34,609 nucleotides of DNA from an uncultured Bacteroidota bacterium (GTDB lineage: Bacteria > Bacteroidota > Bacteroidia > Chitinophagales > Chitinophagaceae), in contig CAISOH010000411.1 of the NCBI GenBank assembly GCA_903887005.1, positions 1 through 34,609 of the forward strand, given 5' to 3'. The notes under the pieces were generated by a model, which worked only from the letters and a program-made list of their open reading frames with translations, made no database searches and had not been told where the DNA came from. Shown here in pieces: positions 1 through 34,609 of this stretch. The translations under genes were made by a program, and so were the position numbers. The first letter of the stretch is position 1. Each line of letters opens with the position of its first letter.

Positions 1-99
1 AAATGCAGTGCAATCTTTTTTGAACTAATGGGCAAGGATAATAATATCTTTCGTAATTTAGCCATTCAAGTTCTTCGGAACCAAATTCTAATTTTGTAA
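1..99 (+). CDS. C-terminal end of an unidentified protein (cut by window edge)
   Basis: Frame 1 is open from the first base to a TAA at 97-99, giving 32 residues that end in VLRNQILIL. The other two forward frames close within 25 bases. A strong intrinsic terminator overlaps the stop codon, which supports this as a real gene end. Too little is present to name a family. Confidence 0.45.
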   Translation, partial: KCSAIFFELMGKDNNIFRNLAIQVLRNQILIL

Positions 100-142
100 G
101 CATCTTTTGAGAGTGGTTTTTCAAAGATGCTTACTTTTTTTT
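96..142 (+). terminator. Rho-independent terminator
   Basis: An inverted repeat (GTAAGCATCTTT at 96-107 against AAAGATGCTTAC at 123-134) is followed directly by a run of eight T. The stem begins in the stop codon of the upstream partial gene. It stands between that gene and the truncated M56 gene, which therefore has no visible promoter. Confidence 0.85.
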
Positions 143-144
143 AA

Positions 145-1239
145 TTTAACCAACATTGCACATTTTTATCCAGCGACCAGTATAATACTGATTTATCAAA
201 AGCTCCGTTTTCTTTTTTAAACAATCTGTTCTGGAAAGATTCGATTTCATTGGAAACAGAAAGCGGCAGATTAATATACCGGCACGAATTAACGCACATA
301 AAACAGCGGCATACTTACGATAAACTCGCCTGCCAGTTGCTCACATGTATATTCTGGATCAATCCGTTTTATTGGTTCATTCAAAAGGAACTAAGTATGA
401 TACACGAATTCATCGCCGATGAAAAAGCGATAAATGATAATGACACAGAGGCATTCGCAAAAATGTTATTACAAACGCACAATAACGGACGGTTTCTGAT
501 CCCTGAACACCAGTTTTTTTCTTCACCCATAAAAAGACGATTAATTATGCTGCAAACATCCGCAAAAACAAGTCATTCTTATTTAAGGCGTTTGCTGGTA
601 TTACCGCTTATCGCCTGCTCCATTCTTATCTTTTCATTCAGCACCCGCAAAGACGGGAAAAATGAGATCATAAAGGCAGATAAAAAAATTGTTCTGGTAG
701 TAGATGCTGGTCATGGCGGGAAGGATGCCGGTGGCCGGTTTGGAACGCTCATCGAAAAAGACCTCACGTTAAAAATCGCAACACGCATCAAAGAACTGTC
801 ACCGGGATATAATATAGAAGTGCATCTTACAAGAAGTAGGGACGAGTACCCTACGCTTGCCGGCAGGGTGGATATTTCTAATAAAATCAGCCCCGATGAT
901 TTTATTTCCATTCACATCGGCAGCCTTCCGGATAAGGATACCGGAAGAGGCAATTTTAATGTTTTTATCTCAGATGGCAATCCGCAACTAATTAAAAGCA
1001 AACAATTAGGTTTGTCAATTTTCCGGCAAATAGCAGCAGTGGGCGGAATCGAAAGAAATAATTTATCTGTGGAAAGCAAAGGTCTCTATGTGTTGAAAAA
1101 TAATAAAGCGCCTGCGATGGCTTTATCGTTGGGTAATATAAAAAACAAAGAGCAAATGCAGCAAATAACCAACGATGAAAAACTGGATGAATTATGCGGC
1201 GCCATACTCAGAGGAGTAGTTGCCGCTAATAAAAAATGA
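145..1239 (+). pseudogene. 5'-truncated BlaR1/MecR1-like M56 peptidase fused to an amidase_3 domain
   Basis: The frame is open from 145, after an in-frame TAA at 142-144, but has no ATG; the first usable start is a TTG at 250. Residues upstream of that TTG (KAPFSFLNNLFWKDS) still match M56 proteins, so the protein once extended further. What remains is the end of the peptidase domain with the zinc motif HELTH and the downstream glutamate of FIADEKA, one membrane helix (LLVLPLIACSILIFSF), and a C-terminal N-acetylmuramoyl-L-alanine amidase fold with VVDAGHGGKDAG, the second-metal glutamate in LIEKDLTL and FISIHIG. The N-terminal membrane helices of BlaR1 proteins, normally well over 100 residues, are missing. 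No BlaI-type repressor gene is adjacent. In active amidase_3 enzymes the C-terminal part carries a catalytic Glu (VLIExGF); here the equivalent stretch reads MALSLGNIKN, so that Glu appears to be Ser. The gene is probably inactive as a sensor. The family assignment is firm; the pseudogene reading is likely. Confidence 0.8.
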
Positions 1240-1418
1240 TGGATTATCTGGTGTTAATGATACAATTTATTTGGTCATAAAACTAAAGGATTAATGAAGT
1301 AGATAATTATATAGATGCTCAATTTACTGTTTTCAAAAAACGTAACATTTTATCTCAAAAATTCAGAACCAATTGCCCTTTTAACAATTTAACCCTTTAC
1401 CCAATTAACCCAATCCCC

Positions 1419-1426
1419 TACATTTG
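1419..1426 (+). promoter_or_regulatory. TAnnTTTG promoter box (TACATTTG) of the metH module
   Basis: TACATTTG matches the Bacteroidota -7 element exactly and ends 4 bases before the ATG at 1431, so the transcript would start at or almost at the start codon. No clear -33 element was assigned. Confidence 0.6.
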
Positions 1427-1430
1427 CATT

Positions 1431-2456
1431 ATGAATACAGGATCACAACTGCGGAAACTGCTCAACGAGCGTATTTTGATAATTGATGGTGCCATGGGTA
1501 CTATGGTTCAGCGTTATAGATTACAGGAGCAGGATTACCGAGGCGAAAGGTTTAAAGACTGGCACACAGATGTAAAGGGAAATAATGATCTGCTGTGCCT
1601 TACCCAACCCCACATCATAAAAGAAATACACAAACAATATCTGCAGGCAGGCGCTAATATACTGGAAACAAATACCTTCAATTCCCAGGTAATATCACTG
1701 GCTGATTATGATATGCAGTCACTGGCTTACGAACTGAATGTGGCTGCAGCAAAACTTGCCAGGGAAGCAATAAATGAATTCAAGGAGAACTGCCAATTGC
1801 CAACTGCCAATTGTTTTGTTGCGGGAGCGATCGGCCCAATGAATAAAACATTATCCCTTTCCCCCGATGTAAATAATCCCGGCTTTCGCTCGGTAACTTT
1901 TGATGAGGTGGCTGATGCGTATTATGAGCAGATTAAAGGCCTTGTAGATGGCGGTGTGGATATATTGCTGGTAGAAACAATTTTCGACACGCTGAATGCA
2001 AAGGCTGCCATTTATGCCATCAACAAATACTACAGGGAAACAAAAAAAGAAAAGCTTCCCGTCATGATTTCCGGCACTATTACCGATGCATCAGGACGCA
2101 CGCTTAGTGGTCAGACACTGGAAGCCTTTTACATATCGGTAATGCATGCTAACCCGATAAGTATTGGGCTTAACTGTGCTCTTGGCGCTCAGCAAATGAG
2201 GCCGCATATTGAAGAGCTTTCACAGATAGCAGCATGTTATGTAAGCGCGTATCCGAATGCCGGCCTGCCAAACGCTATGGGTGAGTATGACGAAAGCCCG
2301 GAGCATACAGCCGCTATCATTTCGGAATGGGCAAAGGAAGGACGGGTAAACCTTGTAGGAGGTTGCTGCGGCACCACTCCTGATCATATTGCTGCTATAG
2401 CAAAGGCAATGAAAAACTATGCACCCAGGCCATTGCCGGAATTGATGAGCGCTTAG
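1431..2456 (+). CDS. metH: Methionine synthase, homocysteine-methyltransferase module (MetH N-terminal domain as a separate protein)
   Basis: This is the zinc-dependent homocysteine S-methyltransferase TIM barrel, 341 aa. It opens with [12 protein letters not shown], continues with ETNTFNSQ, and has the zinc ligands: an upstream Cys in GLNCALGA near residue 250 and the pair in GGCCGTTP near residue 307. In cobalamin-dependent MetH this is the first of four modules; the folate, B12 and reactivation modules are absent here. Bacteroidota commonly split MetH in two, but the second gene is usually close by and none is seen in this window. The chain ends cleanly after the barrel, so this is a split protein, not a truncation. 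Residues about 120-128 (NCQLPTANC) look like a repeat-derived insertion (see 1788-1813). The next gene is on the other strand. Start: the ATG at 1431 sits immediately after a promoter box. Confidence 0.9.
1788..1813 (+). repeat. GCCAACTGCCAATTG-type simple repeat inside metH
   Basis: The stretch alternates TGCCAATTGCCAACTGCCAA and lies in frame, encoding NCQLPTANC where homologues have a short, unrelated loop before FVAGxIGP. Related strings occur outside genes at 33541-33610. Confidence 0.6.
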
Positions 2457-2563
2457 ATTTGTTCATATTATCACAAGCTGCTGAAACAGCTGTGCCAATT
2501 ACTTTAGCAATAGGCAAAGACTTTCACCAGGAGTATTAAGTAAAACAGATTCCGGGATATTTT

Positions 2564-3262
2564 CTAAGGATTGTAATTAAACTTAAACCCGATGCCGTGA
2601 ATCGTTTGTAATTTTGCGGCATTTTGCGATTTAAGATACTTCCTCACTTTGGTGATAAATACATCCATGCTTCTGCCCAGGAAGTAATCGTCCTTACCCC
2701 AAACGTTCATTAATATCTCATCACGTTTGAGTACCCGGTTTGCATTGAGGCATAAATAACGCACCAGGTCAGCTTCCCGTTGTGTAAGCTGGTATTCTAC
2801 TTTATCGCTTCTGAGTGTCAGGTTACTATAATCAAATTCAAGATCTCCTATCTTGAAGCTGACAGGACCAATGTCTTCTTTTTTCTTGCTTCGTTTAAGG
2901 AAAACCTGTATCCTCATTTGCAGTTCCTGCAAATTATATGGTTTAGTAACATAGTCATCCGCCCCGCTTTCAAAGCCCGCTATCTTGTCATTATCAAGGT
3001 TTTTTGAAGAGAGCAGAATGATTGGAATATTCTCATTTTTTTTACGAATGCTGTTGGCAAGTTCCATACCATCCTTTTTCCCGGGTAGCATAATATCAAG
3101 CAGGCATACATCGTAAATGTTTTTCATAAACTGGTGCCACGCAACATCTCCGTCCGTACAATGCGTAACTTCATAGTCCTGCTTGAGCAGAAAATCTTTT
3201 ACAACATACCCTAATACAGGGTCATCTTCAACTAATAATATTTTCACTTTGGGCTGAGACAT
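2564..3262 (-). CDS. OmpR/PhoB-family response regulator (RprY-like), orphan
   Basis: This 232-aa two-domain regulator has a receiver at residues 6-120 with the acidic pair D13/D14, phospho-acceptor D56 (CLLDIMLPG), S85 and K107 (VTKPY). A winged-helix DNA-binding domain follows at about 135-230 (QLTQREADLVRYL, then RSMDVFITKVRKYL and the wing IHGIGFKF). It resembles RprY-type regulators of Bacteroidota, which partner with an RprX-type sensor kinase, but no kinase gene is adjacent. The ATG at 3260-3262 is the natural start because the receiver begins four residues later. All phosphorylation residues are intact. The regulon cannot be inferred. A 13-bp inverted repeat lies upstream at 3403-3436, in the spacer shared with the next minus-strand gene. 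Confidence 0.9.
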   Translation of the reverse strand: MSQPKVKILLVEDDPVLGYVVKDFLLKQDYEVTHCTDGDVAWHQFMKNIYDVCLLDIMLPGKKDGMELANSIRKKNENIPIILLSSKNLDNDKIAGFESGADDYVTKPYNLQELQMRIQVFLKRSKKKEDIGPVSFKIGDLEFDYSNLTLRSDKVEYQLTQREADLVRYLCLNANRVLKRDEILMNVWGKDDYFLGRSMDVFITKVRKYLKSQNAAKLQTIHGIGFKFNYNP

Positions 3263-3402
3263 AATAAATAATAAGACTAGTTTTAAAGTTTTCTACCGCT
3301 AATATAGTACTTCTAATTGTCAATGGCTAAAGTAAAAGTAAAAATTAATTATAATAAACCAAAAAGTAGTGACCATTATTTATATAAAAGTCATGTTTGT
3401 TA

Positions 3403-3436
3403 TTATAAATAGCCATTAAATATTGGCTATTTATAA
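3403..3436. other. 13-bp perfect inverted repeat, hairpin or operator
   Basis: TTATAAATAGCCA (3403-3415) pairs with TGGCTATTTATAA (3424-3436) around an 8-base loop in an AT-rich spacer. There is no clean T-run after it on the minus strand and only a weak one on the plus strand, so it may be a poor terminator of the reductase gene or a binding site in front of the response regulator. Confidence 0.5.
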
Positions 3437-3536
3437 TGCTTTTTAGAAATTATGAATTTAGTACCTAAACTTCAGACTGCTAAGATATAGAAATATGATG
3501 AGGATTTGAATAGAATAAAAAAACATTTAGTATGGA

Positions 3537-4625
3537 CTACCGGGCGTCAAAATCTATAATTACTCTTTCTGTGCGGGGATGTGACTGGCAGGTAAGCACA
3601 TACCCTTTTTCCACCTCGCTGTGATCGAGAGCATAGTTGACTTCCATTTCCACTTCACCCTCTGTTACTTTGGCACGGCAGGTGCAGCATACACCGCCCT
3701 TGCAGGCATAAGGGAGATCTGCTCCGTTTTTTAGAGCGGCATCAAGTATGCTTTCGCCCACAAACGGTACCTCCATATCGAAGGTAACGCCGTCAAGCGT
3801 GATACTTACCTTGCTCACAGGCCCGCTCTCATTTTTGTGGCTCTCCACCCATTTCTCATGCACGGCTTTTGGCTGATCAGGAGAAGTGAATAATTCAATA
3901 TGCACATTGGATGAAGGCATACCGAGGTCTGTTAATTGCTGCCGCACGGAAAGTATCATATTTTCCGGGCCACAAATAAACGCTTCGTCTATGGTATTTA
4001 TATCTATCAGCGTTTTGCAAAACTCTGCGCATTTCGCGGCATCTATCCGGCCGCTGAATAAGGGTATTTCTACATACTCACGGCTGAGCACATGGTAAAT
4101 GCGCAGCCGCAGCATATATTTGTTTTTCAGCGCTTCTATAGCCTCCCTGAAAATAATGCTGTTCTTTCCACGGTTGCCATATACAAGCGTAAAACTGCTA
4201 TCAGGCTCGTCTTCAAGCACAGATTTCATAATGCTCATGATGGGGGTAATACCGCTTCCGGCTGCAAAAGCAAGGTATTCTTTATGTTTTGTTTCCGTCT
4301 TTTTGGGTGTGAATTTGCCCATAGGAGGCATAACGTCAAGCACATCCCCTGCTTTCAGTTCGCTATGTGCGTATGTGGAAAATTTCCCTTCTTCCACTTT
4401 TTTTATGGCTACCCGCAGTTCCCCGTCTTTTGGACTGGCGCAAATTGAGTAGGAGCGGCGCACTTCTGCACCTCCGAAATGCCTGCGGAAGGTAAGGTAC
4501 TGCCCGGGGGCAAAACGAAATATTTCAGCCAGTTCGCCGGGTACTTCCAGCGATACCGATACACAATCAGCCGTTTCCGGGCGAACATTTTTTACTTTTA
4601 ACGGGTAGAATTTCAGAACTGACAT
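3537..4625 (-). CDS. PaaE-like ferredoxin reductase (FAD / NAD(P)H / 2Fe-2S)
   Basis: A 362-aa oxidoreductase in the order FAD-binding barrel, NAD(P) domain, C-terminal plant-type ferredoxin. Motifs seen are RRSYSICASP (FAD), FAAGSGITPIMS (nicotinamide), and the cluster loop YACKGGVCCTCRAK with a fourth Cys in YVLTCQSHP, i.e. C-x4-C-x2-C...C. The domain order matches PaaE, the reductase of the phenylacetyl-CoA epoxidase, and related flavodoxin-reductase-type proteins. No paaABCD genes are nearby, so a role in phenylacetate degradation is not supported; it may feed electrons to another oxygenase or desaturase. The start is placed at the ATG at 4623-4625 (MSVLKFYPLKV), because a TATATTTG promoter lies 9 bases upstream. 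An in-frame start 45 bases further up would lie upstream of that promoter. Confidence 0.88.
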   Translation of the reverse strand: MSVLKFYPLKVKNVRPETADCVSVSLEVPGELAEIFRFAPGQYLTFRRHFGGAEVRRSYSICASPKDGELRVAIKKVEEGKFSTYAHSELKAGDVLDVMPPMGKFTPKKTETKHKEYLAFAAGSGITPIMSIMKSVLEDEPDSSFTLVYGNRGKNSIIFREAIEALKNKYMLRLRIYHVLSREYVEIPLFSGRIDAAKCAEFCKTLIDINTIDEAFICGPENMILSVRQQLTDLGMPSSNVHIELFTSPDQPKAVHEKWVESHKNESGPVSKVSITLDGVTFDMEVPFVGESILDAALKNGADLPYACKGGVCCTCRAKVTEGEVEMEVNYALDHSEVEKGYVLTCQSHPRTERVIIDFDAR

Positions 4626-4634
4626 AAATGGCTG

Positions 4635-4642
4635 CAAATATA
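4635..4642 (-). promoter_or_regulatory. TAnnTTTG promoter box (TATATTTG) of the reductase gene
   Basis: It is an exact match on the minus strand and ends 9 bases before the ATG. It rules out the longer reading frame start at 4670 for transcripts from this site. Confidence 0.6.
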
Positions 4643-4762
4643 AGAAAAAACAATCCCAAACTCCTCCCACTGAAAAATCAAAACAAGTGCCGGGCTTCCC
4701 ATCATTTTCTGGTCACAATACCTATAACGTTGAAGATAAAAAACAAAGCTAAATAGATTGTT

Positions 4763-4786
4763 CCCCTTTAGGGGGCAGGGGTTTTG
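4763..4786 (+). repeat. CCCCTTTAGGGG-type dispersed palindrome, copy 1
   Basis: CCCCTTTAGGGGGCAGGGG followed by TTTTG. It shares more than 20 bases with 14339-14361 and, inverted, with 31430-31454; the six bases ATAGAT just upstream also recur at the 14.3-kb copy. It abuts the dgt promoter. Confidence 0.7.
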
Positions 4787-4794
4787 TATATTTA
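4787..4794 (+). promoter_or_regulatory. Near-match promoter box (TATATTTA) of dgt
   Basis: One base off the TAnnTTTG consensus. It ends 4 bases before the ATG at 4799, the same close geometry as at the metH module. Confidence 0.45.
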
Positions 4795-4798
4795 CACC

Positions 4799-6193
4799 AT
4801 GAATTGGGCGTCACTTTATACTACGCAGCGGACAGGCGCACCTGAACGTAAAAATACAGGTGCTGACCTTGTGCGTAATTCTTTTCAGCGGGATTATGAT
4901 CGTATCATTTTTTCTTCCGCTTTCAGGAGGCTGCAAAATAAGACACAGGTTTTCCCGCTGCCGGGCGCCATATTCGTGCATAACCGACTTACGCATAGCT
5001 TAGAGGTGGCTTCAGTAGGGCGCTCATTAGGTAAAGCGGTTGGAGAAAAGATAGCTGCAAAATATGTGGATGAAGGACAGGAATTCACGGAGTTTTACCG
5101 GCATGAATTAGCTTCTGTTATTGCCTCGGCATGTCTCGCGCATGATATAGGCAACCCGCCATTCGGACATTCCGGAGAGGATGCGATCCGAGCGTTTTTC
5201 AACGGTCTCGATGGCGATATGCGCTCAATAATACACGATTCATTGAGCGATAACCAGCGAAAAGACTTTGAGTATTTTGAAGGCAATTCAAATGCCTTTC
5301 GTGTGCTCACAAATAGCTTTAACGAACCCGAACCCGGTGGCTACAAACTTACCTTCTCTACCCTTGCGTCATTGGTTAAATATCCGTGTGCTTCCATAGA
5401 AGGTTTTAATAAAAAGACCGGGCTGATAGCTACAAAAAAATCCGGATTTTTTGATTCGGAGATTGGCACGTATCAGCAAATAGCAAAAGCATTGCAAATA
5501 CCCGCTAAGGAAGGCTACAGCCATGTATATGCCCGTCATCCGTTCGTATATCTTACAGAGGCCGCCGATGATATTTGTTACCGGGTAATAGATTTGGAAG
5601 ATGCGCATCGGCTGCATATCATTTCGCTCGAAACCTTTATGGATATGTTCCTGCCGTTTTTTGAGCAGGAAAAAGAATACTATAAATCGCGGGAATATGT
5701 GGAGAAAAAATTAGCGAAAATAAACGACGACAATCAAAAGGTGCAATACATTCGCGCCCGCTGGATAGGACTGATGATAGAGAAATTATCTGATTTATTC
5801 ATGGCGCATGAAGCGGAATTACTGGGCGGCACACTTGAAAAAGACCTGCTCAAATGCCTGCCTGCCGGGGATCGTGCATTGATAGACCGGATAAACGATT
5901 TTTCTGTAAAGAAAGTATATAACTATAAAGCGGTTGTGGAGATAGAAATAGCGGGCTACAATGTAATAGGCGGGCTGCTGAAAGAATTTATACAGGCAGT
6001 ACTTTATCCGCAGCATACCAAATCGGGTAAGCTGATAAAGCTGGTATCATCCCAGTTCCCGGTAACTCAGGACAGGAAAAATGTGTATCAGGATATTCAG
6101 TCTCTTTTAGACTTTATAGCCGGTATGACGGATCTCTATGCCATAGATATCTATCGTAAAATAACAGGAATAACAATCCCGGAGATTAGGTAA
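4799..6193 (+). CDS. dgt: Deoxyguanosinetriphosphate triphosphohydrolase (HD family)
   Basis: A 464-aa HD-superfamily dNTP triphosphohydrolase, which cleaves dGTP to deoxyguanosine and triphosphate. Visible motifs are the N-terminal RNSFQRDYDRIIFSSAFRRL with KTQVFPL, the first metal histidine in NRLTHSLEV, the HD pair in ACLAHDIGNPPFGHSGEDA, and the later Asp in EAADDICYRVIDLEDA. The length is right for the bacterial family. The ATG at 4799 is preferred over the upstream TTG at 4784 because the latter overlaps the promoter and a dispersed repeat, and MNWASLYTTQR is a normal start for the family. It is a single-gene unit: the reductase is divergent upstream and queA starts 200 bases downstream. 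Confidence 0.93.
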   Translation: MNWASLYTTQRTGAPERKNTGADLVRNSFQRDYDRIIFSSAFRRLQNKTQVFPLPGAIFVHNRLTHSLEVASVGRSLGKAVGEKIAAKYVDEGQEFTEFYRHELASVIASACLAHDIGNPPFGHSGEDAIRAFFNGLDGDMRSIIHDSLSDNQRKDFEYFEGNSNAFRVLTNSFNEPEPGGYKLTFSTLASLVKYPCASIEGFNKKTGLIATKKSGFFDSEIGTYQQIAKALQIPAKEGYSHVYARHPFVYLTEAADDICYRVIDLEDAHRLHIISLETFMDMFLPFFEQEKEYYKSREYVEKKLAKINDDNQKVQYIRARWIGLMIEKLSDLFMAHEAELLGGTLEKDLLKCLPAGDRALIDRINDFSVKKVYNYKAVVEIEIAGYNVIGGLLKEFIQAVLYPQHTKSGKLIKLVSSQFPVTQDRKNVYQDIQSLLDFIAGMTDLYAIDIYRKITGITIPEIR

Positions 6194-6234
6194 TTGGTTA
6201 AAGAGTTAATGGGTTAAAAGGTTACTAAGTTAAA
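6192..6234 (+). repeat. Degenerate GGTTAAAG-type repeat
   Basis: A run of overlapping GGTTAA / GTTAAAG / GTTAATG words follows the dgt stop. Similar strings lie at 31486-31520 and, in reverse complement, at 1376-1412 before metH, so this is a dispersed intergenic repeat type. It is followed by TTGCGTCCTTGCGCCTTTGC at about 6328-6347, another simple-sequence type. Confidence 0.5.
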
Positions 6235-6393
6235 CGATGCACGAAAATTATTACTTTATTAATTGTCCCAACAGCGTCTGGATTTGCGGTCTTGTTTTTT
6301 TAATTTATTTGTTATCCATAATACCCTTTGCGTCCTTGCGCCTTTGCGAGAGAAAATTATTTCAATTTTTGACATTTGATTTTTGACTTAACA

Positions 6394-7611
6394 ATGAACC
6401 CAAAGAACCTGCGCATTGAAGACTATACCTACCCGCTCCCGGATGAGCGGATAGCTAAGTATCCGCTTGCAGCACGGGATGCATCGAAGTTGCTTGTTTA
6501 TAAGGAAGGGATCATTTCTGAAGATGTGTATAAAAACATATCGAAGCATATACCTTCCGATACACTAATGGTTTTTAACCAGACCAAAGTAGTTCATGCA
6601 AGGCTGTTATTTAAGAAACCTTCAGGCGGAGTAATAGAGGTTTTTTGCCTTGCGCCTCACAAGCAATATGACGGCATTCAAACCGCCATGCTGCAAAAGG
6701 GAAAAGTGTATTGGGAATGCCTGATAGGTGGCGCCAGTAAATGGAAGCACGGCATGGTGCTGCAGCTTACGAACGAAGATCCCGGATTCACTTTGTCAGC
6801 AACTATTACGGAACGCAACCCCGGTGCCTACACACTGTGCCTGGAGTGGGATAATGAAGACCTAACTTTCGCGGAGGTATTGCATTATGCGGGTAAAGTG
6901 CCATTGCCGCCCTATCTGCACCGCGATGCGGATGCGGATGATGAAACCCGCTACCAGACATTGTTCGCAACAGAGGAAGGAAGCGTTGCAGCGCCAACGG
7001 CCGGACTGCATTTTACAAATGAAATACTGCAAAGCCTTGCGGCAAAAAATATAGATACTGCATTTCTTACGCTTCATGTGGGCGCTGGTACATTTAAACC
7101 GGTGAAGAGTGCAACAATGCAGGAGCACGACATGCATGCCGAATGGATAGATGTAAGTCTCATCACCATTCATAAATTAATTGATAGCCTGGAGAAAAAA
7201 ATCGTAGCTGTCGGCACTACTTCAATGCGCACATTGGAAAGCCTGTACTGGATAGGGAACAAACTCAGCAATGGAAGCAACATTGACCTGCACAGCATTG
7301 CCGTATCCCAGTGGGAACCATATGAAACCATGCAAACCTGCAGCCCGGAAAAAGCGCTTACCGCTTTGGCAGCCTGGATGGAAGCGCATCAGCTAAACAA
7401 GCTTATCACACGCACACAGATATTAATTGCACCCGGATATACATTCAGAATTGCGAAAGGATTGGTTACCAATTTTCATCAGCCGCAATCAACATTATTA
7501 TTGCTGGTAGCAGCGTTAATTGGTGTGGATTGGCGGAAGGTTTATGAGTACGCATTGACGCATGATTTCAGGTTTTTGAGTTATGGTGATGGATGTTTAT
7601 TAATGGCTTAA
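6394..7611 (+). CDS. queA: S-adenosylmethionine:tRNA ribosyltransferase-isomerase
   Basis: A 405-aa QueA, which moves the ribosyl group of SAM onto 7-aminomethyl-7-deazaguanine in tRNA to give epoxyqueuosine. Motifs include the N-terminal YTYPLPDERIAKYPL, LMVFNQTKVVHARL, GKVPLPPYL, EEGSVAAPTAGLHFT, LHVGAGTFKPV and VAVGTTSMRTLES. It is somewhat longer than the roughly 350 aa of E. coli QueA, with insertions in the middle as is common in Bacteroidota. The ATG at 6394 is used: the conserved part begins within ten residues, while the TTG six codons upstream would add only MIFDLT. No other queuosine gene is adjacent. Confidence 0.94.
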   Translation: MNPKNLRIEDYTYPLPDERIAKYPLAARDASKLLVYKEGIISEDVYKNISKHIPSDTLMVFNQTKVVHARLLFKKPSGGVIEVFCLAPHKQYDGIQTAMLQKGKVYWECLIGGASKWKHGMVLQLTNEDPGFTLSATITERNPGAYTLCLEWDNEDLTFAEVLHYAGKVPLPPYLHRDADADDETRYQTLFATEEGSVAAPTAGLHFTNEILQSLAAKNIDTAFLTLHVGAGTFKPVKSATMQEHDMHAEWIDVSLITIHKLIDSLEKKIVAVGTTSMRTLESLYWIGNKLSNGSNIDLHSIAVSQWEPYETMQTCSPEKALTALAAWMEAHQLNKLITRTQILIAPGYTFRIAKGLVTNFHQPQSTLLLLVAALIGVDWRKVYEYALTHDFRFLSYGDGCLLMA

Positions 7612-7703
7612 TGTCTTAATTGCTCAATGGCTCAATTAATGTGAAAATGTGGGAATGTGAAAAATGTGATGTTGCTCAATGTTCTGAACCACAACGGATG
7701 ATC

Positions 7704-8111
7704 TTACCCTACCGGATGAAAATAAGGCATGGAGACAATCATTTCCCTACATTCATCTATAGTCTGTGATTCGGCAAACAATACCCATTGCCCGGTATAG
7801 CGCATAAAGGAAATATGGCAGCAATTTTTCCCGATAAACTGTAACCTGACAAATTTATCTTCAAATTCACCGGACAACTGGCGGTCTTTTCCATATCTGT
7901 ACTTCTCGCACAGATAAAAATAATTACTGCGCCAGCTTGGGTAAATGTCAACCAGGTAATTCATTTCTAAGTTGGGATTTTCATTTATGTACTCCTTTTT
8001 GAAATCCTCAATGATTTGTGAAAAGGATGCCGTGATTTTATCCTTATCATATTGCGTCAATTTGGGGTTACCTTTTGGTGGGCCGGTTTTGACCCAGTAT
8101 CCTGCAGCCAT
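7704..8111 (-). CDS. Hypothetical protein, 135 aa
   Basis: I do not recognise this family. The protein is soluble and aromatic-rich (MAAGYWVKTGPPKGNPKLT at the N-terminus, YPSWRSNYFYLCEKYRYG in the middle, YTGQWVLFAESQTIDEC near the C-terminus). There is no signal peptide or membrane helix. The start is placed at the ATG at 8109-8111, since further upstream the frame becomes K/F-rich low-complexity sequence that looks non-coding. It is divergent from the dinD pseudogene, with about 88 bp between the two starts, so it may have belonged to the same accessory segment. Reading-frame character is convincing; function is unknown. Confidence 0.6.
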   Translation of the reverse strand: MAAGYWVKTGPPKGNPKLTQYDKDKITASFSQIIEDFKKEYINENPNLEMNYLVDIYPSWRSNYFYLCEKYRYGKDRQLSGEFEDKFVRLQFIGKNCCHISFMRYTGQWVLFAESQTIDECREMIVSMPYFHPVG

Positions 8112-8199
8112 AGTAAATTGATTTTTTGCAAAATAAAATAATTTTGGTAATTTTTTATTTTTGTATGATTTCGGATAAAAGGAAAATAGAAAACAAACC

Positions 8200-8487
8200 A
8201 TGAAAAGTGAACAGATACATCATTTGCTGCAGCAATTTGAAAATGCCTGTTACAATTATTAATGTATTGAGTGCTGGAGCGCCCGAGAAGTTCAAACTAT
8301 ATTAGGTTATACGAAATGGGACAACTTTGTTAAAGTAGTTGACAAAGCCAAAACAGCGTGTGAAACCAGTGGTGTAGCGGTTCCTGACCATTTTCCCGAT
8401 ATCGGGAAAATGGTTGAACTTGCCAAGGCGGCCCAAAGGGAAAGAGAAAATGTTTACCGGTTACCATTGCAACCAGATCTCATCTGA
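8200..8487 (+). pseudogene. dinD: DinD-like DNA-damage-inducible protein, broken remnant
   Basis: From the ATG at 8200 the frame gives MKSEQIHHLLQQFENACYNY and then a TAA at 8260-8262. The same frame resumes at once with CIECWSAREVQTILGY and TKWDNFVKVVDKAKTAC, then DHFPDIGKMVELAKAAQRE. This is the N-terminal order of DinD (Bro-N-like domain). After AAQRE similarity stops, and the frame closes at 8485-8487. An intact DinD is about 270-280 aa; this is about 95 codons with one internal stop. It is thus a nonsense mutation plus loss of the C-terminal two thirds. Recognition is from family memory, not a search. Confidence 0.75.
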
Positions 8488-8510
8488 GTGACCTGGCTGC
8501 AACAGCAATG

Positions 8511-8993
8511 TTACTTTTTCAAATACAGCATCTGGCCCAGGTGGCTCGACAGATGAGTGGTTCTGCCTAATACCACATTCAGCCGGTTGCGGTGCGGCTC
8601 TTTCGCGAAATCCTCTTCAGATACTGATGTGTGCCTCTGAAACCATTCGCTTGCTGTAAGGCTTTTAAAATGTTTCTCCAGTTTTGCATTTGTTTCATTC
8701 CAGAAAGTGCGCAGTTCACCGGCTTCCGGCATCACCTTCCCCGACTTGTCCGGACTGGCAAGGAAAATGTCATTGTAATGCGGATAAGCCTGGTCCTCAA
8801 AACCAAGCAATGGCAGCATCCGGTCGTTTACTGCGGCCAGATGCCCCAGCAGATATATCCCGCTGTTGCGGCCGGGAGCCGCATCACCACGCAGTTGTTC
8901 GTCCGTCAGTGAGTTCAGTAGTTTGTTAGTATTGGCAACAGTGCTGTACCAGTTATCCAGCACCATCTTCACGAATAATTCCTGTTGTTCCAT
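8511..8993 (-). CDS. DinB-family protein (four-helix bundle, putative metal enzyme)
   Basis: A 160-aa DinB/YfiT-like bundle. Helix 1 has LVNW-like spacing (LDNWYSTVANTNKLLNSL), GIYLLGHLAAVNDRML carries the first metal histidine, and the C-terminal HLSSHLGQMLYLKK supplies the HxxxH-type pair. These positions match the three-histidine site of the superfamily. Proteins of this type include thiol-dependent transferases with bacillithiol or mycothiol; the substrate here cannot be told. The ATG at 8991-8993 (MEQQELFVK) is chosen, as upstream codons are not conserved in character. Despite the name it is unrelated to the polymerase DinB or to DinD. It faces the dinD remnant tail to tail, with only 23 bp between. 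Confidence 0.8.
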   Translation of the reverse strand: MEQQELFVKMVLDNWYSTVANTNKLLNSLTDEQLRGDAAPGRNSGIYLLGHLAAVNDRMLPLLGFEDQAYPHYNDIFLASPDKSGKVMPEAGELRTFWNETNAKLEKHFKSLTASEWFQRHTSVSEEDFAKEPHRNRLNVVLGRTTHLSSHLGQMLYLKK

Positions 8994-9103
8994 TTTGTTG
9001 TTGCTTTTATTGTGATGTGAAAATACACTTTGCAAAAACAGTTAGGTTGATATGGGTATAGTTGTTTTTTATTGACCGTTATATCGCTTCTTATCTTTTA
9101 CTT

Positions 9104-9187
9104 TTCGCAATAAATCCATTGCTATCTCTACTTCGCAATAAGATTATTGCGAAAACATTTTGCCAATAAACTTATTGGCATTGCAAT
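9104..9187. repeat. Three 28-bp units, each with a CAATAA-nn-TTATTG palindrome
   Basis: Units start at 9104, 9132 and 9160. Unit 2 holds TTCGCAATAA-GA-TTATTGCGAA (perfect), unit 3 TGCCAATAA-AC-TTATTGGCA (perfect), and unit 1 a decayed GCAATAAATCCATTGC. The three symmetry centres are at 9114.5, 9142.5 and 9170.5, exactly 28 bp apart. This is typical of a stacked operator for a dimeric helix-turn-helix repressor. The array lies about 260 bp upstream of the STAND-type pseudogene, with no intact gene next to it. Confidence 0.7.
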
Positions 9188-9449
9188 TCATAAAATATCC
9201 CCACCTTAATATCTCCCCAAGCACATTTAGCACTAAAGATTTCAATTCAGATCAAAACCCCTTTGTGGAAGAAATATTGAAAACAGGTATTGAGATAGGA
9301 GCATGGCAGAGATTGCGCCCTCATCAAAATAATTGGGGACAATGTTGAATTACTTTTATTATTTTTTTGGAAGATTGTGGTTAACGGTTTTCAATTACTG
9401 TTATTAAAAAATGTACATTTATATAATTGAATAACCTAAATAGTACAAA

Positions 9450-10903
9450 ATGTATTCTATAAATGAAGTAAATATCGACCATATTAACCGACTCAACGAT
9501 ATCCAACTTTCCAAACTTCTTCATTGTTTATTGAATAATGAAGCAGAAAAAAATTCGCTGGAAAGCTATAAAATTTGTGTGCCTTTAAAAATTACTGTTG
9601 CAGATGGAGGAGAAGATGGAAGAATAGAATGGGTCGGACATCCAAAGGCAACTACAAAGTGGCTTAAAAATAAAACTTGCCTATTCCAAAATAAGGCGAC
9701 TGACTTGCCTCCATCAAAGTGTTTTGAAGAAATATTAGAAATTGAAGTAAAGAACCAACCTAGAAAATTAAAAACGCAAATTGAAGAAATAATACACTTA
9801 GATGGCAGATATATTCTCTTTACAAATAGAAATCTAAACAATAAGCAAATAACAGAGAGAATCAACGAATTTAGAAGTGCAGCTTATGAAGCTGGAAATA
9901 TTAAGCATTCGACTTTTGAAGTTGAATGCTACGATGCAAATTTAATTAAAGATTGGACAAATGATTATGTTAATGCAGTAACACTTGTTCAAGAATTTAA
10001 TGATATACATAGACCAGGCTTTATGACATGGGAAAGATTAGAAAATACTTCTAAAGCCCATGAAAATGAATATCAGAAGGATGAAACAATTTCTAACAAT
10101 ATTAAATTAATTGAAGAATCTATTAAGATTGAAAGAGTTTTACGCATTTCCGGGCACTCGGGTTTAGGTAAAACAAGGTTAGTTATTGAGTCTTTTAGAA
10201 ATAGTAATTTAAAAAAATTAGTCGTTTATTATGATTTAATGGGTGTTGATAATATCGCTGAAATTAAGAACTATATTATATCACATCAAGATATACAAGA
10301 TGGAATTATTATTGTTGACAATTGTGACGCTAAAAGCCATAACATCCTATCCGCATTAACAAAAACAAATGGCAGTTTAAAAATCATAACAATTGGATTG
10401 GATGACAATAATTCTATTACTGATGTCAAGATAAAACTCGAGAGAAATAATCAGAGAGAAATTGTAAAACAAATCATTGTAAAAAAATTGAATTCACACA
10501 CCCAATCTGATATTGAATATGTCAATAAAATTTCAGAAGGTTACCCATGGATGGCAATTAGATTTTGTGATTCGATTCTAAAAGAAGGGATGTATGAACT
10601 AAGCAAATATCCTATGGATGAATTTATCAAGAAATTAATTTTCGGAGAAAGACAAGACAATAATGAAGAGTATAATGTAACTACGGCGATGATGATGATG
10701 TTCTAAGAGAATTATCTGCAAACATGGGAACTTTTGGAATGACAGGAACTGTTATCCCATACTATGAAGAACAAGAAAAATTATTAAAGCAATTGCTCAC
10801 GCATAAGCATGAAAATGTTAGAAGATGGGCTCAAAATAAATTAGATGAAACTCAAAATAGAATTAAAATTGAAAATTTAAATGAAGCGCATAGAGGGCTT
10901 TAA
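9450..10903 (+). pseudogene. STAND-type P-loop NTPase with PD-(D/E)xK-like N-terminus, internally deleted
   Basis: The first piece (9450-10706, 418 codons) has an N-terminal region with PLKITVADGGEDGRIEW and CLFQNKAT, which looks like a restriction-endonuclease-type D...(E/Q)xK core. It then has ISGHSGLGKTRLVIESF (Walker A) at about residue 233 and DGIIIVDNCD (Walker B). At EEYNVTTAMMMMF it runs out of frame through a GATGATGATGATG tract. A second piece in another frame (about 10676-10903) encodes SANMGTFGMTGTVIPYYEEQ and THKHENVRRWAQNKL, then a Glu/Asn-rich end, a HEAT-like C-terminus typical of large STAND defence ATPases. Those proteins usually exceed 1000 aa, so several hundred residues between the NTPase and the C-terminus are gone. 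Low GC and the setting suggest transfer. That this was an anti-phage gene is inference. Confidence 0.65.
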
Positions 10904-10927
10904 GTTCCAGCCTTGTACCTGTTGTTC

Positions 10928-10961
10928 CATATTCAAATAACGGCGCACCGTATCAAAAGTA
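10928..10961 (-). promoter_or_regulatory. Orphan promoter and ATG of a lost minus-strand gene
   Basis: TACTTTTG on the minus strand (10954-10961) is followed by a small ACGG/CCGT hairpin and an ATG at 10928-10930 that opens only 17 codons (MEQQVQGWNLKPSMRFI) before a stop. It looks like a gene head whose body was lost at the junction with the upstream pseudogene. Confidence 0.3.
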
Positions 10962-11034
10962 AGACAACAGCAATATTTAATAGATTGATTATTATTATCA
11001 AAGTCCGCTGTTGTATAAAATGTTCTGCACAGCA

Positions 11035-11073
11035 GGCATCAGGAGCGGCAAATCAAAAGCCTTTTGTAATGGA
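11035..11073 (+). repeat. 39-bp direct repeat, left copy
   Basis: Differs from 11405-11443 at two positions. The shared core is CGGCAAATCAAAAGCC. It lies just past the stop codon of the truncated Bro-N gene, so the two copies bracket that gene. Confidence 0.7.
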
Positions 11074-11075
11074 AT

Positions 11076-11324
11076 TCAAAGAGCTGAACCTGATGTCTCT
11101 CTTAGTTTGCCATCCTCAGCAAGCATTTTCAACCGTACGATTTTCTCGTACGCTTGACTCCCTTCCGTAGTCAATTTCTTTTTTAAATCGCTCCAATATC
11201 TTTTGAGAAGGCTACTTCCGGTTAATATCTCAATTACGTCAATGACAGAAAAATACCACTTTTCCTGTCTTATATCCCAATGAGTTCTTACTTTCTTGTC
11301 TTCAAATAATTTTATATTATTCAT
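11076..11324 (-). pseudogene. Bro-N domain protein, 3'-truncated
   Basis: An 82-residue frame starts MNNIKLFEDKKVRTHWDIRQ and continues EKWYFSVIDVIEILTGS, a textbook Bro-N (baculovirus repeated ORF N-terminal) opening as found in phage antirepressors and related Bacteroidota genes. It proceeds to LKMLAEDGKLRET. There the normal continuation (DVADTEQLLRLIQSIPSPK-type) is replaced by SGSAL and a stop. A complete member would be about 150-280 aa. The break coincides with the end of a 39-bp repeat, so a recombination event at that repeat probably removed the 3' part. The start codon and upstream region look intact, so a short peptide could still be made. Confidence 0.75.
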
Positions 11325-11665
11325 GATTCCGGGTTTTAAAGGATTGCAAATTACAAATGTTTTTTTCTTTTTACCTTTGCCGTTCTATAATGCTCCGTAA
11401 AAGGGGCATCAGGAACGGCAAATCAAAAGCCTGTTGTAATGGACAAAGAACCGAAGCCCGTTTGCCCTTAATCCCCCCACTGGCAATTACTTCTTTTCAT
11501 GGTTAATGATTGCCTGGCAAATACTAAAAAACCAAAGAGGATATCTCAAAAACAAGTTTTGGAATACCCCCTCTGGTTACTGATTTTAAATATTTGTTTG
11601 ACCCTTTAATTCACTTTTTGAGATTTTGACTATCTACTATTTACTAACGACTATCTACTTTTGAC
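11325..11665. other. Spacer without a supported gene
   Basis: It holds a plus-strand TACCTTTG promoter box at 11372-11379, the second 39-bp repeat at 11405-11443, and an imperfect hairpin (AACCAAAGAGG near 11530 against CCCCTCTGGTT near 11568) that may end the DUF4402 transcript on the minus strand. A 38-codon frame from the ATG at 11390 is possible, but its sequence is mostly the repeat, so it is not called. Confidence 0.5.
11405..11443 (+). repeat. 39-bp direct repeat, right copy
   Basis: Matches 11035-11073 at 37 of 39 positions. It lies 26 bases after a TACCTTTG promoter box. Confidence 0.7.
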
Positions 11666-12190
11666 TTAGTTGTAGTTAACAGTTACCGGAACACCAGTTG
11701 AGTTGGTATATGTTCCAGCTGCCTGAGCTGCTGACACACTGAGTGTTGCACCTAACTTTAAAGTCTGGGTACCGCCTGAGCTTAAAGTACCGGTAGCAGA
11801 AGGATTGCTGGTGAAAGAACCAACAGTCATAGTATGGCTGCTACCGTCAGAAAGCGTAGCGGTTGAAGGCAAAGTAATTGCATAAGTATAGCTTGCTTCA
11901 CCGGAAACAGTAAACTCAGCTGAAGTAACAGTACCATTGGTAGAAGGAAGTGTTACACCACCTGCACCGCCTGTTGTGCGTGAGCTGGAAGTTGACAATA
12001 CAACGGTACCACTTGTAGAAGCAGATACTGCTATGTTACCAAAGTTCATGTCCACTGTTTTAGAGATGGAAATGGGAGTGATGATGGTTGCTGCGCATGA
12101 AGCTGTTGCTGATGCCTGGGCGAAAGAAATGTTAGTAGAACCAAGTACTACTACTGCTGCTGCGATGATTGCTTTTGAGAAGTTTTTCAT
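11666..12190 (-). CDS. Secreted DUF4402-family protein
   Basis: A 174-aa protein with a clear signal peptide (MKNFSKAIIAAAVVVLGSTN, cleavage likely after SFAQA). The mature chain is Ser/Thr/Gly-rich and beta-sheet-like. It opens with ITPISISKTVDMNFGNIAV, has a central FTVSGEASYTYAITLP, and closes with GTYTNSTGVPVTVNYN. This order is that of DUF4402, whose members resemble pilin- or fimbria-like surface subunits and often occur as solitary small genes in Bacteroidota. There are two Cys at most, and no T9SS tail. No chaperone or usher gene is adjacent, so the assembly route is unknown. The ATG at 12188-12190 is fixed by the signal peptide. Codon use is biased to a few Thr/Ser codons, as in highly expressed genes. 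Confidence 0.85.
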   Translation of the reverse strand: MKNFSKAIIAAAVVVLGSTNISFAQASATASCAATIITPISISKTVDMNFGNIAVSASTSGTVVLSTSSSRTTGGAGGVTLPSTNGTVTSAEFTVSGEASYTYAITLPSTATLSDGSSHTMTVGSFTSNPSATGTLSSGGTQTLKLGATLSVSAAQAAGTYTNSTGVPVTVNYN

Positions 12191-12524
12191 TTTGTTTTTT
12201 TTGTTTTTGAGTTAGTTAAGAATGTTTGTTTGAATAGTATATATCCATTGTTGTGCCAAAGTTTTAATTAATTGAAAACCAATTACTTAACAAATTGACA
12301 TAACCTCAATAATTCCGAATAGCGGAATACATTTCCTAAAAATGGAAAAAATATTGATTTTGGAATAATTTAAACCGGAAGGAAAGCAGGAATTTATATG
12401 CTTTAGTAGAAGTCCGCTGCGTACTCGCATAGAGAAGCGTTCCGTCTCATCGCAAGCAGAACGCTTGCATAATTAAGGACGAGTGAGAACCTTAAAAAGC
12501 GAAAAAAGTAATGATTTGTAATTT
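12191..12524. other. Spacer between the DUF4402 gene and hicA; no gene seen
   Basis: On the minus strand TTTGGCACAACAATGGATAT (complement of about 12243-12262) resembles the left half of a sigma-54 promoter (TGGCAC), but the right half (TTGC) is not well matched, so it is only a weak candidate for DUF4402 expression. Near 12442-12475 AAGCGTTC pairs with GAACGCTT, a short hairpin of unknown use. Confidence 0.35.
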
Positions 12525-12770
12525 TCAGAAATTGAATAGCTGTTTAACTAATTCTTCTTTACTGATCTTAAAATGTTCTGCAACAAGAGAGAGAATTGAA
12601 GATAAAGTACCTATTCGTAATGGGTCGTGATTTGGAATGGTAATATGGTGTTCGCCATTTTGTTGAGTAGTTAACCGGATATGGCTACCCGTTTGTCGCG
12701 TTGGTTCATATCCTAATAATTGCAACCTGCGGATCAAGTCCCGCCCGCTAAAATTCCTTGGTATTTTCAT
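12525..12770 (-). CDS. hicA: HicA-family toxin (mRNA interferase)
   Basis: An 81-aa dsRBD-like HicA. It has the N-terminal FSGRDLIRRLQLLGYEPTRQ, the catalytic-histidine segment TGSHIRLT, HHITIPNHDPLRIGTL, and a C-terminal helix with FKISKEELVKQL. HicA toxins cleave mRNA in a ribosome-independent way and are neutralised by HicB. It is the second gene of a two-gene operon: its ATG overlaps the end of the antitoxin gene by 4 bp (12767-12770), so translation is probably coupled. The order antitoxin-toxin is the reverse of classical hicAB. All key residues look intact. Confidence 0.9.
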   Translation of the reverse strand: MKIPRNFSGRDLIRRLQLLGYEPTRQTGSHIRLTTQQNGEHHITIPNHDPLRIGTLSSILSLVAEHFKISKEELVKQLFNF

Positions 12771-12976
12771 GCGGCAAATACTTCATCCTTTACCAGATGT
12801 AAACGAATCATCTTTGGTCGCAGGGCGTCATTATCGAAATGGCAATGCACAGCATCTTTTACAGCATGTTTTAAATCTTCCATTGTATCACCTTCCGTAA
12901 CTATTGAAACACCAAGCGCTTTTGCGATATATCCACCTTCATCACTTTCTTCCACTAAAAAAATAATTTCGTCCAT
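12767..12976 (-). CDS. hicB: HicB-like antitoxin, short form
   Basis: A 69-aa partial RNase H-fold antitoxin, with IIFLVEESDEGGYIAKALG, EGDTMEDLKHAVKDAVHCHF and a C-terminal IRLHLVKDEVFAA. It lacks the extra C-terminal DNA-binding domain of 110-140-aa HicB proteins, so autoregulation, if any, would need another mode of binding. The ATG at 12974-12976 is chosen over a TTG six codons upstream: a TAAATTTG promoter box lies 15 bases before it. It is the first gene of the operon, with a 4-bp overlap into hicA. Confidence 0.85.
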   Translation of the reverse strand: MDEIIFLVEESDEGGYIAKALGVSIVTEGDTMEDLKHAVKDAVHCHFDNDALRPKMIRLHLVKDEVFAA

Positions 12977-12991
12977 ACCCCACTTTTTAAA

Positions 12992-12999
12992 CAAATTTA
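12992..12999 (-). promoter_or_regulatory. TAnnTTTG promoter box (TAAATTTG) of hicBA
   Basis: An exact consensus match on the minus strand, 15 bases upstream of the hicB ATG. Confidence 0.5.
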
Positions 13000-13049
13000 A
13001 TTATTTATCAGCAAACCTGAAAATTATCTGGCAAATGAAAATGCAAAAA

Positions 13050-14198
13050 TTACACTAACCGCTTCAACCTTTCCACAGCCTCATTTAAGGTTTCTTCTTT
13101 TTTCGCAAAGCAGAAACGGATCAGTTTATCGTCTTTCTTATTGCTGTAGAAGGGGCTTAGTGGTATGGTGGCTACACCATGTTCTTTGGTCAGCCATTGT
13201 GCAAATTCCATATCGGGCAGGTCACTTATGCGCTCGTAGCCCGCTATTTGGAAATAGCTGCCTTTGGCGGGTTCGTATATGGTGAAAGGTATTTGCTTCA
13301 TGAGAGAAAGAAAATGGTCGCGCTTCTTTTGCATTACTTCATGGATAGCGGGGGCGGTATCGTTGCTGAGAATATAAGTGAGAGCGTGTTGCGCCGGTGT
13401 GTTGACGGTAAAAGAAAGAAACTGGTGTATGCGGCGGAAAGCCTGTGTAAATGCGGGTGGCGCTATACAATAACCTATCTTCCAGCCGGTGCAGTTATAC
13501 ACCTTACCAAAGGAGTATATGGCAAAACTGCGCTGCCGGAGTTCGGGATGTTCCAACACGCTGTAATGCTTCATACCATCGAATACCAGTTGCTCATACA
13601 CCTCGTCTGATACGATGACAATGTCCGTATCCCTTACCAGGCCGGCCAATTCGTCCCAGTCTTTTTTGTTCCAGATGGAGCCGCCGGGATTGTGGGGCGT
13701 GTTAATGATAATGGCTTTGGTAAGCGGCGTAATAGCGTCTTTTACCTTATTCCAGTCCACATGGAAGCCGGGGGCAGTGAGGGCTACAGGCACTACCTTC
13801 GCGCCATTCATCTCTATATTCGGGATGTAACTGTCGTAAGCCGGTTCCAGCACTATCACTTCATCGCCTGCCTGTAAAATGGAAGTAAAGGCAGTATAGA
13901 TAGCGTAGGTGGCCCCGGGGGTAATGGTAATTTCATTTTCGGGGTCTATGTCGAGTCCGTAGCGTTTTTTGAAGTTTGCCGCAACTGCCTGCCGGAGCGG
14001 TGGAAGGCCGGCCATGGGGGCATATTGGTTAAAACCGTTGCGGGCCGCATCTCCCAGCGCCTGCGACAATTGGGGATCAATATGGAAATCAGGAAAACCC
14101 TGTGAAAGGTTGATAGCATTGTATTGCTGCGCCAGCGCGCTCATAACAGTAAATATGGTAGTGCCTGTGGCGGAATGTTTCTGGGGGAAATACCCCAA
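13050..14198 (-). CDS. PLP-dependent aminotransferase (methionine aminotransferase / YbdL-like, class I)
   Basis: A fold-type I aminotransferase: GTTIFTVMSALAQQY near the N-terminus, NLSQGFPDF, ITPGATYAIYTAF, NTPHNPGGSIW, IVSDEVYEQLVFDG, and the Schiff-base lysine in YSFGKVYNCTGWKIGY. The nearest types are YbdL/KAT-like enzymes that transaminate methionine and aromatic amino acids with 2-oxo acids. The start is uncertain: no ATG precedes the conserved core. A TTG at 14196-14198 gives 382 aa, the usual family length. The frame stays open to a TTG at 14277-14279 (409 aa), but those extra residues are encoded by a MITE-like repeat (14191-14362), so I take them as fortuitous. Whether the gene kept a good promoter is unclear. 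hicBA lies downstream on the same strand, with a 56-bp gap. Confidence 0.88.
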   Translation of the reverse strand: MGYFPQKHSATGTTIFTVMSALAQQYNAINLSQGFPDFHIDPQLSQALGDAARNGFNQYAPMAGLPPLRQAVAANFKKRYGLDIDPENEITITPGATYAIYTAFTSILQAGDEVIVLEPAYDSYIPNIEMNGAKVVPVALTAPGFHVDWNKVKDAITPLTKAIIINTPHNPGGSIWNKKDWDELAGLVRDTDIVIVSDEVYEQLVFDGMKHYSVLEHPELRQRSFAIYSFGKVYNCTGWKIGYCIAPPAFTQAFRRIHQFLSFTVNTPAQHALTYILSNDTAPAIHEVMQKKRDHFLSLMKQIPFTIYEPAKGSYFQIAGYERISDLPDMEFAQWLTKEHGVATIPLSPFYSNKKDDKLIRFCFAKKEETLNEAVERLKRLV

Positions 14199-14362
14199 CC
14201 CCTGAAGGGGCTTATTCTTATTTTCCAAGTTAAAGAGTTTTAACCTTAAATCCCTAAAAGCCTTTCCTTCAAGGGGCAATAAATCATTCTCAATTGTTAC
14301 TATTTCTGAAAGTTATTTGACCAGGCTTCATAGATAGTCCCCCTTTAGGGGTCAGGGGTTTA
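14191..14362. mobile_element. MITE-like element of about 170 bp with CCCC-TTTA-GGGG terminal inverted repeats
   Basis: The left end (14192-14211) reads ACCCCAACCCCTGAAGGGG. The right end (14339-14361), reverse-complemented, reads ACCCCTGACCCCTAAAGGGG. The two ends are thus inverted copies with few mismatches, enclosing about 125 bp with no gene. The element supplies the first codons of the aminotransferase frame at one end and the manC stop codon at the other. Solo copies of the end sequence occur at 4763-4786 and 31430-31454. No target-site duplication could be made out. Confidence 0.5.
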
Positions 14363-15445
14363 AAGGTATTTATCCCCTTTATTCCGTTTTACTTCGGCTA
14401 CATATTCTTTTATCTGCTGTTCACGGCTGCGTTCGCAGATAAGGAGTATATCGTTGGTGTCCACAACAATGAATTTTTCAAGGCCCTGCAGCACTACTAA
14501 TTTGTCATTCGGGGCTTTGATCATGCATTCGGTGGCGTCTATCACCATTACATTGTTGCCCAATACGGCATTTCCGAGATAATCTTTACTGCAGTTGTCA
14601 TATGCGGATTCCCAGGTGCCGAGGTCGCACCAGCCAAAGTAGGAAGGGATCACATATACGTTCCTGGCCTTCTCCATGATACCGTAATCAATGGAAATAT
14701 TGGTGCAGTGCGGGTATAGCTTGGTAATTGTTTCGCGCTCTTTGGGAGTATTATAGGCATTGGTGGCCTGTGAGAAGACCTCGTGCATTTCCGGTAAAAA
14801 ATGCTTTAACTCGTCCATAATGGTTTTTACGTTCCATACAAATATGCCGGAGTTCCAGAGAAAATCGCCGCTCTTTAAAAAGGTACGGGCAAGCTCGAGG
14901 GATGGTTTTTCAGTAAAGGTCTTTACGCGGTAGGTTTTATCAATTTCACTTTCCGTATCATACTGGATATATCCATAGCCGGTATCGGGTCGGGAAGGCT
15001 TAATACCGAGTGTCAGCAAGCATTTATGATGCGCTACAAAATCAAGCGCTTCCTGTGCCGTGCGCTCAAATGCATGCTCATCCATAATAAGATGGTCGGC
15101 AGGGGACATGATGATATTGGCATTAGGATTAAGGGCCATCATTTTATGAGCGAAGTATGCTGCACACGGGGCAGTATTTTTCCTGGATGGCTCACTGATG
15201 ATGTTGGCGTCGCTTACTTCCGGTATTTGCTGTTTAAGGGTATCTATATACATCTCGTTAGTGATGAAATAGATGTTCTCTTTAGGGCAAATATGCTTAA
15301 AGCGATTATAGGTCCATTGAATAAGAGAACGGCCAGTGCCTAATAGATCAAGAAACTGTTTAGGGTAATGTGTCCGGCTTTCAGGCCAAAATCTGCTGCC
15401 GATGCCGCCTGCCATGATGGCCACATAATTATTTTGTATGCTCAT
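14360..15445 (-). CDS. manC: Mannose-1-phosphate guanylyltransferase
   Basis: A 361-aa nucleotidyltransferase forming GDP-mannose from mannose 1-phosphate and GTP. Motifs are the N-terminal signature AIMAGGIGSRFWPESR with YPKQF, EPSRKNTAPCAAYFA, SPADHLIMDE, DTGYGYIQY, FTEKPSLELA, LWNSGIFVW and FGWCDLGTWES. It has only the catalytic domain plus the left-handed beta-helix-like end, without the phosphomannose-isomerase domain of long bifunctional forms. GDP-mannose feeds surface polysaccharide and glycoprotein synthesis, but no capsule genes flank it. The ATG at 15443-15445 fits the family. The stop codon lies at the border of the MITE-like repeat. Confidence 0.93.
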   Translation of the reverse strand: MSIQNNYVAIMAGGIGSRFWPESRTHYPKQFLDLLGTGRSLIQWTYNRFKHICPKENIYFITNEMYIDTLKQQIPEVSDANIISEPSRKNTAPCAAYFAHKMMALNPNANIIMSPADHLIMDEHAFERTAQEALDFVAHHKCLLTLGIKPSRPDTGYGYIQYDTESEIDKTYRVKTFTEKPSLELARTFLKSGDFLWNSGIFVWNVKTIMDELKHFLPEMHEVFSQATNAYNTPKERETITKLYPHCTNISIDYGIMEKARNVYVIPSYFGWCDLGTWESAYDNCSKDYLGNAVLGNNVMVIDATECMIKAPNDKLVVLQGLEKFIVVDTNDILLICERSREQQIKEYVAEVKRNKGDKYL

Positions 15446-15459
15446 GATAAGTTAAAAGT

Positions 15460-15467
15460 CAAAAGTA
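15460..15467 (-). promoter_or_regulatory. TAnnTTTG promoter box (TACTTTTG) of manC
   Basis: Exact consensus on the minus strand, 14 bases upstream of the manC ATG. Confidence 0.5.
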
Positions 15468-15608
15468 AAAAAAGCTGTTGCCACAATGATTAACTCATTT
15501 ACTTTTTGTTTAAAGCGCTATAATGGGATAAAAATAGTATAATTCAGGACATTAAGGAAAAAACAAACGACGACCATACAGGCCGCCGCTATATAATAAA
15601 TATTAATT

Positions 15609-16199
15609 TTATTCCGATTCAGCAACAACTTCCTTTACTTCGGGTATCATCCGCTTCATCATGCCCTCGATACCTGTTTTCAAAGTTATCATGGAAGAAG
15701 GGCAGCCGGAGCAGGAACCCTGCAGCATGAGCTTAACGGTACCATTATTAAATCCTTTAAAACTAATAGCCCCGCCGTCCATTTCCACTGCTGGTTTCAC
15801 ATAATTTTCCAGCAATTCCTTTATGCGAACCACCACATCCTCATCACCGGCGCTTACCGTATCATCAACTTTTTTGGCAACAATCTGGTCTTCATTGATT
15901 ACAACCTTGCCATCTTCGAGATATTCTTTCAAAAACTCGCGGATAGTTGGAATAACACCGTCCCAGTTAGTGTCCGTAGTCTTTGTCAGCGTAACAAAAT
16001 TGCTGGCTATAAATACACTTCTGATAAATGGAAAAGCGAATAATTCTTTTGCCAGCGGAGATGGCGCAGCGCTTGATTCATCAGGAAAATCAATGCTTTT
16101 GCCGGGGTACAGCAGCTTGTTTGCCACAAACTTCATTGTTTCCGGATTGGGGGTCATCTCGGTATAAATACTCACTATAGTGTTTCCTGTCTTCAACAT
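15609..16199 (-). CDS. Nfu-type iron-sulfur cluster carrier (NifU C-terminal domain)
   Basis: A 196-aa protein with an N-terminal Nfu_N domain (IYTEMTPNPETMKFVANKL, then a 'SPLAKELF' and 'VFIASNFVTLTK' core) and a C-terminal NifU-like domain (VKPAVEMDGGAISF, then MLQGSCSGCPSSMITLK). The CSGC pair is the cluster ligand motif by which two subunits share a [4Fe-4S] cluster for delivery to target enzymes. It has the layout of mitochondrial NFU1-type proteins. The ATG at 16197-16199 (MLKTGNT) is chosen: a TATTTTTG promoter lies 17 bases upstream, and the longer frame would overlap it. No isc or suf genes are adjacent. Confidence 0.92.
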   Translation of the reverse strand: MLKTGNTIVSIYTEMTPNPETMKFVANKLLYPGKSIDFPDESSAAPSPLAKELFAFPFIRSVFIASNFVTLTKTTDTNWDGVIPTIREFLKEYLEDGKVVINEDQIVAKKVDDTVSAGDEDVVVRIKELLENYVKPAVEMDGGAISFKGFNNGTVKLMLQGSCSGCPSSMITLKTGIEGMMKRMIPEVKEVVAESE

Positions 16200-16216
16200 T
16201 TCAAATAAATTTGGTA

Positions 16217-16224
16217 CAAAAATA
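16217..16224 (-). promoter_or_regulatory. TAnnTTTG promoter box (TATTTTTG) of the Nfu gene
   Basis: Exact match on the minus strand, 17 bases upstream of the chosen ATG. Confidence 0.5.
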
Positions 16225-16342
16225 CTAAAATACAAGCCATACTTTGATTATTTATGCTAATAGAGGTAAAGGTTAAATCAATAATTACATGGAAACAGGC
16301 ATATATTTTGGCATTTATTGGGAAATATGCATGGATTTTAGC

Positions 16343-16350
16343 TATTTTTG
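16343..16350 (+). promoter_or_regulatory. TAnnTTTG promoter box (TATTTTTG) of the small lipoprotein gene
   Basis: Exact match, 19 bases upstream of the ATG at 16370. It gives the 43-codon frame independent support. Confidence 0.5.
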
Positions 16351-16369
16351 AATAAAGATATCCACCTCA

Positions 16370-16501
16370 ATGAACTATTCTAAAAAGGCGACAATAGCAG
16401 CAGGGCTCCTTATAATCCTATTTATAAGTTCCTGTGTAATTAAGCCGCATCCACGTTACTATCACAGAAATAAAAAACTGTTTTATCACCATGTTTATTA
16501 A
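16370..16501 (+). CDS. Very small putative lipoprotein, 43 aa
   Basis: The frame MNYSKKATIAAGLLIILFIS is followed by SC, giving a basic n-region, a hydrophobic helix and a lipobox-like FISSC near residue 24. The mature part is only about 20 residues and rich in His, Tyr and Lys (KPHPRYYHRN, YHHVY). A TAnnTTTG promoter precedes it. Small secreted lipoproteins of this kind are common and usually unannotated in Bacteroidota; no function can be proposed. Confidence 0.55.
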   Translation: MNYSKKATIAAGLLIILFISSCVIKPHPRYYHRNKKLFYHHVY

Positions 16502-16548
16502 GACATGTCCTATGTTATTTTTCTAATCCGGCTTAATACAAGTGAAAA

Positions 16549-16575
16549 GGCTAAATACGATTTCCGCATTTAGCC
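16549..16575 (-). terminator. Terminator of the trigger factor gene
   Basis: GGCTAAAT and ATTTAGCC pair across an 11-base loop. Read on the minus strand, the stem is followed by CTTTTC, a short T-run, 29 bases after the tig stop codon. Confidence 0.6.
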
Positions 16576-16603
16576 CTATAATTTAAGAAAGAATTGAATT
16601 CAA

Positions 16604-17989
16604 TTAATGATGGTGATGGTGCGCCGCATGTGCATCGCCCAATTTAAAGAAAGCTTCTTCATCTATTTCCTTTTCTTCAATTGTGAGTTGTGTTTCGAGA
16701 AACTGGAACAGCTTGGTGATCAGAATCCGGCGATAAGTTTCATCGAGCATTTTTTCGTCCTTGGATATTTTCTGCATATAGCCTTCCATCCATGGCGCCT
16801 GGTCTTCATCATCCGGCCCAAGCCCGAAATAGGCCAGTACACGCGCTTTAACGTCTTTGTTCACTTCTTCACGTGTAACCGTAATATTATGCTCCTGCAT
16901 CAGCTTATCTGAAATAAGCTGCCAGCGCAACTGGTGCTCAAAACTTCCGAATTCATGTTCTACTTCATGCTCAGATTTTGGTTTTTCGCCACCTTCCCTC
17001 ATCCAGCGCTTCAGGAAAGCAACCGGAAGATGGATTGGAGTATTATGTACCAGCAATTCATATATTTCATTTTGCAGCCGCTCGCCGGTAATACGGTCGA
17101 ACTCGCGTGATAATTCTGCCTTTATCTTTTCCCTGAAATCGGCTTCATCCTTTACTTCTGTATTCTGGAATACCTGGGCATACAATTCTGTACCTAATTC
17201 CTGGGGTATCAGGTGACCTACTTTGGTAATCGTAAGTTTGAAATATTGATCAGCAGCTTCCGGGCTGGTTTTCAGGGGGTCTTTCAGGAAGTTTTGTAAT
17301 TCCTCTTCTGTACACACATCCGCAGGACGGAAAACAATAGTATCTCCCGGATTTTTGCCCATCACCTTATCTTTCAGTCCGGAGGGCATTTTGTCAAGTA
17401 CTACGGTATCCTCTATTTTCTTATCAGTCTCCGTTACATTTCCATCGGCATCACAGGGTTCGTAAGCCGCGTATATAATATTCTCCTTATCAGTAACAAC
17501 TTCCTGTGCATCCACCTTACCATAGCGGCGCTTGATGCGCTCAATTTCATCATCCATCATTTTTTCGGTGACGGTTATCTTGTAGCGGGTGAGATGGGTA
17601 TGGTCTTTAACTGCGGGTATTTCAAATTCAGGTTTTAATCCTATCTCGAAAGCAAAATCAATGTCTTCCGGTTGATTGAAGTCTAATTGGGTTCTGTTTG
17701 TATCAGGCAATATCATTGGCTGAGCGAAAATAGAAAGCCGTTCATCCTTCAAATAGTTTTCTAATTTTTTCCCGGCGCTGCGAACTACTTCTTCATTAAA
17801 GATAGACGGGCCGTACATCTTACGCATCATGCCCATGGGTACCATGCCCTTGCGAAACCCAGGGATATTCGCTTTTTTGGCATATTCCTTCAGGGTTTTC
17901 TCGAATGAAGGCAAATAGTCGCCTTTTTCCAGTTTTACAGTAATCTTATCGTGAAGCGTTCCAATATTTTCGCGCGTTACAGTAGCCAT
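16604..17989 (-). CDS. tig: Trigger factor, ribosome-associated chaperone / prolyl isomerase
   Basis: A 461-aa trigger factor. The N-terminal ribosome-binding domain carries the signature IPGFRKGMVPMGMMRKMYG (GFRxGxxP loop) near residues 39-58. A short PPIase-like insert follows (about 150-250), then the long helical C-terminal domain with the arms (FREKIKAELSREFDRIT, ITVTREEVNKDVKARVLAYF). The PPIase region is diverged from E. coli, as usual in Bacteroidota. The C-terminus is His-rich (GDAHAAHHHHH); this is chromosomal and flanked by natural sequence, so it is not a cloning tag. The ATG at 17987-17989 is standard. In many bacteria clpP and clpX follow tig; here neither does. Confidence 0.93.
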   Translation of the reverse strand: MATVTRENIGTLHDKITVKLEKGDYLPSFEKTLKEYAKKANIPGFRKGMVPMGMMRKMYGPSIFNEEVVRSAGKKLENYLKDERLSIFAQPMILPDTNRTQLDFNQPEDIDFAFEIGLKPEFEIPAVKDHTHLTRYKITVTEKMMDDEIERIKRRYGKVDAQEVVTDKENIIYAAYEPCDADGNVTETDKKIEDTVVLDKMPSGLKDKVMGKNPGDTIVFRPADVCTEEELQNFLKDPLKTSPEAADQYFKLTITKVGHLIPQELGTELYAQVFQNTEVKDEADFREKIKAELSREFDRITGERLQNEIYELLVHNTPIHLPVAFLKRWMREGGEKPKSEHEVEHEFGSFEHQLRWQLISDKLMQEHNITVTREEVNKDVKARVLAYFGLGPDDEDQAPWMEGYMQKISKDEKMLDETYRRILITKLFQFLETQLTIEEKEIDEEAFFKLGDAHAAHHHHH

Positions 17990-18015
17990 ATTGTGTAATT
18001 TATGTTGTTAAAAAT

Positions 18016-18047
18016 AGCCGGAGTCCGGGATTAACCAGGCTCCGGCT
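18016..18047 (-). terminator. Terminator between the tRNA-Leu remnant and tig
   Basis: AGCCGGAG (18016-18023) pairs with CTCCGGCT (18040-18047). On the minus strand it is followed by ATTTTTA. It lies 52 bases beyond the displaced 3' end of tRNA-Leu and is probably the original terminator of that tRNA gene. Confidence 0.65.
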
Positions 18048-18063
18048 TTTACATTTTCCAAAA

Positions 18064-18086
18064 GGAGCCGCAAACGTTGCGTCTCC
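18064..18086. repeat. REP-like palindrome with GACGCAA core
   Basis: GGAGCCGCAA and TTGCGTCTCC pair with one mismatch around ACG. A sister palindrome with the same TTGCGTCT arm is at 24383-24401. Confidence 0.5.
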
Positions 18087-18098
18087 GCAATTTATCGT

Positions 18099-18149
18099 GT
18101 GCGGGTGGAGGGACTCGAACCCCCATGCCTCGCGGCACCAGATCCTAAG
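18099..18149 (-). repeat. Left attachment-site copy: displaced 3' half of tRNA-Leu
   Basis: Identical over 51 bases to 22012-22062. On its right the sequence turns at once into ACGCGCC, not tRNA, so it cannot form a tRNA. Confidence 0.9.
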
Positions 18150-18248
18150 ACGCGCCTAAAAGTGCTCCAAACGCATAAAAATCAATACTTTTTATAATTC
18201 TATTTTATTAATGTTGCTATTTTGATAGAATAACTGAAACATCAGTTC

Positions 18249-18270
18249 TGTGCGATTTTTTGTGCAATTT
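18249..18270 (+). repeat. Putative integrase arm sites, left end
   Basis: CTGTGCGATT and TTTGTGCAATT in tandem, about 110 bp before the recombinase start. The same word occurs twice at 21928-21951 in the same orientation. Just to the right, a minus-strand TATCTTTG box (18285-18292) points toward the left end of the element. Confidence 0.45.
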
Positions 18271-18380
18271 TTTTTTAAGGTGGCAAAGATAAAACAATTT
18301 GCTGGAGTTAAACAAAAATTAGAACACCAGACTATTTCTGTCGTCTGAATCTGCTACACTTGCGATATAAGTTAATAGTG

Positions 18381-19622
18381 ATGAAGAAAGCAGAAAATTC
18401 TAAAGCCGGTAGTGTCTATCCTTTTCTGGATGCCAGAACACCAATGAAAAATAGTAACATGTTACCGGTTAAGTTGTCCGTTAATATTAAAGGGGAAGTA
18501 TTCCGGGTAGGATTGAAACTCTCTGCCATACCGGAAATTTTTGATAAAGCCATTTCATCAAAAGGTTCCATAACTAACGAAGCGAAAAAGCTCAAAGCAG
18601 AAATTGATATATATGTGAATAAAGCGAAAGAAATTTTTGAGCAGTACCCTACAGCTAACCAAAAAATGTTTATTAACCTGTTTAAATCAGGGAGTGAATT
18701 GAAAGTGAGCGGTAAAACTGACATGGCGGTTCTGTTTCAAAGCAAAATAAATGAATTGATTGCAGAGGATAGGGCCGGTAGCATAAGTTTCTATGAATCG
18801 GCTTTAGCGACTTTCCAGAAATTCAGAAAGACGTTTTATCTTGAGGACGTAACGGTCGAGTGGCTCAAAGCATTCCGTGCCTGGTACATGAACAAAGGCA
18901 ATTCAAATGCAACGGTGCAAATACAAATGCGTTGTGTTAGACACATATATAATCGCGCAATTAAGGATGGTTATATTTCACAGGGGATGTACCCTTTCAA
19001 GGACTTTACAATCGGGACTGCATCGAAATCTAAAAATGTACTCTATCCGCAACAGGTAGAAATGCTATGGAATTATAAACCACTAATTTCAGAACAGATC
19101 AGATCAAAGGATTTTTTTATACTGTTATATCTCCTGAATGGCATGAATATAAAAGATGCTTTGAGCTTGAGAGGGACTCACATCAAAGGAGATATGATTT
19201 CGTTCGTCCGGGCTAAAACATCAAAAACCAATTCGGAAACGAAAGAAATAATTGTTTATCTGCACCCCGAAGCAAAACGAATCATGGAAAAATACGGCAG
19301 CCTGAATACAAACGACTATATTTTTCCATATTTCAGGGGTACTAAATCGGACATTGAACGAAAGAGGGTAAAAGATTTAATAAGCCACAACTTAAACAGG
19401 ACTATAAGGCCAATCGGTGTTGCAATTGGATTACCGATGCGCTTGACATTAAACCTGGCTCGCCATTCGTATGCTACCAGGTTAAAAATAGATGGAGTTT
19501 CTACAGCGTTTATAAGCGATGCGCTTGGTCACAGCACCGGTGCCATTACAGCCCACTACCTCAAAACGCTGCCGGACGACCAATATAGAAGGATTGGCGA
19601 GACCTTACTCAACTTTGAATAA
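18381..19622 (+). CDS. Tyrosine recombinase (phage-integrase family, Bacteroidota type)
   Basis: A 413-aa integrase. It has an N-terminal arm-binding region (MKKAENSKAGSVYPFLDAR onward), a SAM-like core-binding domain (about 105-210, FYESALATFQKFRKTF ... VRHIYNRAIKDG), and a catalytic domain at about 220-410. In the last, LLNGMNIKDALSL stands where many members have RGxN, so the first catalytic Arg is replaced by Asn, a variant I know from other Bacteroidota integrases. Then come NLARHSYATRLKIDG with the second Arg, LGHST and the nucleophile region HYLKTL. It lies 230 bp inside the left attachment repeat, as expected for a tRNA-targeting element. The ATG at 18381 is preferred over a TTG at 18360 that overlaps a promoter-like TACACTTG (18355-18362). 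Confidence 0.92.
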   Translation: MKKAENSKAGSVYPFLDARTPMKNSNMLPVKLSVNIKGEVFRVGLKLSAIPEIFDKAISSKGSITNEAKKLKAEIDIYVNKAKEIFEQYPTANQKMFINLFKSGSELKVSGKTDMAVLFQSKINELIAEDRAGSISFYESALATFQKFRKTFYLEDVTVEWLKAFRAWYMNKGNSNATVQIQMRCVRHIYNRAIKDGYISQGMYPFKDFTIGTASKSKNVLYPQQVEMLWNYKPLISEQIRSKDFFILLYLLNGMNIKDALSLRGTHIKGDMISFVRAKTSKTNSETKEIIVYLHPEAKRIMEKYGSLNTNDYIFPYFRGTKSDIERKRVKDLISHNLNRTIRPIGVAIGLPMRLTLNLARHSYATRLKIDGVSTAFISDALGHSTGAITAHYLKTLPDDQYRRIGETLLNFE

Positions 19623-19662
19623 CTGCTGACGTGCATTAATCAAAATACGACCAACGAACGTA

Positions 19663-19851
19663 TTAGTCCTCCTTTAAAATGAAGTCAATCTTGTAGTCAC
19701 GTATTTCGCCTAAATTCTCCTTAATGAAATCATCCCACGGGAGTATTTTACCAGTTCCTATATCGCAGACTACAATACCTTTGTCGGTAATAGTTATCTT
19801 CTTTTTTCTAAAAATCTCACGAGGAAGCTCGTTGGTAAGATATTCAAACAT
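19663..19851 (-). CDS. Hypothetical protein, 62 aa, element-borne
   Basis: The small acidic/basic chain MFEYLTNELPREIFRKKKIT, then ITDKGIVVCDIGTGKILPWD and DYKIDFILKED, reads like a compact beta-rich domain. No family is recognised and no membrane segment is seen. It is convergent with the recombinase gene, with 40 bp between their ends, inside the tRNA-Leu element. An ATG and stop frame it cleanly. It could be an excision or control factor by position, but nothing in the sequence shows this. Confidence 0.5.
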   Translation of the reverse strand: MFEYLTNELPREIFRKKKITITDKGIVVCDIGTGKILPWDDFIKENLGEIRDYKIDFILKED

Positions 19852-19903
19852 TTTTCAAGCATTTTATATGTAAGTGAATCAATTTAACCCCCAATGGGTA
19901 TTT

Positions 19904-20200
19904 CTATATTTGCATCCCACGCCACGTTCCCATATACGCATCACCTTCCCAAAACGGCCTCAGTTCCGCCTGACTCAACGTAACCGGATTTTCCTCGAAA
20001 CTCCAGAAGATTGCTGGTCGTTCTTCGAGTAATTCCAGAGACCTTATGAAAATGTCCGATGACCTAATTTCTATATCATCTTCCAAGCGATGACCAGCTC
20101 TCCATTGTCTTGCTTGCTCAGTAGTACACTGATGCAATTGAATTAAATTTAGACGAGTATTTGAAAGAGTATATTCGTAACGTGGTTTTTCTTGCAACAA
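19904..20200 (-). CDS. Unknown protein fragment, element-borne
   Basis: The frame encodes HQCTTEQARQWRAGHRLEDD, SSDIFIRSLELLEERPAIFW and TLSQAELRPFWEGDAYMGTW, which looks like genuine protein. The only start is a TTG at 20198-20200, and the first 25 or so codons overlap the ATPase fragment on the other strand. That makes it probable that the true 5' end is missing and that a rearrangement joined the two genes near 20110-20160. The end is also odd: the stop falls in the complement of a plus-strand TATATTTG promoter box (19905-19912). No family recognised. Confidence 0.4.
   Translation of the reverse strand: MLQEKPRYEYTLSNTRLNLIQLHQCTTEQARQWRAGHRLEDDIEIRSSDIFIRSLELLEERPAIFWSFEENPVTLSQAELRPFWEGDAYMGTWRGMQI
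19905..19912 (+). promoter_or_regulatory. Orphan plus-strand promoter box (TATATTTG)
   Basis: An exact consensus followed by CATCCC, the usual context of a Bacteroidota gene start, but no plus-strand gene begins here. It may be the surviving promoter of the lost 5' part of the ATPase gene, or drive it over the intervening fragment. Confidence 0.35.
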
Positions 20201-20559
20201 ACGAAGGAATATTGATTGAATTTAATGATGAAAATCCAGAACCTTATATAGGGAAGTTTAGACCGATTGAAATAAATATTTTGGTAGATAATCTTTTTAG
20301 CAACTCAAAAAAGGCTGGAGCCACAGAATTTAAAGTTGGAATAAAACGTCAAAATAATAATGTTGTAATCTCGTTTTCAGATAATGGGAAAGGAATCGAA
20401 GAAAATAAATTAAAGGACATATTCAAATATGGATATACTACTTCCGAGGGATCTGGCATTGGTTTATTTCATGTAAAAGAAATAATTCAGAGAATAGGTG
20501 GAAAACTTGAAATTGAAAGCGAAGTTAAAAAAGGAACAACTATAAAAATTATTTTATGA
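20125..20559 (+). pseudogene. GHKL (histidine-kinase-type) ATPase domain, N-terminally truncated
   Basis: The frame is open from just after a TAG at 20122-20124; the first start codon is a TTG at 20161. It encodes one HATPase_c domain: N-box NILVDNLFSNSKKAGA, G1 box FSDNGKGIEENKL, F-box-like IFKYGYTTSEGS, G2 box GSGIGLFHVKEII, and the usual IGGKLEIESEVKKGTTIKI end. There is no H-box helix with a phospho-accepting His. The residues before the TTG (AIELNLDEYLKEYI) still look like kinase linker, so an upstream part is lost. The stop overlaps the start of the receiver gene by 4 bp, so the two were translated together. By family memory, such ATPases with a small receiver partner occur in paraMORC/m5C-methylase conflict loci; this is inference. 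Confidence 0.7.
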
Positions 20560-20954
20560 GGAAATTAAAAGTTTTATGGGTCGAAGATGATCTTAATTTT
20601 GGTAATTCAATTCATTTCAGAATTGGCGATGATTGTAATGAAATGGGGATTGAGTTGGAAGACCCTGAGCTTCTTCAAAATGGGAATTATGTTTGGGATA
20701 CGATAAGAGATCTGAAACCAGATATTATTATGATGGATCATAATCTTGAAGACGTTCGAATCAATGGTTCCAATGTAATTGTTGAAATTAGATTTTTGGA
20801 TAATGAAACACCAATAATTTTTTATAGTTCTGAAATGGACGGAAGATTAATGAAATTAGTTGAAGGTGAGAATAAAGTTTATACTTCGACAAGAGCTGAC
20901 GTACATTCTGAATTGCTCCGCCTAATTAGAAAAGAATTTGCACCTGGCGGATAA
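20556..20954 (+). CDS. Stand-alone receiver-domain protein
   Basis: A 132-aa CheY-like domain with no output domain. Seen are the acidic pair in LWVEDDLNFG (D11/D12), the phospho-acceptor D61 in IIMMDHNLEDV, and the switch Ser in IIFYSSEMDG. The conserved Lys before the last helix is not found: that region reads NKVYTSTRADVHSELL. Its function may therefore not follow the normal phospho-switch. The ATG overlaps the stop of the GHKL gene (ATGA), indicating an operon. Its 3' end overlaps the convergent glycosylase gene by 33 bp. Confidence 0.8.
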   Translation: MRKLKVLWVEDDLNFGNSIHFRIGDDCNEMGIELEDPELLQNGNYVWDTIRDLKPDIIMMDHNLEDVRINGSNVIVEIRFLDNETPIIFYSSEMDGRLMKLVEGENKVYTSTRADVHSELLRLIRKEFAPGG

Positions 20955-21578
20955 TGTGCATTCTGTACAAAGTGGTTTATGTGCTTTACAAACCAAGCCA
21001 GCATAGTCAAGTATAGCCCAATTAATTTCTTTTGATTTAGGATGATTTACAATCATTAAGGAAAGCCTTTGTAGGTATGGATCATAACGAATGTCAGCCT
21101 TAGTCCGTGCTCCAAAATACCTTTCCAACAATCTCGCCATATTCACATCAAGTAGAGGACTTGGTCGTTTCAAAATAATTAATTCAACAGCATTTGAAAT
21201 ATATTGCCCAAGGAAAGGAATTGACTCAAGTTCATCTCTTTCCTTGGGTAATCTACCCTTGCGTTTTACCATCTCGTTCGCTAAACTTTGGAGTCGTTTT
21301 GCTCTTTGCTTGTATAATCCAATGGGCTTTAAGTATTTTTCTAACGACTCAATATCTGTAGTCATCAGTGATTTCCAATCAGGAAAATCTTTAATAAAGG
21401 AATTAAAAAAACGTGAAACGGTTTCAGCTTTTGTTCTTTGAAGTAATGTCTCTGCAATAATTATCTGGTAATTGTTCAATTTACTCATGCGCCAAGGAAA
21501 TTTACGCCCGAACTTTCTATACCAATCGAGTAAAAAAGATTGCAATTCGCTAATATTTTCTGTCGTAATTTCTGCCAC
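20922..21578 (-). CDS. HhH-GPD DNA glycosylase, Mig-like (G:T mismatch thymine glycosylase), [4Fe-4S]
   Basis: A 218-aa endonuclease III/MutY-superfamily enzyme. Seen: FPWR near residue 27, ETLLQRTKAETVSRFF (MutY has LQQT), IGLYKQRAKRLQSLA, a degenerate helix-hairpin-helix IPFLGQYISNAVE, the catalytic Asp in LLDVNMARLLERYF (D144) and cluster ligands C197-x6-C204-x2-C207-x5-C213. The residue after the hairpin is Tyr (Y126), where endonuclease III has Lys and MutY Ser. Tyr with this Asp is the pair of Mig.MthI, which removes T from G:T mismatches made by deamination of 5-methylcytosine. It lacks the C-terminal MutY domain. It is therefore more likely a G:T than an A:8-oxoG enzyme. A TAAATTTG promoter lies 3 bases before a GTG at 21576-21578, chosen as start. 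Mig genes usually travel with an m5C methyltransferase; none is in the element. Confidence 0.82.
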   Translation of the reverse strand: MAEITTENISELQSFLLDWYRKFGRKFPWRMSKLNNYQIIIAETLLQRTKAETVSRFFNSFIKDFPDWKSLMTTDIESLEKYLKPIGLYKQRAKRLQSLANEMVKRKGRLPKERDELESIPFLGQYISNAVELIILKRPSPLLDVNMARLLERYFGARTKADIRYDPYLQRLSLMIVNHPKSKEINWAILDYAGLVCKAHKPLCTECTLSARCKFFSN

Positions 21579-21581
21579 GTA

Positions 21582-21589
21582 CAAATTTA
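21582..21589 (-). promoter_or_regulatory. TAnnTTTG promoter box (TAAATTTG) of the glycosylase gene
   Basis: An exact minus-strand match. It ends 3 bases before the GTG start, which implies a leaderless transcript, and it overlaps the alternative TTG start at 21582-21584. Confidence 0.5.
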
Positions 21590-21860
21590 CGATTTAATGT
21601 TACGCTGAATTGAACTCTATCTATATAACCCACCGTAAGTAGAGGACGAGGTCAATATTTACACGTTGAAAAACGTAATGTAATTTTTAGAGACATGCCG
21701 GATGGCAGAATCAGTACTGGTGAATTTCATTCACCTTGAGACGCGCCAAACAATAACAGCAAATTACAATAGGAAACGCGAAGAACCTTGACTGTAGGGG
21801 TTTTCAAGAGAGCATATGACCTTGCCAAATCATGAGATGTGCAATGCAAGTAATGAAAAA

Positions 21861-21887
21861 GCGGGTGTGGTGAAATGGCAGACACAC
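21861..21887 (+). repeat. Inverted 27-bp copy of the 5' half of tRNA-Leu
   Basis: The 27 bases are identical to the first 27 bases of tRNA-Leu (complement of 22067-22093), covering the acceptor strand, D-arm and start of the anticodon stem. They then diverge. The copy is in the opposite orientation, 180 bp from the real gene, with no promoter box before it. Confidence 0.85.
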
Positions 21888-21927
21888 TGGACAATCAATC
21901 AATTATACTTAAAATAAAAAATAGTGC

Positions 21928-21951
21928 TTTGTGCAATTCTTTGTGCAAATC
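21928..21951 (+). repeat. Putative integrase arm sites, right end
   Basis: TTTGTGCAATTC and TTTGTGCAAATC are tandem 12-bp near-repeats, about 60 bp inside the right attachment repeat, matching the pair at 18249-18270. Confidence 0.45.
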
Positions 21952-21960
21952 GTTTTTATA

Positions 21961-21998
21961 TAAAATAAAAAAGCAGTTACAAATAAATGTAACTGCTT
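21961..21998 (-). terminator. Terminator downstream of tRNA-Leu
   Basis: AAGCAGTTAC and GTAACTGCTT form a perfect 10-bp stem with an 8-base loop. On the minus strand it is followed by TTTTTTATTTTA. It lies 15 bases past the tRNA 3' end, inside the element, so the element brought a replacement terminator. Confidence 0.8.
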
Positions 21999-22011
21999 GA
22001 TTACTAACTGA

Positions 22012-22062
22012 GTGCGGGTGGAGGGACTCGAACCCCCATGCCTCGCGGCACCAGATCCTAAG
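22012..22062 (-). repeat. Right attachment-site copy within tRNA-Leu
   Basis: 51 bases identical to 18099-18149. It ends at the anticodon loop, the usual crossover area for tRNA-targeting tyrosine recombinases. Confidence 0.9.
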
Positions 22063-22093
22063 TCTGGTGTGTCTGCCATTTCACCACACCCGC
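22013..22093 (-). tRNA. tRNA-Leu, anticodon UAG
   Basis: Read on the minus strand: acceptor GCGGGTG pairing with CACCCGC, D-arm TGGTGAAATGGCAGACACA, anticodon stem-loop CCAGA-CTTAGGA-TCTGG with anticodon TAG, a variable arm (TGCCGCGAGGCA-type hairpin, class II), and the T-arm GGGGGTTCGAGTCCCTC-like segment. CCA is not encoded. It is intact although a mobile element uses its 3' half as attachment site. Confidence 0.95.
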
Positions 22094-22104
22094 TTTTGGG
22101 ACGG

Positions 22105-22112
22105 CAAAGGTA
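22105..22112 (-). promoter_or_regulatory. TAnnTTTG promoter box (TACCTTTG) of tRNA-Leu
   Basis: An exact minus-strand match 11 bases upstream of the tRNA 5' end. Confidence 0.6.
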
Positions 22113-22114
22113 GT

Positions 22115-22146
22115 AAATTCAAAATTCAAAATTCAAAATTCAAAAA
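22115..22146. repeat. TTCAAAA simple repeat
   Basis: Four to five tandem copies of a 7-bp unit upstream of the tRNA-Leu promoter. The same unit is repeated at 28653-28683 upstream of carB. Confidence 0.7.
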
Positions 22147-22190
22147 GTAAATATGCAAGCAATGAAAACAGGGATATAAAAATCAGCAAT

Positions 22191-23561
22191 TTAAAGATGT
22201 AAAACGATTGCTGCTACTGTAAAATAGATGATTAATCCGGTCACGTCAACCAGGGTAGCGACAAAAGGAGCTGAGGAAGTTGCAGGGTCAAGTTTCAGGC
22301 GTTTTAGTAACATCGGTATCATTGAACCGCTCAATGTGCCCCATAATACTATTCCTATCAATGAGAAAGAAACTGTAAGGCCTACAAATATCCAATTATA
22401 CTGAACGCCATAGTTATACCAGCCAAGTTGCTGCCAGATTGCAATACGTATAAACCCGATTGTCCCCAGGATTATTCCCAATGTGAGCCCGGAAAATATT
22501 TCACGGCGCATTACATACCACCAATCGCGGGCCGATAATTCTTTCAGCGCCATTGCCCGAATGATCAATGTTGCGGCCTGTGAACCACTATTGCCCCCGC
22601 TGGACATAATCAGGGGTAAAAACATGGTAAGTACCAGCGCCTTATCCAGTTCTAACTGAAAATGCTGCATGGCAGTGGCCGTAAGCATTTCACTCAGAAA
22701 TAAAATAATCAGCCAGCCGGCCCTCTTTTGTATGAGTGTAAAAAAACCGGTTTTTACATACGGCAGGTCCAGAGATTCAAGACCACCGAACTGCTGCATG
22801 TCCTTGGTGTCTTTTTCTTCCGCCTCGTCTATCACATCATCCACGGTTACCACGCCCATTACCACATTGTTACTGTTGGTAACGGGCAGCGCCACACGGT
22901 CATATTCCTTAAATTTCTGTATAGCTTCATCAATTCCATCCCGTATGTCTAATTTCACGTAGAAACCGTCCATAATGTCTTCAATGGTTTTGCTGTGCTC
23001 ATTGAGTACCAGTCTTCTTATCGGGATGTCATCTACCAGCTTGCCATGGCTGTCCACCACAAATATCACATTGGCAGCGGGTGTATCCGTATAAAAACGG
23101 CGGAGATGCTCTATTGCCTGCCCTATGGTCCATTCTTTGCGGACCGTTGTAAAGTTGGTATTGATAAGCCGTGCCACACTTTGTTCAGGGTAACCGAGCA
23201 GGTCATAGGTAGCCAGCCTGTTTTTATCATTGAGCAGGTTCAGGTATTCGGTAACCTCCACGCCATCAAGCGTATCAAAAAACGCGATACGGTCGTTAGA
23301 TTCAAGGTTATTAAGGATATTGGAAATCTTCGGACGGGGTAATTCTTCAATAATACGCCGCTGAAGTACATGGTCGAGGAAAGAGAAAATTTTTATCTGA
23401 ACATTGCCGGTAAGGGCAAGAAAAGTATTAATGGCGTATTCTTCCGGCAGTGACCCCAATAGTTTGGACACCTCAGCCGGATAGTCTTCATCCCTGCTGT
23501 GGTGTAACAACTCGCTGAGGTCGCCTTCCAGAATTTTCTCCCTCAGATCCTGCACCAGCAT
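22191..23561 (-). CDS. mgtE: Magnesium transporter MgtE
   Basis: A 456-aa channel-type Mg2+ transporter. It has an N-terminal superhelical domain (residues 1-125), a pair of CBS domains (about 130-255; VIFVVDSHGKLVDDIPIRRL, LPVTNSNNVVMGVVTVDDVIDE), the connecting plug helix, and five membrane helices. These include the family signature FLPLIMSSGGNSGSQAATLI and the final IIYFTVAAIVLHL. The N and CBS domains act as the intracellular Mg2+ gate. The start is put at the ATG at 23559-23561 (MLVQDLREK), two codons inside a TTG. A TAATTTTG box lies 85 bases upstream. It is complete and monocistronic, and the next upstream stretch of 860 bp has no gene. Confidence 0.93.
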   Translation of the reverse strand: MLVQDLREKILEGDLSELLHHSRDEDYPAEVSKLLGSLPEEYAINTFLALTGNVQIKIFSFLDHVLQRRIIEELPRPKISNILNNLESNDRIAFFDTLDGVEVTEYLNLLNDKNRLATYDLLGYPEQSVARLINTNFTTVRKEWTIGQAIEHLRRFYTDTPAANVIFVVDSHGKLVDDIPIRRLVLNEHSKTIEDIMDGFYVKLDIRDGIDEAIQKFKEYDRVALPVTNSNNVVMGVVTVDDVIDEAEEKDTKDMQQFGGLESLDLPYVKTGFFTLIQKRAGWLIILFLSEMLTATAMQHFQLELDKALVLTMFLPLIMSSGGNSGSQAATLIIRAMALKELSARDWWYVMRREIFSGLTLGIILGTIGFIRIAIWQQLGWYNYGVQYNWIFVGLTVSFSLIGIVLWGTLSGSMIPMLLKRLKLDPATSSAPFVATLVDVTGLIIYFTVAAIVLHL

Positions 23562-23646
23562 TGCCAATCATCTTTTTATTGATTTAAAATTAAATAAGAT
23601 CCATTCCGTGAAACGCTCTTATATGTACGGCTTTCAAAAAAGTATG

Positions 23647-23654
23647 CAAAATTA
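23647..23654 (-). promoter_or_regulatory. TAnnTTTG promoter box (TAATTTTG) of mgtE
   Basis: An exact minus-strand match. The implied leader is about 80 nt, the longest of the promoters located near short genes here; no Mg2+ riboswitch fold was recognised in it. Confidence 0.45.
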
Positions 23655-23904
23655 CCTTTTTATCTTTTTCTACAGTAATTTATTTTAGCGTCTTTACGAT
23701 TTTGATATTAAATATTTATTAAGGGAGCTACTTGCCGTGGAATGTGGAATCAGGAATTTGTAATTGGGATTGTTTTTGATAGTGGTTTCTGATATTGTCA
23801 TAAATTTACAATTGTACGTTTTTTCATGAAATTTTTTTTATTCCACCAAGTTGGCTATTTTTCATTGATTATCAATTGATTACTTAAATTATGATGGATG
23901 ACAA

Positions 23905-23948
23905 CTGTACGTTTACTGTACGTTTACTGTACGTTTACTGTACGTTTG
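23905..23948 (+). repeat. Four tandem 11-bp units CTGTACGTTTA
   Basis: Units start at 23905, 23916, 23927 and 23938; only the last base of the last unit differs. A lone TTGTACGTTTT lies about 90 bp upstream. Confidence 0.85.
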
Positions 23949-24382
23949 TCTGAATCGCGGATTACGGATTAATGGATTCCACAGATTTTTATTTGAATTA
24001 TGTTTTCAGGGCTTTCATGTAATAAATAATCAATATTTCAAGGATTGAGCAATTCTAAACCGATTTTTTTATTTTTGTGGTTATTGCGCATTTTTATATT
24101 GAAAATCAATTAGTTAATGAAAAAAAGCGTTAAAATCCTTGCGCATTTCCTGCGCTCCGTTGCGCATTTTTTGCGTACTGAAATTTTATAATATTAAAAA
24201 TTATTGGCATAATATACAAATTCAGGAACAAAAATAAGCATTATTATTGACATTTCCAAATTTATTGGATAATTAATTTTTGTTTAATGTGGCCCCGGAA
24301 ATCCGGAGATTGCCTTCCTCCTGAACGTAGTCGTGAGACTAGGCCCAACTACGGATGCAAATTGTCATTTATGGATTAACAT

Positions 24383-24401
24383 AGACGCAAGCATTGCGTC
24401 T
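24383..24401. repeat. Palindrome AGACGCAA-GCA-TTGCGTCT
   Basis: A perfect 8-bp stem with a 3-base loop, related to 18064-18086. It is a REP-like intergenic element. Confidence 0.6.
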
Positions 24402-24430
24402 CTACATTTGTGTAAAATCCCGGTTATTTG

Positions 24431-25594
24431 TCATCTTATCACTTCAATTTGCTCAATACAAATCTGGTTACCGTTATTATTCAATTGTAAGTAATAAGTA
24501 CCGGGCGCTAACGAAGGTGGCAGCGGGAACTGAGCGTGGTTCCCATTTGTATGTAATAAGCCAGTCGTGACCGCTGCACCAGTACTGTTTTTCAATTCAT
24601 AAGACCATTCATTGCAGGTGGCGGCAGGCATATCAATTGATACATTATTGCCGGAAACAGGGTTTGGATAAATTTTTATTTTGTTTGTATTAAGTATTGG
24701 TACGGCGTTAATAGTTTCCAGGCGCTGAACGTGCGTGGTGGCGCTTTTGGGTTGTGTATATGCAGCATCTGTAAAGGTTACCTGTGCCAGGGGGGTAACC
24801 TCCTGCGGGCGGTAATAATTCTGTTGGTAAGTAGTGTTTGTATTGCCTTGTGTTAAACTAAGATAGACCAAAAGACCATTTGAAAAAGGAGTCCCGTTTA
24901 TGAAAAAACTATCAGTAGTGGTAATAATTGTCTTTACCTGTAATACATTCAAATACATTGATGGGCTACCGTATGCATCCAATATTCTCATTTTACCCCA
25001 ACCTGTTACAGAATCTTTTTCTGTAGTATATCTTCTTAAAATGCAGGGAGCATGGCTATAACTTAATGCAGCTAATGATAATAGAAAATTAAGGTCAGAA
25101 TTATAATCAGACGACCATGAGCTATTGTAAGTTGCGGGAAAAGCTATTTTAGTATATGGTGATGAATACACCATATTTTGTGAATTAATAAATAAGCTAT
25201 CGGTAGGAAGTCCTGTTAATGCTGATATGCTATAGCCAACCTTTTCTATATTAACACCATATTCAAGGATAGCGCTAACAGTAACAGAAGATTGGACATT
25301 GCCCTGATAGCGATACCCTAACAAACTATACACATTGCTATCTGCAAATTGACTGGTAAGGGAGGGTACACGATAAGCAAAATACTGTGGAGTTGTATCT
25401 GTAATGATACTCATATCCCATAATGCGCCAGCTGTCATAACCAGTGATGGAAATGCGGAAGCATAGGTGGTCGTTTTCAGGCTGTCTGTTCCAATAACGG
25501 ACGATGGATAACTGCTTTGTGTAAGTGTTATCTGCGCTGAAATATTTGGAACTGCCAGAAAAATCCCGACCAGCATCAGTAAAATATTTTTCAT
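24431..25594 (-). CDS. Secreted protein with T9SS type A sorting domain
   Basis: A 387-aa protein: signal peptide MKNILLMLVGIFLAVPNISA, a Ser/Thr/Tyr-rich beta-type body of unknown family (about 21-300), and a C-terminal sorting domain from about residue 305 (IKIYPNPVSGNNVSIDMP ... APGTYYLQLNNNGNQICIEQIEVIR). Type A domains direct outer-membrane passage by the type IX secretion system, followed by removal and often surface anchoring. There is no enzymatic motif in the body, so the role is unknown. A TATATTTG promoter (25609-25616) precedes the ATG at 25592-25594. It follows carB in the same direction, but its own promoter suggests separate expression. Confidence 0.88.
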   Translation of the reverse strand: MKNILLMLVGIFLAVPNISAQITLTQSSYPSSVIGTDSLKTTTYASAFPSLVMTAGALWDMSIITDTTPQYFAYRVPSLTSQFADSNVYSLLGYRYQGNVQSSVTVSAILEYGVNIEKVGYSISALTGLPTDSLFINSQNMVYSSPYTKIAFPATYNSSWSSDYNSDLNFLLSLAALSYSHAPCILRRYTTEKDSVTGWGKMRILDAYGSPSMYLNVLQVKTIITTTDSFFINGTPFSNGLLVYLSLTQGNTNTTYQQNYYRPQEVTPLAQVTFTDAAYTQPKSATTHVQRLETINAVPILNTNKIKIYPNPVSGNNVSIDMPAATCNEWSYELKNSTGAAVTTGLLHTNGNHAQFPLPPSLAPGTYYLQLNNNGNQICIEQIEVIR

Positions 25595-25608
25595 AGAAAT
25601 ATTTGCAG

Positions 25609-25616
25609 CAAATATA
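25609..25616 (-). promoter_or_regulatory. TAnnTTTG promoter box (TATATTTG) of the T9SS cargo gene
   Basis: An exact minus-strand match, 14 bases upstream of the ATG and 36 bases after the carB stop codon. Confidence 0.55.
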
Positions 25617-25652
25617 TCTTAGAAATATTAGATTGTAAAACTATGAATCGTT

Positions 25653-28544
25653 TTACTTGCTCAGGTGCATGCTGCGTTCTTTATAGAGCTGACGGAACCA
25701 GGGATCACGAAGGTTTTTTATGAACCGTATGGCTTCCCCTGTGCTCTTCATTTCCGGCCCCAGTTCTTTATTTACATTCGGGAACTTATTAAAGCTGAAA
25801 ACCGGCTCTTTAACGGCGAAACCATCCAGCCGCTGCACAATTTTCAGGTTCTTTAGTTTCACCTCGCCGAGCATCACCTTTGTGGCAATGTTGAGATAGG
25901 GAATTCCATACGCCTTTGCTATGAAAGGAGTGGTTCGACTGGCACGCGGATTGGCTTCTATCACAAATACTTTACCATCCTTAATGGCGTATTGTATGTT
26001 TATCAATCCTTTAATATTCAGGCGCAACGCTATTTTTCTGGCAATGTCTGCCATCTCTTCCACCACCAGCGGGCCAAGGTTAAATACCGGCAACAGGGCG
26101 TGGCTATCGCCGCTGTGAATACCAGCAGGCTCTATATGCTCCATAATGCCCATTATGTGCACATCTTCTCCATCGCATATCGCGTCCACTTCCGCTTCCT
26201 GGCAGCGGTCGAGGAAATGGTCAATCAGTATTTTATTTCCCGGTAAATGTTTCAGCAGGCTTACCACACTTTTTTCCAGTTCATCGTCATTAATGACAAT
26301 TCGCATACGCTGGCCGCCTAATACATAAGATGGCCGTACCAATACCGGATAACCAACCAGCTTGGCCACTTCCAGGGCCTCGTCTGTAGTAAATGCGGTA
26401 CCATAATTAGGATAAGGAATACCCAGCTCTTTAAGCGTATCGCTGAAGCGGCCACGGTCTTCGGCAATATCCATATCATCAAACGTAGTGCCTATTATTT
26501 TTATTCCCTTTTCGTGCAGGCGTTTTGCCAGTTTTAATGCGGTCTGTCCGCCAAGCTGAACAATAACACCATCCGGCTTTTCATGTTCAACTATTTCCCA
26601 CAAATGCTCCCAGTAAACCGGCTCGAAATACAACTTATCCGCGATGTCGAAATCGGTGGAGACTGTTTCGGGGTTGCAATTGACCATTATGGATTCGTAA
26701 CCACATTCCCTGATTGCAATCAGGCCATGGGTACAGCAGTAATCAAACTCTATGCCCTGGCCGATACGGTTCGGGCCGGAACCAAGCACTATTACTTTTT
26801 TCTTTGCTGATACTTTGCTTTCATTGGATAAATTATCTCCGGAAAAAAGGTCCTGCGTAACTCTGTCAGTAACAGGTTGATTGGGGTTGTTAATGTCGCT
26901 TTTCTCAAAAGTGCTATAGTAGTAAGGCGTTTTGGCTTCAAACTCAGCGCTGCATGTATCCACCATTTTAAAAACACGGGTAATACCAAGCGCTTTCCGG
27001 TGTTCATATATTTCTTCCGCAGTACAATCTTTTATCAGTTCTGCCATTTGCTCATCGCCAAATCCCATTTGTTTTGCCTTGAACAACAGGTCTTCGGGAA
27101 GTTTTTCAAGATGCTTGTATTTGCGTATTTCGGTTTCGAGATTTACAATATCCTGTATCTGGTATAAAAACCAGCGGTCTATCTGTGTAAGATCCTGAAT
27201 GGTCTTAATAGAAACCCCTGCAGCCATAGCTTCCTTGATGCGGAAGATGCGATCCCAGGTAGGCCGTTTGAGTGTATCAATCAATTCCTCCGGCCGCAGG
27301 CGGCTGGTGCTTATAAAGGAAAGGCCTGTGGCATTGTTCTCCAAACTCTGACATGCCTTTTGCAGGGCTTCCGGGAAAGTGCGGCCAATGGCCATTACTT
27401 CACCTACCGATTTCATTTGCAATCCCAAAGTATCGTCAGCGCCTTTGAATTTATCAAAGTTCCAACGGGGCATTTTCACAATCACATAATCGAGGGCCGG
27501 TTCAAAATAGGCGGAAGTTGTTTGAGTAATCTGGTTTTTTAATTCATCGAGCGCATAACCGACAGCAAGTTTGGCGGCAATCTTGGCAATGGGATAACCT
27601 GTTGCTTTTGAAGCGAGGGCAGATGACCGGCTTACCCGTGGATTTATCTCAATAGCAATAATTTCTTCCGTTGCGGGATTTAAAGCGAACTGTACATTGC
27701 AACCACCAGCAAAATTTCCCAGGTCGCGCATCATCATAATAGCCGTATTGCGCATCAGCTGAAAAGCTGTATCGCTTAATGTCATAGCCGGCGCAACCGT
27801 AATGCTATCGCCTGTATGTATCCCCATCGGGTCGAAGTTCTCCACGGTGCAAATGATAACCACGTTATCATTCATATCACGCAGCAATTCCAGTTCGAAT
27901 TCCTTCCATCCCAATACCGCTTTCTCTACCAATACTTCGTGCATAGGCGATGCAGAGAGCCCGCGCTCCAATGCACCATCCAGCTCATCTTTATGCATGA
28001 CGATACCGCCACCGGAGCCACCTAATGTAAATGAAGGCCGGATAACAATTGGCAAACCTATCTGCTGTGCGAATTCTTTTCCTTCCAGCAGTGAATTTGC
28101 TGATCTTGCAGCGGCAACCGGCACACCTAATTCTATCATCCACAAGCGAAATAACTCACGGTCTTCCGCTTTTTCTATCGCCTTAATGTCCACGCCAATC
28201 AATCGTACATTAAACCGCTCCCACACCCCTAACTCATCTGCTTCTTTAGCGAGGTTGAGGGCAGTCTGGCCACCCATTGTGGGCAATACAGCGTCTATAT
28301 CATTTTCTTCCAGTATCTGCTCTATACTTTCCACGGTCAGCGGCAACAAATAGACCCTGTCCGCCATAATTGGGTCGGTCATAATTGTAGCCGGGTTAGA
28401 GTTGATGAGTATCACCTTTATCCCTTCTTCCCTGAGGCTTCGTGCAGCCTGGGAGCCTGAGTAATCAAATTCACAAGCCTGCCCTATGATAATAGGGCCA
28501 GAACCAATAATCAAAACACTTTTAATAGAAAGATCGCGCGGCAT
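25653..28544 (-). CDS. carB: Carbamoyl-phosphate synthase large subunit, short form without allosteric domain
   Basis: A 963-aa enzyme with the two homologous ATP-grasp halves. The first half (SVLIIGSGPIIIGQACEFDYSG, PTMGGQTALNLA, VIRPSFTLGGSGGG, EINPRVSRSSALASKATGYP) makes carboxyphosphate. The second half (VIVLGSGPNRIGQGIEFDYC, QLGGQTALKLA, LVRPSYVLGGQRM, EANPRASRTTPFIAK) makes carbamoyl phosphate. The oligomerisation domain lies between them. The protein ends after KFPNVNKELGPEMKSTGEAI and IKNLRDPWFRQLY; E. coli CarB (1073 aa) continues for about 130 residues as the MGS-like domain that binds ornithine and UMP. The gene has a normal stop, so this is a natural short form, which I know from relatives. 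carA is not adjacent. The leader carries three promoter boxes and a terminator-like hairpin. Start: the ATG at 28542-28544. Confidence 0.94.
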   Translation of the reverse strand: MPRDLSIKSVLIIGSGPIIIGQACEFDYSGSQAARSLREEGIKVILINSNPATIMTDPIMADRVYLLPLTVESIEQILEENDIDAVLPTMGGQTALNLAKEADELGVWERFNVRLIGVDIKAIEKAEDRELFRLWMIELGVPVAAARSANSLLEGKEFAQQIGLPIVIRPSFTLGGSGGGIVMHKDELDGALERGLSASPMHEVLVEKAVLGWKEFELELLRDMNDNVVIICTVENFDPMGIHTGDSITVAPAMTLSDTAFQLMRNTAIMMMRDLGNFAGGCNVQFALNPATEEIIAIEINPRVSRSSALASKATGYPIAKIAAKLAVGYALDELKNQITQTTSAYFEPALDYVIVKMPRWNFDKFKGADDTLGLQMKSVGEVMAIGRTFPEALQKACQSLENNATGLSFISTSRLRPEELIDTLKRPTWDRIFRIKEAMAAGVSIKTIQDLTQIDRWFLYQIQDIVNLETEIRKYKHLEKLPEDLLFKAKQMGFGDEQMAELIKDCTAEEIYEHRKALGITRVFKMVDTCSAEFEAKTPYYYSTFEKSDINNPNQPVTDRVTQDLFSGDNLSNESKVSAKKKVIVLGSGPNRIGQGIEFDYCCTHGLIAIRECGYESIMVNCNPETVSTDFDIADKLYFEPVYWEHLWEIVEHEKPDGVIVQLGGQTALKLAKRLHEKGIKIIGTTFDDMDIAEDRGRFSDTLKELGIPYPNYGTAFTTDEALEVAKLVGYPVLVRPSYVLGGQRMRIVINDDELEKSVVSLLKHLPGNKILIDHFLDRCQEAEVDAICDGEDVHIMGIMEHIEPAGIHSGDSHALLPVFNLGPLVVEEMADIARKIALRLNIKGLINIQYAIKDGKVFVIEANPRASRTTPFIAKAYGIPYLNIATKVMLGEVKLKNLKIVQRLDGFAVKEPVFSFNKFPNVNKELGPEMKSTGEAIRFIKNLRDPWFRQLYKERSMHLSK

Positions 28545-28554
28545 GTTAAAAATT

Positions 28555-28576
28555 CAAAAGTAAAAATTCAAAAGTA
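28555..28576 (-). promoter_or_regulatory. Two tandem promoter boxes (TACTTTTG) close to the carB start
   Basis: Minus-strand TACTTTTG at 28555-28562 and 28569-28576, within a duplicated 14-bp unit. The nearer one ends 10 bases before the ATG. Either could start a carB transcript that skips the hairpin at 28606-28620. Confidence 0.45.
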
Positions 28577-28605
28577 AAAAAACGCGATGAGCAGATATAA
28601 AAAAC

Positions 28606-28620
28606 CGGGCTCAACGCCCG
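28606..28620 (-). terminator. Terminator-like hairpin at the head of the carB leader
   Basis: On the minus strand CGGGC-GTTGA-GCCCG is followed by GTTTTTT. It lies 6 bases downstream of a TACTTTTG box (28626-28633), so it would form from the first bases of that transcript. Confidence 0.5.
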
Positions 28621-28625
28621 AGGTG

Positions 28626-28633
28626 CAAAAGTA
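28626..28633 (-). promoter_or_regulatory. Distal carB promoter box (TACTTTTG)
   Basis: An exact minus-strand consensus, 82 bases upstream of the carB ATG and directly before the hairpin. Confidence 0.5.
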
Positions 28634-28652
28634 AGAAAAAAATGCCGACTGA

Positions 28653-28683
28653 TAATTCAAAATTCAAAATTCAAAATTCAAAA
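28653..28683. repeat. TTCAAAA simple repeat
   Basis: Four tandem copies of the same 7-bp unit seen at 22115-22146. Confidence 0.7.
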
Positions 28684-29010
28684 GGTGTATTAACAGATAT
28701 AGGGATGTATGGCAGTAAAGTATTTAATACCATTGAAAAGGCAGTTTTTATTGATATAGAGGTTAAAAAACAGGTAAGTAGATTGAATTATGTAAACCAT
28801 CATTTACAATTGTTATTATTTCGCAAGGGATAAGTGAGTTCAGAATTTCATTGTGCTTAAGTTCATCATTCAGCATGTCTTGGTTCGGTGCAGCTGCTAA
28901 TGACATGTTTGCCATTTATTGATTAAGGGATAAATGAATTTTGTTATTTTATTTTACTCATTTTGCAGGGCTGCTTTTCCCTGATTAAACTTCTGCAACA
29001 TACTCATCGT

Positions 29011-29112
29011 TGTCACAGTTCGGCGCGGCTCACTGTGACAGTAATTCTATTGGCTGTGGGCTTACACTCACTTTAGTAACGTCATTCACATTTTATTCCC
29101 GATGAGTCGGGA
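29011..29112. repeat. Two palindromes in the carB-mreB spacer
   Basis: TGTCACAGT (29011-29019) pairs with ACTGTGACA (29032-29040), and TCCCGA (29097-29102) with TCGGGA (29107-29112). There are no T-runs, so they resemble dispersed intergenic palindromes more than terminators. Confidence 0.45.
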
Positions 29113-29299
29113 TGGGTACTCACCATGACAGATTGCCTATTTGGCTATATCTGCAAAAGTCACTAATTTATTCCTTGTTAAGTATAAATTGAAATCCTGA
29201 AAATCTTCATTTAACAGGTTTTAATGATAATTCTTTGATAATAATTGACATTTTATGCACATGTCTTATAAATTACCGCTTCGGGGATAATTATTTCCA

Positions 29300-29307
29300 T
29301 AATTTTG
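29300..29307 (+). promoter_or_regulatory. TAnnTTTG promoter box (TAATTTTG) of mreB
   Basis: An exact match about 77 bases upstream of the mreB ATG. Confidence 0.45.
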
Positions 29308-29383
29308 CAGGTATTGGATAAATCTATCCAAAACTGTATTACTTTTTTCGCACTTTTGCGATTATTATAAAACAAACGCCATA

Positions 29384-30415
29384 ATGAGTTTTTTAGGCTT
29401 TTTTAAATTTCTTACACAGGAAATCGCAATAGATCTTGGCACAGCCAATACGCTTATCATACATAATGACCAGGTAGTGGTTGACGAGCCATCTATCGTA
29501 GCTATAGACCGGACTACAAATAAAATTGTAGCTGTAGGTAAGAAGGCTATGATGATGCACGAAAAAACCCATGAAAACCTTAAAACAATCCGTCCCCTAA
29601 AAGATGGCGTAATTGCTGATTTCAATGCCGCTGAAGGCATGTTGAGGGAAATGATAAAATTAGTTTATCCTAAAAAGCCCATGTTCCCTCCCAGCTGGCG
29701 TATGGTAATATGTATTCCATCCAGTATTACGGAAGTAGAAAAGCGCGCTGTACGTGATTCTGCCGAGCAGGCCGGAGCAAAGGAAGTATATATGATACAT
29801 GAGCCAATGGCTGCGGCTTTAGGTATTGGCATTGATGTTGAAGAGCCTACGGGCAATATGATCATTGATATTGGCGGGGGTACCACAGGCATTTCCGTAA
29901 TTGCCCTGGCGGGTATTGTATGCGATCAGTCCATCAGGATAGCAGGTGATGAATTTACCAGTGATATCATGGAAACCATGCGCCGCTACCATAGCCTTAT
30001 GATAGGGGAACGCACCGCAGAACAGATAAAAATACATGTTGGCTCGGCATTAAAAGAATTGGATAATCCTCCGGATGATATAGCTGTAAATGGCCGCGAC
30101 CTTGTTACCGGCATTCCGAAACAAATCATGGTAACTTACCAGGAAGTAGCGGAAGCGCTTGATAAATCCATCTTCAAAATTGAAGAAGCGATCTTAAAAG
30201 CGCTGGAAAGCACCCCACCTGAACTGGCGTCTGATATTTACCGCCGTGGCTTATACCTTACCGGTGGCGGGGCTTTACTTCGCGGGTTGGACAAACGTAT
30301 TTCGCATAAAATAAAATTACCCGTACATGTGGCTGATGATCCGCTGCGCGCCGTAGTTCGCGGTACTGGTATGGCGCTTAAGAACATTGCCAGGATGCCT
30401 TTTTTAATGAAGTAG
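29384..30415 (+). CDS. mreB: Rod-shape-determining actin homologue MreB
   Basis: A 343-aa bacterial actin. Phosphate-1 loop AIDLGTANTLI near residue 14, RPLKDGVIADFNAAEGML, IPSSITEVEKRAVRDSAEQA, the HEPMAAALGIGID segment, phosphate-2 loop IIDIGGGTTGISVIAL, GDEFTSDIMETMRR, and the adenosine loop LTGGGALLRGLD. MreB filaments under the membrane guide the elongation machinery for lateral wall growth. The N-terminal FLGFFKFLTQ is the amphipathic membrane anchor. The ATG at 29384 is standard. It heads an mreB-mreC-mreD cluster in the plus direction. Confidence 0.96.
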   Translation: MSFLGFFKFLTQEIAIDLGTANTLIIHNDQVVVDEPSIVAIDRTTNKIVAVGKKAMMMHEKTHENLKTIRPLKDGVIADFNAAEGMLREMIKLVYPKKPMFPPSWRMVICIPSSITEVEKRAVRDSAEQAGAKEVYMIHEPMAAALGIGIDVEEPTGNMIIDIGGGTTGISVIALAGIVCDQSIRIAGDEFTSDIMETMRRYHSLMIGERTAEQIKIHVGSALKELDNPPDDIAVNGRDLVTGIPKQIMVTYQEVAEALDKSIFKIEEAILKALESTPPELASDIYRRGLYLTGGGALLRGLDKRISHKIKLPVHVADDPLRAVVRGTGMALKNIARMPFLMK

Positions 30416-30420
30416 TATGT

Positions 30421-30571
30421 CTGGAATTGGGAATTAGTAATTTGGAATTGGGATTGTTTTTAAACAAATATTCTTTACCATTTAACCGAAACAATTTGGA
30501 AACACGAACATTATGATTCAGATCTCCAAAATATTATTCCTAATTACAAATTCCCAATTACAAATTCCTAA
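30421..30571. repeat. Inverted pair of AATTGGGAATT-type repeats between mreB and mreC
   Basis: GGAATTGGGAATTAGTAATT at 30423-30442 and the complementary CCTAATTACAAATTCCCAAT at 30539-30558 face each other across about 80 bp. Related text occurs at 23752-23779. A folded transcript would carry a long imperfect hairpin between the mreB stop and the mreC start. Confidence 0.6.
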
Positions 30572-30576
30572 AAAAC

Positions 30577-31431
30577 GTGCGCAATTTTATACTTTTCATA
30601 CGGCGCTTTTTTAATCTCATATTATTTCTCATCCTGGAGATAGTATGTATTGTTCTTATTGAGCACACCAATACTTTGCAGGGCAATGATATTATCAGTT
30701 CGGCAAATACTGTTTCAGGCCTCGTTTATAAAAAGCAAAGCGATGTGGTATATTATTTCGGGCTCCGGAAAATGAATGACAGCCTGCTGAATGAAAATGC
30801 ATTCCTCCGAAAACAAATAGACTCATTACATAGCATTGACACGCTGAAGGATAGTTTGGTGCACCGGAAAATATATCCCACAGATACGTCCCTCCATATT
30901 GTAAAATTCGCGGATTACATTTATCGCACAGCCCGTGTGATCAATAATTCTACAAATGCTACTGACAATTACATCACTATTAACCGCGGGTCAAATGACG
31001 GAATTGCCAAAAACATGGCCGTCATATCAGGTACCGGTATTGTAGGCAGGGTGGAACATGTTTCCCCTCATTTTGCAAGTGTGATCTCTATATTAAGCTC
31101 GAAACAAAAAGTAAGCGCTAAATTAAAGAACGGAACGAACGGATATATCATCTGGGATGAGAAACAACCGGATGTACTGATCATGACAGATGTGCCGCAA
31201 CAGGAAAAGGTAAAAAAAGGAGATTCGGTTTTCACTGCGGTATTTTCGATTTTTTCTCCGGATATACTTATAGGCACTGTGGTGAAGACTGAGGCAATAA
31301 AGAAAAATACGATGCAGCAGATATACCTGCAATCTTCAACAAATTTTCACAATCTTCAGTATGTTTATGTGATTGAAAACAAGATGATCATGGAAAAAAA
31401 GAAATTGGAAGATTCATCGGGGAAGAAGTAA
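30577..31431 (+). CDS. mreC: Rod-shape-determining protein MreC
   Basis: A 284-aa MreC with one N-terminal membrane helix (FFNLILFLILEIVCIVLI), a coiled-coil stretch (MNDSLLNENAFLRKQIDSL) and the periplasmic beta-barrel pair (YITINRGSNDGIAKNMAVIS, VGRVEHVSPHFASVISILSS, VKKGDSVFTAVFSIFSPDILIG). MreC links MreB and MreD to the PBP2-RodA synthase. The start is a GTG at 30577, right before the signal-anchor (MRNFILFIRRF); no ATG fits. The stop codon overlaps a CCCCTTTAGGGG-type repeat (31430-31454). Confidence 0.93.
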   Translation: MRNFILFIRRFFNLILFLILEIVCIVLIEHTNTLQGNDIISSANTVSGLVYKKQSDVVYYFGLRKMNDSLLNENAFLRKQIDSLHSIDTLKDSLVHRKIYPTDTSLHIVKFADYIYRTARVINNSTNATDNYITINRGSNDGIAKNMAVISGTGIVGRVEHVSPHFASVISILSSKQKVSAKLKNGTNGYIIWDEKQPDVLIMTDVPQQEKVKKGDSVFTAVFSIFSPDILIGTVVKTEAIKKNTMQQIYLQSSTNFHNLQYVYVIENKMIMEKKKLEDSSGKK

Positions 31432-31454
31432 AACCCCTGACCCTAAAGGGGGCC
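31430..31454 (-). repeat. CCCCTTTAGGGG-type dispersed palindrome, inverted copy
   Basis: Reverse complement GGCCCCCTTTAGGGTCAGGG then GTTTT. It matches 4763-4786 and 14339-14361 and starts inside the mreC stop codon. Confidence 0.7.
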
Positions 31455-31543
31455 AAAAATTGAGCTGTGCGTAATAGTCATAAATGAAAGTTAATAGGTT
31501 AATAGGTTAAAGGGTTAATTAGTCAGAAGTTAGAGAGAGCAAA

Positions 31544-32089
31544 ATGAACGTTTATATAAAAAATATTTTACGTTTTTGTATTATCATCCTACTACAGGTG
31601 CTGATCTTAAATAAGATCAATTTGCGCTGGTGGAATGAACCTTCCGGATTCCCGGTATTCATACCTTATGTCTATCCGCTTTTTATTCTTTTGCTGCCGT
31701 TCGAAACGCCGGTATGGGGATTACTGATACTTGGATTTATTCTCGGGATAACTGTTGATACTTTCATGAATACCGCAGGTATGCATGCCTGTGCTGCAAT
31801 TCTAATCGCTTATTTACGGACAAATGTACTCAGCGCCTTGCTGCCCCGTAATTTATCGGAATATGACGGACTGCAACCATCTATCAAGACAATGGGGTGG
31901 ATGCCATTTCTTGTTTACAGCGCCTTCCTGATTGTTCTGCACCATTTTGTTTTTTTTACGATAGAATTGTGGAATTTGTCAAACTTCGGTTTCTTACTTC
32001 TAAAAGTAACCGCATCCTTCCTTACTTCCATGTTGTTTATTATAGTTTATCTTCTTCTTTTCACAAGGCAGAGTTCATCGCGTGTATAA
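31544..32089 (+). CDS. mreD: Rod-shape-determining protein MreD
   Basis: A 181-aa integral membrane protein with five or six hydrophobic segments (ILRFCIIILLQVLILNKI, YVYPLFILLLPF, WGLLILGFILGITVD, LVYSAFLIVLHHFVFF, FLTSMLFIIVYLLLF) and the MreD-type order LxxDxFxxxxGMHA (here TVDTFMNTAGMHACA). It is third in mreBCD, after a 112-bp gap that contains GGTTAA-type repeat. In many Bacteroidota the penicillin-binding protein 2 and RodA genes follow; here the next genes are on the opposite strand and phage-like. Confidence 0.9.
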   Translation: MNVYIKNILRFCIIILLQVLILNKINLRWWNEPSGFPVFIPYVYPLFILLLPFETPVWGLLILGFILGITVDTFMNTAGMHACAAILIAYLRTNVLSALLPRNLSEYDGLQPSIKTMGWMPFLVYSAFLIVLHHFVFFTIELWNLSNFGFLLLKVTASFLTSMLFIIVYLLLFTRQSSSRV

Positions 32090-32093
32090 GCTA

Positions 32094-32915
32094 TCAATCC
32101 AAAGGTATAATTTCATTGAAATTTAATCCGTAAGCTAATATCGCAGCATCGGGCCTAAGCCAATTAACTAAAAATGACCCAATATTATTTATTCCGCAGT
32201 TTACCTGTTTTATCCATCCTATTCCCAAATCATCTTTTATTAAGCTTGCTACCCAATAATGAGCGGTGAAATAGGTATTGTTATTCGGAATATATCCTAC
32301 AGGTAATGTTCCCATTAATGAAAAAATCGCTGCCGGCGAAGCTGCAAAATTCTGTGCGTTATTTGCTATTAACGAGCCTCTTACCTGTAATGTATTAGCA
32401 TTGAAATCCTTTTTATAATAAATGGTGCCTGTTACCCCGCCCGCAGCAGGAGCGGTGCTTACAACCAGGGTATTCCATACCTGTTCGCGGTTATTCATAC
32501 CAAATCCTACACCAAAGGGCGTGAGAGCGCTCACCGGGAAATGGGTGGCATCTGTCAGCGCAGGGCCTGAGATAAGTGCAGCCGTTTTCTCTAAAATAAC
32601 ATTAGGAGTACTTCCGTCATTGTAAGTTAACGCTGAAGCGCCGGGCGTTATCAAAACAAGCGCCACATCAGTACCTGAAGGGGTTACAGTACTGCCGGTA
32701 AATCGTATAAGCTCACTGCCATATACAAACCATCCGTCACTTACGGTATTACCGCCGCCTGTCACTGCCATGCCGCTTAGTACAACGGGGGCGGAGCCAT
32801 TAACACCCAATGCGCCCAAAACAGTCAGCACTTCTGAATAAGCGCTTTGCAAATAATCCAGTCTTTCCTGTGTCAGAGGGAACCCGCCAGGCTTTGTAAA
32901 ATCAATACTTTTCAT
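32094..32915 (-). CDS. Phage-tail-associated protein (putative), last gene of the module
   Basis: A 273-aa protein beginning MKSIDFTKPGGFPLTQERLD and YLQSAYSEVLTVLGALG, an opening I associate with tail or host-interaction proteins of Bacteroidota prophages. The body is Gly/Thr/Ser/Asn-rich and beta-like, with repeated short segments (GTIYYKKDFNANTLQVRGSL, AHYWVASLIKDD), as in fibre or receptor-binding parts. No signal peptide or enzymatic motif. The assignment rests on the opening sequence and on its two upstream neighbours in the same direction. It ends 5 bp from the mreD stop, tail to tail. Confidence 0.55.
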   Translation of the reverse strand: MKSIDFTKPGGFPLTQERLDYLQSAYSEVLTVLGALGVNGSAPVVLSGMAVTGGGNTVSDGWFVYGSELIRFTGSTVTPSGTDVALVLITPGASALTYNDGSTPNVILEKTAALISGPALTDATHFPVSALTPFGVGFGMNNREQVWNTLVVSTAPAAGGVTGTIYYKKDFNANTLQVRGSLIANNAQNFAASPAAIFSLMGTLPVGYIPNNNTYFTAHYWVASLIKDDLGIGWIKQVNCGINNIGSFLVNWLRPDAAILAYGLNFNEIIPLD

Positions 32916-33000
32916 GGTAATTTATATTTTATCAGCTTTAAAATCATTTTTAAACATCCGTTGAGATGGCGTTCCTCCGTTCCATCACCTTGACCCTGCA

Positions 33001-33026
33001 AAGTCCCTTTAAGGATTTAGGGTTTA
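33001..33026. repeat. Diverged CCCTTTAAGGG-type palindrome at the end of the tail gene
   Basis: AGTCCCTTTAAGGATTTAGG followed by GTTTAA keeps the layout of the 14339-14361 repeat with several changes. It runs into the stop codon of the minus-strand gene that ends at 33024. Confidence 0.35.
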
Positions 33027-33533
33027 ATAAGTCACTATACTATACCTGTTCCTTCCGGGCAAGCGGTAGAAATCTATTAACGCTTTCATCCTGTCTGTGT
33101 CAAATATTACCGCAACAGGTACATTCACAATAAAACAATCTGCAAACAGTGATGTTTCTGCTTCGGTATATAATGGCACGGGATCGGGTGGCGGTATAAT
33201 ATGTGTGCCTATTTCACTTACCAGGTCCAGATATACCGGCTTATTTTCAAGTGCCTCATAGAGATATACCGGATCATAGTAGGTAGGATCACTGATAAAA
33301 ATTCCGCGCCCTACATTATCAAACGTATCATTCAGCGCGGCTTCCATAAAGCACAACTGGCTATTGTGCGCAAGTATATAAAGGTTATTATTCCTGTTTG
33401 ACTGGAATAATCCATTCACGTACTTTACCGGCGCTACAAGGCATTTCAGCCATGCGTACTGAATATTCCCGCGAAGCCTCACCGGTAGATTCTGCCAGAC
33501 AAGCGTATTAAAGTCAACATTAAAAAATCCCAT
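33024..33533 (-). CDS. Phage-tail-associated protein (putative), second gene of the module
   Basis: A 169-aa protein: MGFFNVDFNTLVWQNLPVRL, CLVAPVKYVNGLFQSNRNNN, YILAHNSQLCFMEAALNDTF, IFISDPTYYDPVYLYEAL, then a C-terminal RMKALIDFYRLPGRNRYSI. I recognise this layout (short tail protein with a LAHN/CxxEAxLNDxFD stretch) from tail modules of Bacteroidota prophages, always next to the gene upstream here. Its exact structural role is not known to me. There is no secretion signal. The ATG at 33531-33533 is natural. It is 78 bp from the upstream tail gene, the gap holding a GCCAACTG-type repeat. Confidence 0.55.
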   Translation of the reverse strand: MGFFNVDFNTLVWQNLPVRLRGNIQYAWLKCLVAPVKYVNGLFQSNRNNNLYILAHNSQLCFMEAALNDTFDNVGRGIFISDPTYYDPVYLYEALENKPVYLDLVSEIGTHIIPPPDPVPLYTEAETSLFADCFIVNVPVAVIFDTDRMKALIDFYRLPGRNRYSIVTY

Positions 33534-33540
33534 AAAAAAA

Positions 33541-33610
33541 GTTTACAGTTAACAATTTGCAGTTGGCAGTTTTACAATTTGGACGACCGCCAACTGTAAA
33601 CTGCCAACTT
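33541..33610. repeat. GCCAACTG/CAGTTGGC-type repeat between two tail genes
   Basis: GTTTACAGTT and AACTGTAAAC, and GTTGGCAGT and ACTGCCAAC, face each other, so the whole gap can fold back. The words are the same as in the coding repeat of metH (1788-1813). Confidence 0.6.
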
Positions 33611-33611
33611 C

Positions 33612-34433
33612 TTAAATAGGCCCATGCGCTGTATAGGTAGTATTAGACAAAAAATAGGCGGCATCCAGCAACATATATCCTGCGTCCGGCACATATTCGA
33701 AAGCTATTGCCGTATAAGGCAGCGAACCATACCGTGCAGCACAATACACTACTTCCCCAATCCGTACACCCTCCACTGCCTGCAAAGAAGCGATCAAATA
33801 ATTCAATACAAATAATCCATTAAAGGGCAGGTTGTCTAAGAAAGCGTTTACGGCGTCCTGTACAGGGGTTGCGCGCGTACCATCCAGCCGCGCGCCGCTG
33901 TTATCCAAAATCAGCGGATCATAAAACACCCCCAGCGCAAGCCTGAAATCATCCGGAGCGCCACTTGTACACTGCAACCTAATACCAACATCCTTCACCC
34001 GCCCCATATATGCCGTTAAAGCTGTCCGCTCTCCACTACTAAGCGGAGCCAGAACCCCGCCTGACAGTTTGGCTGCCTTTATCCTTACCATCCCTGCAAG
34101 CTCCACCGCAGCCGCATTCGCCACAATCATCACGGACGAATCTATAGGATTATAAACATCGCTGTCAGCAGGTAAGGTATCCCCATACTGAAATGCCTTA
34201 GCTTTGGTAACATACCATTGCAGGGTATGCGGCCGCTGAGCTGCAAGAATCCCTGTTACCTCCGATTTATGGGCATCAAACAAATTTTCCAACGTCCACT
34301 GGCATGTTGCCACCACCCATGTCCATAATAGCCAAATCGCAACCTGGCTTGAACTCGTTAACCCTGCCAGTGTACTATCCGCCGCCTTAGCTGCAACAAT
34401 ACTCGCCTGAATTTCACTTATACTTCTTGCCAT
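33612..34433 (-). CDS. Phage baseplate/tail-like protein (putative), first visible gene of the module
   Basis: A 273-aa protein starting MARSISEIQASIVAAKAADS, then SSQVAIWLLWTWVVATCQWT and FDAHKSEVTGILAAQRPHTL, with QWYVTKAKAFQYGDTLPADS and a C-terminal DAVNAFLDNLPFNGLFVLNY. This is the order I know from baseplate-like proteins of Bacteroidota prophages. The hydrophobic WLLWTWVVA stretch is a conserved core, not clearly a membrane helix. The start is put at the ATG at 34431-34433. The frame continues upstream for 30 codons, but that part is repeat-derived (shared AACCTTAAATCCCTAA, see 34459-34474). Further module genes would lie beyond the window edge. Confidence 0.6.
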   Translation of the reverse strand: MARSISEIQASIVAAKAADSTLAGLTSSSQVAIWLLWTWVVATCQWTLENLFDAHKSEVTGILAAQRPHTLQWYVTKAKAFQYGDTLPADSDVYNPIDSSVMIVANAAAVELAGMVRIKAAKLSGGVLAPLSSGERTALTAYMGRVKDVGIRLQCTSGAPDDFRLALGVFYDPLILDNSGARLDGTRATPVQDAVNAFLDNLPFNGLFVLNYLIASLQAVEGVRIGEVVYCAARYGSLPYTAIAFEYVPDAGYMLLDAAYFLSNTTYTAHGPI

Positions 34434-34458
34434 AAACTGAATCCCAAAGGGCATTTGA

Positions 34459-34474
34459 AACCTTAAATCCCTAA
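34459..34474. repeat. 16-bp word shared with the MITE-like element
   Basis: AACCTTAAATCCCTAA is identical to 14242-14257 inside the MITE-like element. In both places it lies in the 5' extension of a reading frame just upstream of the conserved protein start. Confidence 0.6.
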
Positions 34475-34609
34475 CCTGGACAAGCCAGAACCAAAAAGGA
34501 AAAAATCTGTAATTTTCCGACAAATATTAGTTTGTGGAACTTCTGACCTCCCGCTATGCGGCTAAAATTGCTGGTACACTAAGTTGTTACGATAGGATAG
34601 TTATTACTG

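Follow-up and report, generated by a model that had tools for sequence, protein, structure and literature searches.

A decayed tRNA-Leu element of a Chitinophagaceae bacterium carries the probable remnant of a C5-methylase/paraMORC/receiver system with a Mig-like glycosylase

The window analyzed here, a stretch of 34,609 nucleotides from an uncultured Bacteroidota bacterium of the Chitinophagaceae (contig CAISOH010000411.1), contains a decayed integrative element of 3.9 kb seated in a tRNA-Leu gene (Table 1). Its cargo is probably the residue of a conflict system that combined a C5 methylase, a paraMORC ATPase and a receiver, with the glycosylase as an accessory for the repair of deaminated m5C, the role of Vsr. 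A first-pass annotation had placed three genes here, a HATPase, a receiver overlapping it by 4 bp and a HhH-GPD glycosylase on the opposite strand, and Pfam finds all three where they had been put.

Table 1. Features of the integrative element and its insertion site (window coordinates).
Feature	Position	Strand	Remarks
Left direct repeat, att-like	18099..18149	.	Copy of tRNA-Leu 3' part; 51 nt, 100% identical to 22012-22062 (repeat search)
Repeat close to left end	18249..18277	.	83% identical to 21930-21958
Tyrosine integrase	18360..19622	+	Pfam: Phage_int_SAM_5 + Phage_integrase
62-aa ORF	19663..19851	-	No match in Pfam, NCBIfam and PADLOC searches
Shedu (SduA, DUF4263) C-terminal fragment	19904..20134	-	PADLOC PDLC00395, E 3.8e-19
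HATPase_c (CA) domain	20125..20559	+	PF02518, 2e-19; frame open throughout
Stand-alone receiver domain	20556..20954	+	PF00072, 2.5e-6
Mig-like HhH-GPD [4Fe-4S] glycosylase	20922..21584	-	PF00730, 4.3e-16; intact frame
Inverted copy of tRNA-Leu 5' half	21857..21892	+	36 nt, 94%
Repeat close to right end	21930..21958	.	Pairs with 18249-18277
tRNA-Leu, insertion target	22012..22093	-	ARAGORN; 22012-22062 = right repeat

An integrase, an intact tRNA gene, perfect 51-bp direct repeats of tRNA-Leu and an empty site in kin bear out the mobile element that the first-pass annotation had proposed. The empty site was seen in one congener, L126, where the order is MgtE, tRNA-Leu, 62 bp and tig (one of nine congener loci was informative). 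The imperfect repeats near either end are possible integrase arm sites, and the inverted copy of the tRNA also takes in 4 nt of its upstream flank. Relatives of the integrase at E ≤ 1e-70 occur in 8 of the 194 other family genomes searched. No C5 methylase was found beside the glycosylase in the window; the host has one other C5 methylase gene, located amid phage-like genes.

Judged by alignment, the HATPase corresponds to the C-terminal ~145 residues of a paraMORC/histidine-kinase-like protein of ~750-900 aa and not a natural stand-alone domain. It matches residues 607-751 of a 752-aa protein (43%) and 609-748 of a 757-aa protein (40%), its first start codon (20161) falls downstream of the start of homology, and it retains just the C-terminal HATPase_c, the N-terminal HATPase_c_3 being absent, while relatives L038, L039, L057 and L064 have both domains. 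The absence of a phospho-accepting His was correctly reported in the first-pass annotation. It is due to truncation, since the DHp-like His lies upstream of where the window sequence starts and is kept in 21 of 21 longer relatives, and its loss as a design feature is thereby rejected. Homology to the HATPase starts where homology to Shedu ends on the opposite strand, and the two stumps join at ~20125-20135. The Shedu fragment (19904-~20134, minus strand), overlooked earlier, is a truncated C-terminal piece of SduA covering positions 138-210 of the 212 in the PDLC00395 model; phmmer at 1e-3 matched it to none of the ORFs of the 80 loci described below.

The receiver scores 28.1 bits against PF00072, slightly below the gathering score of 30.2, and shares little sequence with its relatives (23-31% identity). 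In L038 and L064, too, the paraMORC gene is followed by a receiver, of 137 and 141 aa. Clustering grouped the window receiver with those bearing a HEPN-like tail, and its stand-alone label was assigned by hand. The search of 296 phylum genomes gave six weak matches besides the window, and tblastn in plasmids none at 0.01. The conserved Lys is indeed missing, as noted at first pass. In alignments read by eye, Arg replaces it in most relatives, so that its absence is no sign of decay and the idea of a dead receiver on this ground is rejected.

The glycosylase, whose 3' end overlaps that of the receiver by 33 bp, has four cysteines (199/206/209/215) in a [4Fe-4S] pattern. Its best PDB match is the G-T mismatch repair enzyme 1KEA (7.8e-30), followed by MutY (6.9e-25). 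In a tree from which Nth and the partial rows L094 and L114 were excluded, and in which Mig is a long branch of unsure placement, glycosylases of the R-M type split from six MutY at 100/100. All 86 R-M-type rows carry Arg or Lys at position 50 and Ala at 53 (Arg50/Ala53 in the window), where the six MutY have Gln and Val/Ser. The first-pass annotation had pointed to Tyr126/Asp144 (Tyr128/Asp146 in window numbering) as the active-site pair known for Mig. This pair is present in all 86 R-M-type rows, window included, and likewise in 6/6 MutY of the same bacterial family; it is therefore not diagnostic, and the claim that it proves Mig is rejected. The Mig-like assignment itself is supported by the tree, the 1KEA match and Arg50/Ala53, and the protein is not nested in MutY or EndoIII. 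It is predicted to remove T from G:T, and the window copy could still be active, with no evident partner methylase. Two further glycosylase genes of the host are by eye MutY and Nth.

Mig of the Methanothermobacter plasmid pFV1 (1KEA) resembles the window protein in being a HhH-GPD enzyme with [4Fe-4S] cysteines and no MutY C-terminal domain, and has equivalents of Glu45/Arg50/Ala53/Tyr128/Asp146; the two are 29% identical. A C5 methylase and a REase lie close to Mig on its plasmid, and C5-methylase R-M systems also neighbour relatives of the window glycosylase, whereas the window copy lost its methylase. Unlike those of Mig, the partners of these relatives include paraMORC-receiver systems.

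Neighbourhoods were tabulated for the best 80 of 114 glycosylase relatives, picked by glycosylase similarity (L036 and L037, which duplicate L046 and L048, were dropped), with gene families assigned by profiles or seeds made from these same loci. Among these best 80 of 114, a C5 methylase recurs within 10 kb or fused in 55 (solely at 9.1-9.4 kb in four), as expected at first pass; 6 are glycosylase-methylase fusions (that of L118 confirmed by Pfam), 12 have an MvaI/BcnI R-M system beside the glycosylase, and 20 have a paraMORC nearby, which given the choice of loci is no rate for paraMORC systems. In 25 of the best 80 no C5 methylase was found; many contigs of relatives end close to the glycosylase gene, and nine of the 25 have ~10 kb on either side (L073, L076, L083, L093, L095, L097, L100, L101, and L106). 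Counting ORFs of ≥100 aa alone, the C5 methylase, the paraMORC, the receiver or receiver-like gene and the glycosylase stand together as an uninterrupted block in all but two of the paraMORC loci (18 of 20), and L064 has the arrangement and orientation of the window, with a stand-alone receiver. The exceptions are L045, with three ORFs intervening, and L047, in which the paraMORC is broken and neither methylase nor receiver precedes the contig end. The cassette recurs in Bacteroidota and, by record titles, in Aminicenantes, Planctomycetota, and Deltaproteobacteria. These neighbourhoods strongly support the earlier proposal that the window holds a paraMORC/methylase-linked system in remnant or variant form, and the window is a remnant.

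None of these families was found in 20 control regions around housekeeping MutY. Ten paraMORC regions sampled regardless of the glycosylase (from nine genomes, three of one genus, with two places in one genome; L183 and L184 alike by eye) all lack it, which makes the glycosylase optional. The paraMORC gene of one, L187, is divided over two ORFs. A Vsr gene lies within the gene run of one of the ten, L180 being the region with the single Vsr candidate checked by Pfam. Partners of the glycosylase switch at least seven times on the tree, a raw count that excludes the window, L047, and rows with no clear label and assigns rows with just a receiver-HEPN gene to the paraMORC type. The link between a two-component-like switch and base excision, put forward at first pass, thus stands as one of gene neighbourhood and goes no further. 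It probably runs through the shared methylase, given the association of these glycosylases with MvaI/BcnI systems, their fusions to methylases, the partner switches and the ten paraMORC regions that do without them.

Several parts of this arrangement have been described. Iyer et al. (2008; PMC2292703) described paraMORC-type GHKL ATPases encoded within R-M operons that also contain cytosine methylases and Vsr; the words “receiver” and “glycosylase”, which apply to the present loci, are absent from the paraMORC text of that paper. Systems of HEF_HK and Response_reg_2, as presented in the main text of PMC8011034, combine HATPase_c_3, a DHp-like helix and HATPase_c in one protein whose gene neighbours a receiver and a C5 methylase, with MvaI_BcnI, HNH_2, and Vsr also nearby; these features are shared by the relatives studied here. 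Receivers here differ from them in mostly having Arg for Lys, and the HEPN-like tail or caspase-like neighbour and the Mig-like glycosylase are words absent from that main text. PF19191 and PF19192 (HEF_HK and Response_reg_2), the presence of both models in the Pfam copy used being unconfirmed, matched neither the window HATPase and receiver, nor the paraMORC proteins of L038, L039, L057 and L064, nor six receivers or receiver-like proteins (L038, L039, L049, L061, L064, and L067). Literature searches that took in few subscription journals and no bioRxiv preprints found no work pairing paraMORC with a glycosylase and none joining four or more of HEPN, receiver domain, cytosine methyltransferase, GHKL and caspase; works joining four or more of HhH-GPD, cytosine methyltransferase, Vsr, glycosylase and defense dealt, by their titles, with plants. 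Vsr and the Mig-like glycosylase are alike in their inferred role, repair of G:T arising from deaminated m5C. The fold of Vsr is unrelated to that of the glycosylase, and Vsr nicks DNA rather than removing a base.

What would lie downstream of the receiver is suggested by the relatives: in some, such as L067, the receiver ends in a HEPN-like tail, and in others, such as L058, it has a caspase-like gene as neighbour. An R-x4-H motif is present in 13/13 tails; profile searches gave no match to solved HEPN, Pfam DUF4145 reached no better than E 0.23, and in a fold search of receiver plus tail the matches were dominated by the receiver part. GHG and Cys are present in 8/8 caspase-like proteins. 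The sequence search with the caspase-like protein gave no match; in Foldseek the top one, and the sole one below 0.001, was SAVED-CHAT 8tl0 (E 1e-4), with caspases next (~8e-3) amid other folds and query TM-scores of 0.37-0.47. The receiver-like gene preceding the caspase-like gene has no Pfam receiver match. In L064 and the window a receiver is present and no effector is visible.

The intact ancestor would have comprised a methylase, a paraMORC with N-terminal HATPase_c_3, a DHp-like helix bearing the conserved His and C-terminal HATPase_c, a receiver and a Mig-like G:T glycosylase. We infer that one or more deletions took the methylase and any restriction enzyme, together with approximately the first 600 paraMORC residues and the N-terminal part of the adjacent Shedu gene, joining the two stumps; the switch of the window cannot work as such. 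In the intact system the methylase would mark self DNA, the paraMORC ATPase would sense DNA that lacks the mark or has lost it, and its His/CA module would relay phosphate or a conformational signal to the receiver, which would then release an effector, the HEPN-like tail or a caspase-like protein encoded by a neighbour, and so halt the cell. The glycosylase would remove T from the G:T left by deaminated m5C at methylase sites, as Vsr does in other systems. It is plausible, though short of probable, that the intact relatives form an abortive infection system guarded by C5 methylation, in which absent or lost self-methylation sets off a HEPN-like RNase or a caspase-like protease and the Mig-like glycosylase, or Vsr in its place, repairs the mutations that the mark entails.

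The window could instead hold two unrelated defence leftovers side by side, a Mig-like glycosylase of the MvaI/BcnI type and the paraMORC-receiver tail of another system. The nearest glycosylase (L042, 73-74%) belongs to an MvaI/BcnI R-M system, so that its association with paraMORC in the window may have arisen secondarily. The close kin L043 and L048 are of the same type, defence islands mix systems, and a Shedu fragment is present too. This is nevertheless unlikely in view of the unbroken block in most paraMORC loci and the matching orientation of L064, and L047, where the glycosylase occurs together with MvaI and a broken paraMORC, indicates that one ancestral cassette can contain all of them. 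A functional mini-switch, in which the short CA domain phosphorylates or remodels the receiver and so controls the glycosylase, would account for the two open frames, their 4-bp overlap and ATP-binding motifs that are intact by alignment. It is very improbable: a search of 394 family genomes at E ≤ 1e-20 revealed no relative consisting of the CA domain alone, the matches being the window and two long frames of 756 and 936 codons with two HATPase domains each, and the 5' end of the short gene, with its late start codon, directly adjoins the truncated Shedu gene on the opposite strand.

The glycosylase has also to be weighed on its own. That it is an anti-phage effector attacking modified phage bases, the alternative raised at first pass, or a restriction glycosylase, would fit its company of defence genes and has a precedent in reported base-excision restriction enzymes (PMC10273834). 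Its kinship with Mig and its position beside or fused to C5 methylases predict repair, and the protein is HhH-GPD by Pfam and PDB sequence matches, which speaks against the PabI fold (R.PabI type). Searching phages with the glycosylase yielded 29 records, of which the 20 listed share at most 32.5% identity with it, and a scan of viral contigs yielded one relative, L190. The phage-directed alternative found no support here; an effector role is quite improbable and a restriction glycosylase unlikely. An ordinary MutY-type adenine glycosylase is hardly credible, even with TIGR01084 (mutY) as the top NCBIfam model. The score of 135.4 bits is far below the cut-off of 286.5, the C-terminal (8-oxoG) domain is absent (220 aa, against 371 in the host MutY), and the separate clade and Arg50/Ala53 complete the grounds for its rejection.

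The reading of the cargo as the remnant of a C5-methylase/paraMORC/receiver system has consequences beyond this element. R-M-borne glycosylases labelled MutY by automatic models can, in this sample, be distinguished by two residues. The window itself is a wreck, yet it points to a recurrent cassette in which a cytosine methylase and a paraMORC kinase accompany a G:T-type glycosylase and a receiver that has either a HEPN-like tail or a caspase-like partner; intact loci of this cassette in relatives are available for testing. If the proposed mechanism is true, self-marking of the R-M type would be tied to two-component-like signalling and to shutdown of the cell, and an output would be suggested for the uncharacterised paraMORC two-component-like R-M systems reported in 2021.

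The window holds a HATPase_c frame, a receiver gene overlapping it by 4 bp and a convergent HhH-GPD glycosylase gene, placed as in the first-pass annotation. All three match Pfam families (HATPase_c, 2e-19; Response_reg, 2.5e-6, slightly under the gathering score; HhH-GPD, 4.3e-16), and these matches are not due to chance. The observation stands, and the interpretation given to it stands only in part. All three genes lie inside a 3.9-kb unit between tRNA-Leu repeats, with a G+C content of 36.0% (18150-22011) against 41.0% in the remainder of the window and 31.0% in the HATPase and receiver genes together. Nine congener loci were inspected for the insertion site. One (L126) carries MgtE, tRNA-Leu, 62 bp and trigger factor in order, and thus presents an empty site in one congener; another (L129) has the tRNA-Leu with trigger factor not within reach, and in the other seven tRNA-Leu was not found. 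An inverted copy of the tRNA-Leu 5' half close to the right element end is perhaps a scar from earlier recombination.

Features of the tRNA-Leu element in the window
Feature	Position	Strand	Basis or remark
51-bp direct repeats, 100% identical	18099-18149 and 22012-22062		tRNA-Leu 3' part; element bounds
Tyrosine integrase	18360-19622		Pfam
Shedu C-terminal part	19904-~20134	-	PADLOC PDLC00395, 3.8e-19, model positions 138-210 of 212
HATPase_c	20125-20559	+	
Receiver	20556-20954	+	
HhH-GPD glycosylase	20922-21584	-	
Inverted 36-nt tRNA-Leu copy	21857-21892		

The ATPase was initially described as lacking the phospho-accepting histidine. The residue is indeed absent, but as a result of truncation rather than design. 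The best relatives, paraMORC proteins of loci L038 (752 aa, 43% identity) and L064 (757 aa, 40%), combine an N-terminal HATPase_c_3 with a C-terminal HATPase_c domain (Pfam), and the window frame matches only their residues 607-751 and 609-748. In a 22-row alignment all 21 longer relatives keep a histidine in the helix that precedes the CA domain, 83 columns upstream of the first window residue, so the “kinase without histidine” is the stump of a longer protein. The minus-strand Shedu homology ends where the plus-strand HATPase homology starts. The receiver appears from its sequence to be whole, since the receivers encoded after paraMORC in L038 and L064 measure 137 and 141 aa, although identity is low (28% to L064, 23% to L038 and 30% to L081). 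It lacks the conserved lysine, as first reported, but by eye arginine is frequent at that position among its relatives.

By eye, the two further HhH glycosylase genes of the host genome encode MutY (371 aa) and Nth, making the window glycosylase a third enzyme. Among solved structures its best match is the Mig G-T mismatch enzyme (1KEA, 7.8e-30), followed by MutY (6.9e-25) and EndoIII (1e-14). In a 90-row tree the glycosylases of restriction-modification (R-M) type, Mig included, are split from six MutY at 100/100; Mig (L040) and L041 are long branches of unsure exact placement, the program warning of long-branch meeting at L041. Position 50 is Arg in 84 and Lys in two of the 86 R-M-type rows and Gln in 6/6 MutY; at position 53 all 86 have Ala, against Val or Ser in MutY. 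The Mig-like assignment is borne out by these data, and not by the Tyr/Asp pair first offered as a Mig marker: Tyr128 and Asp146 occur in 86/86 R-M-type rows and 6/6 MutY alike and do not discriminate. Comparison with the sister glycosylase L042 (dN 0.18, dS 1.57) indicates constraint across that history, which does not in itself prove present function. The PADLOC label “Type II nicking endonuclease” for the model matching the glycosylase was not adopted.

Relatives of the glycosylase were scanned with one genome per species, and the best 80 of 114 were kept (43-74% identity). A C5-cytosine methylase lies within 10 kb or is fused in 55 of these 80, four of them at 9.1-9.4 kb only; such recurrence had been proposed as a check. 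Six are single-frame fusions (L096, L105, L107, L113, L115 and L118, the last borne out by Pfam). No C5 methylase was found in the other 25, nine of which have about 10 kb on each side. The same best 80 include paraMORC partners (20), MvaI/BcnI enzymes (12, counting one broken paraMORC locus) and MORC/helicase-type partners (six). The 20 paraMORC loci comprise ten with a receiver-HEPN-like gene, eight with a receiver-like and caspase-like pair, one with a lone receiver and one broken beside MvaI. Neighbourhoods are shared: in 18/20 a single unbroken run of ORFs contains the methylase, paraMORC, the glycosylase and a receiver or receiver-like gene. Three ORFs interrupt the cassette in L045, and neither methylase nor receiver was seen with the broken paraMORC of L047. 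The window order of paraMORC, receiver and a convergent glycosylase is matched exactly in L064, and with receiver-HEPN instead in L051, L057 and L075. Homologues of the methylase, paraMORC, receiver, caspase-like protein and MvaI are absent from all 20 housekeeping MutY regions (18-20 kb) examined.

Partner exchange is common among these glycosylases, with raw counts of at least seven paraMORC-MvaI changes among 32 labelled rows of the tree and, over 43 rows assigned to four partner classes, at least 12. The window's sister, L042, is itself MvaI-type, and L047, with MvaI, broken paraMORC and glycosylase, indicates that MvaI and paraMORC can occupy one locus. The C5 methylases of two MvaI-type loci (L036:5327-7543 and L037:6314-8539) have an N-terminal stretch like Arm-DNA-bind_5 (Pfam, 21.2 bits, under the cut-off of 22.6, and 24.4, over it), a domain otherwise typical of Bacteroidota tyrosine integrases; methylases in L042, L043, L056 and L074 are similar in length to that of L036, their best match. 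Elsewhere, a 946-aa open frame (L111:5515-8355) has a C-terminal glycosylase domain from about residue 756 and no Pfam match in its first part. A large three-gene set (684, 522 and 1845 aa) lies upstream of the glycosylase at L098:574-9739, with relatives in several loci and HerA/TrwB-like matches in the 1845-aa protein. The only other C5 methylase gene found in the host (G000:C351, L144) lies amid phage-like-looking genes, about 8 kb from a GroEL-like ORF (by eye, from ORF starts).

How far the glycosylase belongs to the system is indicated by a reverse search, in which the L064 paraMORC protein retrieved ten places in nine genomes out of 395 of the phylum. These are not fully independent (three genomes share a genus, two places share a genome, and L183 and L184 are alike by eye). 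A C5 methylase is present at 10/10, a receiver-HEPN-like gene at seven and a receiver-like and caspase-like pair at three, while the glycosylase is absent from all ten; in L180 the gene run adds Vsr and an HNH_2 protein. The core is thus methylase, kinase, receiver and effector, the repair gene (Mig-like or Vsr) being optional.

What are the effectors in the relatives? The receiver tail (~180 aa) has R-x4-H in 13/13 rows and is predicted to be mainly helical with short strands, a make-up that would be compatible with HEPN, although a profile search against HEPN gave no match. The caspase-like neighbour (~220 aa) has GHG and one Cys in 8/8. Its AlphaFold2 model (pLDDT 83.8) matches a SAVED-CHAT filament protein best (E 1e-4), the sole match below 0.001, with caspases following at ~8e-3 amid other folds; query TM-scores of 0.37-0.47 for these matches mean a loose superposition. 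What separates the caspase-like gene from paraMORC is a gene tentatively termed receiver-like from a 6e-5 match for L068, Pfam finding no receiver in it. The window contains neither a HEPN-like tail nor a caspase-like gene.

Deamination of m5C gives T, and the resulting G:T is the target of Mig and Vsr; histidine kinase CA domains bind ATP, and conflict systems use HEPN and caspase-like domains as effectors. We infer that in the intact system the methylase would mark self DNA, paraMORC would sense unmarked DNA or a lost mark and signal through the receiver to the effector, and the glycosylase would repair G:T. Published HEF_HK/Response_reg_2 pairs occur with C5 methylases and have MvaI_BcnI, HNH_2 and Vsr encoded downstream of the receiver (PMC8011034, whose main text lacks the words “glycosylase,” “HhH,” “HEPN,” “caspase” and “CHAT”), and paraMORCs in R-M operons have been described as well (PMC2292703). 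Fusions of paraMORCs with Ymh-type HEPN domains have been reported from R-M neighbourhoods (PMC3710099), so HEPN together with paraMORC is not new in itself; such a system was not met in the sections seen of PMC10273834 or PMC12839542. The window system is a decayed member and a variant form of a known kind, and its interest lies in the intact relatives.
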